The position numbers were made by a program, and so were the translations under genes. A DNA stretch of 64,000 nt from Chrysophaeum taylorii (lineage: Eukaryota > Sar > Pelagophyceae > Pelagomonadales > Pelagomonadaceae), in contig JAQMWT010000524.1 in assembly GCA_029834535.1 (NCBI GenBank), positions 372,001-436,000 of the forward strand, written 5' to 3'. The notes under the pieces are model-generated. The model was not told the origin of the DNA. It ran no database searches and worked only from the letters and a program-made list of their open reading frames with translations. Of the stretch, positions 1 to 64,000 are shown piece after piece; position 1 is the first letter of the stretch; each line of letters begins with the position of its first letter.

Positions 1-281
1 GATAAGAAAGTTCGTACGAGCCGTTAACTATGTTTCAGTTTGTACTAAGACATACTCAACGGATCGCTGAGCTATGTTCATTTGTACTCAAGCAGTATGT
101 GCCGCCACGCCGCGAGATCGTCGCGATGGAACTAGTCCCCATAGTGAAGTCGGCATCCTTTCGCCCCCTCACGCAAAAAAAGGAAAAATCCCACGCGTTG
201 TAGGACCCGTCGTTGCGGCGCGGGCTAGTCTCGTTTTCTTATCCGACCCTATGTTTGTCTGTTTGTCTGTCTGTCTTTAAA
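1..281. other. Flank of retroelement, no gene
   Basis: No convincing coding region. The last ~28 bases are a GTCT-type short tandem repeat directly adjoining the 3' end of the minus-strand retroelement. Read on the minus strand it is a GACA run following the element tail, as expected for a non-LTR element ending in, or inserted into, a short repeat. Confidence 0.5.
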
Positions 282-385
282 TGTCGACTGCTAAGAGGGG
301 GGTGTGTGTGGGGAGCATGAAGGATGTGGGTGGGTTTGTGGGGTATGAGGGATGTGCCTGACGGGCAGAGATAAGTACGCGGGAC

Positions 386-2199
386 CTAGTCGGGGTCATC
401 GCCGAGGCGTGGGGCAGGCGAAGAGAGGACGGGCCCCGCCCGTAGGTCGTACGCATGCTGCCGCCGGACGTATGTGCGACGAAGGGTGACGTCCTGCTGG
501 GATCGGGCGGCCTGGGTGGGTTTCCCCGCGGCGGCGACATGGGTGAGGGCAGTGAGGGCACAGCGAGCCCGGCCTAATGCGTTGGCGATCCCCCACTCAC
601 GGTAGATGCGGCGAGTTTGGGCTGCCTTTGCCTCTGTGAAGTTGGCGCAGCCGCTTGTCACCCAGGTTCGCGCAGCGATGCGCTCTGCGCATGTTTGGGC
701 GAGAGCGTGGCACGCCGCGCTGGCCTCACCGAAGGCACCAAAGACGAGGCCGGCGACGGTGCCGTAGCTACGTAGCCGCTGTTCGACAGGGCCCAAGAAG
801 CCAGGCGGTGGTACTGTACCCGGCTGGGGGATGATGGCGTCGATGCCGCGGGCGTGAGCGAGGTATTCGGAGTGGACTTGCGCTGCGCGCCGATCGACAG
901 GCGACGGGTGGGAGGGATGGAGGGCGTGGGCGGTGTACAACGAACCCCAAGCGAGGGTTTTGATGTCGTAGAGTTGCTCCTTGTTGTCCAGCGTGGTGAG
1001 GATGTCTGGGACGACTTGACGTCGGGCGAGATTGCCTCGGTACCGGCCGTAGAGGCGCGTGCGAATGGTAGGGGCGACGACGTCAGCAAAGATGCCGAAA
1101 ACCTCGGACAGGGCTGGGATGCCGGCCTCTTTGACGCTGCCGTGGACGCAGTCGAGCTGGCCGTCATGCCAGGTGGTCCGCGCTCCTCCGCGGTTGACAA
1201 GGTTGGCCTGCGTGAGAAGCACCTTGCCGTGAGCGTCGAGAACGACGTCAGTGCCCAGAATGCGAGTGCCCACGAGGCCCAAACAAGCTGGAGAGGGGTA
1301 GCCAAAGTACTGGGCACACATCTCAGCCCAGCAGCGGTTGGGGATTTGAAGGCCAGAGCTGGGCCACGAGCTGATGAACGTGGTCGAGAAGCGATCCCAT
1401 GAGGACGCCGCTACTCGAAGTGCTTCGGTGATGGGAAGGGTGGCCGCAAGGCGCTGGAGTGCAGTGGCCCGAGCTGTCTCGCGCTGGGAGGTTAGAGCAC
1501 GCTGGAGTTGGGGTATGAGCACGGGTGTCGAGATGGTGGGGTCGACGAGGACGCCCATGGACACGAATTCGTGGGAGAGAGGACCGTCGACGAGATGAAC
1601 GTTGGCGGGGTCGCCGGAACCAGCGCCGCCGTGGGAAGCCAGCGTGGTACGGAGATCAGCCCGAAGTCCGTCCCACGCAGTCTCGAGTGCCCGCCCCAGG
1701 CGGCAACCGGATGCGAGGAGGTGGTGCCAACGGTGCAACTCGTTACCTGTGCGAAAAGAAGTGGCACCCAGGACCGAGGCGAGGCGGGGAGGTAGCCAGG
1801 GACCTCCAAGGCACCCGTAGGATCGCGAAGGTCGACGAGGTGTGGGAGGGCCTGGGCCGCCGTGCCAACAAAGGCGGCGGGGCTGAGGTCGGCGCAGGAG
1901 CGAATGCCGCCACCCCCACTTCGAGCAGGAAGACGGAGGCGTTGGAGGACGATGCCGTTGGAGTCAAAAACCTGACGCGGATCTGCGCCAAGTGCTGTGG
2001 CGACGAAGCTGAGGGCGGCAACGTCGAAGCGGCGGAGCGCGCTCAAGGCATTGGTGGGGTAGCAGTGTTGCGCGATGTAGTCCATGCGCGGGGCGATGCA
2101 GTAGCGGCCCAACGAGTACATGCAGTGGAGGGAGACGTTCTGGAGCTTGGTGCGAATACGGCTCATGTAGCTCACCTGAGCGTCAACCTCGCGTTGCAA
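386..2199 (-). pseudogene. C-terminal region of retroelement protein, frameshifted
   Basis: This continues the reverse transcriptase protein in two further frames, with a switch near 1,795 where a run of C appears one base short. The region (~600 residues) is rich in Ala/Leu and matches the plus-strand copy at 43.0-44.85 kb almost residue for residue, including a C-terminus ending in PAPRLGDDPD. I recognise no endonuclease or RNase H motif. It may be the thumb/connection and a family-specific C-terminal domain. The stop lies at 386, about 100 bases before the shared 3' tail. Confidence 0.7.
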
Positions 2200-3395
2200 G
2201 GTAGCTTCGACATAGGCATCTCCGGCGTGGCCGGGGAGCCGATGGGCACACCGTAGATTACGAGGCCGTCGGCGACAACGGGGATACCAGCAAGAGTACG
2301 CGTGCCGTCAGGCGCAACTTGGACGTGGTCGTGAACATCGGGGTGGTCGAGAAGCCCCATGCTAAGTGCCGGACAGAACGCCTCGCACTTGTCGAGGCGG
2401 AGCTCCTCGCCGCTAGCTTGGATGTCGCGGGCGTACTGCAGGAGGGCGTCGACAACCTCACGAGGGGAACCAGAGATGACGCCGTCGTCCATGCCAAATC
2501 GGGCGTAGCCGGCACATGAACGTAAGCGGGTGTCAAGGGCCTGAGCGGCGTCATGCGTTGCCAGACAGTACGCCGGTGGATAGGTGGGGTCGCCTTGCTG
2601 GCCGCCTTCTTGAGAGTCGAAGGGGGCGCGATCGAGGCCGGTGGGGCCGTGGAGGGCCACCCAGGATGCCGGCCGCAATTGCTTGAACATAAAGTGGCCA
2701 AAGGCACGCAGCTTAGCGTTGGCGTGGTTTGCGAGTTTGTCCACGACGGTCCGGCGCTTGAGCTCGTTGAAGGCGTTGCGTTTGTCCAGCTTGATGATGA
2801 CCTGGTCGGGGTACTGCTCCGCGTGGGTGCGGACGCCAAAGACGAGGCGCGAGGGGCCGCCCTTGACCCCGACGGCAACGTTGATCGGGTACAGTGCCTC
2901 AGAGAGCTCGGAGTGGAGGCTACGCACAAGGCACCGTCCAGTGGCACGGCGGCGGACGGTGCCAATACCGATAGGTCGAACGTCAGGTGCTTGGTTAGCG
3001 TCAGCGGCGCGTCGTTTTACCAACGGAATGAGGGTTACCGTGGTGGTGATGAAGTAATACCAGTCAGGAAGAGCTCCACGAACGAACAAGGTCTCAAGGT
3101 TGTCGATTTTGTCCATCGCCGAGCGTGCCTTGACGTTGCTCGGGAAGGGCTGGGCGAAAACGGAGAGGAATTCATTGCGGCACTGGTCGGGGCCCACACC
3201 AGCCTTCGGCCGGAGCGTGCGGCAAGTTTCACGCAGGGCGACCGAGAGTGTGGCGAGCCCTTGCGGGTGGTTGGGGAAAGTGTGAAGGTCCTCCTTGCGA
3301 GCAGGATGTTTGGACACGAGTTGGCGCATGACGTCTGGGTGGCATGGGTCGGCGATGCCCAGGCTGGTGAGAATACGGCACGCCCGAGAGAGAGT
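2172..3395 (-). pseudogene. Reverse transcriptase domain of retroelement copy 1
   Basis: Reverse transcriptase core of the retroelement, which would copy element RNA into DNA at the target. Visible motifs in order: RPIGIGTV (finger region), LDKRNAFN (motif A, catalytic Asp), GGQQGDP (motif B) and FGMDDG (motif C; the usual YxDD or FADD appears as GMDD). The first ATG in frame is at 3,329, but the same frame is open upstream to about 3,395 where the element is cut, so the true N-terminus is missing. The frame is lost near 2,240 by an apparent one-base deletion in a C/G run (compare the second copy). The protein then continues in the frame ending at 1,492. It is not expected to be functional as it stands. 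Confidence 0.85.
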
Positions 3396-3455
3396 TTGTC
3401 TGTCTGTCTGCTAAGAGGGGGGGGTGTGTGGGGAGCATGAAGGATGTGGGTGGGT
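3396..3455 (-). repeat. Second 3' tail of the same retroelement family
   Basis: About 55 bases nearly identical to 259-330, the 3' tail of copy 1: a CTTAGCAG-type end followed on the minus strand by GACA repeats. It lies exactly at the 5' truncation point of copy 1, so a tail of one element abuts the truncated start of another in the same orientation. Confidence 0.75.
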
Positions 3456-3471
3456 GTCCCTCGATTTAGGG

Positions 3472-3517
3472 TAAGGATCAGGTAGGCGCGAGAGTAAGGA
3501 TCAGGTAGGCGCGAGAG
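3472..3517. repeat. 23 bp perfect tandem duplication
   Basis: The unit at 3,472-3,494 is repeated exactly at 3,495-3,517. It lies between the retroelement tail and the Helitron relic and may be a breakage or insertion scar. Confidence 0.9.
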
Positions 3518-3524
3518 CCAGACA

Positions 3525-4088
3525 GTGATCCTCCAAGCCGTCTACGGCGACCTCGCAGACTATTTCCACGACCCGCGGCGGCTCTTTCAGCGCGCCATTC
3601 TCACGCCCCGTCGAAACGATGTTGTCGATGTTGACAACGCGCGCATGACCGCGGCCTTTTTTTTCCCGGAGACGAGGCGTCGGAGTTCTTTTCGGCTGAC
3701 TAGGCTGGGTCGGAAGACGACGCCTCGCTCTTTACAGTAGAGTTTTCAACTCCCTGACAACCAACGGCATGCTGACTTTGATCGCGAGCTTGATGTCTTC
3801 GCAACCTCGACCCGTCGCACGGCCACTGCAACGGTACCAGATACATGATCGATCGTGTCGTTGTCACCGAGGCTCCTCCAACCTGTATCGCTTAAGGCCC
3901 GCCTACGCCAAACGATCAACAAGAGCCAGGGCCAGACGCCCCGCGAGGTCGGCGTCCTCTTTCCCAAGCCCGTCTTCTGCCACGTCCAGCTCTACGTGGC
4001 TCTCTGTCCATCGGCATCCCCGAGGATATACTCATCTGGGTCGACGACTCCACCCTACCCCACACGTGCTGCGCAATACCGATAAGCC
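3525..4088 (+). pseudogene. Helitron (RepHel) helicase C-terminal relic
   Basis: Decayed end of a Pif1-family helicase of the Helitron type. The pieces fall in more than one plus frame. First comes a segment reading VYGDLADYF...RAILTPRRNDVVD with DNAR (the family's RAILTPKNxxVDxxN motif). Then, in another frame near 3,795-3,880, LRNLDPSHGHCNGTR and MIDRVVV appear (family motif LRNLDPxxGLCNGTRL). Finally, near 3,900-4,010, TINKSQGQT and PVFCHVQLYVAL appear (helicase motif VI region). Stops and frameshifts separate the segments, and nothing N-terminal (Rep domain) is present. The match to several ordered Helitron helicase motifs is strong, but termini were not found. Confidence 0.85.
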
Positions 4089-4094
4089 CCCTCC

Positions 4095-4440
4095 CGGCGT
4101 CTACACGCGCACTATAAGTGAACTTACTGGGACCACGTGAACTTACTGGGGTTTGAGATTGGGACTAGGTGAACTGAGTGACCAGGTGAAACTGGGACCA
4201 GGTGAACATACTGGGGTTTTTAGAATAAAGGGTTTTTAGAGTAAACTCAAAGGTTGGCGGCGCGTGCGGATCAAAGCAGCTTAGATTGGCGGAGGCGAGA
4301 GCGACGAGGTCAAAGGAGTTGGTGTGTGCTAGGTGAACTTACTGACCAGGTGAACTTATACGAAACTTACTGGGACCAGGTGAGCTTACTGGGGTTAGAG
4401 ATTGGGACTAGGTGAACTTACTGGCCTGCACTTGTTACTT
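4095..4440. repeat. Degenerate short repeat field (GGTGAACTTACTGG unit)
   Basis: About eight imperfect copies of a unit close to GGTGAACTTACTGGGACCA, some separated by a 'gtttttaga/ataaagg' spacer. Larger blocks recur: the passage around 4,125-4,175 is echoed at 4,375-4,425. No coding potential. It directly follows the Helitron relic, so it could be part of that element's 3' region. Confidence 0.75.
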
Positions 4441-4641
4441 AATTAAAAAGGGGCTTACACTCTGCGTAATGAGTCTCTGGAGCCGCGCAACAACACCAAT
4501 AGTGAGTTCGGAAGTCCATCACCACCCCTCGCGGCGGCGTTTCTTCTCCGCGCAGCATTCCCTCCACTACGCTCATCATTCTCCTTGTTGTCCTCCGGAA
4601 GTTATTAATCTACTAGACATTCCCGGCGCCCCGTCTCTGCC

Positions 4642-5523
4642 CTACGTAAAGAGGCGGTTGAAGACGTGGTCGTCGGTCGTCGCGAGGAAGGTCGCAAGCA
4701 ACTGGAGCTGGGCGTCGAGCATGTGTCGGCCGGCGTGGCACCGACACCCACGGTTCCTCGCCGCCTCGAGGAAGCGCGTCTGCGGAGGGTTCATTATGAT
4801 TTCGGCGCAGAGCGTGGGAGGGACAAGGATTGATGGATCGATCGGTAGAGGATCGTCGGGCGAGTGTCCGAGCGAGGTGCACTGCACGACAAGGTCGTAG
4901 CCGGGCTCGAGGGTCGTCGCAACCTCGACGCCTGGAATTGCGGCGGCGAGATCCGTCGCGCGCGCGAGGGTCCTGTTAGTAACCCTAACCCGGTGGCCGG
5001 TCGCGACGAGCTCGCGTGCGATGGCTCGCGCAGCGCCGCCGGCACCAACGAGCAAGCAGGTGCGAGGCGCGTCGAGGAAGGCGGGATACCGTTTCCGGAG
5101 CCCCTCGACAAAGCCAGCACCGTCGAAGTTGGCGCCATACAGGAGGCCGTCGCGGCACCGGCGAACGCAGTTGACGGCTCCGACGGAGCGCGCGACGCTC
5201 GACAATCGATCGCAGAGCGCGACGACATTTTCTTTGTGTGGTTTGGTCACGACGAGCCCGTCGAAGTTGCGGGCCCCGAAGAGGCCACGGAGTGTCGTGG
5301 CGAGCTTCGAGGCGGGCACGTCGAGGGGGATTAGCACGGCCTTGGGTGTGTAGCGCGGGAAGACGAGGGACGTCCGCGTGACGCCGACGGGGTCGCCGAT
5401 GATGGCGACCACGCGTGCGCGCGGCGAGATCCCATCATCGCGGCGGCGGCGGCGAATTAGGAAAAAGAAAGCGACCACACCACTAGCAACGAGCAAGCCA
5501 CAAACTCTTGGGGGTGAGGCCAT
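4642..5523 (-). CDS. Shikimate dehydrogenase-like protein, membrane-anchored
   Basis: A 293-residue stand-alone member of the shikimate/quinate dehydrogenase family, which reduces 3-dehydroshikimate with NAD(P)H in aromatic amino-acid synthesis. Residues ~7-22 are a hydrophobic segment followed by RRRRR, so a signal anchor or plastid-targeting start is likely. Family motifs: VTKPHK with the catalytic Lys at 97, GAVN at 115-118, NFDG with the catalytic Asp at 134 (usually NTDG), GAGGAA nucleotide loop at 160-165, NRT at 183-185 (NADP preference), and a C-terminal GRHMLDAQ block. The substrate-binding SxS is TRT (49-51). The ATG at 5,523 is in frame and precedes the hydrophobic segment. In many eukaryotes this activity sits in a DHQ-SDH or AROM fusion; here it is separate. 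Substrate is not certain. Confidence 0.85.
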   Translation of the reverse strand: MASPPRVCGLLVASGVVAFFFLIRRRRRDDGISPRARVVAIIGDPVGVTRTSLVFPRYTPKAVLIPLDVPASKLATTLRGLFGARNFDGLVVTKPHKENVVALCDRLSSVARSVGAVNCVRRCRDGLLYGANFDGAGFVEGLRKRYPAFLDAPRTCLLVGAGGAARAIARELVATGHRVRVTNRTLARATDLAAAIPGVEVATTLEPGYDLVVQCTSLGHSPDDPLPIDPSILVPPTLCAEIIMNPPQTRFLEAARNRGCRCHAGRHMLDAQLQLLATFLATTDDHVFNRLFT

Positions 5524-5590
5524 GCTTCAGAAAAAAATGAGGGTATTTTTAAGACGATACGGACGGCTGTTTTGTGTTCAGGTTGAACTC

Positions 5591-5656
5591 AAAAGGTGGG
5601 GGTAGGAATGCCGATCCTGGTGTGTGCGAGTGCCCGGGGCTATATATACCCCTGTG
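5591..5656. repeat. 66 bp direct repeat, copy A (TATA-bearing)
   Basis: Repeated at 5,958-6,023 with one visible mismatch. It ends in the near-palindrome GGGGCTATATATACCCC. It lies just upstream of the shikimate-dehydrogenase-like gene (minus, start 5,523), so the TATATATA block could serve as its promoter; that role is inferred. Confidence 0.85.
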
Positions 5657-5957
5657 CTTCCCCATCATAGTGAAACGTGAACATCTGGGGCGAGTCAAGC
5701 ATGTATGCGAGACGGTGGGGACCCAGCAGACGACGACGCCATCTGCTTAAGATGAACATCTGCGTCGAAGATGAACATCCGGTCCTGGTAAGTGAAACCG
5801 CCCAGATGAGGGGGGTCTAGTGTGTGTGCTAGACGATGGGGCTCCAGCAGTTGGCGATGGCAACTACTTCGAAGGCACTCACACACTCCTTGCGGCGCAG
5901 CGGTGGGGCGGTTTCGAACGCGCGAACCACCTCGAGCGCTTTGAAGGGCCCATAACC
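5657..5957. other. Spacer between the 66 bp repeats, no gene
   Basis: About 300 bases with small internal echoes (an 'AGATGAACATC' motif twice near 5,750-5,780). A short plus frame near 5,845-5,930 reads AVGDGNYF, faintly like an OTU protease start, but it is too short to call. Confidence 0.4.
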
Positions 5958-6023
5958 AAAAGGTGGGGGTAGGAATGCCGGTCCTGGTGTGTGCGAGTGC
6001 CCGGGGCTATATATACCCCTGTG
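5958..6023. repeat. 66 bp direct repeat, copy B
   Basis: Second copy of the TATA-bearing repeat, 367 bases after the first. It directly abuts the ~370 bp repeat that follows, without an obvious gene to drive on the plus strand. Confidence 0.85.
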
Positions 6024-6385
6024 GAACTAACTAACTAACTTCAGACCTCTCCCGAGCATATATGGGAGCCAGGCCGGACCGACAGGAGCCAGTCCGGAAT
6101 CACGGGCCTGTAGACGAGGAGCGCCGAAAGGTCGGTCGGCGGAGAGTGACCATCAAGCTTGTCGCCATGCGACGAGGAGACCGCGATGTGACTAACAACC
6201 AACTCATCGATAACCTTCCGTCTTCGCCCCCCGGCCATACCCCGTCCCACTGCGAACGTTCCGGCTGCCAACCCGGGGAGGCGAATAGGTGCCAACCTAC
6301 GCCGGGAGGGCGGATGCCCTCGCAAAGCTCAGGATTCATGAGGCACCGTCCTCCATCGCAAAACCGCAGTCGGCGATCAGGGTAA
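6024..6385 (-). repeat. ~370 bp dispersed repeat, copy 1 (SINE/MITE-like)
   Basis: Nearly identical in reverse complement to 13,746-14,118; differences are point changes and two short indels. On the minus strand it runs from CCCTGATCGCCGAC to a tail of GTTAGTTAGTT repeats. A 3' short tandem tail recalls SINEs or non-autonomous retroelements, but no clear pol III A/B boxes were seen. It contains no lasting reading frame. Confidence 0.85.
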
Positions 6386-6542
6386 GGGTATAAATGTCCA
6401 GGTTGGGGGGATAATAAATAAATAAATGGCCCGAGGCTCATCGCCGAGCCCCGAGGCGGCGGCGGCGGCGGCATTGGTGAGGGCGACGAAGCACAGAGTC
6501 CCTCGGCGTCGGCGATCTTCGAGGATAATGAGCAAAGCCCAT

Positions 6543-7286
6543 TCATTTTGAGGGGACGGAATCATCAGGGGCAGTGGCGGGCTTGAGGTCGAGGAGACCC
6601 TGGCCCTTGAGCTTGGGGTCAAACACAAAGCTCTTGACGTCGAGGCCCCGGGCTTGGAGGGCCTGGAGCTTTTGCTGCTCGTAGCGGCGCGCGACGGCCT
6701 TGTAGGCAAGCGCCTCCTTCCCGCGGGTCTTTTTTTCCTCGAGGTCGCGGCAGTCCTCCTCTGTCATGAAAGGTTTAACGTCGAGGGCCGCCTCCCAGGC
6801 GCGCTGCCCCTCGGCGCCGTCGTTTCCTAAGGGTTGCGAAGCCGCCCAGGCGGCCACGACGACGTCGAGAAAGGTCCGACTGGGCTTCTCGACGTGGTAC
6901 ACGCGCACGAAGTGGCAGAGATCAGGCTGGCGAGCGAGAACAATTCGAAGCGACTGCCGCGCGTCGCGAGACTTGCCCACGTGAGCGAGCCGTTTTTCGG
7001 CGTCGTAGATCGCGTACACCGAGGCCCGCGTGCGCGGCGTCGCGCCGAGCGTGGCGACGCAGCCGTCCTGGATCACCTCGATGAAAGGGAGCGAATCGAG
7101 CGCGGGAACGTCCAAGGTATGGGTTTGCGCAGCTTGGCGACGCGCGGCTTCGTAGGACGCTTGGCGCGCGGCGAGCTGCTGCCGAGTGTACTCGGCGTCG
7201 TCGACGGTCGCGCGCAGTAGCCGCGTCTCGACTCTGCGCACCTCCGGAGAGAAGCCCCACGCCAGACCGAGCAAGAGCAACAACAT
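6543..7286 (-). CDS. GIY-YIG-like domain protein with signal peptide
   Basis: 247 residues starting with MLLLLLGLAWGFS, a signal peptide that could be the first part of a bipartite plastid signal in a secondary-plastid alga. After an Ala/Arg/Gln-rich helix (20-60) there is a GIY-YIG-like fold: VYAIYD at 90-95 and HVGKSRD at 102-108, followed by a helical section ending near 150. The central Tyr and the Gly-(Ile/Lys)-Ser/Arg pattern are kept, but the metal-binding Glu of nucleases is not obvious, so nuclease activity is uncertain. Similar proteins occur in cyanobacteria and plastid lineages as I recall the family. The C-terminal third is charged and helical. Its start lies 63 nt after the stop of the amidase gene on the same strand. 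The role is unknown. Confidence 0.7.
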   Translation of the reverse strand: MLLLLLGLAWGFSPEVRRVETRLLRATVDDAEYTRQQLAARQASYEAARRQAAQTHTLDVPALDSLPFIEVIQDGCVATLGATPRTRASVYAIYDAEKRLAHVGKSRDARQSLRIVLARQPDLCHFVRVYHVEKPSRTFLDVVVAAWAASQPLGNDGAEGQRAWEAALDVKPFMTEEDCRDLEEKKTRGKEALAYKAVARRYEQQKLQALQARGLDVKSFVFDPKLKGQGLLDLKPATAPDDSVPSK

Positions 7287-7349
7287 CTTGCGAAGATTGA
7301 AGTTGTATCTACAAAGGGGGTTTGGGCATGTACAAAAAAAGCCTCCACC

Positions 7350-8531
7350 TCAGGTGATGTCGGGGAGGTCGTGCTTCATCGACGACGTCATGGCAAGCTT
7401 GTCCTTGGGCTCGGGGAGGCCCGAGGTGGGGCAACAGGGGACACCGATGGTGTCGCGCGTGATGGCCTCGACCTGGGCCTGGGCAAGCTTGGGATTGGTG
7501 ACCCAGGTCTTATAAAAGTCGAAGGGGCAGGTCGCGACACCCTTGTCGCCGTCGCCGCTGTGGTAGACGCCCGTATATCCACGATGCAGCAACCTAATAA
7601 GAGGCAGCCGCCGCCGCCGCCGCATGGTCGGTCGTCACATCGCAGGAACGAACTTACTTGAAGAGGTGGTTCTGGGACTGGTCGTGTTTCCGCGCGTCCC
7701 GGATCGCCGAGACCGAAAGTTGGGCGTACTGAAAGCCGTTGTTCTCCGTGCCGCACTCACCCAGCGGGCGGCCGTCGTTCCCGATGATCGCCGAGTGCCC
7801 AAAGTACGAATACACGCCGTCGTTTCCAGCCGCGTTGGCGACCGCGACGTAGACGTTGTTGACCCACGCCATGCACTGGGCCATCGTGACTTGTTGCTGC
7901 TTGGCGGGGTACCTAGGACAGCGTCACGACGCCACACGCCAAAAGCCCACATGTAGCCTTGGCACCGCACGATGAGCTCAGCGCCCTTGCACGCACAGTC
8001 TCGCCAAATCTCGGGATAGTTGCCGTCGTCGCATATGATCAGGGACACCTTGAGGCCTTTGGGGCCGTCGCACACGTAGGTTTGATCTCCCGGGTACCAC
8101 CCTTCGATCGGACACCACGGCAGAATTTTACGGTACTTCTGCACGATCTCGCCCTTGTTGTTGATCAGGACGAGCGTGTTGTACGGCTGTTTTTTTGGGT
8201 GCTCTTCGTGACGCTCGCCTGTGATCGAGAAGACGCCCCAAACGTCGCACTCTCGGCACACAGCGCTAAACATCTCCGTCTCCGGGCCCGGCACGGTCGC
8301 CGCCGTCTCGAACATCTCGTCGCGGTCGTACATGATGCCTTGCGTTGAATATTCGGGAAACACGATAAGGTCCATGCCAGGAAGGCCGAGCTTGGTTCCT
8401 CTCACGTGCTCGCAGATTTTCTCGCAGTTTTTCAGCACTTGGGCCTTGGTGTGAAGCCGCGGCATCTCATATTGAAACACGCACACCCCCACGGTGTCGG
8501 GACTGCTCGAGATGTCGCCGTGACGGGCCAT
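7350..8531 (-). CDS. amiE: Aliphatic amidase (nitrilase superfamily), two small introns
   Basis: Hydrolyses short aliphatic amides to acid and ammonia (EC 3.5.1.4). Three exons, 8,531-7,951, 7,912-7,658 and 7,593-7,350, give 359 residues, close to the ~346 of bacterial AmiE. Introns are 7,913-7,950 (38 nt) and 7,594-7,657 (64 nt). Both are GT-AG, and removing them restores GYMYPAKQQQ and HLFKLLHRGY across the joins. The Cys-Glu-Lys triad is visible: FPEY with Glu 60, YRKILPW with Lys 135 and IICDDG with Cys 167. The N-terminus [10 protein letters not shown] is AmiE-like and fixes the start. The very high similarity to bacterial AmiE suggests acquisition from bacteria, with introns gained later. 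It is divergent from PSMA7, with 119 bp between starts. A formamidase is the alternative. Confidence 0.93.
7594..7657 (-). other. 64 nt intron of the amidase gene
   Basis: Starts GTAAGTT and ends TTATTAG on the minus strand, with a GGC repeat inside. Splicing joins HLFK to LLHRGY, restoring a conserved AmiE stretch. Without splicing a stop follows immediately. Confidence 0.88.
7913..7950 (-). other. 38 nt intron of the amidase gene
   Basis: GT...AG on the minus strand. It interrupts the codon for Met in GYM|YPAK. Reading through it would shift the frame and end the protein early, so removal is required. Confidence 0.85.
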
Positions 8532-8650
8532 CCTCAACTTGAGAGCCGTTGGGTGTGACCAAAAGGAAAAACCAACGGCCGTCGGGTTTGTTGAGGGTTC
8601 GCGTAGCAAGTAATAATAATAATAAGGCCTCGTCGTCGAGCGAAGAGATC
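8532..8650. promoter_or_regulatory. Divergent promoter, amidase / PSMA7
   Basis: 119 bp between the ATG of the amidase (minus) and that of PSMA7 (plus) must hold both core promoters and leaders. A run of TAATAATAATAATAA lies at 8,611-8,625. No TATA box is evident. Confidence 0.6.
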
Positions 8651-9409
8651 ATGACTTCGCGGTATGATCGCGCGATTACGGTGTTCTCGCCCGACGGAAA
8701 GCTGTTCCAGATCGAGTACGCGCACGAGGCCGTGAATAAAGGGGGCATGACCGTGGGCGTGCGCGGCGAGGCCTGCGTGGTGCTTGGGGTGGAGCGCAAG
8801 GCGGTGGCAAAGCTGCAGGAGTCGCGGACGATCCGTAAGGTGGTGAAGATCGACGAGCGGATCGCCCTCGCGTTCGCCGGGCTGACAGCCGACGCCCGCG
8901 TCCTCGTGAGCCGCGCGCGGGTCGAAGCCCAGTCGTATCGTCTGACTTGCGAGGACGCGCCGTCGGTCGAGTACATGGCCCGGTACATTGCCAAGCTCCA
9001 GCAGCGCTACACGCAGCGCGGTGGCGTGCGGCCCTTTGGGGTGTCATCGATCCTCGCCGGCTTCGATCAGGAGACCGGGAAACCTCTAATGTACCAGATC
9101 GATCCTTCGGGAACGTACTTTTCCTGGAAGGCCAACGCGATCGGGGGTCGCAACGCCAAGTCGATGCGCGAGTTTCTGGAGAAGGAGTGGTCCCCCACCC
9201 TCAGCCGCGAGGACGCCACCACGTTGTGTGTGAAGACGCTGCTGGAGGTGGTCGACTCGGGGGCGAAGAACATGGAGATCGTGGTCCTTTACAAAACTGC
9301 CGACGGTACCCAGGCCGAGGAGACCCTCGGCGACGCCAAGCTCGATGCCATCATCGCCAAGATCGAGGCCGACAAGTCCGACCAGCCCGCCGCGGAGATG
9401 AAGGATTAG
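8651..9409 (+). CDS. PSMA7: 20S proteasome subunit alpha type-7 (alpha4)
   Basis: 252 residues. Structural alpha-ring subunit of the 20S proteasome in cytosol and nucleus. The N-terminal signature YDRAITVFSPDGKLFQ plus IEYAHEAV is the alpha-subunit gate motif. FAGLTADARV and TDPSGTY-like IDPSGTYFSWKANAIG match the alpha4/PSMA7 class best. The ATG at 8,651 gives MTSRYDRA, the expected start; upstream in-frame codons are untranslated leader. No intron. The stop is followed after only 44 bases by the start of the VDE-related gene. Alternative assignment to another alpha type is unlikely given RRPFGxS-like RPFGVSSILAGFD. Confidence 0.95.
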   Translation: MTSRYDRAITVFSPDGKLFQIEYAHEAVNKGGMTVGVRGEACVVLGVERKAVAKLQESRTIRKVVKIDERIALAFAGLTADARVLVSRARVEAQSYRLTCEDAPSVEYMARYIAKLQQRYTQRGGVRPFGVSSILAGFDQETGKPLMYQIDPSGTYFSWKANAIGGRNAKSMREFLEKEWSPTLSREDATTLCVKTLLEVVDSGAKNMEIVVLYKTADGTQAEETLGDAKLDAIIAKIEADKSDQPAAEMKD

Positions 9410-9453
9410 CGATACCCCCCTAGTCAGTCGAGATTTGAAACCCTTATACAATA

Positions 9454-10962
9454 ATGATCTTCTCCTTGTTGTTGTTGTTGGCAGTGTTGAAATGCGTGGC
9501 GGGGTTCCGCGTGCTGTTTTTGGCGGGGGAGGGCAAGTCGCCGTACGGCGCGACGTCCCCCTGCCCCGAGCCGGAGTGGCACGACGTCGCATCGCAGCTC
9601 GCAGCGAGGCTTAGGGTGTTCGACGAGCGCATCGACGCTCGCGTGTCTACAAACCTTCGCGTTTCCGAGCCCTACGACGTGGTGGTCGCGCTCGGCGTGG
9701 ACGACGTCGTCCTCGAGACCAGACCAACCTGTCTCCTCGCCGACCCCGCGGTGTCGTCCGTCGAGGCGTTCGCGGGGGACTACGCGCCCGGGTCTCGGCC
9801 GTTTCTGCCGTGGTCCCCGATCGCGAGGGGAAAGCGCGTCGTCGAGCAGGCCGCGACACTGCTAGCACGGGCCTCGACCGAGGACTCGTGCTATGCGGTA
9901 TTGCTGGCGCTCCACGCCCTCGTCGGTCCGATTCCCGTGGTTGCCGCCGACATAAACCCTTCGTGGGACAAGGGGTTTCGGAATATACTCGAGTTCGCCA
10001 AGATGATCCGGTGCTGCGGGCCGGAAATTTTCCGTGCTCTGACCGATCCCCCGACGAAAAAAGCTGTCGACCTCCTCAACAGCCTCGATCTGCGGGACCA
10101 GGTTGGCAGTTATAGGGTAATCGTGTCGACGGAGACGGAAGAACTCGAGGCGTTCTCGCTCTGTATCCTCCAGCAAAACAACTGCTTCAACGCGGACGCC
10201 GAGATTCTAACGCGACCCGCCGTACCCGCTCTCGCAGAATGGCGCGGCCGTCCCCTCGACGACGAGGCGAGCCGGGACATTCTGGTCGGCCATTTCCCGG
10301 AACTTACGTGGTCCTGGAAGATCGTCTGCGGCGCCAATCCAGCCTACGTGAGTCGTAGTAGTCGTCGTGTCCTCCCGATACTTACAACCTACACTCAGGA
10401 TGCGTTTCCCATGCAGCACCAGATCTTTTACCCCGCGCGCCAGGGCCTCTGGTACGACCCGGTCTTTTGCGTCGAAACGATCGACGGGACCCGCGTCTGG
10501 ACGAAACGACACTACCGCTGTGTGAAGCGCGGCATGGGTCTTTGGACCCTCACGACCCTCGACAACGGCGTCGTCAGCAAGGAGCACTGGACCATCGTCG
10601 ACTGCGAAGACGACCTTTCCTGGGCCGTCCTCTACTACTCTGGCGCGGCCAAGGCCGCGGGCCAGAGCTACCAGGGCGCTCTCTTGTGCTCGCGCGACGG
10701 CAAATGGCCCGATGGAGCGCACGTTGGGACGTCGACCTACGACCGCATCCGCGACGCCTTTGGCCGCTGCGGTCTCGAGCTCTTCGAGCTCTACGGCCAC
10801 GGCCCCCCCATCGAGGGCCGCCGCGATGCCTCCTTCATGTGGAACGACGACTTCCTCCAGTGGGCTGCCGACAACCCGCCGCCCTTGGACCCCATCGGCG
10901 ACATCTCCATCATGGCCTGGAAGCGAGCCCAACGCCGCCTCCTCAAGACCACCAGTCTTTAG
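9454..10962 (+). CDS. Violaxanthin de-epoxidase-related protein (VDR)
   Basis: Lipocalin-fold relative of violaxanthin de-epoxidase, a thylakoid-lumen enzyme of the xanthophyll cycle; the exact reaction of VDR proteins is unsettled. An intron at 10,348-10,398 (51 nt, GTGAGT...CTCAG) keeps the frame and has no stop; removing it joins NPAY to DAFPMQHQ, the family sequence, and gives 485 residues. Visible family blocks: CILQQNNCFN (Cys-rich domain), WKIVCGANPAYDAFP, LWYDPVFCVETIDG, WTLTTLDNGVVS, HWTIVDC, DDLSWAVLYYSGAA and GQSYQGALLC. A hydrophobic start MIFSLLLLLAVLKCVAG is a signal peptide, fitting entry into a complex plastid. The N-terminal ~180 residues are less conserved. Its presence points to a photosynthetic host with a xanthophyll cycle. 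Confidence 0.88.
   Translation: MIFSLLLLLAVLKCVAGFRVLFLAGEGKSPYGATSPCPEPEWHDVASQLAARLRVFDERIDARVSTNLRVSEPYDVVVALGVDDVVLETRPTCLLADPAVSSVEAFAGDYAPGSRPFLPWSPIARGKRVVEQAATLLARASTEDSCYAVLLALHALVGPIPVVAADINPSWDKGFRNILEFAKMIRCCGPEIFRALTDPPTKKAVDLLNSLDLRDQVGSYRVIVSTETEELEAFSLCILQQNNCFNADAEILTRPAVPALAEWRGRPLDDEASRDILVGHFPELTWSWKIVCGANPAYVSRSSRRVLPILTTYTQDAFPMQHQIFYPARQGLWYDPVFCVETIDGTRVWTKRHYRCVKRGMGLWTLTTLDNGVVSKEHWTIVDCEDDLSWAVLYYSGAAKAAGQSYQGALLCSRDGKWPDGAHVGTSTYDRIRDAFGRCGLELFELYGHGPPIEGRRDASFMWNDDFLQWAADNPPPLDPIGDISIMAWKRAQRRLLKTTSL
10348..10398 (+). other. 51 nt frame-preserving intron in VDR gene
   Basis: GTGAGT donor and CTCAG acceptor. Length is a multiple of three and no stop occurs, so retention would insert 17 residues into the conserved NPAYDAFP motif. 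Confidence 0.85.
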
Positions 10963-11064
10963 AAACAACGATATATACCTTTCCTTGCCCCCCAGTTGAA
11001 TTGGTGGCTTGCACCAGCAGCAAGGAACGAACGAACAACAACAAAGCGAAGAGCCCTGAAGAAT

Positions 11065-13257
11065 ATGATGCTGGTGCGGTGTCGAGGGTCGGTCGGGCGG
11101 CGGTGGCTGCAGTACTTCGCCGCGCCCGAGGTGACCAAGGAGGGCGTCGCGATCCTGCGGCTCGACCACAAGGGTGCCAAGGTGAACACGTTGAACGAGG
11201 GCATTCAGGCCGAGGTCGAGGAGATCTGGAAGGGGTTGCCCCAGGAGGTGAAGGCCGCCGTGTTCATCTCGGGGAAGCCCGACAACTTCATCGCGGGGGC
11301 CGACATCGGAATGCTGAAGCGCAAGAAGGAGGTTGGGGACGAGGATTCGTTGTTCGACGCGTGCATGGCCGGCCACGCGGTCTTCGATCGGCTGCGGAAG
11401 GCCCGGCCCGTGCCCCTCGTCGCGGCGATCCATGGGTCGTGTCTTGGAGGCGGGCTCGAGTGGGCCCTCAAGTGTGACTACCGCGTGGCCACGACCTCGC
11501 CAAAAACGAAGCTCGGGCTTCCCGAGGTCAAGCTCGGGCTGCTCCCGGGGTGGGGCGGGACGAAGGCGCTGCCCGAGCTCGTGGGGGTGACCGCGGCGCT
11601 GCCGATGATGCTGACGGGGTCCGAGGTGCGCGCCGACAAGGCCAAGAAGCTAGGCCTCGTGGACGCGACGTGCGACCTACCGTCTCTCGAATCGCTCGCG
11701 GTCGCCAAGGCCCTCGAGCTGGCGGAGAAGAAACCGCCGCTTCCGAAAAAGCGGCGGCGGCGCGGTGCGGTAGACACGCTGATCCGGTGGGTCCCGCCGC
11801 TGCGGTGGTACGTGTTCCGCACGGCGAAGAAGCAGGTGACCAAGGAGACGCGCGGCAAGTATCCGGCGCCGTACGAGATTCTCGAGTGCGTCGAGTACGG
11901 CGCGACTCGCTCGCGCCAAGCTTCGTTCGAATACGAAGCCCGCGCCTTCGCGCGGCTCGCCAAGACCGACGCCAGCACCGCGTTGATCGGGTTGTTCGAC
12001 GGCATGACGAACGCGAAGAAGTACGCGGCCCCGCGGGAGATAAAGGGGGTCTGCGTGCTCGGGGCGGGCTTGATGGGCTCGGGTATCGCGCAGGTCACGG
12101 CCGACAAGGGCATCCGCGTCCTCCTCAAGGACAGGGACAACGCCGGCGTGCAGCGGGGGATCAAGGGTATCGAAGAGAATCTCGAAAAGAAGGTTCGCCG
12201 CAAGCGGCTCTCCGACTTGGACCGTAACCTCGTCCTCTCTCGCGTCCACGGCTACCACGATTTGTCGCCCGCCTTCGCTCGCCAGGCCGCGTCGGTGGAC
12301 GTCGTGATCGAGGCCGTCTTCGAGGAGCTGGGCCTCAAGCACAAGATTTTGGGGGAAATCGAGGCTCTCGTGCCCGAGACCTGCGTCCTCGCCACCAACA
12401 CCTCAGCCATCCCGATCGCCGACGTGGCTAAAGGCTGCCGCGACCGCTCGCGCGTCCTCGGGATGCACTACTTCTCGCCCGTGCCGCAGATGCAGCTTTT
12501 GGAAATCATCCCGCACGACGAAACATCCCAGGAAGCAATCGACGCCGCCCTCGCTCTCGGGATCAAGCAGGGCAAGACGTGCATCGCCGTCAAGGACGTT
12601 CCGGGATTCTACGTAAACCGAGCCCTCAGCCCCATGATGGCCGAGCTCGGGCCCTTGTTCAAGGACGGCGTCGACCCGAAAACTCTCGATAAAGCCATCC
12701 TCGACCTCGGAATGCCCGTCGGGCCCTGCGCGCTCCTCGACGAGGTTGGCGCAGACGTCGGCCTCCACGTCCAGAAAACTATGCTTTCCGACGAAACGAT
12801 GGGAGGTCGCATGGACGGCGCAGACCCTCGGATGCTCGAAACCATCGTCTCCAAGGGCTGGCTCGGCCGCAAAGCGGGCAAGGGCTTCTTCCTCTACAAA
12901 GGCAAGAAAAAAGAACCCCACAAACCAGCCCTCGACTTCGTCGCCTCGCTCCGAACCTCCGCGTCGGTCCCGCCGATCCCCGACGTCCAGGACCGCTTCC
13001 TCTCGCGATTTGTCAACGAGGCCGCGACCTGCCTCCAAGACGGTGTCATCAAATCACCCGTCGACGGCGACCTCGGCGCCGTCTTCGGCATTGGTTTCCT
13101 TCCCTTCGCCGGCGGGCCCTTCCGCATGCTCGACACGGTCGGCGCCAAATTTTATGTCGACAAGATGCTCCGCCTCGCAGACAAATACGGCGACCGATTC
13201 CAGCCCTGCCAGCTCCTCAAGGACCACGCCAACGCCAACACGAAATTCTACCCCTGA
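11065..13257 (+). CDS. HADHA: Mitochondrial trifunctional enzyme subunit alpha
   Basis: 730 residues. Fuses enoyl-CoA hydratase (about 20-230) with 3-hydroxyacyl-CoA dehydrogenase (about 325-620) for long-chain fatty acid beta-oxidation. Hydratase catalytic glutamates are visible in GSCLGGGLEWAL (Glu 132) and LGLPEVKLGLLPG (Glu 154); oxyanion segment is FIAGADIGML. The dehydrogenase has the NAD loop VLGAGLMGSGIAQV near 330 and the catalytic-His motif GMHYFSPV, with KDVPGFYVNR after it. The ATG at 11,065 gives MMLVRCRGSVGRRWLQYF, a good mitochondrial presequence; upstream in-frame codons lack an ATG. The beta (thiolase) subunit is not in this window. Starts 102 bases after the VDR stop on the same strand. 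Confidence 0.95.
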   Translation: MMLVRCRGSVGRRWLQYFAAPEVTKEGVAILRLDHKGAKVNTLNEGIQAEVEEIWKGLPQEVKAAVFISGKPDNFIAGADIGMLKRKKEVGDEDSLFDACMAGHAVFDRLRKARPVPLVAAIHGSCLGGGLEWALKCDYRVATTSPKTKLGLPEVKLGLLPGWGGTKALPELVGVTAALPMMLTGSEVRADKAKKLGLVDATCDLPSLESLAVAKALELAEKKPPLPKKRRRRGAVDTLIRWVPPLRWYVFRTAKKQVTKETRGKYPAPYEILECVEYGATRSRQASFEYEARAFARLAKTDASTALIGLFDGMTNAKKYAAPREIKGVCVLGAGLMGSGIAQVTADKGIRVLLKDRDNAGVQRGIKGIEENLEKKVRRKRLSDLDRNLVLSRVHGYHDLSPAFARQAASVDVVIEAVFEELGLKHKILGEIEALVPETCVLATNTSAIPIADVAKGCRDRSRVLGMHYFSPVPQMQLLEIIPHDETSQEAIDAALALGIKQGKTCIAVKDVPGFYVNRALSPMMAELGPLFKDGVDPKTLDKAILDLGMPVGPCALLDEVGADVGLHVQKTMLSDETMGGRMDGADPRMLETIVSKGWLGRKAGKGFFLYKGKKKEPHKPALDFVASLRTSASVPPIPDVQDRFLSRFVNEAATCLQDGVIKSPVDGDLGAVFGIGFLPFAGGPFRMLDTVGAKFYVDKMLRLADKYGDRFQPCQLLKDHANANTKFYP

Positions 13258-13306
13258 TATCCGTCGTACGTCCTACTACTAAATCGCGCGATTTTTTAGA
13301 TTTTGA

Positions 13307-13603
13307 TTATAGGGTCACGAGGCCCTCGCCGGAGATGCATTCGGACATGGTGACCGAGGACGGCGCGCTCTCGTGGCTGCTCGCCACGCTCGCGTTGTCG
13401 TCGTCGTCGGAATGGGACCGAGGTCTCTCGATATATTGGAGTTCGATTTCCTCGTCGATAACCGGCAAATCTCCCGCCGCAACGTCGTCGCCCTTCCCGA
13501 TTCGCCGAAGGCAAAGGTACGCGACACTCAACACGACCAGGACCGGGAGCCCGAACACAAAGGCCGAGTCCGTCGCGCTCTCGAGTCGTCGTTGTTCTCG
13601 CAT
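13307..13603 (-). CDS. Small single-pass membrane protein, unknown
   Basis: 98 residues from an ATG. A hydrophobic span at about 15-33 (FVFGLPVLVVLSVAYLCL) is followed by an Arg/Lys pair and an acidic, Ser-rich tail with SHSDDDDN. It converges with the trifunctional enzyme gene, with 49 bases between the stops. I do not recognise a family. Third-position GC and the orderly membrane-span/tail layout favour a real gene, but it is short. Confidence 0.5.
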   Translation of the reverse strand: MREQRRLESATDSAFVFGLPVLVVLSVAYLCLRRIGKGDDVAAGDLPVIDEEIELQYIERPRSHSDDDDNASVASSHESAPSSVTMSECISGEGLVTL

Positions 13604-13661
13604 CTCCTCGCGACTATTTTACCTTACCCTACTTGCCACTTGTGGCAAAACTTTCATCAAG

Positions 13662-13717
13662 AAAGTTTTTTTCATTTTCGTGCGAGGCAAAAGTTTTTTT
13701 CATTTTCGTGCGAGGCA
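13662..13717. repeat. 28 bp perfect tandem duplication
   Basis: Two exact copies, 13,662-13,689 and 13,690-13,717, each with a T7 run and TTTTCGTGCGAGG. They lie just outside the inverted ~370 bp repeat, in the upstream region of the small membrane-protein gene. Confidence 0.9.
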
Positions 13718-13745
13718 ACGCACCGTTCGTAACTATTTTACCACA

Positions 13746-14118
13746 CCCTGATCGCCGACCGCATGGTTGCGATGGAGGACGGTGGGTGCCTCATGAATGA
13801 ATCCTGAGCCTTGCGAGGGCATCCGCCCTCCCGGCGTAGGTTGGCACCTATTCGCCTCCCGGGCGGGCCGGTTGGCAGCCGGAACGTTCGCAGTGGGACG
13901 GGGTATGGCCGGGGGGCGAAGACGGAAGGTTATCGACGAGTTGGTTGGCAGTCACATCGCGGTCTCCTCGTCGCATGGCGACAAGCTTGATGGTCACTCT
14001 CCGCCGACCGACCTTTCGGCGCTCCTCGTCTACAGGCCCGTGATTCCGGACTGGCTCCTGTTGGTCCGGCCTGGCTCCCATATATGCTCGGGAGAGGTCT
14101 GAAGTTAGTTAGTTAGTT
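13746..14118 (+). repeat. ~370 bp dispersed repeat, copy 2 (inverted to copy 1)
   Basis: Reverse complement of 6,024-6,385 with few changes: a 4-base ATGA duplication near 13,797 and a small GC-rich insertion near 13,860. It ends in GTTAGTTAGTTAG. Together the copies bracket 7.4 kb of genes. Confidence 0.85.
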
Positions 14119-15537
14119 TACCACAAGGGGAAACAAAGAAAGAAAGAAAGAAAGAAACCGAGCCGCGTAGCCATCGCCAATGCCTTGATTGAAGCGAGAC
14201 GAGTTCAAGCCAAGTTGTCCTACTCCAACTGTCACCTTCGCGGTGGCTGCGATCAGCAGGAGCAGCTGACGTCAGCATCAGCCCGCACGCAGTCTCGTTC
14301 GTCATCTCCGGCGCTACATCGTCAAGGCGTCGACACACAACAAGGCGAAGGGGGCTCAATCAAGGTGGTCATCGAGAAGTGCAACCACGGTTGGTCACTG
14401 AACTCGATCAACACCCACGTTGCCGCCGACGGCACCTCTCTGCCGAAGACCCCGGCCCGGGAGGCTAGATACCCCAAGAAGGTCGAGGAGAAGGTGGTGA
14501 AACATCAAGGCCGAGGTCGACGAGCTTCCCGTCGTGCTCACCTCCACAGCGACTGGTGGCTCTGAGTCCCCGGCCGTGGACCCTCGCTGCAAGCCCGCAA
14601 TACCGACCCTGCCCGTCCTACTAGAACAGCATTTTGTTTTCGCCACGCCGAACACTCTTCTTGTGCTCCGGCGTCTGGCGGTCATCATCGTAGCATCGTC
14701 CCTCAAGAAAGAGAAATGTACCCGCGGCGCCACTACCAACTTCGACGCAACTCTAGCGTCCCTACTACGATCTCCCAGGGCGACTCCTTTTCTCCGGGGT
14801 GCGAGAGAGGAGACCACGAAGGGCCGGCGCGCGGTGAGCATCATCACTGTGTTGTGTCAAAAAATTTTGAGATTCTAAACCGTAAGAAACGCACCGGATT
14901 TTCGGATACGTCGTGTTTTCGGGAGATTCGGGGTAGGCTGCCGGCGGCGAGCTGGGCGGAGGCGAAGTGCGCAGAGGCGAGGAGGGAGGCCGAGACCTCT
15001 CTCTCTTCGGCCTTGGCGTCGCCAAAAGCGATCGTCGCGATGGCGGCGGCAGGTGTTGTCGCCCAAGGACTCGCCGTGGTCGGAGATGAAGAGGCAACGC
15101 AAGACGCCGGTCATGCGCGCTTCTTGCCGCCGGGCTCTTTATAGCAGCGCCACACCGTATTCTCGGCCTCGGTCTGCTCCAAGATCTGCCCCACTAGCTT
15201 CTTGTTCGACAGCCACGTCTAGTCGTTGATCTCCCCACCTTCCTTCGCGCCGTCAGCTTGCTTCGCCTCGAGGAGCTTCTTCACCGCAATCGGCGATGCG
15301 CTCGAGTCGCGCTGCCTCCAGTGAGCTTGCCAAGGGATCGTGGCTCACCGACCGCCGCTCGAAGACGTTCTTTAGAATGCGCCCAATCAATCGCGCCAGC
15401 TGATCCCGTGTGACCCCCGCCCGCTCGCGAACCAAAGCGATTCTACTCCCTGTGACCCTTATCGCGTGGCCCTTTACTTAATAAACACCGTTGTCATTTA
15501 AGAGTGCTCTCCCTCCTGACCGACCATCTCTGCGCGC
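14119..15537. other. Intergenic, no supported gene
   Basis: Contains a GAAA microsatellite at about 14,129-14,157. Several frames up to 150 codons exist but show no family motif, no consistent codon bias and frequent overlaps, so none is called. Confidence 0.45.
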
Positions 15538-16500
15538 TCACGTTGGCACAAAAATAACCTCATATTTATTCACCCCCAACACCTGAACGGGGCACATCCC
15601 GCACATCTCTCCACACAACGCATCAAAACCCGCAAGCAAAAAAAGTAATCTGCCATAACTCCATCGACGGCGCCAGTCGGCGGCGAGCATGGTGCGGCGG
15701 TCTCGGCCGGATTGGAGGATGACCTGCTGGACAGCCCGGTTTTCGAAATCGACGAGGGTTATTTTGTGAGGCTCGGCGAGGGCCGCCAGTCGGGAATGGA
15801 ATATGGATTTGGCGAGGTCGTAGAGCCGGGTGTCGCAGGGCCGCGGCGAGAATCTCGGAAGGAGACCCACGGAGGTTACGAAATGCTCGGCCGACGAAGC
15901 TAACAAGCGCATATCAAAAGCGGCTTTCTCAAAGAGGCCGCCGTCGCACCTCGTCGACCGGAGGCTCTGCGGAACGTAGGCCGTGAGGGGCCCCCGGCCG
16001 GCGAGCGCCATCGTCATGAACTGCGTCCCGTACTGCTGCTGCCAGTGGCCCTTCTATGACAATTTTCTTGCCACTAGGGTAAGAATGCCACCGATCAAGG
16101 TGCTGACCAAGACGGTCGCCTTCGACGGCCACCTCGAGCTCAACGACCAGCGTCAGGTGGTCCGCGATGTCGAGGGGGTCGCCGCCGTTGGCGACATTCT
16201 CGTTGGCGAAGCCCCGGGCCGTGTGGTGCTGGAATTTGGCTTCGAAGCGCGGTTGCCGCCAGGCATTGAGCTTCGGGTCGAGGATGACGTGGTTCTCGAG
16301 GTCCCGACGGTGCTCCTGGGCGTCGTGCACGTCGGCGATCTTATAGTCTCGGTCGACAAAGATTTGGCCGACCTCGACACGTGGCGCACCTTGATCTGCA
16401 AGCGTCCAGCGGCACTCGTCGTCCACAATCCCCTCCAACAACAGGTAGTAGAACCGAAACCACAACAAGTGGTGGTGACCAAGACACGACGATGGTGGCA
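15538..16500 (-). CDS. Spliced protein of unknown function (two exons visible)
   Basis: I do not recognise this protein. Two minus-strand stretches have strong GC-third-position bias and sensible composition. The upstream one, roughly 16,480-16,060, reads through RDYKIADVHDAQEHRRD, LDPKLNAWRQPRFEAKFQ, HHTARGFANENVANGGDP and DIADHLTLVVE. The downstream one runs from before the ATG at 16,017 (WQQQYGTQFMTMALAGRGP) to the stop at 15,538 and ends in LGVNKYEVIFVPT. They are in different frames separated by ~60 bases with candidate GT and AG sites (AG near 16,051), so one small intron probably joins them; the exact junction is not resolved. The 5' end is unclear. Overlapping plus-strand frames look like shadows. 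Confidence 0.5.
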
Positions 16501-16810
16501 CTGTTGCTGGAGACGACCACCAGAGTAGGTCTGTCTCCGGGCTTGGAGGAGGTAAAGTAGTGTGCTGCAAATAAGAAGGCCGGCGCTCACGCGTGGCTGA
16601 AAGCAAAAAAAAGTGTCGGTGTTTGTGCTTGGCTCTGGAAAGCAGCGACCAAACAGACGTCAAGGCTCGGGGCGCGCTTGGTGGAAACCGCTTGGTGTCT
16701 TCTTGCGCTCGTGGATATTCGTGTCCCCGCAGATAAAGACGATTTTGGCCAAACTCGCAGTGGGAAAGGACACTGCGCTTCCTGCTGTTGTACTCGTTCA
16801 GCACTATGGC

Positions 16811-17380
16811 CCGAGTTGAGTGACTTTGCGCCGGTTTACGGTTAGAGAAAACTATGAAAACAACAACAACAACGAATAAAATAAAACTTTGTGTGGCACT
16901 CCTTGAGCACCCGAAGAAGCAAGAGCTGTGAGTGACTTTTCTGCGCAGCTTGTACCCAACGTTGATGATGATAAAATAATACGGCGCAGCGAGAGCGCAG
17001 CGAGCAACAAGAAGTGTCGAGTTAATTTATTTGTTGGCTAAAGCCGCCACGCGGCTAATCGTCTGGCCGGCCCTCGAACCGTCACCGTTGCTTGCATCGA
17101 CTGAAAGCGCCCTCAGTGTTTGACGAGGCCGACGCAGAGTACGGTCAATGGCATTCATTTCATTCCAATACAGACGTCGAGAGCTTAGGGGAGTTCGCAG
17201 GCAGATGCTACACGGACACGGCAGTTGGGAATCGCTCGTTGACCGACGTCCCAAGTCGCGGCTAACCATCAAATATTAGCCGGCCCGACGAAGGGAGACA
17301 TGCACAGACCGAAGCTCAGCAAATCGGAACGCTGCGTTGGACGCGAAAAGACGCGCGCGCGAAACGAGGATTCGCGCGCG

Positions 17381-17418
<38 letters not shown>

Positions 17419-17493
17419 GGTGTCGCGCGCTGCAGGCGGTCGGATCTAGGGCCACCACGCGCGACAGGTCGTCCCTCAGGGACGATAATGATT
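16811..17493. other. Intergenic with AATC microsatellite
   Basis: No gene seen. An (AATC)n run lies at about 17,383-17,417, and GCGCGC-rich stretches precede it. Confidence 0.5.
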
Positions 17494-19782
17494 TTAGTTG
17501 ACATATCGCGAACGGCCGCCCGCGCTGCTGGATAGGGAGGAGATCCCCGAAGAAGGAGAGGAGTGGAATGGCTCGGGAAAGGCTGTCGCCCACGGGACGT
17601 GCACGCTGGTCCTCGAGTTGACGGATGGTGCCCGCAGGTCGGAGGGTGGTGGTACCCTCGCATCGGAGGCCCTCGTTTGGTCGTCGTCGCCCGTCGTCTT
17701 TTGGGCATACTTTTTCTGGATATCGATTAGGAGATCGGTTTCGGTCTTGCCCTGGACCTCGTAGTCGTGGATGAGGCGGTCGACGTCCCACAACTTGGCC
17801 GGGTTGTGTCGCTGGTAGAATGTGACGATGCGCTGCCTCGCGTCGTTGTCGGCCGGCTGGTCTACGATTTCCCGAAGCTTTCCAGCGATTTGGGCCTGCG
17901 CAAGGACCTCGCGCTGCTTTAAGGTGGCGGTGGTGGTGTCTGGGTTTCTGTCGATGAGCTTGGAGCACACGAAGGCCTGGCGCTTGAGCTGGAGGGCGAC
18001 GGCGTCCGGGACGTCGTCTACGGCGATCTCGAGGGCGAGCATGAGCGAAAATACGACGTACTGGAAGACGAGGTAGGCCCAGACGCGCGCGTGGGGGGCC
18101 ATGTTCCATCGCATGACGAAAAAGACGATCCCGCCGTTTGTGAGGACGGCGACACAGGTGATCGCCTGGAAAACGTTTTGCCACGCGCCTATCGTAGCGG
18201 CCGACGTCGGCCACGGACGGCGCTGGCCGTAGAGCATCTTGGAGATATCCACGACAAACTCGAGGCGGTTGGCGAGGCAGACCAGGAGCGGGAGGGCTGG
18301 CATCGCAGTCACGAAGAGCGTCGCAAAGGCGTAGCGCGTCGCGAGGACGTCAAAGTCCTGAAAGACGGGTCGGTCGGCGACCGGGTCGAGCGAGCGGTCG
18401 TCCGAGACGCGGGCGAGTCTCTCGCGCAACGCCGCGCGGGCGTAGGGCTGGAGCGCGTCTCTGGCAAAATTCGTGGCTGTCTTGCTCGCAAAGAGGGCCG
18501 CGTTCATCAGGGCGAGCGCGTGCAGGCGACACGCGTCGTCGCAGTCTCCGACATTTTTTTCGACGCGAGGCTGGACGAACGCGATGTACACCAGACTCGC
18601 GTTGTAGTTAATGAGATGAAAAAAGGCAAACTTCTTCACCAGAGAATCGTGAAAGTCGGTCTCGAACCGGTGGTTTTCGAGCTCGGTCGTGCGGAGCGCT
18701 ACTTTGCGGTAAAAAAAACCAACGGTCTCGATTTGTATCGCGTTGCACGCCGTCGACAAGACCAGAAACCGCCACCGATTCGACTGATCAAGGACGCTGT
18801 GAAGCGCGAGGACCAGCACGACCCCGCCGACGACGGTGGAAACGGCGACGGCCATCACCACCGTCGACATCATCTTGCGGCGTCTTCTTTTGGCCGCGGG
18901 GAAGTATTTCTCGGGACGACCGTCGACGGGCGACGCGCGCGATTCGCCATCGAACGCGTCGCGTTCGACGTCCTCGTGCTTCGAGTTGAAGGTGCCCCAT
19001 CGAAACGCGAGCACGGCCTGACGCCGCTTCCAGTGCTCGACCATCAGGACGGCCCAGAGAGCCGCCGTGACGGGGAACGCGAGCGACGTCGGACCTACGA
19101 CTGGACTTCTCACGTCGAATCGGTAGCCGTCCAGGCACAGCACGCCAAGAAAGCACACCCCGAACGCCGCGAAGGGGACCAGCCACTTCGCCAGATGCGC
19201 CAGAAAGGCCAGATACATCGCAATCTCCTCGCCGAGGTACGCCCTGGCCTCGTCGAGGACTCCGTCGTCGATTCGCCATTTCGTAGCCCTCGCGAACAGC
19301 GAAGCGCGCCGCGACCTGTCGTGCAACGGAAACGCTTTTTTTATTACGGGGCCTAGCGCGACTTTCACGAGCTTGAGCCGAGCGGGAGGCAGCACCCATT
19401 TATAAAGTTCGCGCGGCGCTTCGCGGCTGAACCGGCCGTGGAGCGCTTCGTACGGCGAGTACGACCCCTCCGCCACGTTCTCGATCTGGAACGGCGCGAC
19501 CCGCGCCTCGGGCACGCCGCGACGCCCAAGTTCCTCGACGCTCTCGGGCTCGAGCTCGAGCCGGAACGCAATGCCTTCGGCCGTATCGAGAATTAACTCG
19601 TCCGGGGCGCGGAACAGCACGGATGTCCGCGACACGCAGGTTTCGAACCCGAGACCATCGAGCTCCCGAGCGACGGCCGTCACCTCGCACTCCCCGCCCC
19701 CGTGCCCGATGGCCGAAGACTTCACGGCGCACTGCACGCACCCGTCGTACTGCGAACTCTCTTCTTCTTCTTGCCACATCAT
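17494..19782 (-). CDS. Anoctamin (TMEM16) family channel/scramblase
   Basis: 762 residues from the ATG pair at 19,782/19,779; upstream in-frame codons lack an ATG. TMEM16 proteins are calcium-gated anion channels or lipid scramblases of plasma or internal membranes. The cytosolic N-terminal domain covers about 1-190, and roughly ten membrane spans lie between 190 and 650. Family features: EEIAMYLAFLAHLAKWL (first span), LMVEHWKRRQAVLAFRWGT after span 2, HLINYNASLVYIAF, FATLFVTAMPALPLLVCL, then NRLEFVVDISKMLYGQRRP and IGAWQNVFQAIT, which carries the acidic residues that bind calcium in the family. Long charged C-terminal tail (about 655-762). Channel versus scramblase cannot be told. The nearest same-strand gene is far upstream. 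Confidence 0.9.
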   Translation of the reverse strand: MMWQEEEESSQYDGCVQCAVKSSAIGHGGGECEVTAVARELDGLGFETCVSRTSVLFRAPDELILDTAEGIAFRLELEPESVEELGRRGVPEARVAPFQIENVAEGSYSPYEALHGRFSREAPRELYKWVLPPARLKLVKVALGPVIKKAFPLHDRSRRASLFARATKWRIDDGVLDEARAYLGEEIAMYLAFLAHLAKWLVPFAAFGVCFLGVLCLDGYRFDVRSPVVGPTSLAFPVTAALWAVLMVEHWKRRQAVLAFRWGTFNSKHEDVERDAFDGESRASPVDGRPEKYFPAAKRRRRKMMSTVVMAVAVSTVVGGVVLVLALHSVLDQSNRWRFLVLSTACNAIQIETVGFFYRKVALRTTELENHRFETDFHDSLVKKFAFFHLINYNASLVYIAFVQPRVEKNVGDCDDACRLHALALMNAALFASKTATNFARDALQPYARAALRERLARVSDDRSLDPVADRPVFQDFDVLATRYAFATLFVTAMPALPLLVCLANRLEFVVDISKMLYGQRRPWPTSAATIGAWQNVFQAITCVAVLTNGGIVFFVMRWNMAPHARVWAYLVFQYVVFSLMLALEIAVDDVPDAVALQLKRQAFVCSKLIDRNPDTTTATLKQREVLAQAQIAGKLREIVDQPADNDARQRIVTFYQRHNPAKLWDVDRLIHDYEVQGKTETDLLIDIQKKYAQKTTGDDDQTRASDARVPPPSDLRAPSVNSRTSVHVPWATAFPEPFHSSPSSGISSLSSSAGGRSRYVN

Positions 19783-20628
19783 AACATCCTTCCCGAAACC
19801 CTGCCGGCGTGCCGGGTTTTTTTTTTTTAACCGCACCACACTTCTCTGATCAGCAGCAGCAGGGGACCGACCTCGAAGTGGACTTCTCTTCTTTAGCAAT
19901 GAGATCCGCGTTCTACCACGAGCTCTCGTCTCCGACGACTATTTACTCTTGATGCTTCTTCAGCTCAGCTTCCTACTTTCAACTCACTTTTTTTTTCTTG
20001 GCGCGTGTCGAGCACTGCGTTCTGGAGGTAAATCAACAAACTACTCTCGCCCCGCAACAAGCATCCATCCTGCGGCCCGCGACTCTTATTATTGAACTCG
20101 CCTGCTGTAGACCACTCGACACAGCTCTCGCAGCAGGATGTTGCCGTCACCCTCGCGGTCGATGGTTGGCTTGCGCGCACACTGTGTGCCCTCGTCGACT
20201 GCTAAGTGGGGGAGTGCAGGAACTGGAGGTGCGTGGAGGGTGATGGGGGTAAGGGAGGGTGATGGGGGTAAGGGACTAATTTTTCGACAAAGGTAAAGGG
20301 GAGAGCGGGCGCGGAAGGGGGGCAGGATCAAAGCGACCGATTGGAACGTTGAGCGTTGAGGAGTGAGTGGGAGACGACAAGCAGGTATTTGTAGAACAGG
20401 GGGAGTTGGTGGTAAGGGTAAAAGTAAAATAGGATTGATTTGTTGCTCCGGAAAAAAAAAATAAATAGGAATTTTCAGTATGTATGTTTGAAAAATAATT
20501 TTGGTATGTATGCTTCAAAAAAAATCGCCGAGAAAAGCCGAAGGCAGACGACGCCGCCCCAATCGCAAGAAGAATGATGGCGATGCTCGATACAGTGCTT
20601 TGCTCGTGCCTGAGAGCCGATATCGAAG
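19783..20628. other. Intergenic with possible third retroelement tail
   Basis: No gene. A T14 tract lies at about 19,817-19,830. At about 20,193-20,290 the minus strand carries CTTAGCAGTCGAC preceded by C-rich sequence, resembling the tail of the retroelement at 282. A 20 bp unit (GGAGGGTGATGGGGGTAAGG) is duplicated there. Confidence 0.4.
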
Positions 20629-21285
20629 TTGTCGCAGCGACGCCCGCAGCCGTCGCCGTCTTCGAAGGCGTCCGACGCGCCGCTGCCGAAGAAGTCTGAC
20701 ATCGCCGAGGAAGGCATTACGAGCTGCGAGAACGATCCGACGGGCGTCGCCGATTTGGGGGTCTCTGCGACGACCAAAGAGGAATCCTCCGGGCCTGAAA
20801 GAGAAGACGACGACAAAGAAGAAGAAGAGGAAGAGTGGGTTGTCGAGCCTCAAGTCCCTGCGGTCGCCGATGCGCGCGCCTCCGTACCCCCTCGAGTGGA
20901 TTCGCCGACGGTTGGCGTCATGCACAAAGAGACGTTTCCGGTGACAGAGCTCGACGCGATGACGCTGTCGATGCTGGAGCATCCCAACATCGTTCGATTG
21001 CTTGATTTTGAGCCGGGTCTTCTCGTCACGGAGTACGGCGGCTGCGACTTTCGCGCTCGACCAATAAAGAATTTCCATTGAGCGGTTGCTCGCATGCACT
21101 CGAAACACATCGCGCAATGCGATATTAAACCAGACAACATCCTCGTTGACGACGACAAACACCTTCGCATCTGCGATTTTGGCGAGGCCCACGTCTGCGC
21201 GAAAACGCGAGGGACCCACCCCCGGTTTCTTCGCGCCCAAGGTGATTCGAGGGCGGGGGATCGCATATATATTCTATAGAGTGAA
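20629..21285 (+). pseudogene. Protein kinase relic with in-frame stop
   Basis: A single plus frame carries an acidic linker (EREDDDKEEEEEE), then LEHPNIVRLLDF, LLVTEYGGCDF, a TGA at 21,079, and after it MHSKHIAQCDIKPDNIL (catalytic loop, HRD replaced by QCD) and ICDFGEAHV (DFG). Only ~20 residues separate the hinge from the catalytic loop, about half the normal spacing, and the activation loop is lost after GTHPRF. It lacks a glycine-rich loop and VAIK lysine. It is a truncated, decayed kinase; it could instead have unseen introns, but the shortened lobe argues for decay. Confidence 0.7.
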
Positions 21286-21889
21286 TGTGCTCCGATTTAT
21301 TTGTGCGCAAATAAAGCGCATCGCTGCCCGGTGGTCATCCCGAAACTCTAATCGAATTGCCCTGGTGCGCGCGCGCACCCGAGCGGGGTGTTTACGAACG
21401 ACACAGGCATACACGCGTCCACCGGGGCTCGTAAAAACAAAGGGGCGCGTCTGTTTTGTCCAATGGATGCCCGCGGATGTATGCACACTTGCAACTTACC
21501 GAGGTGGCCTAGATGAGCCGCCCATATTCGCAACACGGGCACCAATCGACGTCACGCGATGATTCATAATCGCGAGCAGCAAACTTTGGATAAGAAGCGC
21601 GCAATGGAGTACGGCATGCAAGGACTCGGAAAGTACTTGTGCGTTGCGGCGCGTGCAGGCTAGAGAGATGATGATTTGCGCGACTGACAATCACAAGCCG
21701 ATCGTGGTCTCTAAACCACCGCGCGGTCTTCAGACACCACCCTCGCGGACAATATCAAGCACAATAATGCAACTCGAGTGCTCCCATGATGGCCCCTGCG
21801 TCGAGCTACCGAGAGAGTCCAGGCTACGAGAGCCGAGTCTCCTACGTGGGTGGCGCACAAACGAGCTGACTGTGATGAGAAACTACTCG

Positions 21890-22904
21890 AGCTTATGTCG
21901 CATTTTGGGTCAGCTTGTTCTGATAACGACACGAAGTTCCCTGTCGAGAAGTACACCACCGGACACATTCGACAGGAATTTGCGACGCAAAACACGTGTT
22001 GCGCATGGTAGACTTGTCAAAGCCCATGACTTCTTTCGCGATTTTCGTCTGACGAACGAGAAACCGAGCTCGAATCACTCATCGAGCGGCGCAACGTGTT
22101 GCTTGCGTTCAGTCGTTGATCGTACTACTTCAAGGCGCTCGCTCGAGCTCAGACTTCGAGCGCTCGAGGGTCTCACAATTGAGCGGAGGTCTTATCAGAA
22201 GAAGCTCGTCTCAAGAAGCTCGTCTCATTTCGCTGAAAATGATAAGAAGTGAATTCCAAGGCGCGTGCTATCGTTCAGGCTGCGGTGCCAGCGTGCGACT
22301 CGGGCTCGAGACGACGACTCGTAGCCCAAGCGGTGCGCTCGTCCGTGCGCTGGGAGCACGGATTCATGCGTCGTTGCTGAAGCAACGGGCCGTGTGTTGG
22401 TGGACGCTTGGCGAGAGTTGCGTGATGTGGGCGAGGCGCAAGAAACCCAGCACATGGGAGCGCGTGCATCGTAGAGCGCTCGAGGCCGTCGTTAATTACG
22501 GGCTAAGGCACTATGGTCGCCATGCGCGCATCTCCTGTCGTTGATGCCCGTAGGTGCTTTGCCTTGGTTATCCGGCTGGATGTGTGCGCGAACAAGTCGC
22601 AGCACACGAGCCAGGCAGGCAGGCGGTTGGGAGGGTCGTCGAAAGCTTGACCGCCGCCCCTTCAATCAAGCGCGCACCGCTGAAGGACGACGCACAGCGT
22701 TACCTAGTTAAGGAGAGGCCAAGAATTGCGACAAAAACACATCCCGAAAACCTGCCCAGAACCGAACACACGATGGAACCCCCTGTAATGCAAAGAAAAT
22801 ATTCGTGTAACACACCGCAAAAGCGACTGCGCATATCGTGCAAGATTTCGGCTTATTATAAGGAGCTCGTCGAGCTGGCGGTCCAACTCGACATCAAGAT
22901 ATGA
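21890..22904 (+). pseudogene. Relic of the propeller/kinase gene family (coiled-coil part)
   Basis: Frameshifted plus-strand sequence collinear with residues ~410-720 of the intact minus-strand protein at 45.7-49.8 kb. Matching islands in order: SACSDNDTKFPVE (cf. SACSDPDMTFPVE), LRRKTRVAHGRL (cf. LRRKACVERGKL), LIERRNVLLAF (cf. LVEQRNEARDAY), DAWRELRDVGEAQETQ (cf. DAWRKLCGVGETQGTK), APLKDDAQRYLVKERPRIA (cf. AALKDKPWHEAKERLKFA) and KELVELAVQLDI (cf. IKLVELVRDHFP). At least four frame changes separate the islands. Neither propeller nor kinase domain adjoins it, so this is a decayed fragment. Confidence 0.75.
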
Positions 22905-23057
22905 AGAAGAAGAGGAAGAAGAAGAAGACGCTACGCTTAAAAAGCAGAAGAGGACGATCGATCGATCGATCGCTTGTTCTTCTAGAGGACCCCCCCGGCG
23001 CTCGTCCCGACGAGAACCCGTACAGACACAAGTCTATTCGCCCATGTTCGTCGGTTG
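22905..23057. repeat. GAA-rich and GATC simple repeats
   Basis: GAAGAAGAGG-type run near 22,902-22,929 and (GATC)n near 22,955-22,971, between the relic and the ankyrin gene stop. Confidence 0.7.
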
Positions 23058-24203
23058 TTAGATGTCGGGGATGACGCCATAAGGGGAAAGGTCGGTGGCG
23101 ATCGCGCGGCGGGCTGGGTTGGAGGGGTCCAACTTCGCGAGTTCGAGGGCCCACTCGACCGCGCCGGGGTCGACGATGTCGCGGCGGAGGAACCACTCGG
23201 TCGCCGCAGTCCGGCCGTGGGAGACGGCGTGCTCTAGGGGCGAGTGACCGGCGTCGTTGAGCTCGGCGAGGCCCAGGCCCCTTACCCTCAAGAGCTCGAG
23301 GGTCTCGAGGTCGCCGCCGGCCGCGGCCCAGTGGGCCGCCGTGCAGCCACGTCGATTCTGGGCGTCGAGGGCGGCGCCGTGGTCCAGTAGAAGCTCGACG
23401 CTCGCGGCGCCGCCGGCCCACGCGGCCCAGTGCAGGCAGGCGTTGCCGTCTCTCGTGCTCGCGGACGCGTTGGCGCCGCGGTCCAGTAGCCATCGGCAGG
23501 CCTCGAGCTTCGCGCCAACCCCAAAGGCGTTCCCGGAGACGCCGACGGACGCCCAATGGAGGGGGGTTGCCCCTCGGTCGTCCTCGTCGTTAACGGAGAG
23601 AGGTATGACGCTCATGCATTCCACGCGACCGTGGCCGGCCGCTAAGTGGAGCGCCGAGGCGCCGCGGCGGTCGCGGTCCTGGGGGCTCCAGCCGTGGGAT
23701 ATCAAGGCCTCGAGGGTTAGGGAATCTCCGACGCGGGCGGCGTGCCGCGGTCCGCGCCGGAACCTCTCGCACGCGTCGACCTCTGGCTCGCTCAACGTCT
23801 TCCGGTCGCAGAGGGTTTCGACGTCGCGCGGGAGGTCGTGCCGCAGGCGGTAGGCGTGTCGCGGCGCGAGCCGCGTCGCGAGGGGCGCCGACACAAACTG
23901 CGGCACGCGCCGGACGAGATTCGTGGCGTCGCTGATGTTGAGGACCTGCCTCGCGAACCGCAGCTTGGGATCGAGGAGCCCGCTTCGCGAGGCGGCGGCG
24001 ACGTGCGGCGCGGAGAGAAGGCTGGGGTCCAGCCATGCCCCCGGGACCCGCGGGTCCGTGAACAGACGTACCCGCTCGTTCGGCCGCAGCGCATTCCCAG
24101 CGACGCACCACCAGTACCAGTACATTTTTTTTCCGTTGGCGAAAAAAAAAGCCCGTTGGGTCAGCAATCGAACCCCTGGATGAGCAACGGTGTGTGTTAC
24201 CAT
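23058..24203 (-). CDS. Ankyrin-repeat protein
   Basis: Up to 381 residues. The ATG at 24,203 sits in a CCATGG context; the alternative at 24,125 (MYWYWWCVAGN) avoids a poly-Phe/Lys stretch that may be leader or intron. The N-terminal half has no recognised domain (DPRVPGAWLDPSLL, RVPQFVSAPLATRLAPRH). From the middle on come about six ankyrin repeats: GASALHLAAGHGRVEC, GATPLHWASVG, GNACLHWAAWAGGAASVELL, GCTAAHWAAAGGDLETLELL and HSPLEHAVSHGRTAATEWFL, with the usual TPLHxAA and G-x-x-x-x-V-x-x-L patterns. It probably mediates protein binding; partner unknown. Flanked upstream by CGAA, GATA and CGA microsatellites. Confidence 0.8.
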   Translation of the reverse strand: MVTHTVAHPGVRLLTQRAFFFANGKKMYWYWWCVAGNALRPNERVRLFTDPRVPGAWLDPSLLSAPHVAAASRSGLLDPKLRFARQVLNISDATNLVRRVPQFVSAPLATRLAPRHAYRLRHDLPRDVETLCDRKTLSEPEVDACERFRRGPRHAARVGDSLTLEALISHGWSPQDRDRRGASALHLAAGHGRVECMSVIPLSVNDEDDRGATPLHWASVGVSGNAFGVGAKLEACRWLLDRGANASASTRDGNACLHWAAWAGGAASVELLLDHGAALDAQNRRGCTAAHWAAAGGDLETLELLRVRGLGLAELNDAGHSPLEHAVSHGRTAATEWFLRRDIVDPGAVEWALELAKLDPSNPARRAIATDLSPYGVIPDI

Positions 24204-24539
24204 GGAACGAACGAACGAACGAACGAAATAGATAGATAGCACTCACCCGACGACGACGACGACGACGACGACAAGTTTCCATCCTTCTCAGATGGTTGGT
24301 GCGAAAAAAGTGCGATCCCAGAATGAATGTGCGCAACCCACCGCGTCCAAAACATGCAAGCGAGCAAACGACCTGTGAGGCAGCGAGTGTTCCCGCGACG
24401 TCAGAAGAAGGACGACAAGGCATAGCGTGCTGGCTCGGCGGCGCCGTTTTGGCAAACAACCGTGGTCTGGCTTCCTGGGAACGGACTCGCGGAAATCGAG
24501 GGTTCGTTCGCGAGTCAACTAGAAGGAAGCGCCGCTCAC
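24204..24539. other. Intergenic with clustered microsatellites
   Basis: (CGAA)n at about 24,206-24,227, (GATA)n at about 24,228-24,239 and (CGA)n at about 24,248-24,272. No gene is supported between the ankyrin and GH99 genes. Confidence 0.6.
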
Positions 24540-25559
24540 CTAAAGAAGGTCCGCTTCGCGCCGAGTTTCCTTGAGGACGTCGAGGTATAAGCGCGGGTTC
24601 GGGCCGTAATCGAGGTAAGATTCGCGAGAGATCGCAGGCTCGATCTGAGTGCCCTCGCCCCACTCGTTGAAGGACGTGATGGAGACGACGTCGGCGAGCT
24701 CGAAGGCGTCGACGAGCGCTCGTTTGAAGAGCCGGCCGCCGTCGCGCGCGCGCGTCGCCCGCGCGTTCCACGGACGAATCTTCGTGTCGTTGTAGCCCGG
24801 ACCCGCGCTCAGCGAGACGATTTTACCTAAAGCGTGGGCCATCTCGACGACGCGCGGCCAGTTGCGACGCGAGCTGCCGTAGGTGAAGCCGTCGGTGGCG
24901 AAGTACGTGTATACGCCGTCGAAGCAGCCCGTCGTCAGGAGATCTCGGTCGCTCGGCGTCAGGAAGGTGGCCAGGGCGACCACGTCCCACGCGGTCCCGC
25001 GCACCGTAAAGGCCCCACCTCGGCAAAACAGATCCTTCCACTCGGTCGCCCGCACGTGGTAAGCGTCGTAGACGTAGGCTACGACTTTACACTCCCCAAA
25101 GTCGTACGACGAGAGCAAGTATTCGAGGTCGGACCGCACGGACCTCGCGGACCGCCCGGGGTAGGGCTCGAGGTGGAGAGCCACGCTCAACCCGTTCTTC
25201 TTGGCGGCGGCGATCGCCGCGGGAAACGCCTCGTCCGTCGAGACACCCTGCGTGTCGCTCACCGACTCCCGGCCCGTCCACGACAGCACAACCGTGTCGA
25301 TGTCCTCCATCCACCCGAAGTGGGTATCGAGGATCGCCGGGTCCCGGGAACTGTAGGGTCCGAGAAGCGGGTAAAAGGGGGCGTGGATTTCGTCGGGGGG
25401 CAAGAACGACGTCCCGTTCGTCGGGTATCGCGCCCGCACGACGGGGTCCCAGTGCGGCAGGACGTCGTGGTTCCAGTGCACCCACCGCCCGTCCTGATCG
25501 GGGTTGCCGTACCACAGGTAGTAGAAGGCGTGGACTCGCCCAACCAGCGAGCACGTCAT
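24540..25559 (-). CDS. Glycoside hydrolase family 99, endo-alpha-mannosidase-like
   Basis: 339 residues. GH99 enzymes cleave glucosylated mannose from N-glycans in the Golgi (EC 3.2.1.130) or act on bacterial/fungal mannans. Nearly every family block is present: HAFYYLWYGNP, HWNHDVLPHWDP, FYPLLGPYSSRDP, VVLSWTGRES, ALHLEPYPGRS, VYDAYHV, GCFDGVYTYFATDGFTYGS, LSAGPGYNDTKIRPWN and ITSFNEWGEGTQIE with the catalytic-site glutamates near 299 and 302. The reading frame starts directly at the catalytic domain. Animal MANEA has a signal anchor; none is visible here, so an upstream exon is missing or the enzyme is not membrane-bound. Divergent from the seryl-tRNA synthetase, with 104 bases between starts. 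Confidence 0.92.
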   Translation of the reverse strand: MTCSLVGRVHAFYYLWYGNPDQDGRWVHWNHDVLPHWDPVVRARYPTNGTSFLPPDEIHAPFYPLLGPYSSRDPAILDTHFGWMEDIDTVVLSWTGRESVSDTQGVSTDEAFPAAIAAAKKNGLSVALHLEPYPGRSARSVRSDLEYLLSSYDFGECKVVAYVYDAYHVRATEWKDLFCRGGAFTVRGTAWDVVALATFLTPSDRDLLTTGCFDGVYTYFATDGFTYGSSRRNWPRVVEMAHALGKIVSLSAGPGYNDTKIRPWNARATRARDGGRLFKRALVDAFELADVVSITSFNEWGEGTQIEPAISRESYLDYGPNPRLYLDVLKETRREADLL

Positions 25560-25663
25560 TTTCTGCTTTTGTCGTCGGTAAAGTGTAATAACTAACGACC
25601 TAACTAACTAACCCCCCATGTTTCCTACTACTCCTAAAAACCCTAAGAGCATATTTATTTATT

Positions 25664-27073
25664 ATGAGGTGGGTGATGATGGTGAGCCTCGCCCGGCGGT
25701 GCGCGTCTGCGATGACGACGACGACGACGACGACGACAGTGCGGCGCCCGAGCGGGGTCGGGGTCCCGATTGATCTGCGGAGCATGAAGGAGCACGCGGA
25801 GGTTGTCAAGGCGCACGTCCGCGCGAGGGGTTCTCCCGAGCTCGTCGAGACCATCGACCGCCTCGGGGTTTTGTTCGAGGAACGGCTCGCAGCGCAGAAG
25901 GAACGCGACGGCGCGCTGGGGGCTCGGAAGCGAGTGTCGGCGCAGGTCGGGGCCCTTCTGAAAAAGGGCGAGGACGCCGAGGCGGCGCGGAAGGAAGCGA
26001 CGACTTACGGCGAAGAGGCGGCGCGGGCGGAGGGAAGAATGGAAGCGATTGAGAGCGAAGCAGGAGATTTGCTCGCCACCATCCCGAACCTCCTCGACGA
26101 CCGGACCCCCGACGGCGCGTCGGAGGCCGAGAACGTAGTCGTAGAGTCCTGGGGCGAACCGAGGAAAGGAGCCGACTTGCTCTGGCACGACGAGATCCTC
26201 GAAAGGTTAGGGGGTATAGGAGACGCGGCCAAGATGTCGGGGGCCCGGTTCTCAGTCTTGCAAGGCGACATAGCGCGCCTCGAGCGCGCGTTGATGAACT
26301 TTTTCCTCGATAAACACGCGTCGTCGTACACCGAAGTGAGCGCGCCGTTAATCGTGGGACGAAACGCGCTCTTCGGCACCGGTCAGCTTCCTAAATTCGA
26401 AGCCGATCTCTTCCGCGTGAGCCACGAGATCAACAACGAGGATGCCTTTTTGATTCCAACCGCCGAGGTACCCCTCACCAACCTCCCCGACTCCCTCCTC
26501 GACGAAGCTGGCTTGCCGCTGCGCTTGGTGTCGTGCACGCCGTGCTTCCGAGCCGAAGCAGGAAGTTACGGCCGCGACACGCGCGGTCTCGTGCGCCAGC
26601 ACCAGTTCTGGAAGGTCGAGCTCGTCAAGGTCTGCACGCCCGAGACGGGCGTGCAGGAACACGCCGACCTCACGAAGGACGCCGAAGCCTGTTTGAGAGA
26701 CCTCGGCTTGCCGTACCGGAAGGTCTTGCTCTGCTCGGGCGACCTCGGCTTCACGGCGCGCCTCTGCTACGACCTCGAGGTCTGGCTCCCGGGGCAGCAG
26801 GCCTACCGCGAGATTTCTTCGTGTTCCCTCGTCGGCGACTTCCAGGCGCGCCGCATCGGCCTTCGATACAGACCAAAGAGTGATGGCGGGAAGAAAAAGG
26901 CCAAGCCCGTCTACCCGACGACGATCAACGGCTCGGGCCTCGCCGTTGGCCGGACCCTCGTCGCCATCCTCGAAACCTACCAGCGAGACGACGGCGCCGT
27001 CGACGTCCCGCCCGCCCTCGTCCCCTACATGCGCGGCCAGACTGTTCTTTTGCCGCCGATAAATAACAAATAA
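25664..27073 (+). CDS. Seryl-tRNA synthetase, bacterial/organellar type
   Basis: 469 residues. Charges tRNA-Ser (and tRNA-Sec) with serine. The start MRWVMMVSLARRCASAMTTT is an Arg/Ser/Thr-rich presequence of ~30 residues, pointing to mitochondria, plastid or both. Next comes VPIDLRSMKEH and the tRNA-binding helical arm (~45-135), then the class II core: PNLLDDRTPDGASE, ALMNFFLDKHAS..EVSAPLIV (motif 1), CFRAEAGSYGRDTRGLVRQHQF (first 20 form motif 2), EISSCSLVGDFQARR and NGSGLAVGRTLVAILE (motif 3). The bacterial-type signature separates it from cytosolic SerRS. It converges with the sulfotransferase, with only 7 bases between stops. Confidence 0.93.
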   Translation: MRWVMMVSLARRCASAMTTTTTTTTVRRPSGVGVPIDLRSMKEHAEVVKAHVRARGSPELVETIDRLGVLFEERLAAQKERDGALGARKRVSAQVGALLKKGEDAEAARKEATTYGEEAARAEGRMEAIESEAGDLLATIPNLLDDRTPDGASEAENVVVESWGEPRKGADLLWHDEILERLGGIGDAAKMSGARFSVLQGDIARLERALMNFFLDKHASSYTEVSAPLIVGRNALFGTGQLPKFEADLFRVSHEINNEDAFLIPTAEVPLTNLPDSLLDEAGLPLRLVSCTPCFRAEAGSYGRDTRGLVRQHQFWKVELVKVCTPETGVQEHADLTKDAEACLRDLGLPYRKVLLCSGDLGFTARLCYDLEVWLPGQQAYREISSCSLVGDFQARRIGLRYRPKSDGGKKKAKPVYPTTINGSGLAVGRTLVAILETYQRDDGAVDVPPALVPYMRGQTVLLPPINNK

Positions 27074-27080
27074 TTTCGCC

Positions 27081-27947
27081 TTAATATATATCGCTATCGC
27101 CATCGCTATCGCTATCGTCGCGCGGAAAATTTAAAAAATTCTCGTAGTGGCGGATGGCCCAGGGGGGGACCTTGATCCCGAACAGGAAGTGATCGGGGGC
27201 GTAGTGGCGGAGGATACCCGCCACGAGCGCGGGTTCGATGGTTTTGAAGAACGCTTCTTCCGAGGCGCGGGCGTTCGTCACGTGACGACCCGCCCTCGCG
27301 ACGTTCGGCTCGGGAAATATCGCGTCAAAAATTTCCGCATGCGGAAAATCGATCCCGACCTTTTCGAACAACTCCAACACCTTCTCCCTAATCGTCTCGG
27401 GAAATATCTGCTCGACCGTGTCGTAGTACTCGAGCGTCTCGAGCAGCCCGCCGCAAAACCTATGCTGATGCGCGAAGTGCTTGTCGATGGCGCGCAGAAT
27501 GCCGTGCGTCCGGTCCCCCTCCAAAATAGCGCGAACGGCCTCGCTCGGCGACACCGTTTCGCTCCCGAACGCCATCTTGCAGTGCACCGTATCCTTGTCG
27601 TGCCCCGGCAAACACTTGCTCGCGAACCCCGACGCGAACCGCTCCAACGGTTCCCGGAAGAACACCGCCTTGTGCCAGCTCGGGTCTTCGAACAACGCCT
27701 CCACCTCCGCGCGACCCAGCCCCTGCGCCCCCGGACTGCTCCCGTAGTACAGCTCGCCCACCTCACCTCGCACGGAACGCCACAACTGGCTGAACGCGGT
27801 CCCCGCATTCTTGTCGATGCGACAGAACAACACCTTGTGCTCGGGGATCACCACCAGGTTCTGCAGCAACGCGTCCTCCGTCAGGTTCACCCCTAAACAT
27901 ACCAACGCCGGCGCAACCACAACCCATCGGAACATCGACAACGCCAT
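27081..27947 (-). CDS. Sulfotransferase family protein (carbohydrate-type)
   Basis: 288 residues, starting at the ATG at 27,947 (MALSMFRWVVVAPALVCLG), a signal anchor or signal peptide, so Golgi/secretory location is likely. Binds PAPS and transfers sulfate to a carbohydrate or protein acceptor. The 5'-phosphosulfate loop is VLFCRIDKNAGTAF (DKNAGT at 45-50), the 3'-phosphate-binding motif is FFREPLERFASGF with Ser 106. Cys pairs (KCLPG, HCKMAF, RFCGG) suit a lumenal fold. The acceptor cannot be named. The C-terminus DDSDSDGDSDIY is encoded by a GCTATC microsatellite (27,090-27,118), suggesting recent repeat growth into the coding end. Confidence 0.85.
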   Translation of the reverse strand: MALSMFRWVVVAPALVCLGVNLTEDALLQNLVVIPEHKVLFCRIDKNAGTAFSQLWRSVRGEVGELYYGSSPGAQGLGRAEVEALFEDPSWHKAVFFREPLERFASGFASKCLPGHDKDTVHCKMAFGSETVSPSEAVRAILEGDRTHGILRAIDKHFAHQHRFCGGLLETLEYYDTVEQIFPETIREKVLELFEKVGIDFPHAEIFDAIFPEPNVARAGRHVTNARASEEAFFKTIEPALVAGILRHYAPDHFLFGIKVPPWAIRHYENFLNFPRDDSDSDGDSDIY

Positions 27948-28020
27948 CCGATGATCAAAAGAAGAAGAACCGCTTTTTCGGAACGACCTTCTCAATTATA
28001 ATTATTTATATTCTTCTTCC

Positions 28021-28500
28021 GTATGTATGTACAGGTAATTTGCACTTCGCTTCGCTTAATAATATAGTGCTGCTTCTTCGCTCTCATCGGCTTCTTCGCG
28101 TTGGGGAAAAAACTCGCCAACCTCGACGCACGCACGCCCAAGATTTTTGTTGTTGTTGTTGTTGTTGTTGTTGACGGTGGTCTAGCGGCACCACAAGAGG
28201 CTCTCGTGGTCTAATAACTCGAGAAGAACACGGTGAGAAAGAAGCACCAGCAGCAGGAGCGGGTTGCTGCTGACGTGGCGCGTTCTAGTGTGTGTGGTTT
28301 TCGATGACTCTTAGTATTATTGTTCGGGCTTTTTTGATGTGGCTCACCAGCGTGCAGCAGCCCGTCGCCCTAGTCAACAAGCGATCGCCGTCGTCCTAAT
28401 TAGTGTGCGACGGCGCGGTCGTTCGAGAGTCGCGTCTTTAGAGATTCTTCACATCGAAAAGCGCGCGACGGACGCAAAGAAAAGAAAGGATCGCGACCTC
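28021..28500. other. Intergenic with TTG microsatellite
   Basis: (TTG)n at about 28,147-28,173. No coding signal. A segment near 28,180 resembling a tRNA A box has no matching B box. Confidence 0.5.
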
Positions 28501-31500
28501 CGTGCTCACTCATGAGTGCCTACGAACCCGTCAGCTACGCCTTCGATGGGTACCATTCTGGGCGATGGCAGGTGCTTCGTCGACGACGAACGAGCAACGC
28601 GTGGTCCACAAGAGTTTTTCCAATGATACGGACCGACGTATGTCCACATTCCGACGTTCCTCGACGCAAGGGAGGGAAATCGTTACCGCCGGCATGTTCT
28701 TCGACAAATCGAACCACTGTCGCGTACGCTTTCGCGTCTATAAGGATCTGCTCAAGCAACCACTTGCATCATCAAATTCTGCAATGAGGACGAGACAGGG
28801 ATAACGCCGCCGGGACCCCAGCCTTCTCTCGTTTGCAGGAAACCATGTGCCCCGCCGCGTCTTCGGTGCCCCCCCGGGTTTGGTTTGGTTTGACGACGCT
28901 TCGAGCTTGACTGGCTGGTTTTGCGCGGCGACATCCCTTCTCACGCCACTGATTGAGGGCCGAAACGTGGCGTGGCGGTGGTCCGCGCCGGCTCACGCCG
29001 CATTCGTTCCATGCTCGCTAACCTCAAGGGCGCCGCACGCTTCGACCTATGCCAAGCACGGCCAAGACGTAGAACGACTGAATTCTTCTGATGTGCAGGG
29101 CCTGAACCTTGCGTGCGAATCTTGGAACGGCTAAGCTATGGAACATCCTCGGTGGGGTCCGCTCGGGCCTGGTTCATATTAACCGGGGCGTGCAGATTCA
29201 CAAGCCGGGCGCCACGGGGCGCGCGATCCTCCTCGAGACGGGCATTCTCTCACTGCCGGCGAACAAGCACGTGATCATGAAGCTCCAGGTGGTTCAAAAA
29301 AGATCGTCTCGAACATCGAGTGCGCACAGTAAGGCCACGGCAGAATCTTCGACTAAGCAGCGGGTGTCAAACGAGAAAAGTGACTTCATTTCATCGAAGT
29401 TTTTAACGCGTTTGACGCGCGGGAGTTGGTTCCTTGCGAAGTTATGGAGTCCCTCCCTCAAAACTCGTGCGCGTTGCCCAAGCGCTCCACCACATCCGGG
29501 GTCACATATCGGATTCCTTCCTTGGTCTCGATCGATTCTATCATCAGCGTCGAGTACGACAACGTCTTCGGGCTTGTGTTCTTTGCCTTGGACATGAATG
29601 CCCAGGCGGCGCCATGGAGAAAGCTGCATGGTCTGAAACATCGCGTGCATCGGACGAGGAGGCATGCGGTTCGCGGGACGGGGCGCGGCCTTTCTGCTTC
29701 GCAGTCGCGAGCCTGCCGGACATAATAGGATACACTTTTTGCGGCACTGTACCAACTTTGGCACGGAAGTCCATCATGGGGATTGAAATGGCGGATCGGC
29801 CTCAAAGACCGAGATACTCTTCGTCGCGCCGGGCATGCTACTCTACGAAGATCCGACGATAAAATAAGAGCCCGACGACAGTCGGTCGTGACGGAGTGTA
29901 CCTGACTTGCGGCTGACCGACCAAGGGCGACGTTGACGTCCGCTTGGTGAGAGTCTCGGCAACCTTCGCGCTCAATGATGACAAAGTGCGTCTGCCGCAC
30001 ATTATGATGACAAACGGACGGGGGCTCTATAGTTCCCTCGCATGAAGACAGATTCTTGGTCGGACTTCGTCCAAGACGACCAGAACTTGTGGCGGCAACG
30101 TTTTGCTGCATCTGGATGATGCCCCGGAGTCTCGTTCGACGACGACGGGTTCGGCGCAGTAAGTTATTTTTTTGCTACAACTTGTGTCGTATTATTTAGC
30201 ACCAAGAACAGAGAATAGGTGGGAACGAGGAAGAAAGCGGAAAACAGAAGAATGTAAGTCATGGTGGCGTGGCCTTATGGCGCGGATGTGCTCTGTGTGT
30301 TTTCTCTTGACTGTTTGATGTGGCCAACCAACCCGACGATACCCGGAAGTATAGCCATCTCGGCGGCACTATACAGGATAGTAGACCTGATTCGACGGAG
30401 CGCGATGTTACGCACACCGTAATATGATACGCAAACAAACATTCAGAAACCCCTAAGCTAAAAGGCAAACGGCGACGCCGAATCTGCTCGCGTGCAAGTC
30501 TGGAGCCAAGCAACGACGCCGATGTGCTCCGTGGCATGCATGGAGCCTGAAAGAAACCGGTAGTTGAAGGTTGCGGCAAGCAAGGCGCAATTCAAGCGCA
30601 TTGAGCGCACAGATGGCCAAGACACCTAGCTTGAAAGCGACCACGACGTAGATCTATCCAATGAGGGCTTAGTTTCAGACATAGACCGAAAAGTGTAATC
30701 CAGCAATGTCTTTCCACGCGCACATGCGCGCTCGTCCCATGACGTCTGTCTAGGTCGTATTCCGAACGATGAAACTTCCTTCGGGGCTATCGTGAAAGTT
30801 GGGATCAAACGATACGTACCAATCGAATGGGAGCGGCTCGAGTGGAGTGATTGGCTTTCATTCTCCTTTTGCGCTGTCCTCCCGCTGGTCTGTGCCCGTT
30901 CGACAAGATACTTACTCTCGGGAAGCCATTTTGTTGTTGGCACTTGTGTTGAACTCGAGCTGCCATCAGCAACCGGTTCTCACATATCATGATGATTATT
31001 TCGAGAACGACGGCAACTTTCACTCTGATCACCAACAACGTGGTCTCGAGAATTTCTTTCGCCCGCGTCTCGTTTACGCTGAACATCGGTCAGGCGCAGT
31101 CTCCCGAAGAATCCGGACGCCCTGGCTCGAGCCATCGGGGTGGCATCTTTGAATTCATTCTTCAACCGTATTGCGTCCACGGCCGATGCCAAATTCGGCA
31201 CTAATATAATGATCGAACTCAAGATGATCTTTTTCAAAATCAATTCGCCGACCAACCATAATCGTCAATAATTAAATTACGAAAGTCAGCCGAAACCGAA
31301 AAGCCGAAATCCGACAAGTTGAACTATAGTACAAAGGATTGATGCGCTTTCAACCGAGACCCAACTAAAACAGGTTTGCGGAGTTTACTCCGGGCGAACA
31401 ATCGTATAACACATATGCCCTCTCAGCATCACGCGGCTGCGACATGTCGAGCGGAAAAGCGAGTGCACTAATTAATCCCGAATCGAACAACTGGCTCATG

Positions 31501-33153
31501 CCTCCAACCGCCATGCCGAACTGAATTGTTGACCCATCCGAGTCAGCGGAAGAGGGGCTGCGTCCCAAAGTCACTCACCCGAGCAATAGCTCCGGACGAG
31601 AGCTAACTTCGCGCACCGACCTACGGGCTTTTTTGGAGTCCCAGGTGCTCCTGGGGAGAGCACGCCCTCGCGCGCACGCGGCTCCATCAGTCGCTGTCTC
31701 CCGAGCGTCCAGCACTCACGCTTGCTCTCTATTCCGCGCGCGAGTCTTCGTCTCGCCGCAAGGACTTTAAGCAGACTCGCACACAACCACTCTTCCAGGC
31801 AAAAGATGTTGAGTGGTTGTAGGAGGTACCTCTCGTCGCTCCACGTGTCGTCGACGCACCGCGCAAGTTCGCGAAAGCGGGCGACCTTTAAGCATCGCGC
31901 GTGTGAGCGGTGGACGCTCCTGGTCGACCGTCCTCGCAGGTCGGTGTTCTGATGGTGACCCTACCAAGTTCGAGGTGCGTCGTCAATCGTCTCGGTAAAA
32001 AGGACGAGCTATCATCGTAGCAACGAGAGTATTGGCAGCAACGTTCTTGTCGATTGCAAGGTCCGATGATGGCTCTCGTCCAGTCCAGCACCATTTCGAG
32101 CCATATGCCTTGACGTCGGTCGCGAATCGATCAATTTTTATGCAGCCGCGGCGAGGTCGTCGGCGGTCTGTTCGGACATGATAGGCTATCAATTGGTAAT
32201 CCTCCGGGTGGAAGAAGTTCAATTCGCAGAGTCTACCTGACCCAAGTATGCCTGGCGGCAAGCTGCGCCTGGCGGCAAGCTGCACCGGCGCACCGACAGA
32301 TATCCCATCCGGACCGAATATAGGGGTCTAGCGCTATATGCGCCGACGACGACGTACTAAACGTTGTCAGTTGTTCACTGCGCTTGCTGCTTGGGCTTTC
32401 TCTACTGGTACTGTTTTGCCCGCCTGCGCGCCTTTCCCACGTGGTTCTGATATGCTCAGGTTGCTGTTAGGTGCTGTCGCGCGCTGTTTCCTGCAAGCTG
32501 TTGTTCGGCCAGACCATCACGTCGCTCCGGTACGCACTTGACCGACTTGGCAAGTTTCCACCGACCGCTGAAAAATCCGCGCCCAACTTAACCCCCGACG
32601 CGCCTCTCTCATGGCGCCGGGTCACGTCGCCGCTCGAAAAAAAGCCGCCTGAACACTGCGCACGAATACTTACAGTCTCGCAGTGACCTCAAATCGGCGA
32701 CATTTCAAGGCGCGCCCTTGGCTTCCAGCAGCAAGGTGTGCCGTGCGCGACGCCGCCACGTGCTGCTGCTAGCTTGCGACGCTGACGCATAACTCGCGGC
32801 AACGAGAGCAGCAGTTGCCAACTTTGCCAAATATCTTTTCCCGAGAAGTGAGGAGGTGTCCCTTCTCGGAGACCTGTGCACGAGATGTCTTACGACGGCG
32901 CCGATTTCTTTTGTAGGTGGAAATCGTTCCAAGCATGTCATTGACATTGACGGAGTGCTCGTCTATGACGAGTCACCACCAAGTGTGAGCAAAGGCAATT
33001 CGAAGAAGTACTAATTATTCACAAACGCGGCGGCGGCAATCTTTGCGCCAAACAGGCGCATGTACGCATTGGCGATTCGGCTACCAAGAACGAGTGCCAT
33101 TACGTGTCCGCAAAGTCCGATTAATGTCATCTGGTAGTCCACGTATACGACGA
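28501..33153. other. Gene-poor decayed region, fragments only
   Basis: No intact gene. Base composition is visibly more even than in neighbouring genes and frames are short. Minus frames near 29,450-29,620 give a weak kinase-like reading (KPEDVVVLDADD in one frame, GIRYVTPDVVERL in another, cf. DFD...GxxYVAPEV). Minus frames at 30,453-30,644 and 30,980-31,255 have hydrophobic spans (AFKLGVLAICALNAL; LSSIIILVPNLASAV) that may belong to the same membrane-protein relic as 33,154-35,170. Confidence 0.4.
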
Positions 33154-35170
33154 CTACATGCCAAATATGCCATTCGGCGTCGCATGATGCGGCGTCGTTT
33201 CCAGTCGCGTACTTTCAGCCGCTGCCATGCACGGATGATTACTGCCATTGACATGAAGGCCACGAACGAGCATGAGCGCGTGGGTGCGTGCAACCGGGGT
33301 TCTCCACACTTGGACGCGTTGTCCGGAGTTACGGACACGGTGCCCGTTGTTGTAGTAGTCAGATTTAAAGTAGTTTGCCTTATTGTAAAATAGACTAACG
33401 GCGCGCTCGTACGCAGGAATGAGGGCGACAAAGCCGAGGAAGACTAAGACCATAGCACGCAGTAGCGGTTGATGTAGTCTTGCGGCCGCGTTGCATGCCT
33501 TACTTTTTTTTTCCTGTTCGCGATCGATCGACGCAGTCTCCCGCGAAAATATGCGAAGTATGTCGACCCAGTACGAACGACGAGATCCTCCGGAACCATC
33601 GTTTAATGTCCCACAACTGCGTCGTCGTCGACTACTACAACGCCGGCGCTGAGTGGTGAGCGAAGGCCCGCCTGTGCGCGTGACCCGATCCGGACTGATG
33701 ACTTACATGTTCCGCTCGCGCCTTTGCACGAAAAAATCGTCACCGCGGATAGAGTTGCGAATTCGCCGACCTATGGTGTCCACAGGATTCACATGAATAC
33801 TAGAGAGGTGGTGGGCTCGCGTGTACATACACATCGCCCTATTCACAACAGTAGGTGAGAGATGACACTGGCATTCCGACCTCGATCAAGTCCGCTTCGA
33901 CTGGTGAAAAGAAAGAGACGGTTGCCATGCTTGCCGTAGAGTGCATACGCACGCCCAATCCTTTCATCAACGCCACACTCAACAAGCCATATTCTTCCCA
34001 CACGATTGCCCCAAATTTGAGCACGATGCGATACCAAATCCCGTCGATCGTTTGACGCGTCCGCAAACGCCACGTCCAGTCTTCGGCCTTGCGCAACCCT
34101 GGGCTCGGCCGGCCGATGAGTCGCCACTTCAAACCAACAGTACCTATACCTGCGAAGACAATCATCGCGAGGATAGAAGCCCAACACAAAGTAAACGAGC
34201 TCGCGACAACGAAATCGCCAGGAACACCAATCGAGTTGCCGCAAAAGATATTTTTGCATCATCATATTTGACCCGACAAGTGATCCGCACACGAGAGTGT
34301 TGCAAGTTTCGCAAGCTCTAAACAGAACCAAACGAACGGCGGCGACGTGTCGACGCGCGCAACATTCATAATAATTCCCATGAATCGCGCAGGGCTCGAT
34401 TTGTAAAGGCTATCTATCTATAGCGGGCCTGAAGTTGGCCACTCACTGTTGCGGTGCCGTGGTCTAGCACAGCACCGCGCTCTAGCTTGCAGCCTGGCAT
34501 CACGACGACCGCGGACTCGACCTTTTTGCGTTCGCCTCGATGACAACGCACGCGAAGCGCATACGGCTGTCGGGTTCAAATATGCAAGCATAACACAAGC
34601 CGCTCGCTCACTCGCGCGTGCTCCCCGACAAAGATAAGGTCGAACTCTCTGAAGATAACTACGACAGACGCACGAACCGAGATATTCGCGCCCATAACCA
34701 AGTTAAAAACTCGCTTATGAGCACCGTGTCATGGATATATGCGCCAACCCAGAAGTCGAATTGGTCGAGAAGCCGATCGACGAGCCACCAGCGCAGAAAA
34801 TGCGGATTACCACGGCGCGTGGCTTCGACGCGGTAGCGACCGATCACGAGCCACTTTGCAAGAATGGTGATCACTGTGAGCGTCACCGTGAACAGCGGCG
34901 GGATAACCAAGTAAAAGTAAGAGACCATAAGTACGGGTCCCGGCAACCCTGATGTGTGACCACGGCGCATTATCACGTCGCACCTCGATGCGCTTCGAAC
35001 CTATCGACTTTGCACGCCACTGCACCAAGTGCCCAAACGTGATACGCTGGGATGAGTACGATCGATCCCAAGACTACGACGGCAATTACGGATAGAGTCT
35101 GAGCTATGTCGACAGCCCACTGGGGCAGTCTCGTAGTAGACCCAAGATCAATGCCGTCGGGGAGTGCCAC
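33154..35170 (-). pseudogene. Relic of multi-span Pls/PosA-like C-terminal protein
   Basis: Successive minus frames read like the membrane/left-handed-helix C-terminal part of Pls/PosA-type non-ribosomal synthetases or related acyltransferase-like proteins. Pieces in order: LPDGIDLGSTTRLPQW and VLGSIVLIPAYHVWALG (35,170 down); TVITILAKWLVIGRYRVE, then NPHFLRWWLVDRLLDQFDF and VGAYIHDTVLISEFL (34,976 down); VGLKWRLIGRPSPGLRK, then SVALMKGLGVRM and SPVEADLIEVG (34,189 down); VLVFLGFVALIPAYE (33,453 down). The IPAY and KW-L-IGR motifs each occur twice, implying two modules. Frames change at each junction. The family identification is from motif memory and is moderate. Confidence 0.45.
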
Positions 35171-37265
35171 GAGCGGCGGCTCATTTTCCTCGCGCGTAAT
35201 TCAAAGAATATTTCGTCGGCCAATTCAGCAATCCGTAAGATTCGTATCCTTAAGTGTGTTGAACTGCACGTCCACAGACAAGTCCCGCCGCAGCCGTGTT
35301 TTTTGCACTACGAGCGCGTCTTGTGAAAACAGGCCAATATGAGCTACGGACGTTGTCTGCGCGTCGACGTCTGCCACAGCCATCGAGGCAAGAATGTTGG
35401 GTGGCTCGCTGTTCTAGGCGCACTTTAATCTCCGCATACTCTGTCGGCGCTCCCCTCTCGGGGGACCAAACGCCTGATAAACGGACGAGGTCTTGCTTTC
35501 CTGATATCCCGCTCGGATCTAAGCAATTGGTCGGGATTTTTTTGCCTCCCTCCGGGATGTTCTTTTCTGGGCTCCTCGTCGCCAAAATTAGTCACACGCG
35601 ACCGAATCTTGTCGAGCCATCCGTCACCAAGAGCACCACTTTGACTGTCTGACGCCACACTCTGCAACATTTTGCACCTTTCAAGGATCTCCTGCCGCGT
35701 CTTTGAAAACAGGGTTGCAATCTGTGGATCGCTTTCGACTTTGGTTATAGGTTTGGTGGCGATCTTCGCTGAGATTGCATCTGGGAGTTGGCACCTGGGG
35801 TCGAACTGTTATTACATGAACGCGAGTGGATTCCACACACGAATAAATGACATTTACTGCGCTCGAATCATCCATAGTTTGTGGCGAGAGAACCACGACG
35901 ACAAAGCTCGAACTCTGATTGGCACGCAAGGTGCTCGCTCAGCGCGCCTAAAGCATTGCTTGTCGGTCTCTGGGGAGCGCCAGTCGTACGTCGTCGCTGA
36001 TATCTGCCTTAGCTCGGGGTGTGACAAGCCAGAGAAGTGGCGTGCATATCAACGTGACGAGACGAATCCACGAATACAAAGCTGGGTCTTCGTTCGTGAA
36101 CGATAACAAGCATCGCACCAAGAGCTTCGCGACACGAGGCAGGAAAGGGCGCGGTTCTGTGAACCCGAATGAACACAGATTCCACACGATATAAACTTGC
36201 GACATCATAGCTGGGCACGTCTCGAAGATCCGCCTCGTGCTTCGTTCGTTTGATTCGCGTGGAGTTCATTGGATTACAGGTCGATCATAAGGTGAGGATG
36301 TATTCACAACCGTATCATGGTTCGCGCGAAGAATTATGGCAGCTTCTTGGGCCTTGAAAAAATCGAGCAAGAAGTCAGAGTTTCCTGACGGCGCAGAAGG
36401 CCGCATCTCATCGAGATAGCGAGCGCGCGAAGAGCGAAGCAATAGACAACCGCATAGCGTAGGTCGGCGGAGGCGCGCTCTTCTGAAATGGGAAGGCTAG
36501 GCTGTTGCATCTCGAGATCTCCCGCAGGAGCACGTGCATTTCGATGAGGTTTGACTTGACTGCCTCGACGAAAGCTGCAACGTTGACAACAGACTCTTCG
36601 TCGTACTCGAGACGACACATGAGCTCGTCTGGAACGTCAAGCTGCCGCCGCATGCTTGGCATGTCTGGATGGTCGTTGAGCGAAGTGTCTGGCGGAAAAA
36701 GCCCTCCAATCTGCCTATACGGTCGACGAGAGCCATTTTCGGTTCTTGAACATGTTCAGATCCGTTATGAGGGTTTATGGTAGAGCGTGTTGTGGGGTTA
36801 ATTAAGGCTTATGCGTGTGTTTTTCGGCTTTGCGTGCCGCGAGGCCGTGGACGTGGCCGCCGACCACACGCCCGTTTTATTCTCTTTCTTTGCCGTGGGA
36901 TCCCGTGGGAGGAGACAACAGGCTCGGGGTGGAGGAGGCGGACTCCCCATTGGGGAGTGTTAGGCCTTGGGAATATAGGGTGTAGTAGTCTTTTATTAAT
37001 ATGACGAGAACCAAGCCGAGAGAGAGCTCTAAGTTGCCGCAGCTCTCGGATTGCCGCGCGAACAATAGATCATCGATCTCTGGCTTGGCGCACTCGCTGC
37101 TCGTGAAGCATCGTGCAATTCTCGAGGTCGCTGTTGTTGGCGGGCTAAAACTTATGCACACTTCATTGCCTGGCGGCGAGGGCGACCTCTCGAGCTCATT
37201 GGCGGCAAACAAACTCTGGGGGGCCGTCGAGCGCGCTCGCCGCCTTTTTTTTGCTGCACAACTTC
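35171..37265. other. Decayed intergenic region
   Basis: No intact gene. Minus frames around 35,950-36,270 carry a hydrophobic stretch (SWIRLVTLICTPLLWLV), and 36,408-36,662 a helical one (ESVVNVAAFVEAVKSNL); both are short and without family assignment. May extend the membrane-protein relic upstream. Confidence 0.35.
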
Positions 37266-37290
37266 TTTCCTTCCTTCCTTCCTTCCTTCC
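37266..37290. repeat. TTCC microsatellite
   Basis: Six tandem TTCC units on the plus strand in gene-free sequence upstream of the bL25 stop. Confidence 0.85.
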
Positions 37291-37488
37291 TCGTTTATTT
37301 GTTGTTGAGCTCGGATCGATGCGCTCGGATTATTTATTCTTGACGCGCTCTTTTTGGTGAGTCAACATGCCGCAACGAGAAGAACCGCAGTGGTTCAGCT
37401 GCGCCGACGACCGGCCTGCCCGGACTAGGCACCCCCAAAACGGGCATCGCCCTCGACGTCAGAATACCTCTCGATTGTTCGCACGCCA

Positions 37489-38061
37489 CTAGAAGGTCTT
37501 GATGACAGCGATGGGGGCGTCGAGTCGCTTTGCTTTGAGGGTGAGGCCGTCTGGCAAGACGAGGTCGTGGAGTCTGAAGACGTGATTTTTGGGGGCCTGG
37601 CCGATGGAGAAGGAGATGACGGGCGGGAGGTCGTCGGTGTGGACCTGGCACTTGACGAAGTGCTTTTCGCGATGGAGGTAGCCGCCCCTCTTCAAGACGA
37701 CGTTGGAGTCCTCGTCGACAAATTTTAGGGGGAATTGCACGACCATACCCCTAGAAAACCTCAAGAAGTTGACGTTGACGACGTAGTCGCTCGCCGCGCG
37801 CATCTGAATCTGGCGCATCAGGACGCGCGACGTCTCGCCGTTGAGTTCGAGGTCGTACAACGTATTCTCGACCGACGTCTGGTGCGCTCGTATCTCGCGC
37901 ATGAGATCTTTCCGGCAAACCGTCAGCAGGCGCGAGTCCCGCGCGCCGTCCTCGCCGACGCCGTAGAGCACGCCCGGGATGCGGCCCGCGAGCCGCAGCG
38001 CCTGGCTCTGGCGCGTCCCCGCGACGCTTCGCGCCTCGGCGACCAAAACCCTTCGCATCAT
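37489..38061 (-). CDS. Ribosomal protein bL25, mitochondrial (L25/TL5/CTC)
   Basis: 190 residues. Large-subunit ribosomal protein that binds 5S rRNA in bacteria; organellar form expected here. After MMRRVLVAEARSVAGTRQS, a basic presequence, comes LRLAGRIPGVLYG (bL25 signature), RKDLMREIRAHQTSVENTLYDLEL and VLMRQIQMRAASDYVVNVNFLRF, then a C-terminal TL5/CTC-like beta domain ending LTLKAKRLDAPIAVIKTF. Length suits the two-domain form. Divergent from the large IQ/LRR gene with only 47 bases between ATGs. Plastid rather than mitochondrial targeting cannot be excluded. Confidence 0.88.
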   Translation of the reverse strand: MMRRVLVAEARSVAGTRQSQALRLAGRIPGVLYGVGEDGARDSRLLTVCRKDLMREIRAHQTSVENTLYDLELNGETSRVLMRQIQMRAASDYVVNVNFLRFSRGMVVQFPLKFVDEDSNVVLKRGGYLHREKHFVKCQVHTDDLPPVISFSIGQAPKNHVFRLHDLVLPDGLTLKAKRLDAPIAVIKTF

Positions 38062-38108
38062 CCGAAACCCTTTGTATCTTCTTCTTCTTCTTCAAAGATA
38101 TTATTATT
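38062..38108. promoter_or_regulatory. 47 bp divergent intergenic region
   Basis: Contains CTT repeats and ATATTATTATTATGG. It is shorter than a usual core promoter, so transcription start sites of the two genes may overlap or lie inside the opposing coding sequence. Confidence 0.55.
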
Positions 38109-41100
38109 ATGGTGGCCGCAAACGAGTGGCGCGGCGCGGCGAGGGCCTTGGAGACCGCCGCATCTCGGCAGGGTCGCCGCGTCGGCGGCGAGGCAATTGG
38201 ACACGCCCGGTTCGAACAGTGGCTGGAGACGGGGGTGGGCGCCGCCGAGGCCCTGGAAAAGGCGACCGACCCCTTGGAAGCCGCCGTGCTGCTGGTGGGC
38301 CTCGGACGACGCGCCGATGCCCTCGCTGCGTTTCGGAAGCTCTTGCCCACGGAGAACGCGACGCCGCTCAGCGCCCACGCCGTGCTGTGGTGCGTCGGAC
38401 TGCTCGGCTTGGAAGCGCCGACGTCTAAGTCTTACCTCTCGTGGCTCGGCGAGGCGCCCGTCGATATTGTCCCGCCGTGGGTCCTCTCGCTCCTCGAGGC
38501 GCGGGCTTCGCACTCCGAGGACGAGATCCTCGCGTGCGTGAGGGAGGCGCGCAAGGCGTCGCCCGTGCTGGCGTCGAGCGACGCGAAGTGGTTTTCTAGC
38601 GCGGACGTCTGGGCGACCGCGGGCCGGGAGCTGTGGCAGGCGCGACACCCCCTGCTGGCTGCGAAAGCTCTCGCCGTGTCGACCGACCCCCAGGACCTCC
38701 TCGACCGCGCGGTGTGCTTGCGACTCACGGGGGCAGATCCGCGAAGGGCTTTGGCCGCCGCGCTCGCGACGGGCAAGATGGCCGATTCGAGGGCTCGGAG
38801 ATTCGCGCGCGCCTGGGGCCTCGAGGACCACCTCGACGCCCAGGAGCGCCGCTTCGCCAAGGTCCAGGCCCTTTGTCGCCGGATTTTGAGCTTGCCCGGC
38901 GTCGAGAGGATGAAAGAAGAGGCCAAGGCTAGCGATTTGCTGTGGGAGCGCCGCGGACGGCCCTTCTTTTTAAGAAGGTTGGTCTCCGCGTGGCGGGACG
39001 CCGTCCGCCTCGCGAGGGCCCGCCGCATCGCGGCCGCGGTTTCCGTCCAGAGCCGCCGCCGCGCCATACTCGCGGCGCGTAAACTCGCCCGCGCGCGTTT
39101 TGCGATCCGACGCGAGATAGCGACGCGACGCGAGGCATTCGCGGTCCTCCGAAGCTTTAATCGGGTCTCTAAGACCCGGCGCTGCGCTGCGCTCCGGCTC
39201 CAAACGGCCGCTCGGCGCCACCTCGAGGCCCGCGGAAGAGCGATGCTAATGCGACGACGACGCCGGAGGGCCTGGCGCACCGCCGTCGGCGACGCGAAGC
39301 GCGCCACTTTAATCCTCCAGCGCGCGTGGAAACGCGCTCTCTGGCGCCGTCGCGTCTCTCGCGTCCTCGCGCGCGCGGCGTCGAACCGGCGCAAGGTCGC
39401 GCTCGCGCTCCAGCGCCGCCTCCGCGACCAGAAGTGGGCAGTGTGGGCTGCTCTGCGAGACGCCGCGAAGCGCGCCAACAAGGCCGCTCGGGTGCTGCAG
39501 CGATCGTGGCGCCAGAAGCGGCTACGTCGAGGGCAGCTGCGCCGGGACGCGGCCCGCGCGCGCCTGCGGCACTGTTTTCGCTGCCACGCTAAGGCCAAGA
39601 GGCTCCAGGCGGTATTGCGAGGCGCGCTTCTGCGCATCCGATTGGTTCGAGAAGACCGCGCGGCGCTCCGCGTCCAGGCTGCCGCTCGCCGCGTCTCTGC
39701 GCGACGCGCCTTAGTCGTCGCGGCTCTTGATTGTAGACGAACGCAGCGCGAGACGCGCCTCAAGACCCGCTGCATGGCTGCCTGGTGCCGTGCAGTCGAC
39801 GCGCGCCGCGCAGTTCTTCTCCAGGTGCTCGATAGAATGCGGACGCGTCGCGACGCGCGCCTCAAATTCCTTCGCGTGGCGGCCTGGCGCCGCCGCGTGC
39901 TTGCTGCGCGCAAGATCGAGCGCGCGGCACGAGCTTACCTCCGGCGCCGCTTTGAACTCGAGACAAGCTTTTTCCTCCGGAAGATCGAGGCAGCCGTCAA
40001 CCGACGGTTGCTTCTCGACTGTTTCATCGAGTGGCGACGACGGAGCCGACTATTATTCGCGAGGCGCGCGGCGAAACGCATCCAGGCGATGGCCCGCGAG
40101 CGCCGGCGTCGAAAAAAAAGACTACTCGAGCTCAAGATCTTGAGGTTTCTCGCGGGCCGCCAAGCCGCGACGCTCGCCGCGTGTCTGGGGGCGTGGCGCT
40201 GCACCACCTCTGACGCGAGACGCGAGCGAGCCCGCGTTGCGGCTACTACGCGCGAGCCCGAGGTGCTCGCGGAGGAAGCAATACCTGAGGCTACGGGCGA
40301 CGACAAAATCGACGTTGCGGTCGTCGTGCATGAAAGGAATGTTGCTGTGCTTGGCAATGTGAGCAAGGCCGACGACCTTGGAGGTCCTGATGTTGTTGTT
40401 GATCGCAGCGAGTCAGACGAGACAGACGCCAAACAACAAATCCTCGACGACGACGAGGAGGAGGAAGAGCCCGTCCTCGATGATGCGGACCTCGACACCG
40501 CCAGCAAAAATATCGAGGATGCGGTAGGCTTAGACAACACTACAGATCTCGTCGTAGACTTTTTAGACGCTGCGGACGACAAAAAGGTTAACCACCTGGA
40601 CGACGTCGAAGGCGTCCGCCTCTCGCGTCTCGTGCGTGGCTTGCGCGCGCGCCGCGTCCTGCGCAAAGAGCTCACGGCCCGGCGACGACGCGAGGAGCTC
40701 GTGCATCGCGCGAGGGCCAGGGGGCGCCTCCGCGTCCGGCGCCGCGCATTCGCGTGCCTCGTGCGCGCGGCGACGCGCGCCGCAGTCGATCGCGTCGAAG
40801 CGAGGCCGCAGCTCCGCGTCGCTCCCGAAAGCACCAGCAAAGCGCCGCTAGGGCCACTCGACGGGCTCTCGGCCGCCTACTTCGCAGCCCGCCGCGGCGT
40901 CCGCACGCATGGGGTTCTTGCGTGGTCCGACGCACTCCAGCCCGCCGAGAAGCTCGAGCTCGTCGCCGACGCCCGCGCCGTCCTTCTCGAGCACTTCGCG
41001 GCCGACGATGTCGTCGGGCTCGCCGAGGCGCTCGTCGCGCACCCCGCGCCGCGACGCCTCATCTTCGGCGACGCGGGTCCTCCGCTTGCGCACCGCGAGG

Positions 41101-42084
41101 TAGCTGCGCTCCTGGTGTACCGCGACCTCGTCACCGCTCTCTCGCTTTACGGGGCGCGCCTCGCCGCGTCGGGCGCGCTCGCTCTCGCGACGTACGGCGA
41201 AGCGCTCCAGGAGCTCATCATCGAGCGCGCTGACCTGGGGCCCGTGACCGCCGCGACAATTCTCGCCGGTCTCTCGAGGAATATCTCGGTCCTGAGCCTC
41301 GCCCACAACCCGCGCCTCGGCGCGTTCGACGTTGTCGTCGCTCCGCTCCAAAGTTTCCTCCAAAGAGCTGCCCTTCTGGCGACGCTCAACCTTAAACACA
41401 CTGGCCTCACAACCGTTCCCAGCGGCGACTTCCGCGAGCTCGAATCTCTCTCGCTTTCCGGGAACTCCCCTAGGATTCGCGTCGGAGACCTCCGTCGCGC
41501 TCCGCGCCTCGTCTACCTCGAACTCGGCCGCTGCGACGATGGTACCGTCGACGACATCCTTCTCCGCTTGCCGCCGTCCCTCAAGACGCTCGTGCTGCGC
41601 GACAGCATCCTCGACCAGCAGCACGTCGACGCGCTGGCCGCATTCGCGCGCGCCCGGCGCGTCGCGGTGCAACTCGAACCGCGGCCGCGCCTCGTTCTCG
41701 GAGAAGACGTGCCCGAGGTCCTCGCGGGGCTCGAAGAACGCGACGCCGAGCTTCTCCGGGGGCACACGACCTTTCTCGATGCGCTGCGCACCATCAGGTC
41801 CGCTGCTGGACCACCCCCGAACGTCGACTGCTGCGTTCGTTCCGCGACCGCGCCCGTTTTTTTCGGGGGCAGAGGCGGAAGTCGCCAAAAGCGCCGTCCA
41901 GTTGTGGCCTTTGAAGGGCGACGTCGTCGACGAAAGACCACCACACGTCGAGAACCGAACGCTGCGCCGAGACGACTTTCATACTCTGCAAGCGCCGTTT
42001 TTGACGCCTCGGGCCAAATACGAGGAGATTCGTTCGCCAAACGCCGTCCCGCGTACCACTGATTTTGGGTGGTCGCTCCTATGA
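38109..42084 (+). CDS. Large IQ-motif / Sfi1-like / LRR protein
   Basis: About 1,300 residues. The N-terminal ~290 residues are helical without a known domain. About 300-700 is Arg/Ala-rich with repeated IQ-like calmodulin-binding motifs (AALRLQTAARRHLEARG, ATLILQRAWKRALWRR, AALRVQAAARRVSARRA, AAKRIQAMARERRRRKKR) alternating with Sfi1-like A-x-x-x-W repeats (MAAWCRAVDARRAVL, LRVAAWRRRVLAARK), as in centrin-binding proteins of basal bodies. An acidic Asp/Glu linker covers about 720-830. The C-terminal part (about 1,000-1,160) has LRR-like lines (ISVLSLAHNP, LESLSLSGNS). After ~41,800 codon use favours the +1 frame ending at 42,084 (VPRTTDFGWSLL), so a small intron near 41,800-41,875 (for example 41,839-41,872) is likely; the unspliced frame would end at 42,062. 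Likely cytoskeletal/flagellar; inferred. Confidence 0.7.
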
Positions 42085-42860
42085 TATCACGTGCGCTCCT
42101 ACGCTCCCCAAGTGCACTACGATCGAAGACGTGACCAAAGTGTTGTTGCAACCGAGACTGCGAAGTTTTCTCTGTTCGCAAGCGCTCTTCGACGACGACG
42201 GATCTCGCGATACCTGTCGAAGAGCTGAGCATCCGCGTCAGCAACTGCACGGCAGTGTCGAATACAAAATCCAGGGTGGGCCTCTTCATTCTCGCACCTT
42301 CCTGAGCTGCGCGCATCACCTGATATCTGGATAGCGGCGGCGGCTGAAAAGACTTGAACCGAAGTATGCCTGTCCAAACCTCAATTCGCGAATTCAGGCT
42401 GAGCCAAACCATGTTGGTTTTTTGGAGTCCGGTGTGAGAAAAGAAATCTCACGCACTTGATACGATGCTGTGCTTTGTGGAAGGAATGCTTCCGGAAACG
42501 GACTCCTCCAAGGCAACGGCCGCGCTTCATCTCGTCAACCGCGATCGACCCGAGATCCGGAGCGCGCTAACGTCATCTGATATCAGGAAGCTGGATCACC
42601 ATCATCTCGAGAGCTGCGTAGGGGGGGAGAGGGGGTAGTCGTGGAAGAAGCCGTCGGAATCATCCTATTCAAAAACCACCGGACCTTGTGGTCGTACTCG
42701 CCCGTCTTGACGTCCCAGGGCTCGTTCGACGGCCAGGAGGCAAAAGCGCCTCGCACCCAACGCGTGGCGGACTTTTTTTCCCGGGAGTGCGCAGCTTCAG
42801 GTTGAGGGTGCCGATCTACCAGCCAAACCACTGAACAGGGGCACCATAACGATGGTCCAA
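42085..42860. other. Intergenic, no firm gene
   Basis: A minus frame starting at 42,412 (MVWLSLNSRIEVWTGIL...) runs antisense into the IQ/LRR gene end; the part outside it (42,090-42,412) has some helical character but no family. Not called as a gene. The plus-strand retroelement begins at about 42,860. Confidence 0.4.
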
Positions 42861-43147
42861 CACCACGTCCGAGTTGCGCCGGACGGCACCCGCACTCTTG
42901 CTGGTAATAATCCCCGTTGTTGTCGCCGACGGCCTCGTAATCTACGGTGTGGCTCCCCCGGACACGCCGGAGATGCCTATGTCGACGCTACCGTGCAACG
43001 CTAGGTTGACGATCAGGTTAGCTACATGACCACCATTCGCACCGCCAAGCTCCAGAACTTTTCTCTCCACTGCGTGTATGTACTCCTTGGGCTGGTACTA
43101 CGTTGCCTCGCCGATGGACTACATAGCGCGGCACTGCTACCCCGCCA

Positions 43148-44852
43148 ATGCCTCGAGCACGCACCGCCGCTTCGACGATGCCGTCCTCAAATTCGTCGCC
43201 ACAGGACTTGGCGCTGACCCGCCGTCTGGTGTTTGACTCCACCGACATCGTCCTTCAACGCCTCAGCCTTCCTGCTCGAAATGGGGGTGGCGCGGCCATT
43301 CGCTCCTGCGCCGACCTCAGCCCCGCCGCCTTTGTTGACACGGCGGCCCAAGCCCTTCCACATCTCGTCGACCTTCACGATCCGACGGGTGCCGTCGAGG
43401 TCCCTGGCTACCTCCCCCGCCTAGCCTCGGTCGCGCTGGAAACGAGTTGCACCGTTGGCACCTCCTCGTCGCATCCGGTTGTTGCCGCCTGGTGGGATTA
43501 CTCGAGACTGCGCGAGACGCACTTCGCGCTGATCTCCGTGCGACGCTGGCTTCCCACGGCGGCGCTGGTTCCGGCGACCCCGCCAACGTTCATCTCGTCG
43601 ACGGTCCTCTCGCCCACGAGTTCGTCTCCATGGGCGCCACCCCACCGTCTCGACGGACACCCGTGCTCATACCTCACCTCCAGCGTGCTCTAACCTCCCA
43701 GCGCGAGACAGCTCGGGTTAATGCACTCCAGCGACTTGCGGCCACCCTTCCCATCACCGATGCTCTTCGAGTAGCGGCGTCCTCGTGGGATCTTTTCTCG
43801 AATACGTTCATCAGCTCGTGGCCCAGCTCCTCCCCTCAAATTCCCAAATGCTGCTGGGCCGAGATGTGTGCCCAATACGTTCGTTGGCTACCCCTCACCA
43901 GCTTTTGTTTGGGCCGAGATGTGTGCCCAATACGTTGGCTACCCCTTTCCAGCTTGTTGTGTGGGCCTCGTGGGTACTCGCATTCTCTGGGCACTGATGT
44001 CGTTCTCGATGCCCGCGGCAAGGCGCTTCTCACGCACCTCAACCTTCGCAACCGCGGAGGGGCGCGGACCACCCGGCACGACGGCTCACTCGAATGCGTC
44101 CTCTCCATCGTCAAAGAGGCCGGCATCCCGCCCTGTCCGAGGTCTTCGGCATCTTTGCTGACGTCGTCGCCCCTGCTGTTCGCACGCGCATCTACGGCCT
44201 GTATCAAGGCTATCTCGCCCAAAGCCACGTCGTCCCGAACATCCTCACCCTGCTCGACAGCAGGGAGCAATTCTACGACATCAAAACCCTCTCATGGGGT
44301 TCGTTATACACCGCCCACGCACTCCACCCCTCCCACCTGTCACTTGTCGATCGGCGCGCAGCGCAAGTCCACTTCGATTACCTCGCTCACGCCCGCGACA
44401 TCGACGCCATCATCACCCAGCCGGGCGCGGCGCCCCAGCCTGGCTTCTCGGACCCTATCGAGCAGCGGCTACGCGGCTACGGCACCGTCGCCGGCCTCGT
44501 CTTTGGTGCCTTCGGTGAGACCAGCGCGGCATGCCACGCCCTCGCCAAAACATGCGCACAGTGCATCGCTGCGCGGACCTGGGTGGAAAGTGGCTGTGCC
44601 AACTTCACAGAGGCCAAGGCGGCCCAAACTCGCCGCGTCTACCGCGAGTGGGGGATCGCCAACGCATTGGGCCGGGCGCGCTGTGCCCTCACCACCCTCA
44701 GCCATGTCGCCGCCTCGGGCAGCCCCACCCAGGCTGCCCAGCACGGCGTCGCACTTCGTCGCACATACGTCCGGCGGCAGCATGCGTACGACCTACGGGC
44801 GGAGCCCGTCCTCTCTTCGCCTGCCCCGCGGCTCGGCGACGACCCCGACTAG
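43148..44852 (+). pseudogene. Retroelement protein C-terminal part, copy 2
   Basis: Readable in three successive plus frames: 43,148-43,693, then the frame from 43,447, then 44,094-44,852. The sequence parallels copy 1 (SCADLSPAAFVDTAAQALPH, LRADLRATLASHGGAGSGDP, TEAKAAQTRRVYREWGIANA). The reverse transcriptase catalytic motifs are absent because of the 5' truncation. Not functional. Confidence 0.75.
43854..43965 (+). repeat. Internal ~54 bp tandem duplication in copy 2
   Basis: The segment GGGCCGAGATGTGTGCCCAA through the following 'ggctacccct...ccagctt' occurs twice in a row (about 43,857-43,911 and 43,912-43,960). Copy 1 has it once, near 1,270-1,330. It arose after the copies diverged. 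Confidence 0.8.
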
Positions 44853-44980
44853 GCCTCGCATACCCATCTACGCCCATCAGGCACATACCCCCTCACAACG
44901 CACCGAAAGCTTCAAGCACCCACAAGCACCCCCCCTCCTAGCAGTCGACCTTAAAAGCCAAGGGGACGGTACCAAAGTAA

Positions 44981-45748
44981 TAAGTGAGCGTGCCAAAACC
45001 CCGGGGCGTGATCGCATTGATCTAGGAGTCCCGCTTCAAGGCATTCTCGCGTATCTGACTGATGTGTTGCCCAACTCAAGCCAAATAAACTCCACCGTCA
45101 CCCGGCTGTTGCCCACCACCTGCTTTGGCAAATGCCGCAGAAACCCCGCTGCTATCAGCTCGATTCTGCACGTCGAACTAAGGGCCTCCTGCAGCCCGCT
45201 GTGTGGCGATTGCCTCGCACATCACGGGAGGAGCTTGAGGCTACGATGGCCCTACGGCCCCATACATTTCGCCATGCCTGAAAAGACCCACATTGTGAAA
45301 ATCATCTTATTATGGTGCGAATATGCCCAGAAGGCTTGATGCGGGTGGCAGGTGAATTTTACGCTGAAACTGGCTGAGTGGTCTAATAAGTTTGTGTTAG
45401 TGGCAGACTGAACATGAGACAAGGGGCGGGCAGACGGGAGTCGTGTGTGAGCCAAGCGTCGAGAAACGACACGTGCAGGGCACTGTCCTGACAACGAATC
45501 AGCGCCAAGGCGCAGAGAAAAGGGTCTGTCGACGGTCTGGTAGACACGACGTCGTTGCCCCTCGAAGGAATGAATGGTGGTGGCACTTGTAAAACTTGTT
45601 CGACCTGGTTCCCTTTTCACAACAGCGGACATACGTTTGTTTCAACTTTTGGGTTTGTTCCTGTGGGAAGTTGATCCGTCGTGGCTTGAGTTTCTCGAAG
45701 AGGATCACAATTCAAGCTTACAGCTGTATCGTGTCACAAAAAGTTTTC
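44981..45748. other. Intergenic, no supported gene
   Basis: Frames on both strands are short and lack motifs or codon bias. It separates the retroelement from the propeller-kinase gene stop. Confidence 0.5.
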
Positions 45749-48700
45749 TCATTTTGGTAAGGCTGCGCCGGGAACATAGGCCTGCGGATCAAGGCCGAAG
45801 TCGCGCAGCTCGCGTTTGAGGCCGGCAATCAGGTCGACACGTACTCCGTCGTCGTCCGCCAGCGTCAGTAGGAAGCTGCGAAGGTCCCGGTCGCGGCGGG
45901 CGCGCTGTGCGCGTTCGAACGTCTCGCGCGGACGCGAGGGAAACAAACCTTGACCGTGTGCACAGGTTTGGACGTGCTGGTGCGCATCGGTGCCGCAGTC
46001 AGCGAGGCAGTACGCGCAGAAACAGCATGCGCAGTCCGCGCGATGGCAAGTCAGCGCGAAGCAGCCATCGAAGCCCTGCGTACCATCAAGTACCTCGGCG
46101 AAGGCCGCACCGCAGCGGGGACACGCAAGCGTGAGGATGCGCTCGATGACGTGAGCCCTTGTCTCGCGTGCCCGTCGTTCGGCATCTGACAATGCCGCGA
46201 TACGCCGAGCTTCGGCCTGGATGCGCCTATCGAATCCACGTTCGAGGTCGGCCGCGATCTGCCTTTCTGCCAGCCGCTGCTTGGCGGTGAAGTACGCTGC
46301 AAAAACGTGCTGGGGTACGTGCGATGCAACTGCCGTGTCTGTGTAACAATCGTGGCAACTCATCCCAACGCACTGAATCCGCCCGCCACACCTCTCGAGG
46401 GTGTCGAGGTCGCCGCACCCCGCACCGACGCACTGGATCCGCCCAGCGCGCGGCTCAAATGTGCCCAGGTTCTCGGTGTCCGTGTTGGCGCGGACGTGGC
46501 CAGCCAGGCACTCGTCACACACGAAGTGACCATTCATACACTCCACACCAACACCGACATCATCGTTGCACACAATGCACGTCCGAAGCGGTGTTTTAAC
46601 CGGGAGAGCTCGGTCATCCAGAATTCTTTCGCTTGCCACCAATAAAGGCGAGACTTCAAGGGCGCTTGCCCTTGGCCGCTCGTCGGCGGCAGCGAGGCAC
46701 GCGCACAAGACCGTCGCCAGCGCGTCGTCCCTTCGGCGCTTGGCTGTTTGACACGCCAAGTCTGCTTGATCATTGAGCACGCGCTGCGCCGTATCATCGT
46801 CAAACGCGAGCGCTATGGCCACGCAGATGCCAAACGAAAAAATGTCGGACGCGACCGTCGAGCGCGCTCCAGCTCGCACTTCTGGCGCAATGTATCCTGG
46901 TGTGCCACCACCCACACGCGTAGTTATCGCGATCGATCCGCCATCGAGCGCAGTCCGACTCATGTCGAAGTCGCTCAAGACCACCGACCACGTCCCGCCC
47001 GCCGTGTCGACGAGCGCGTTATCGAGCTTGACATCACCGTGAACCACACCTTTGGCATGGACGTACGAAAGGGCTGCGAGGAGTTGCCGGAGAGCCCGAA
47101 CATGCGTCGTTGCGACGTGACGATGCTCCGCATTCAGGAAGTGCAGTGTTCCCCATTGCGAAACGGCGACCTCGATGTCTCCTTCGTCGATTGTGTTCTC
47201 AGGTCGAGCGAGCCACTGTCGCAACGTGCCTCCAGCGTAAAGCGGGCATTGAAGGAATGCCTCTGCGTCGCCAAACCGAGTATTTTCGACGAAGAACACG
47301 CCTTCCACCTTAACTATGTTCGGATGTGTCAAGCTCATGAGCGTTTCGACCTCGCGCTCCAAGGCCTGCCTTGCTGACGCACCTCGCAGATGGAACTGCT
47401 TCAAGACGCATTCTTTTCCATCATAGCGACACGCGATGACGACATGACGAGAGTCCAGAGGCTCCGAGTGGTCTGGCCATGGGATTCGTTCGTAATCCTG
47501 CGGACTGCGTCCCTGGCGCACGACGCTACGCAGCGCGGGGGACAGGGTGACGATCGTCATGAGCGCATCCTTCAAGTCAAGGCGAAGCTCGGGAAAGTGG
47601 TCTCGAACCAGCTCGACCAGTTTGATAAGCTCGTCCTCAGTTGCGCGTTGCGCGCGATTGTGATCACGGCGGGCCACACGAAAATTTTCTTTCAACAGCT
47701 CAATGTTAATAGAGCGTCCTTCATCTTCGTCTCCAGCATCTTCCAGTTCGCGCTGAGATCTTCGGAGTGTTTTTTTCGCAAATTTCAATCTCTCCTTCGC
47801 TTCATGCCATGGCTTGTCTTTCAGCGCCGCGCTTGAACGGGCAGTGGCGATCTCATCGACCATGCGACGAGCCTCGCGGGTTCGTTCGCGTGCCCGACTC
47901 AAATCCTGCAAGTTGCACTTGCACGCGTCCAGTCGGGCGACCACGGCAATCCGAATTTCGTCGACAGGCAGCAGCACAAATGGATGCGGCCGCGATGACC
48001 AGTGCTTCAGCTCGCGATTGACAGCCTCGAGCGCCGTACAATGCGCGAGCTCCCAGGCACCACATGCTTCCTTCGTGCCTTGGGTCTCACCCACGCCACA
48101 CAACTTTCGCCAGGCATCCGCAAAGGCATCGTCCGTTGCTTCGGTAACGACTCGCGGGTCAGTTTCGTGCTCCCAGTGTTCAAACGCACGCAAGGCTCGA
48201 AGCGCGGGTGTCGAGGCCGACTCGCACGACGGCAACTCTGTTTGAAGGACAGGAGGCGCCTGGAAGTCACGTCGAATCGTCTCGAGAGAAGCTAGAGAAG
48301 TTTCTAGCAGCTGCACTTCGCGCTCGAGAGTGATGCGTTCGCGCCCAAGGTCCGAGCTCGAGTGTGCGTCTTGGAGTGCGATCAATGCTTGGACGTATGC
48401 ATCGCGCGCCTCGTTACGCTGTTCGACAAGCAACTCGATGTCGACACCTCCTTGGTCGGGCGGCGAAAGAGCACGACGAACTGACTCTTGGGCTACGTCG
48501 AGCTTCCCGCGCTCGACACAAGCTTTGCGTCGCAACATCTCAAAGGTGTCCAGCGACACGTATTCGACGGGAAATGTCATATCGGGGTCGGAGCAAGCGG
48601 ACCGGATCCGCGCCAACACCGTGCGCACCGGATCGAGAAGATCGTCATCTCGGTCGGTACCGCCGCGTTCGCCGTTCGCGAGTCTCGCAGCCTTGATTCT

Positions 48701-49819
48701 TTCGGCAGCTCGACGCAGCGCCATCATGCAGGTTGGGGGGCTCGTGTTGTGTTGCTGTGCTCTGTCCGCGCGACGACCTTGGATTATTTTCTTCGAGTCT
48801 GCGACGGTCGTGGTGCCTTCTTCTTGCTCTCGAGCCGGCGGCTCGATAACGAGGATGGAACCAGTGTTGTAAGGGGCGCAGTACAACTTTCCCGCACACT
48901 CCGCGACGCCGATCCACCTCCATACGCCGCGAACGTCGCAGTCGATCGTGCGCGTGGAATCCGCGTTCGCGGGATCGATCGCGAGGATCGAATCTGCGTT
49001 GTACGGCGCGCAATACAGCTTCCCCGAGCACGACGCAATACCCCACCACTTCATTTCACCCCCAACGTCGCATTCGATTGTGCGCGTAACATCTGCATTC
49101 TTCGACGGATCGATCACCAATATCGAACGTGCGTTGCGAGGGGCGCAATACAGCTTGTCATCGCAGGCCGCGATGCCGTTCCACTTGGCCTGGCCTCGAA
49201 CGCCGCCGCCGCAGTCAATTGTGCTCGTGCCATCCGCGTTCGAGGGATCAATCACCAGAACCGAGTTTGCATTGCAAGGCGCGCAGTACAACTTGCCCGC
49301 GCACTCCGCAATCCCACACCACTTCCCGATGCCTCGAACGCCGCAGTCGACGGCGTACGCGGCATCGGCGTTTGAGGGATTGATGACCAGAATCGAATCC
49401 GAGTTGTAGGGAGCGCAGTACAGCTTGCCCTTGCACTGCGCGATTCCGCACCACTTTCCGATGCCGCGAACGCCGCAGTCGATCGCGCGCGTAGCATCCC
49501 CGTTCGCGGGATCGATGACCAAGATCGAATCTGCGTTGCAAGGCGCGCAGTACAGTTTGCCGGCGCACGCCACGATGCCACACCACTTGCCATGGCCTCG
49601 AACACCAGAGTCGATGGTTCGCGTGACCTCCGTATTCGAGGGATCGACTACGAGGACCGAATCTGCGTTCCAAGGCGCGCAGTACACCTTGTCCGCGTAG
49701 GCCGCGATTCCACACCACTTGCCCCCGCCCTGAAGAAGCCCGCAGTCGATGGTGCTAATGGTCTCGGGGGCGTCGTATTTCCGGTCGTCGCGTCGGTTCA
49801 CAGCGTCGCGCATCTTCAT
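45749..49819 (-). CDS. Beta-propeller / coiled-coil / protein kinase / RBR-like zinc-finger protein
   Basis: 1,356 residues in one exon. About 20-330: seven repeats of ~44 residues with consensus KWCGIAxCxGKLYCAPYNxxS then ILVIDPSNAD, which should close a seven-bladed propeller. About 380-790: helical, heptad-rich linker. About 800-1,060: protein kinase with CVLKQF (ATP Lys), EREVETL (helix C Glu), HPNIVKVEG, VVHGDVKLDNAL (HRD changed to HGD, catalytic Asp kept), LSDFDMSR (DFG changed to DFD), GTPGYIAPEV and SDIFSFGI. About 1,080-1,300: Cys/His clusters starting CIVCNDDVGVGVECMNGHFV, two GRIQCVGxxC lines, then CPRCGAAF and FDGCFALTC with CCFCAYCLADCG, like the RING1-IBR-RING2 series of RBR ubiquitin ligases. 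It may couple phosphorylation to ubiquitination in a sensor protein; the role is unknown. Confidence 0.85.
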   Translation of the reverse strand: MKMRDAVNRRDDRKYDAPETISTIDCGLLQGGGKWCGIAAYADKVYCAPWNADSVLVVDPSNTEVTRTIDSGVRGHGKWCGIVACAGKLYCAPCNADSILVIDPANGDATRAIDCGVRGIGKWCGIAQCKGKLYCAPYNSDSILVINPSNADAAYAVDCGVRGIGKWCGIAECAGKLYCAPCNANSVLVIDPSNADGTSTIDCGGGVRGQAKWNGIAACDDKLYCAPRNARSILVIDPSKNADVTRTIECDVGGEMKWWGIASCSGKLYCAPYNADSILAIDPANADSTRTIDCDVRGVWRWIGVAECAGKLYCAPYNTGSILVIEPPAREQEEGTTTVADSKKIIQGRRADRAQQHNTSPPTCMMALRRAAERIKAARLANGERGGTDRDDDLLDPVRTVLARIRSACSDPDMTFPVEYVSLDTFEMLRRKACVERGKLDVAQESVRRALSPPDQGGVDIELLVEQRNEARDAYVQALIALQDAHSSSDLGRERITLEREVQLLETSLASLETIRRDFQAPPVLQTELPSCESASTPALRALRAFEHWEHETDPRVVTEATDDAFADAWRKLCGVGETQGTKEACGAWELAHCTALEAVNRELKHWSSRPHPFVLLPVDEIRIAVVARLDACKCNLQDLSRARERTREARRMVDEIATARSSAALKDKPWHEAKERLKFAKKTLRRSQRELEDAGDEDEGRSINIELLKENFRVARRDHNRAQRATEDELIKLVELVRDHFPELRLDLKDALMTIVTLSPALRSVVRQGRSPQDYERIPWPDHSEPLDSRHVVIACRYDGKECVLKQFHLRGASARQALEREVETLMSLTHPNIVKVEGVFFVENTRFGDAEAFLQCPLYAGGTLRQWLARPENTIDEGDIEVAVSQWGTLHFLNAEHRHVATTHVRALRQLLAALSYVHAKGVVHGDVKLDNALVDTAGGTWSVVLSDFDMSRTALDGGSIAITTRVGGGTPGYIAPEVRAGARSTVASDIFSFGICVAIALAFDDDTAQRVLNDQADLACQTAKRRRDDALATVLCACLAAADERPRASALEVSPLLVASERILDDRALPVKTPLRTCIVCNDDVGVGVECMNGHFVCDECLAGHVRANTDTENLGTFEPRAGRIQCVGAGCGDLDTLERCGGRIQCVGMSCHDCYTDTAVASHVPQHVFAAYFTAKQRLAERQIAADLERGFDRRIQAEARRIAALSDAERRARETRAHVIERILTLACPRCGAAFAEVLDGTQGFDGCFALTCHRADCACCFCAYCLADCGTDAHQHVQTCAHGQGLFPSRPRETFERAQRARRDRDLRSFLLTLADDDGVRVDLIAGLKRELRDFGLDPQAYVPGAALPK

Positions 49820-50211
49820 TGTGCGAATGTCTGCGAATGTGTGTGTCCACGAACTTCAAAAACCGTTGTTCAGGCGCACTGAGGAGGAGGGTAAGTGTCA
49901 TCGTGAGTTTCAGCGTGACAATGCTTCTTTCATCCCTTTTGGTTCAAGTGGAGGACGCTTCGACCCGCGCACACGCGCAGCCGCCGCGTCTAAATGGCCG
50001 ACCCTGGAAAACTTGGAGGGGTAGTTTTGGAGTAGTGTTTGATTCCATCGGCGCGCGCGATCTCGGCGATATGGTGGTGGTCCGTGGTTTGTGTGTCCCA
50101 ACCAAATCCGAAAAGCGACCCGCGCGATTGCGGAGAATATGCCCGAGGTCTTTCGGTGGGAATAAGATGGCATCCTCTCGCGTCTATACTACTCGGCTGT
50201 CAATCTCAATG
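49820..50211. other. Upstream region of propeller-kinase gene
   Basis: About 390 bases with no gene; should hold its promoter. No TATA box or other motif stands out. Confidence 0.4.
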
Positions 50212-50345
50212 ACTATCTTTCGACCAGCATATTTGCCTCGATATATTTTTTCGCGTGCCGCAAACGAAGGTTATTGTTGTTACTATCTTTCGACCAGCAT
50301 ATTTGCCTCGATATATTTTTTCGCCTGCCGCAAACGAAAGTTATT
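50212..50345. repeat. 70 bp-period tandem duplication
   Basis: 50,212-50,281 is repeated at 50,282-50,345 with few mismatches. Each copy carries CTTTCGACCAGCATATTTGC and ATATATTTTTTCGC. It may be a duplicated promoter-like AT block between the intact gene and the decayed paralogue. Confidence 0.85.
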
Positions 50346-50429
50346 AGGCTTCGCGGGCGCGCTTGGCCGATCAACGGCGAGGAATTAAATAGGAGGTGTG
50401 AACCATCGAGCGCGCTCCGAGTCGCTTTT

Positions 50430-51495
50430 CCGGCGAAAAGAACCCGGCGGTACCATCAACCGCGCGAGACGTCTTCCGGCCCTTCGTGTCGGTCGAGTGC
50501 TGTCCGACTCATAACGTAGAACGCCGAAAAAGACGAGCGTCCGGCCAGCCATGTGCTGACGCACCTTGACGTCTCCGTAAACGACACCCTAGGTGTATGC
50601 GGCGAATAGTTGTTCACCCTCGATCCCCATGTTTCATTCACCCTCTCTCGTTCCAAAGAACGTCGCTCAACTGGAATATAGTTTCGGAGAAGGATCTGGT
50701 TCAAGGCGCGTGCTTATCCGTCGAAGGACCTATTTCAAGGCGCATGTTTATCCGTCGAAGAGAGAGGCCAGGACAGCATGTCGGGACACCGGAGGCTCCG
50801 AGTGTTCCGGCAAGACAAGCGCGTTCGCAATCAAGCGGGCTGTGTCGTTGGCGCACGATGCTTCGCAGGCGACAGGGTGACAACTGTTGCCTCCTTTAGG
50901 AGGATAATGCCGCCGAGCTTGGGTAACGCGACCGTTTTGCTGCTGCTGACTTCATTTTCGCCGTGACGCGCGGTGCGCGCGACCGAGTTTGCGTCGTGCC
51001 GCGCGACAGTTTTTTCTCAACTCGACTCGATGCCTGCCAGGAGGACCTTCTTCCTCGACAGCAGCCTCCAGTCCATTTTAAGTAGAGTTCAAGTTTTCTT
51101 CAACTTATTATTCTTCTTCGCGCACCTTTCGACTGCGGTACGGAGTGTCACGCAGTGCCGCAGCGAGTCGGAGACGGCCATGTGCCTCCCGAACTTCGGA
51201 CTCGATTTCCCGTCACCCGACCACGACAACTCGAATGGTGTGCGTTGGCAGTTACGATCCTGGCACCTGGCGGCGAGTGCATTGGGGCTGCTTTCGCGGT
51301 CGTCGGCCTCAAATAGCATCGTACGATGCGCGAGTGCGATTGCGCGCCTTGGGGGGGGCTCGCCTGCTTCACGCGACTTACGCCAGGCAGTAGGCGGCTC
51401 GGTGTTGCGGGTCCGCTTAGTGCTTCCAAACTTATGCGCAGCATTCGAAGAGCGGGCCGCGTCGAGCCAAGTGCGCAACTCGGAGGATAAATAGC
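50430..51495 (-). pseudogene. Decayed paralogue of propeller-kinase gene
   Basis: Nucleotide and protein islands match the intact gene at 45.7-49.8 kb in the same orientation and order. Near 50,560-50,600 the minus strand reads GVVYGDVK (cf. GVVHGDVK, catalytic loop). Near 50,790-50,885 the DNA parallels 47,455-47,560 (GGCTCCGAGTG..., GGCGCACGA, GACAGGGTGAC). Near 51,330-51,480 the minus strand gives AWRKSREAGE and IALAHRTM (cf. AWRKLCGVGE and WELAHCTA). Stops and frame changes are frequent and the propeller and zinc-finger parts are missing. Tandem duplication followed by decay is the simplest reading. Confidence 0.7.
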
Positions 51496-51832
51496 AATCG
51501 AATCGAGCAAGGTAGGGCTTCGAGATCGATTTCTCTGGGAGAGACGCGCCAAAAAAAAAGAGCGCAACACTAGGAGGAAGGTGCGTGTAACCAACCACAT
51601 CGTTCGAAACGCAGAACCGTTATATAAAACAACAGCCCCCCTTTCGATTGAAAAAAAAACCGTTAAAGCACCCCCCCCCTCCCACATCCCTCTTATCTTA
51701 AGTTGTTAAAAAAACCGTTAGGTATAAAAAAAGTAGTTGTCGCGCGGCACGTTCCGTAGGCGCGCGCGCGAAAAGTTGTAGTAATAAGCGGCGGCGGCGG
51801 CTTTAAGTAAAGAATAAAGAAAGCACAAGAAG
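51496..51832. other. Intergenic upstream of myosin
   Basis: Contains homopolymer runs (A9 near 51,551; C9 near 51,671) and poly-A/T stretches. Presumed promoter and leader of the myosin gene; no clear motif. Confidence 0.5.
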
Positions 51833-54800
51833 ATGGTGAGGAGCAAGGAGGTGGTGATGAGTCCGCAGCGGTATCGCGGGACGTCGCAGGGGAAGAATGC
51901 TGCCAAGGTGATGGCGGCGGAGACGGGTCAGATGGTGGCCGCGCGGCTGCACACCGCTCGGGAGCAGGGCGACGAGGCGCCGCGATTCTGGGTGCCTGAC
52001 GGTGATCCTCGCGAGTTATGGCGGCTCGTGAAAGTGGTGGAGTGTGTGGAGGGAAAGATGGTGCTGGAGGATGGCGAGGAGGCGCGCGTGACGGTGGCGC
52101 ACCCGCACGACGCGACGCACGACCTGGATCTGGACGACGTGTGCGGAATGGCGGACCTGCACGAGGCGCCGTTGCTGGGTTTGTTGAGGCGTCGGTGGAA
52201 GGCGGGGAAGATATACACTGCCGCGGGGAACGTGTTGATCTCGATCAACCCGTACCGCGAGGTCGTGGTGCCCGTGAATTTTTTGGAGCAGTGGGCGATG
52301 GACGCGCGGACGCAGCTGAAAGCGACCGGGCAGAATCAGGCTATGGTCGTGAACGGCGAGTCGGGCGCGGGCAAGACGATGGCGAGCACATTGATTATCG
52401 AGTACCTCGGTTCGAAGAACGAGATGTTGCTGGCGACGACGCCGGTGCTGGAGGCGTTTGGGAACGCGAAGACGGCGATGAACGACAACTCGAGTCGGTT
52501 CGGGAAGTTCGTGCTGCTCGAGTACGACGGGAAAGGCGAAATAGAAGGCGCCCACGTCGAAGACTTTTTGCTCGAGAAGTCGCGCGTGACGACCTGTGGG
52601 TGTGGCGATCGGAATTTCCACTTTTTCTACCAGATTTTTTGTTCTTCTTCTTCCTCGGAACGACGCGCGTACCTGCCCGAGTTGGCCGAGGGGCGGCGGT
52701 CGGGCGAGGCGACGTTTCGGGCGTTGAAGACTCTGGGGTGCGACGTCGAATGGCTGAAGAGAGTGGGGAGGGCGTGCGTGGTGCTCGGGGACTTGGAGTT
52801 TTGCGAGGACGAGGACGAGGAACTGGTGATCGAGGGGCCCCTCGAGGAGGTCGCCGCGCTTCTCCGAGTAGAGGCGGCGGACTTGAAATCATCGCTCCAC
52901 CACAGGTCTATCGTCGCCGAGGGCGAGACGAGGCATATCCCGTATACGGCCGTGCAAGGGGTGGCGGCCCGCGACGCGCTCGCCAAGGCGTTGTACGAGA
53001 AGGTGTTCGAGTTTGTGGTGAAGAAGTGCAACGCTGCTATCCGAAGGCCGAGCGTCCTGATGTCGTCGTCGATGAAGCAGCGCGCGTCGGAAATCGAAGC
53101 CGACTCGGACGACGAAGGATTCGGCGTCGAAGCTACGTCCAAGTTCATCGGTATTCTAGATATATATGGGTTCGAGATCATGGATACGAATTCCCTCGAC
53201 CAACTCCTCATCAATCTCGCGAACGAAACCCTCCAGGTGGCGTTTAACCAAGAGGTGTTGGTCGCCGAGACGACGAGGTATCGCGACGAAGGTATCGCGT
53301 GGCGCGGCGTCGAACTCTCGGATTCGCGGGCGTGTCTGGATTTGATCCACGGGATCTTGACGCAGCTCGACGAGCAAGTCAAGCTCGGTCTCCGGGGATC
53401 GGACCTCCACTTTCTCGGATGCTGCGACCGCGAATTCGCGGATTCTAACCCTTTTTACGCGAAACCGAGGTTTGGAATCAACGAATCCTTCGTCGTCAAG
53501 CACTACGCGGGCGACGTCGCGTATACGGCTCACGGATTTTTGAAACGGAATGTCGATCCGTTATCAAACGATCTCGCCGATCTCGTAAGGAGCTCGAAGG
53601 ACGAGATCCTCGCGTCCTGGTACCCGGCCGGCTACGGCGAGTCTGGCAGGCAACGCGAACGTCGATTATTGGGCGAATCGACGTCCAAGAAGTTCCGCGA
53701 TCAGATGGCTATGCTCAACGAGGAGCTCAAGGGATGTCAGAAGCATTATATTCGGTGCATCCGGCCCAACGTCTCGAAATCTCCGGACGAATTCCACATG
53801 GATTTGGTCCTGCGCCAGCTCCGTTTCTTTGGTATTTTGGACATAGTCCGAATCAGGCGCTTGGGTTTCCCCGAACAGATCGACTTCGAAGCCTTCTGGC
53901 GCGCCTACTCGCGCCTCGTTCCGATATCGGAATCCGACCACCGCTGGCACGCCTTCGAACACCTTCTTCCAGCGGCGGAGGATGAGGGCAGTAGTATGAT
54001 GATGTTCGCGACGCGCGCGGCCAAAATGCTCGAGGCCGGGTTGTTCTTCTCGACGACCGCTTCGAAGAAGTATAAAGAAGAAATCGATGCGTTGGAGGCC
54101 GAGCGGACGCGCGCCGCGCGGTATAACGACCAGCAGAAGGTCCAGGAGCTGGCGGCGCGGATCGACCACCTCAAGAACGACGACATCCTGAAGCTCCCCC
54201 CCGACCTCTTGAAAGCCGTCGAGGCCGCGTGCTCGCTACTGCTCCGAGAAGACGAATTTGCGATCGGAAAGAGGTCGGGCAAGCTTTACGCCAAGCTGGG
54301 GGTGACCCAGCGCCTCGACGAGATGCTGGCGCTTGCGATGGGCGTCGAGCTCTCGATGGCCAGGGAGCGCCAATCCCAGCTCGTCGCGTTGTCGCGCGAG
54401 AGGGTCAACGCCGAAGCCGCGGCGACGCTCTTCGTGCAGACGCGGCTGCGGGCCAACACGGCTCAAAAAGCCTACAAGAAGGACAAGCAGGCGGCTCTTA
54501 TTATCGAACGGGCAACCCGCTCTTATCTGGCTAGAAAAGAGGCGCGGCGCCGCCGCACGGCTCGCGCGAAGGAGTACGCGGCGCGCCTGGCGCGAGCAAA
54601 GGCGGACCTCGCCGCGATCGAGACTTACCACGCCGAGACGCGAGCGCTGGCCCGAGCGGCGGGACTCGATGATGATGATGATGATGAGCACGTCGTGGCG
54701 GTGGTGGTGGTTCCAACGACGACGACGACAACATCTGATATTATTCTTCTGGAAGAAGACGAGGAGAATGGTGTAGACCTCGAGACGACGAAGAGAATCG

Positions 54801-56878
54801 AGGCATTAGAGGCCGCGAGGGACGAGGCCCGCTCTAAAGCCGACGCCGCGCGCGATTACGTCCTCTCGACGTGCCGGGCTCGGCAGCAGGAGTTGGCGGC
54901 AGCGTTGAGCGCGCGGGTCCAGGAGGCTTCAGCCCGAGCCGAGAAGCACGGGATTGGTTCCGAGGAGACGCCGTTGGGGGTCGTGGAGGCTCTTTTGTTG
55001 AAGACCAAGGAAGTGGCGACCAAGCGGGATACGGAGGCCGCGGAAGCTGCTGTCTCCGAATACGAGAAGACCGTCGCCGAGGCGTGCCGCGAGATCTTGA
55101 GCAAAACGCTGCGTTCGCTCGAGCGTCGGCACGCGGCCGTGGTCCAAGAGGCGGAAAAGTCGGGCTCGGTCGCGTCCGCGATCGAGGCCGCCGAGAAGGC
55201 TCTGGCGCGCGCTTCTTTGCTGGAAGACGACGCCGTCGCCGAGGCCGACGCCAAGGTTCGCGCCGAAGAGGACTTGTTCGAGTCCACGGCCAGGGCGTGC
55301 GCCCTGGCGGACCTCGACGCGTGCGCGGACCGCCGCAAATCTATAGCTCGAAAGGCCGCGAGAGCTCCGGGCGGCGGCGTCCACCTCCTGCCGGAAGTCG
55401 AAGAGGCGCTCGCCGCGCTCGACGCCGCGCTTTGCGAAGACGCAGCAAAAGCAACAACGCTCCTCGTGCGGCGGCGGGCTCGCGAGGCGCTGGCGCGGAC
55501 CGAAGCGCTCCAGTCTCTCGTCGACGGCGCCTGTTTGGCCGCCAAGGCGGCGACGCGCATGGAAGCGAAGGTCCGCGCCGCCAAGCAACGCAAAATTTAC
55601 CTCGCGCGGGTGGCGGCGGCTACGAAAGTGCAGGCGCTGGCGCGCGGGCGGCCGTTGGCGCGGTCGTTTAAAAAACAAAAAGCCGAGGCGATCGTCGTCG
55701 AAACGGCGCTCCGAGGGTTCCTCGCGCGGCGGCGTTTCGCGAAGACTATCGCAGCCCGCGACAACGCGGCCGCGCTCAGGATAGAGACGTGGTGGCGCGC
55801 GGCCGTCGCCTCTACCGCTCTCAACTTCGTCCGCAAGCTCTCGAGACCGTGGGAGGCCGTCCTCCCGAGCCGCCGCGAGTTCGTGGTCGTCGCGACGGTC
55901 GTGGTGTGGCATCGCTACACCAAGGCCGGACGCGTCGGCGAAATGGTCGGCTCGCGCAAGCTCAACCTGCTGGTCACGAACCGCGGCAACGTCGTCCTCG
56001 CCTCGGGCGGCGTCTCGGTATACAATCCAGAAACCGACCCGAGCGTCGTCCGGGTGCTCGAAGGCGCCAAGGCGAACGCGAAACTCACGATCCACCTCCC
56101 AAACCAGACGAACTTCTTGGACGGCGGCAAGAATGTGCCCGCGGGCCGCGAACGGCCGATCGCCGTCGTCGACCCGAACGAATTTCCCGTGCGACTACCC
56201 GTCTGCCGCCTCGACCTCAAAGTCAAAAAAGGAATCAGAACCGCGACGATGTCCATCTCGGACCTCGCCGGAACCCACGACCGCTGGCGCATTCTCAAGG
56301 ATATCTTCGACGCCCGGGACTTCGCGTCTTTGACCCCGAAACGCGCCACGCGCCTCAACCTCGACCACAGCATCGCGAATCTCCCGATCGACAAGGTCGG
56401 CTTCCTCTTCAAGAGTCCCTTCAAGCGCCGCGTCCTCCGGGCCGAAGCCCTCCAGGAACTCCTCGAAAACTCCGCCGACCGGTCCTCTTCTTCCGGACGC
56501 CCCAAACACCGGACTTCGGCGACGACGAAAATTTCGACGACGGTCGAAACCGTCGGCATCAAGCACGAGGAAAAGGAACGACTTTTCGTTTTGCAGGGCG
56601 GCATCTTGAGGTACTACAAGCGCGAAGCCGACGAGGTACCCAAGGGCCAGCTCTGTCTCCCGGTCGTCGGCGGTATCTCCTCCGAGGGCTGCATCCAGCT
56701 CGAGGCCGAGGCCTTCCAGTTCACCGTCAAGACGGCCGAATTCCCCGAGGGTATCACCGTCAAGGCCCACGATCAGGACGACATGATGGCCTGGCGCCTA
56801 GCGATCGAGAGCGCCATCGCCACCGACCTCAACCAGAAGGCCAAGATGATCCGCCGCAAAAAAGACCTCTTTCTTTAG
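51833..56878 (+). CDS. Unconventional myosin heavy chain with IQ motifs and C-terminal PH domain
   Basis: 1,681 residues, no intron needed. Actin-based motor. Motor domain (~45-800): GESGAGKT P-loop near 173, NDNSSRFGK switch I, FIGILDIYGFE switch II, NSLDQLLINLANETLQ, HYAGDVAYTAHGF, LKGCQKHYIRCIRPN and LRQLRFFGILDIVRIRRLGF. The segment between NPYREV and WAMDARTQL is about 20-25 residues shorter than in typical myosins, losing the lPHiyaiAd region. IQ-like motifs follow at ~890-920 and ~1,265-1,330, split by a long Ala/Glu-rich helical stretch. A globular region at ~1,350-1,420 precedes a PH domain at ~1,575-1,665 (KERLFVLQGGILRYYKREAD ... DDMMAWRLAIESAI), implying membrane lipid binding. 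The class is not assigned. Confidence 0.9.
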   Translation: MVRSKEVVMSPQRYRGTSQGKNAAKVMAAETGQMVAARLHTAREQGDEAPRFWVPDGDPRELWRLVKVVECVEGKMVLEDGEEARVTVAHPHDATHDLDLDDVCGMADLHEAPLLGLLRRRWKAGKIYTAAGNVLISINPYREVVVPVNFLEQWAMDARTQLKATGQNQAMVVNGESGAGKTMASTLIIEYLGSKNEMLLATTPVLEAFGNAKTAMNDNSSRFGKFVLLEYDGKGEIEGAHVEDFLLEKSRVTTCGCGDRNFHFFYQIFCSSSSSERRAYLPELAEGRRSGEATFRALKTLGCDVEWLKRVGRACVVLGDLEFCEDEDEELVIEGPLEEVAALLRVEAADLKSSLHHRSIVAEGETRHIPYTAVQGVAARDALAKALYEKVFEFVVKKCNAAIRRPSVLMSSSMKQRASEIEADSDDEGFGVEATSKFIGILDIYGFEIMDTNSLDQLLINLANETLQVAFNQEVLVAETTRYRDEGIAWRGVELSDSRACLDLIHGILTQLDEQVKLGLRGSDLHFLGCCDREFADSNPFYAKPRFGINESFVVKHYAGDVAYTAHGFLKRNVDPLSNDLADLVRSSKDEILASWYPAGYGESGRQRERRLLGESTSKKFRDQMAMLNEELKGCQKHYIRCIRPNVSKSPDEFHMDLVLRQLRFFGILDIVRIRRLGFPEQIDFEAFWRAYSRLVPISESDHRWHAFEHLLPAAEDEGSSMMMFATRAAKMLEAGLFFSTTASKKYKEEIDALEAERTRAARYNDQQKVQELAARIDHLKNDDILKLPPDLLKAVEAACSLLLREDEFAIGKRSGKLYAKLGVTQRLDEMLALAMGVELSMARERQSQLVALSRERVNAEAAATLFVQTRLRANTAQKAYKKDKQAALIIERATRSYLARKEARRRRTARAKEYAARLARAKADLAAIETYHAETRALARAAGLDDDDDDEHVVAVVVVPTTTTTTSDIILLEEDEENGVDLETTKRIEALEAARDEARSKADAARDYVLSTCRARQQELAAALSARVQEASARAEKHGIGSEETPLGVVEALLLKTKEVATKRDTEAAEAAVSEYEKTVAEACREILSKTLRSLERRHAAVVQEAEKSGSVASAIEAAEKALARASLLEDDAVAEADAKVRAEEDLFESTARACALADLDACADRRKSIARKAARAPGGGVHLLPEVEEALAALDAALCEDAAKATTLLVRRRAREALARTEALQSLVDGACLAAKAATRMEAKVRAAKQRKIYLARVAAATKVQALARGRPLARSFKKQKAEAIVVETALRGFLARRRFAKTIAARDNAAALRIETWWRAAVASTALNFVRKLSRPWEAVLPSRREFVVVATVVVWHRYTKAGRVGEMVGSRKLNLLVTNRGNVVLASGGVSVYNPETDPSVVRVLEGAKANAKLTIHLPNQTNFLDGGKNVPAGRERPIAVVDPNEFPVRLPVCRLDLKVKKGIRTATMSISDLAGTHDRWRILKDIFDARDFASLTPKRATRLNLDHSIANLPIDKVGFLFKSPFKRRVLRAEALQELLENSADRSSSSGRPKHRTSATTKISTTVETVGIKHEEKERLFVLQGGILRYYKREADEVPKGQLCLPVVGGISSEGCIQLEAEAFQFTVKTAEFPEGITVKAHDQDDMMAWRLAIESAIATDLNQKAKMIRRKKDLFL

Positions 56879-57162
56879 CAGCTTTTTGTTTTTAGCCTTC
56901 GCTTTTCTTCTCTCTTCTTTTCGTTGCGAGGACCATTTCATTTCCCAATCACTCTCCTTCCTCCTCTTGATTTGGTGGGTGGGAGTCTACTCCGGACTTC
57001 AGGACCCTCCCCGACGAGGAGGTAAGTGCCTACATACGAGCAGCGGCATTTCCACAACCTTTTTATTTCACGCCTTCAGGAATATGGGGGGGGGGGGGGT
57101 TATTCGAGGTTCGCGCCAGGACGGAGTTATTTATTTATTTATTTATTTATTTACTTATTTAC
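56879..57162. repeat. Convergent 3' region with poly-G and TTTA repeats
   Basis: A run of 13 G lies at about 57,087-57,099 and a (TTTA)n microsatellite at about 57,127-57,170, which includes the stop codon of the minus-strand gene ending at 57,163. Confidence 0.75.
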
Positions 57163-57804
57163 TTACTTACGCGGGTCTTTGGCGGGGTCCATCCAGGAGG
57201 GGGCGTCGGAGGGCGCCTCTTCGGCGGATGCGGGGGCGTCGACCGCGTCGGAGGCGGGCTCCTCCGACGACTTAGCCTCTGGCGTTCCCGCCGCTGCCTT
57301 GCGAGCGTCTCGGTAGGTCCGCAAGCACAAGAGACCGAGAACAAAGTAGAGGCCGCCCAGGGAGAAGGTCAAGAGCGCGCAGACTGTCTGCAGAAGCGAG
57401 ACGCTGCGCATCTCGGTGTCGAGGGTTAAGATGCCGACAAACGCTATGAAAAGACCCTTCGCCGTCCACACTTTGAGGAACTTGAAGTAGTCCAAGAGCA
57501 AAGCCGGGCGCTCGGCCTCGGCCAGGATGATGAAAACTCCGAAGATGACGTTGTAGGACCGGACGGCGTACATGCGGATCGGCTCGCTGAACTCGCACAT
57601 GACGTACAAATTAACAGCCATCACCAAGGCGCCAGCGCCCATCGTCGCCGCCGAGACCGCCTGGAGGAGCATCAGGCAGGTCTCCCCGAGCTCTTCGATC
57701 GCGGGGACCTGCGCTTCTTCGGGGTCCTCTTCGGCGCCGCCCTCGAGGAGCGGATTCGTCTCGCCGGAGGAGGATGATGCGGCGGCGGCTGCGGAGGCGG
57801 CCAT
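57163..57804 (-). CDS. Four-span membrane protein, COPI-associated (Tvp15-like)
   Basis: 213 residues from the ATG at 57,804 (MAASAAAAASSSSGE). An acidic N-terminus is followed by about four spans: LMLLQAVSAATMGAGALVMA, SYNVIFGVFIILAEA, GLFIAFVGILTLDTE and LLTFSLGGLYFVLGLLCL. The block YNVIFGVFIILAE ... FKFLKVWTAKGLFIAFVGIL is typical of the COPI-associated protein family (Tvp15-like), Golgi membrane proteins of vesicle traffic. The tail is Ala/Ser/Pro/Glu-rich and cytosolic. The stop codon lies inside a TAAA/TAAG microsatellite. It starts 68 bases after the LRR gene stop on the same strand. Family call is from motif recall. Confidence 0.7.
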   Translation of the reverse strand: MAASAAAAASSSSGETNPLLEGGAEEDPEEAQVPAIEELGETCLMLLQAVSAATMGAGALVMAVNLYVMCEFSEPIRMYAVRSYNVIFGVFIILAEAERPALLLDYFKFLKVWTAKGLFIAFVGILTLDTEMRSVSLLQTVCALLTFSLGGLYFVLGLLCLRTYRDARKAAAGTPEAKSSEEPASDAVDAPASAEEAPSDAPSWMDPAKDPRK

Positions 57805-57872
57805 CGTCACTCAATAATAAAATCTTAAGGGTTTATTTATTTATTTGTTTATTTATTTATTTATTTATTTAC
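57805..57872. repeat. TTTA microsatellite between co-oriented genes
   Basis: 68 bases of mostly (TTTA)n separate the LRR stop from the next ATG. This is the whole intergenic space. Confidence 0.85.
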
Positions 57873-58937
57873 TTATTTATTATTAGTAGATCGCGACTTG
57901 TGTCCAAGCCCCGCCTCGATGCGGTCGAAGCGACGCCGGAGGGCATCGAGCCTCGTCGGGTTTTTGCCGACGGGCGGCGAATGGTCCTCCTCGACGTGGA
58001 GACGGGGGTGGGCCTTGTCGATAATAAAACGGCCGTTGTGAACGCCCGATAGGGAGAGGCGCTTGAGATGCGTGTTGTGATAGAGGGCCTCGGTGAGGAA
58101 GGTGAGGTCGCCGACGACGTCGAGGGCAAGGAAGGTGAGGGGAGGGTCGGTCGCAAGGGCGCCCGCGAGGGCGGCCAGGCCCTTGGGCCCGATCGGGTTC
58201 TCGGAGACATCGAGGCGCAGCAGAGGCGCGGCGACCACGAGTCTGGCGAGGACCGCGGCACCGTCCGGTCCGACGGAATTCGACCTCAAGTTGAGGTCTC
58301 GCAGGTCGCACCCCCGAAGAGCCTCGACCCCCTTGTCGGAGATGTTGTTCCGGGACACGTCGAGGACCGCGACGCCCCGGAGGTCGAGGGCTTGGAGCTG
58401 TGCGTCGCGGAGGCCCCTCCCGCGGAAATTAAGGCGTTTCTCGGCGGCAGGCTCGGTAGCCGCGGCGACCAACGATGCCATCTGGGGTTCGAGGGCGTCG
58501 ATCCGTCGCTCGATGCGCGCGATCGACGCGAGCAGCGCCTTTTCCGAGGGTCGCGGGGGCGAGGCCGTCTCGAGGCGCGGCGGCCGAGGCTTAGCGAGCG
58601 ACTCGTCCAATTCTCTCCTACTCTCGACGAGTGCCGCGCGCGCCTCGCGCACCTTGGTCTCCAGGGAAGCCTCGAAGACCTCGGCCAGCAAATCGGCCTC
58701 GGGACTTCTCGTGGTGAGATGCCTCTTCAACGCATCCACATTCCACTCCCTGTCGACGGATTCGCGTCTGAGCGCCTCGATGAGGGCATCGCCCCCCCCT
58801 GGCAGGAGCGCCCGCACGGCCCGCACGGCCTCGTTGCTGCGGTGTCGCTGCGCAGCCGCAATCAGCTCGCGTCCCGTCGCGACCGGCGCCTGGTCCCGTC
58901 CTGCGAGTTCCAAGAACCGCGCAACAGGATCATCCAT
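57873..58937 (-). CDS. Leucine-rich repeat protein (RNI-like) with coiled coil
   Basis: 354 residues. The N-terminus MDDPVARFLELAGRDQAPV is helical; ~90-165 forms a coiled coil (REARAALVESRRELDESLA, IARIERRIDALEPQMASLV). About 170-290 are ribonuclease-inhibitor-type LRRs: LNFRGRGLRDAQLQALDL, VLDVSRNNISDKGVEAL, LRDLNLRSNSVGPDGAAVL, LLRLDVSENPIGPKGLAAL and LKRLSLSGVHNG. A protein-interaction role is likely, partner unknown. The C-terminus TNNK and stop are built from a TAA-rich microsatellite. Its ATG is only 5 bases after the stop of the UTP30-like gene, an unusually tight spacing. Confidence 0.8.
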   Translation of the reverse strand: MDDPVARFLELAGRDQAPVATGRELIAAAQRHRSNEAVRAVRALLPGGGDALIEALRRESVDREWNVDALKRHLTTRSPEADLLAEVFEASLETKVREARAALVESRRELDESLAKPRPPRLETASPPRPSEKALLASIARIERRIDALEPQMASLVAAATEPAAEKRLNFRGRGLRDAQLQALDLRGVAVLDVSRNNISDKGVEALRGCDLRDLNLRSNSVGPDGAAVLARLVVAAPLLRLDVSENPIGPKGLAALAGALATDPPLTFLALDVVGDLTFLTEALYHNTHLKRLSLSGVHNGRFIIDKAHPRLHVEEDHSPPVGKNPTRLDALRRRFDRIEAGLGHKSRSTNNK

Positions 58938-58942
58938 TACTA

Positions 58943-60202
58943 TTAGGGGGGACGTTGGGCTTTAAGCTTTTGCTTGAGGGAGAGGGTTTTATGAGCCGTC
59001 TTCTTCGGCTCTGTGACCTTCTTCTTCTTCTTCTTCGCCTCAGAATCCGAGGCGGAGTCTTCTTCTTGCGGCGTGTCCCGCTTCTTTGTGGGGACCCGCC
59101 GCTCTTCTGTGAGACGCTTCTCCTTCTTCTTCTTCTTTGAGGCGGAGTCTTCTTCTTGCGGCGCGTCCCGCCGCTCTTCTGCGAGACGCTTCTTCTTCTT
59201 CACTTTCTTTGAGGCGGAGTCTTCTTCTTGCGGCGTGTCCCGCTTCTTTGTAGGGACAGCACCGTCGCCAACACGCCGCTTCTTCCTCTTGGAACCCTCC
59301 TCCGCCTCCTCGTGCGTCACGAGGGCAGGCCACTCCGAGTCGTCGTCGTCGTCGCCGCCGCGTTCAACCGGAACGCGGGAGGACCAGATCGGCAGCGAGG
59401 CCGAGGACGGGAGCTTGAGATGGACGTGGAGGACGTTGGTCCACTTCTTCGGGATGTAATCCTTGACGAGCGCGCCCGTGGCCTCGACGACGTTGTCGAC
59501 GACGTCGTCGACGGGCATATCCGTCGTCGCGACGACGCACGCCGCGCAATTCCCCGGTCGCAGCACCAGGTGGGCCCCGCCGAGCTTCTTCTCGATCTGG
59601 TTAGGGAGCGAGTCCCGCAGCACGTTGACGGGGATGGGCTGCTTCTTGCGCGAAAAAAAGGTCTTCCCCAGCGCCCGAGTCAGCATCGGGAGAATCCTCT
59701 CGTCGGCGAAAAATACGTCGTAAGCGTCGCGAAGCGTCCGTCGCTCGCCGTACCGCGCGTACGAGGTCCGGAGCTTCTGGAGCGAGATCACCTTGGCGAT
59801 GCGCGGCGTCGAGACCGGACTTTCGCCTTTCTCCCGGCTCGGTGCCGAGCGTCGAGCCATCCTCGCCGATCGCGTCCCGTCGAGCTTGGGCATCTCGAGC
59901 CTCGCGCCCGCTCCCTCGCCCTCCACCACCAAAGCCTTGATCCACGGCTTGTCCACGTCCTTCACCAGCAAGCACGCCGCCTCGCGCTTTATCGGGTGCG
60001 GCAGCTCCACAACATGGGGCTTTTCGGTGCGCTTCGCGCCGCTCGTCTTCTTCAGCCCGACCTGCACCACGTACGACTCGGCACCGAGGTCCAGGGTGTT
60101 CGACTTCTTCTCGACCGCCCTCAACGCCCGCACGGCGGCCTCGACCTGGGCCCGCGACAACCTGTTCGCTATCTGGCGAGCGACTCTGGGATTTTCCTCC
60201 AT
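58943..60202 (-). CDS. UTP30/RSL1D1-like ribosome biogenesis protein (L1 domain)
   Basis: 419 residues from the ATG at 60,202 (MEENPRVARQIANRLS). A ribosomal-L1-fold domain spans about 15-280: ACLLVKDVDKPW, RIAKVISLQKLRTSYARYGERRTLRDAYDVFF, ADERILPMLTRALGKTFF, KKQPIPVNV, KLGGAHLVLRPGNCAACVVAT and WTNVLHVHLKLPSSASLPIW. These match the Utp30/Cic1/RSL1D1 family, nucleolar factors for pre-rRNA processing. The ~120-residue tail is Lys/Glu-rich with four imperfect repeats around DTPQEEDSAS, separated by Lys runs that can act as nuclear/nucleolar signals. The repeats look recently duplicated (59,050-59,260). Divergent from TOP6B. Confidence 0.85.
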   Translation of the reverse strand: MEENPRVARQIANRLSRAQVEAAVRALRAVEKKSNTLDLGAESYVVQVGLKKTSGAKRTEKPHVVELPHPIKREAACLLVKDVDKPWIKALVVEGEGAGARLEMPKLDGTRSARMARRSAPSREKGESPVSTPRIAKVISLQKLRTSYARYGERRTLRDAYDVFFADERILPMLTRALGKTFFSRKKQPIPVNVLRDSLPNQIEKKLGGAHLVLRPGNCAACVVATTDMPVDDVVDNVVEATGALVKDYIPKKWTNVLHVHLKLPSSASLPIWSSRVPVERGGDDDDDSEWPALVTHEEAEEGSKRKKRRVGDGAVPTKKRDTPQEEDSASKKVKKKKRLAEERRDAPQEEDSASKKKKKEKRLTEERRVPTKKRDTPQEEDSASDSEAKKKKKKVTEPKKTAHKTLSLKQKLKAQRPP

Positions 60203-60293
60203 ACTTCGCAACCAGGGTTTGAGGATCAGCACCACAACAGGACGTAATAGTAGTAGTACCCTAAGCCCTCCCTCCGAACGCGCGAAGCACCAG

Positions 60294-60338
<45 letters not shown>

Positions 60339-60348
60339 CCGACCGATT
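60203..60348. promoter_or_regulatory. Divergent promoter UTP30-like / TOP6B with CAG repeat
   Basis: 146 bases between the two ATGs. A (CAG)14-15 tract at 60,295-60,338 sits in the TOP6B leader, 11 bases before its ATG. A TAGTAGTAG run lies at 60,247-60,257. Confidence 0.8.
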
Positions 60349-62418
60349 ATGGCGCCGCCGCCGCCGCCGCCTCGGCACGAGGTGCAGAGCGCGGCGGAGT
60401 TTTTCAGCGAACACCAGAACATCGCCGGGTTCGACAACCCCGGGAAGTCGCTGTACACGACGATCCGCGAGCTCGTGGAGAACTCGCTGGACGCCGCCGA
60501 GGCGATCAAGGTGGCACCTCAGGTGTCCGTGTCGATCTCTGAAGTGACGCAGGAGGCGCTGGACCTGACGCGGGGCCTCGAGCCGTCGTCGAGCTCGAAG
60601 CGCATGTTCTACCGCGTGTCGTGCAAGGACAACGGATGCGGGATGGAGCCGGCTCAAATCCCTGAGATGATGGGACGCGTGCTGAGCGGTTCTAAGTTTG
60701 GCGTTCGACAGACGCGCGGCAAATTTGGGCTCGGCGCGAAAATGGCGTTGATATGGGCCAAGAAGTCGTCCGGGCTGCCGATCCAGATTCGAAGCGCCAC
60801 GGGCGGCCGCGGTCACCGGATTGTCCTAGACATGGACGTCCACAAGAACGCCCCCAAGGTGTTGGAATCGGAGACGGAGGACGAGCGATGGCGCGGAACA
60901 GAGGTGACGGTGACCGTGGGGGGCGCGTGGTCCGCCTACAAAGCGCGGATATGCACGTATTTCCAGCAGCTGGCCATAATCACGCCCTATGCCGACCTGG
61001 AGTTTGCGTTTGGCGACAAGTTAACTCTCAAGTTTGAAAAACGATCGGAAAAGATTCCGATTGAACCCAAGAGGACGGGCTACCATCCGTCGGCCCTCAA
61101 CGAGCTGTTGCTGTCGCGGTTGCTCGAGCGGACGACCAAAACCTCGCTCCACGACTTTTTGTTGAAAGGAGGCGAAATCGCGGGCCTCTCTTCGGCAGTC
61201 GTCGAGGATGTGGCGCGAGAGTTTCCGCGCCTCCCGTCGACGCCAAACGCCGTCGCCAGGCTGTCGCGATTTCTTCGAGATGCGAAATGCAAGCCTCCCG
61301 ATGCTTCGGTGCTTTCCCCCGTCGGGGAATACAATCTCCGCCTTGGGATCACGAAGGAAATAAAACCGAGTTACGTCGCTACTCACACGGCCCGGCCCTC
61401 GTCTCACTCGGGCCACCCGTTTATCGTCGAGGCCGCCGTGTCGGTGGGCGGCGACGAAGGCATCTATCGGTTTGCCAACCGCATTCCCTTGTTGTTCGAG
61501 GCGGGCGCCGACGTGGTAACTCGTGTCGCCAAAACAAAAATCAAGTGGGCGGCCTACAAAATTGATCCCAAAGTAGACAAGGTCGGCGTCTTCGTCTCTC
61601 TCGTGTCCACCAAGGTGCCCTTCAAGGGCACCTCCAAGGAATACATTGGCGAGGACGCGACGGAGATCCACGACGCGGTCAAGTCCTGTCTCCAACACTG
61701 CTGTCAGCAGTTGAAGGCCAAGTTGGTCAGAAGAGACGCCGACAAAAAGGTCGAGGACAGAAAAAAACTCTTGTTGAAGTACACGCCCGACGCCGCGCGC
61801 AGTTTGTGGAAAGTTTTGGAGCCGTTGAAAGCCTCCGCAGACCCGAAGCGATCGACCTTGAAGCGACGCTTGCCGGAACACATATCGGAGGCCTTTTTGT
61901 TGGAACACTTGAAGGCCGCCGTCGACGAAATTCCCCGCGACGAGGACGACCGAGGAGAAGAACACCTCTTGCCGTTCGTCTTCGACAGACCCGACCTCTC
62001 GACGCCCTTCTTCTTCCACCACCCGCTCTTCTCCCTCAAGCTCCCCAGCCCCCCGAACGACTCGGTCTCCTCGCCCGTCCTGAAAAAGCCCAAGCTGGGC
62101 ATTTTAGAATACTGTCCCGTCGACGACGACAACGAGGGCCCCGCGGGCGATCATGATCCCTTCTTCTACTCCAACCTCGACGACGATGATGACTTCATCG
62201 ACGACAACATGACACCGCTCGGCGGCGGCGACGACGACCACAAGAACGACGAGGACGAGGAGGTCCCTCGCTGCCCAAAAAATGACGACCTCCAGGAGGA
62301 GGAGGAGCCAGAGGAGGCGGCGCAGGGAAATGGAGAGGAGGACAGCAACGAGGAGGAGGAGGAGGAGGAGGAGGAGGATGACGACGAGGACGACGAGGAC
62401 TTCGAGCCCCCCGAATAA
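60349..62418 (+). CDS. TOP6B: DNA topoisomerase VI subunit B
   Basis: 689 residues. ATPase subunit of the A2B2 type IIB topoisomerase; in plants it supports endoreduplication and related B-like proteins serve meiosis. GHKL ATPase motifs: ENSLDAAE (44-51, Mg/ATP Asn-Asp), DNGCGM (94-99) and GKFGLGAKMALIWAKKS (124-140, ATP lid). The middle has VTVGGAWSAYKARICTYFQ, the H2TH-like part and the transducer fold with FANRIPLLFEAGADV and GVFVSLVSTKVPFKGTSKEYIG. The C-terminal ~130 residues are a low-complexity acidic tail (Asp/Glu runs from 62,170) absent from archaeal enzymes. The initial MAPPPPPPRHEVQSAAEFFSEH matches the family start. The partner A subunit (Spo11-like) is not in this window. Confidence 0.95.
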   Translation: MAPPPPPPRHEVQSAAEFFSEHQNIAGFDNPGKSLYTTIRELVENSLDAAEAIKVAPQVSVSISEVTQEALDLTRGLEPSSSSKRMFYRVSCKDNGCGMEPAQIPEMMGRVLSGSKFGVRQTRGKFGLGAKMALIWAKKSSGLPIQIRSATGGRGHRIVLDMDVHKNAPKVLESETEDERWRGTEVTVTVGGAWSAYKARICTYFQQLAIITPYADLEFAFGDKLTLKFEKRSEKIPIEPKRTGYHPSALNELLLSRLLERTTKTSLHDFLLKGGEIAGLSSAVVEDVAREFPRLPSTPNAVARLSRFLRDAKCKPPDASVLSPVGEYNLRLGITKEIKPSYVATHTARPSSHSGHPFIVEAAVSVGGDEGIYRFANRIPLLFEAGADVVTRVAKTKIKWAAYKIDPKVDKVGVFVSLVSTKVPFKGTSKEYIGEDATEIHDAVKSCLQHCCQQLKAKLVRRDADKKVEDRKKLLLKYTPDAARSLWKVLEPLKASADPKRSTLKRRLPEHISEAFLLEHLKAAVDEIPRDEDDRGEEHLLPFVFDRPDLSTPFFFHHPLFSLKLPSPPNDSVSSPVLKKPKLGILEYCPVDDDNEGPAGDHDPFFYSNLDDDDDFIDDNMTPLGGGDDDHKNDEDEEVPRCPKNDDLQEEEEPEEAAQGNGEEDSNEEEEEEEEEDDDEDDEDFEPPE

Positions 62419-62770
62419 TAAGCTGTTACGGTTGTTTGTGGTCATGGCGGACACTATTGTGCGCACCACAGCCATCCGTGGGGCTGGCTGTCCATCCAGG
62501 ACGCTCGTGCGGAGCTTGTCTGGCTTGTGTTGTGCGCCTCGCCCAGCACCTTTGATTAATTATTATTCTGGTCACGCACGATAGAGCGGAATCAATGAGC
62601 GCAACCCCACCCCCCCCCACCGTGTGAAATAGGCTCTCCGGTTCAACCTCCGCCCAAGGTCGTGAGTCAGCTTAAAGTTGTTACAATGATAACCCGGATC
62701 CACCATCGAGAGCCTACCTACCTATTTCGACGGTGTGGGGTGTCCCGAAAATAAAAACAACCAGTCCCAG
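62419..62770. other. Intergenic, convergent genes
   Basis: About 350 bases between two convergent stops, with no motif beyond a short C-run near 62,609. No gene seen. Confidence 0.5.
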
Positions 62771-63892
62771 TCAACGCGGCCTGGTTGGCGTGGAACGCAG
62801 ACATCGACCGTGAAAGGTGGTCCAGAGGGGGCGGAGGTTGTGCTTGAGGCATCGTTTATCCCACAAGCTGGCCTGGGTGGAGTAGGAGTGCTGGTAGAAC
62901 TTGAAGTAGCCCTTTCTCGCCGTGACGCGGTCGGCCTTGCGGAAGGGAGCGTCGACGACGAGACAGGTGGTGGTCGAGGTGGTCCCGAAGCGGCGCTTGG
63001 CGTAGGCGCACCAGACCATGTCCAGGCCCCAATCGCTGTGGCTGGTGGTCGAGAGAAGACGCGAGTAGACGTCGGCGAGAACCGGGGCGCGAATGATGGG
63101 CGCCATGACCTCAACGAAGTCGGTGGCCCAGACCGTGCAATTGGGGGCGAAGCGATCCTGCTCGGGAGAAACGAGTTTCTGCCACGAGCCCCGAATGGTC
63201 GGTTGGGCGATGAGGGGTCGTTCGTCGCGGACGACGCCCAAGAAGGCCGCCACGGCGTCCATCGCGGGCCACCGGACGTCGTCGTCGAGGACCCAGACGT
63301 GCGAAAAGGCCTCGACTCGCGGGAGGACCTCGTTTCGGACGTAGTTAGCCTTGAAATCCGTGTAGTTGAAGGCGCGAGATACTCGAGGATACCAGGAGTA
63401 CGTCCGCGCGTACCAGTCCTGAGAACCATCGTAGTGCGCGAGCCAGACCGACAAATTGAGGGCGAGGGCCTTTTTGCACGTGTCGTTGACGATGACCGCC
63501 TTTTTTCGACCCACCGGCACGAATACGAGGACCCGAAACGCCCGCGGCGCCGGGAGCGGCTTCCAAGTCGGATACGGCGCCCGCCACGACAGCGCCGGGC
63601 GCCAGTCCTTGCATTTCGAGCGGATTGGGCAGGGTGCTCTCCCGCCGGTGGCCGAGCACGTCCGCGACACGCGCCGAACGACACCTGGGCAGCAGTTGTG
63701 CTTCCCGCCGCGCCGCCGGCCGCAAATCTCGTCGCTCAGACACACTCCGCACGTCGCGTTGCAGCAGACGGCCGCGTTTTCGGCGCCCTTGTAGAATCCC
63801 AGGAGCCCGTCGACGCACGGCCCGAGGGCATCGGCGCACCAAACCAGCAGCACGACGGCCCACCCCAGAAGCCGTGGCGGCGGCGGCGCCAT
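62771..63892 (-). CDS. DUF707-like putative glycosyltransferase, secreted/Golgi
   Basis: 373 residues from an ATG. MAPPPPRLLGWAVVLLVWCADALG is a signal peptide or anchor. A Cys-rich stretch follows (VCCNATCGVCLSDEICG, HNCCPGVV, about 42-75). From ~115 the sequence resembles DUF707 proteins, glycosyltransferase-like in fold: RVLVFVPVGRKKAVIV, VWLAHYDGSQDWY, FSHVWVLDDDVRWPAMDAV (DDD, possible metal site), LIAQPTI, WATDFVEVMAPIIRAPVLAD, SDWGLDMVWC and CLVVDAPFRKADRVT. Possible N-glycosylation sites occur at NLS, NYT and NCT. Donor and acceptor unknown. The promoter lies at the window edge. Confidence 0.72.
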   Translation of the reverse strand: MAPPPPRLLGWAVVLLVWCADALGPCVDGLLGFYKGAENAAVCCNATCGVCLSDEICGRRRGGKHNCCPGVVRRVSRTCSATGGRAPCPIRSKCKDWRPALSWRAPYPTWKPLPAPRAFRVLVFVPVGRKKAVIVNDTCKKALALNLSVWLAHYDGSQDWYARTYSWYPRVSRAFNYTDFKANYVRNEVLPRVEAFSHVWVLDDDVRWPAMDAVAAFLGVVRDERPLIAQPTIRGSWQKLVSPEQDRFAPNCTVWATDFVEVMAPIIRAPVLADVYSRLLSTTSHSDWGLDMVWCAYAKRRFGTTSTTTCLVVDAPFRKADRVTARKGYFKFYQHSYSTQASLWDKRCLKHNLRPLWTTFHGRCLRSTPTRPR

Positions 63893-64000
63893 GATCTAAA
63901 ACGGTTACGCGACGATATCCTAGTGACGTCATGATGCTGCCGCCGACGACGATAATGGTCGCCGCCGCAGCCGCCGTTGCGGCGGCAGCAGAGAGGGTCT
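63893..64000. other. Window edge, upstream of DUF707-like gene
   Basis: GC-rich with GCCGCCGC runs; a further gene may start beyond the edge but none can be supported. Confidence 0.4.

Follow-up and report, generated by a model that had tools for sequence, protein, structure and literature searches.

The window, a stretch of 64,000 nucleotides of Chrysophaeum taylorii DNA, carries on its reverse strand a single-exon open reading frame of 1356 amino acids plus the stop codon (45749..49819, (-)), in which a seven-bladed propeller, a conserved linker, a non-RD protein kinase and two zinc fingers similar to those of RBR ubiquitin ligases follow each other. This gene is one of seven intact paralogues of the same genome, and we see about an even chance that it belongs to an expanded family of recognition proteins, whose single chain would act as receptor, kinase and E3.

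A family of seven intact paralogues

The single-exon frame, its coordinates and its strand had been described in an earlier note, and our re-analysis matched them exactly. Searching the genome without regard to introns, we found at least six intact sister copies, which makes seven paralogues with the window copy, spread over five contigs, all of them with an uninterrupted frame and an identical domain order. The joining of propeller, kinase and ligase-like zinc fingers in one chain, as the earlier note proposed, is thus conserved in the 7 intact copies. Further copies with stops, which look decayed, were also found in the genome.

Regarding the divergence of the family, the paralogues are old, with a mean dS of about 1 between them. 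The dN/dS (Nei-Gojobori counts) was 0.30 for the propeller, 0.37 for the linker, 0.23 for the kinase and 0.22 for the zinc part, the last two being the most constrained segments across the paralogues. Because seven diverged copies are open and dN/dS is well below 1, chance is excluded. Furthermore, the conservation of the open frame in 7 of 7 copies argues, at the level of sequence, for one polypeptide.

The linker between propeller and kinase (aa 367-753; 47561..48721, (-)), where the earlier note placed a coiled coil, is conserved, with a mean column identity of 57%, and contains no known domain; it is probably helical, and it had no match in Pfam, nor in the PDB up to an E value of 1. In open-access titles and abstract openings we found no account of a propeller–kinase–zinc finger fusion, which is weak evidence of absence, and a pattern search of viral contigs confirmed no relative.

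The propeller and its variable blades

The propeller occupies aa 18-330 (48830..49768, (-)). Seven repeats of about 44 residues had been claimed here, and we found seven repeats of 44-46 aa, for which structure prediction gave a closed seven-bladed fold (best model pLDDT 90.1). The model has 28 strands, forming seven four-stranded blades, and the N-terminal strand is placed so that it closes the last blade. Foldseek matched it to many propellers, those of beta-TrCP substrate receptors included. The propeller resembles those of the Vgb streptogramin lyase and the YVTN proteins, at 12% identity and with no lyase function implied. Among the bacterial and archaeal genomes searched there was one distant match (26%; L062, a Cyclobacterium MAG), which covered the propeller only. 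On C315, a KAP NTPase carries a propeller of the same type, therefore this domain looks like a movable sensor.

Entropy was calculated for 42 of the 49 blades (the last blade of each gene was left out), over the 44 columns in which half or more of the blades have a residue. Positions 0, 4 and 18 reached 3.4, 3.36 and 3.25 bits and position 1 reached 2.7 bits, with 2.38 bits or less at all the others. Most of the blade scaffold is nearly fixed, positions 13-17 and 24-25 having 0.32 bits or less. By the strand limits of the model, positions 0 and 1 are in the D-A loop, position 4 comes second in strand A, and positions 18-21 fall in the B-C loop; with standard propeller topology, the most variable positions are thereby predicted to lie on one face. 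Nevertheless, loops of the other face also vary to some extent (position 32, 2.38 bits; 35, 2.2; 10, 2.08), which counts against a recognition role.

The comparisons between blades (pS, omega and nearest blade) used 47 of the 49 blades, C407-7 and C349p-6 being dropped since the fixed window did not frame them in register. For 16.5 of the 47 blades the nearest one belonged to the same gene, versus a permutation mean of 5.8 (0 of 2000 as high), and it had the same blade number for 4.5, versus a mean of 5.9; no positional homology of the blades was detectable between genes. The C551 paralogue contains near-identical blades (within-gene pS 0.213, minimum 0.00). As blade position is lost between genes and C551 has such similar blades, an exchange of blades is suggested. 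However, without C551 the same-gene nearest blade falls to 9.8 of 40 (p 0.054), and this also counts against our preferred explanation.

HET-D and HET-E (HNWD) of Podospora anserina are similar in several respects. According to excerpts of PMC1805685, they too are a family of genes whose propeller sensor consists of similar repeats and exchanges blades; the D-A loop and the B-C turn hold its variable positions, and inactivated members occur. However, HNWD proteins combine a NACHT NTPase with WD40 repeats, whereas here a Vgb/YVTN-like propeller is combined with a kinase and a zinc module, and neither a NACHT nor an NB-ARC NTPase was matched by Pfam in the window protein or the six other copies. 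The repeats here (mean identity 60% in the window gene and 75% in C551) are also less alike than the 85% threshold used in PMC4986451. Moreover, positive selection has been shown for HNWD, whereas here omega at the four variable positions pooled was 0.82 (p 0.86; 23 disjoint pairs of the 47 blades, near saturation). Since this is not significant positive selection, the blade variation may reflect relaxed constraint.

The kinase domain and the zinc fingers

Kinase homology is clear for aa 753-1072 (46604..47563, (-)), with a Pfam Pkinase match of 3e-22 (79.7 bits vs a cut-off of 31.7) and a best PDB profile match to 9gmp (3.4e-19). The earlier note correctly read HGD in place of HRD and DFD in place of DFG; HGD lies at aa 927-929 (47033..47041, (-)) and DFD at aa 950-952 (46964..46972, (-)). 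HGD, without Arg before the catalytic Asp, occurs in 7 of 7 copies, so that all are of the non-RD type, and DFD occurs in six, the seventh having DFE. The catalytic Lys and Asp survive as claimed: Lys807, Asp929, Asn934 and Asp950 are invariant, and APE, too, is kept in 7 of 7. The Gly-rich loop GxGxxG and the Gly of DFG are absent from all seven; GxGxxG and DFG are usual in kinases, not universal. Genome-wide, 17 HGD-type and 160 HRD-type pattern matches were found (CGN codons only), and 9 of the 17 belong to this family or its decayed copies.

In the non-RD immune receptor kinases XA21, FLS2, IRAK and RIP, according to extracts of PMC2553837, the catalytic Asp follows a Gly (or Cys), and these kinases act in recognition. 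The family here shares the Gly with them, and a recognition role is our proposal. Unlike them, it had no leucine-rich repeats matched by Pfam, and among solved kinases it best matched MAP2K-like 9gmp and CDPK/CaMK. A match to the mad6 model (bacterial defence kinase MAD6) was rejected as unspecific, as 8 of 8 control kinases of the same genome match it better than this kinase domain does (259-310 vs 121 bits).

The Cys/His clusters noted before are present and largely invariant across the seven paralogues, although a RING1-IBR-RING2 series, as supposed there, is not supported. A RING1-like finger (aa 1081-1158; 46346..46579, (-)) and an Rcat/RING2-like finger (aa 1233-1286; 45962..46123, (-)) were found, whereas the central IBR is lacking: the 68-73 residues between the two clusters contain 0 Cys in 7 of 7 copies, and Pfam IBR had no match above the cut-off in the window protein or its paralogues. 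The RBR references came from 17 loci of the genome, 11 of which were examined for RBR stretches, giving 6 pattern matches and 4 aligned sequences (L053 and L054 were dropped). Using the seven paralogues plus the C389 relative, hhalign without a null control gave P 2.8e-6 (probability 88%) for the RING1-like finger against the RING1 of these four RBRs. For the Rcat-like finger, hhalign, also without a null control, gave P 4.2e-4 (34%). With C389 added, the profile of the latter finger matched the parkin chain 9c5e at E 0.0026, whereas that of the family alone matched parkin at E 2.4, below an unrelated match at 1.5; the C389 relative matched the Ariadne-1 homolog 1wd2 at 3.9e-4. These comparisons support homology to RBR-type RING1 and RING2 at modest significance, the E3 matches being weak one by one.

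Cys1253 (46061..46063, (-)), which is invariant, aligns with the catalytic Cys of RBR ligases, DGC facing GGC. The family thus resembles the RBR E3 ligases parkin and ARIH1 in having RING1-like and Rcat-like fingers with a Cys at the catalytic place, and differs from them in lacking IBR/BRcat and the Rcat His/Glu and in being fused to a kinase and a propeller. The part of PMC3940038 consulted gives a His and a Glu of the catalytic triad in the parkin Rcat; the alignment of the seven copies has no counterpart of them, with Ala at Cys+2 in 7 of 7. The model of the kinase and zinc part was poor (pLDDT 40.5), therefore the zinc sites, as put forward earlier, are without structural support. The conserved C-terminal tail (aa 1287-1356; 45752..45961, (-)) has an invariant Arg/Asp-rich block and is partly common to the C389 protein. 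Pfam Gin also matched the first finger, below the cut-off and in 1 of 7 members; we treated this as chance. Inside RING1, the window copy has a 20-aa insert (aa 1131-1150; 46370..46429, (-)) that is absent from the six other copies in the alignment. By eye, this insert repeats GRIQCVG, and no direct DNA repeat of 15 or more was found in it.

Proposed mechanism and alternative explanations

In a recognition protein of this kind, the variable propeller face would bind a protein or peptide ligand, different between paralogues, and the linker would transmit this binding to the non-RD kinase. The kinase may then phosphorylate its own chain or a partner. This phosphorylation would free the RING1/Rcat module, which would place ubiquitin on the bound ligand or partner. 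Such a protein might be likened to PINK1 and parkin fused in cis, with a HET-E-like variable sensor attached. In animals, kinase-controlled ubiquitin ligation takes both PINK1 and parkin; working as proposed, this protein would be a single-chain model of it. Built from parts other than the usual ones of NLRs and membrane receptors, it would further be a candidate receptor for pathogens or for self versus non-self, and the family, its frame fixed in seven paralogues and few of its positions variable, offers a direct route to mapping the propeller ligands. The likeness to PINK1-parkin, in which a kinase acts jointly with an RBR-type ligase in the portion of PMC5679756 consulted, is a functional analogy only, as those are two separate proteins and here there is one chain.

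Intact and decayed-looking copies, a common domain order, low dN/dS and the predicted propeller fold speak for a family of recognition proteins, together with the variable blade positions, the nearest-blade pattern, the kept kinase residues and APE, the RING1/Rcat similarity and the propeller–KAP NTPase on C315. Against it stand the missing GxGxxG, DFG Gly, IBR and Rcat His/Glu, the poor kinase and zinc model and the weakness of the single E3 matches. We consider it unlikely that these are non-NLR intracellular immune or allorecognition receptors, perhaps in a microalga, whose blade-shuffling propeller would read non-self, whose non-RD kinase would act as a switch and whose IBR-less, RBR-derived ligase would ubiquitinate the target. 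Somewhat less doubtful is a housekeeping kinase/E3 without an immune role, in which the propeller of each paralogue would recognise its own normal cellular substrate and mark it for turnover, the blade variation being ordinary substrate divergence; this overlaps in mechanism with the recognition family, so that their probabilities do not sum to one. In beta-TrCP the substrate is recognised through a propeller, and the presence of such receptors among the many Foldseek matches agrees with a housekeeping role, as do omega at the variable positions (0.82, p 0.86, near saturation) and the age of the paralogues (mean dS of about 1). However, the lost blade position and the near-identical C551 blades suggest blade exchange, and the decayed-looking copies suggest family turnover.

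We regard with similar doubt a pseudo-enzyme scaffold, whose kinase and Rcat would be inactive and which would assemble other factors via its zinc fingers. The absence of GxGxxG, DFD/DFE in place of DFG, and the lack of an IBR and of an Rcat His or Glu equivalent would fit such an adaptor, but 7 of 7 copies keep Lys807, Asp929, Asn934, Asp950 and Cys1253, and constraint is strongest in the kinase and zinc parts. It is highly improbable that separate genes, joined by chance or in assembly, were read as a single ORF. Although the ORF is known from genome sequence alone, searched without regard to introns, such a join is already contradicted by the conserved linker and by the domain order, which is unbroken and the same in all seven copies, on five contigs.

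A family of single-frame paralogues

The gene at 45749-49819 on the minus strand is a single ORF of 1356 aa, and to its earlier description we can now add that it belongs to a paralogue family. Of the readings considered, a single-chain recognition receptor having putative kinase and ubiquitin-ligase outputs is the most likely. The Pfam scan of the protein gave a kinase match (3e-22) and weak matches to propeller families (DUF5074, 1.8e-7; Glu_cyclase_2, 4.4e-5), a YVTN repeat was found with NCBIfam (9.8e-12), and no RING or IBR model exceeded its own cut-off in either scan. The fusion described in the earlier note holds for a propeller, a kinase and zinc fingers in one chain, with the linker as a putative coiled coil, but not for the IBR, which is absent. 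The ORF start is preceded, at a distance of around 400 bases, by a pair of 64-nt direct repeats (50212-50345, 97% identical, spacing 70).

Searching the genome (70.8 Mb, 697 contigs), we found at least seven full-length copies including this gene, each in one open frame of 1297-1453 aa. C524, its own contig, and C349 carry two each, while C551, C202 and C407 carry a single copy. The other six share 59-66% identity with the window protein, with the order of the parts unchanged. In the search table the C202 copy has a single TAG; its 1441-aa frame stops at the C-terminus and the match extends beyond. Stops break up further copies on C456, C25/C521 and C309, which seem to have decayed; the C25 and C521 matches are identical to each other and possibly represent two haplotypes. 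For the propeller, linker, kinase and zinc part, the mean pairwise dN/dS among the seven genes came to 0.30, 0.37, 0.23 and 0.22, respectively, figures that are rough because dS is around 1. At the sequence level, intact paralogues sharing part order and low dN/dS are strong evidence that the entire chain would be translated and retained as a unit.

On C536, C238 and C456 we also observed several short stretches that match the end of the kinase and the first finger. They may be decayed relatives, some being stop-interrupted; the loci examined on C536 and C238 showed no long frame related to the family.

Predicted variable face and possible exchange of the propeller blades

Regarding the propeller repeats, 42 of the 49 blades were aligned at full unit length (44 columns, each filled in at least half). 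The most variable positions were 0 (3.4 bits), 4 (3.36) and 18 (3.25), followed by 1 (2.7), and all the others reached 2.38 bits or less. The strand limits of the propeller model place positions 0 and 1 in the D-A loop, position 4 second in strand A and position 18 at the start of the B-C loop. In propellers generally the D-A and B-C loops are on a common face, so by this topology the variable positions would cluster in space on one face; the loops of the opposite face also vary, but less so (up to 2.38 bits). No significant positive selection was seen at the four positions, which carried 33 synonymous and 102 non-synonymous changes (omega 0.82, p 0.86), versus an omega of 0.25 in the core strands. 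PMC1805685 describes the same loop topology for WD propellers, and positively selected positions in these same two loops of Podospora HET-D/HET-E.

Between genes, same-number blades were hardly closer (pS 0.561) than different-number blades (0.571), and within genes pS was 0.492 (0.213 in C551 alone). The nearest blade belonged to the same gene in 16.5 of 47 cases (permutation mean 5.8, 0 of 2000 as high) and had the same number in 4.5 of 47 (permutation mean 5.9). Excluding C551, these values were 9.8 of 40 versus 5.9 (p 0.054) and 5.0 versus 4.8. Therefore, the loss of positional homology between genes is clear, whereas for recent homogenisation the evidence is clear in C551 only.

Similar repeats occur elsewhere. 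Adjacent open frames on C315 encode a PH domain, a seven-bladed propeller, a KAP NTPase and another propeller of seven blades, and a 450-aa frame on C24, probably a truncated copy, has a seven-bladed propeller followed by what, judged by eye, resembles the start of the linker. A distantly related propeller is fused to a methyltransferase domain in locus L063 (407-2347).

Origin of the zinc module

Against the PDB, the seven-paralogue profile alone gave three matches up to E 10, namely NDUB10 (1.5), parkin (2.4) and SD01679p (2.4), which we take to be Drosophila parkin; NDUB10, an unrelated helical protein, thus ranked above parkin. Another, Cys-rich 1479-aa frame on C389 (locus L039, 1414-5850) ends in a RING1/Rcat module similar to that of the window gene (31% identity). 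Since the propeller recurs on C315 and C24 and RING1/Rcat on C389, the propeller sensor and the effector look like separable, movable units. With the C389 relative added, six of the seven matches were parkin, SD01679p, Ariadne-1 homolog or ARIH1 (best 0.0026) and the seventh was NDUB10 (0.19). The relative alone matched Ariadne-1 homolog at 3.9e-4, 10 of its 11 matches up to E 10 being Ariadne-1/ARIH1, parkin or SD01679p, and Pfam IBR_1 and IBR_2 at 0.003-0.004, under their own cut-offs. The stretch aligned to parkin/Ariadne-1 is the part of RING2 containing the catalytic Cys.

We also compared profiles with four RBRs of the same genome (11 of 17 loci examined; six pattern matches, with L053 and L054 left out), each comparison being one reported alignment without null control: the family Rcat matched RING2 with P 4.2e-4 (probability 34%), and RING1 with the C389 relative added matched RING1 with P 2.8e-6 (88%). 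Unlike RBR ligases, the paralogues have no IBR between the fingers, and two residues past the presumed catalytic Cys they carry Ala, a position occupied by His in parkin and HHARI (PMC3940038). RING1/Rcat likeness, the missing IBR and Ala for His together suggest a module that is probably RBR-derived, yet no full RBR member. A 20-aa insert in RING1, present only in the window copy, could weaken its zinc site.

Kinase motifs

The best PDB profile match of the kinase was 9gmp (MAP kinase kinase-like, 3.4e-19), followed by CDPK and CaMK enzymes. The catalytic loop reads HGD in all seven copies, DFD is found in six and DFE in one, and GxGxxG in none of the seven. Genome-wide, the HGD-form DNA pattern had 17 matches (reversed control 3), 9 of which fall within this family, its decayed copies included, versus 160 (control 1) for the HRD form with CGN codons; therefore, HGD is uncommon yet not unique in this genome. 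Many immune receptors typically have non-RD kinases (PMC2553837), and the window kinase is also non-RD, a parallel and no proof; by analogy, an immune role of the family is possible. Likeness to the bacterial defence kinase mad6 was rejected as unspecific, since all eight control kinases outscored the window kinase. On C534, an ORF (locus L040, 1-4212) appears by eye to combine ankyrin-like repeats, a kinase and a possible nucleotide-binding region.
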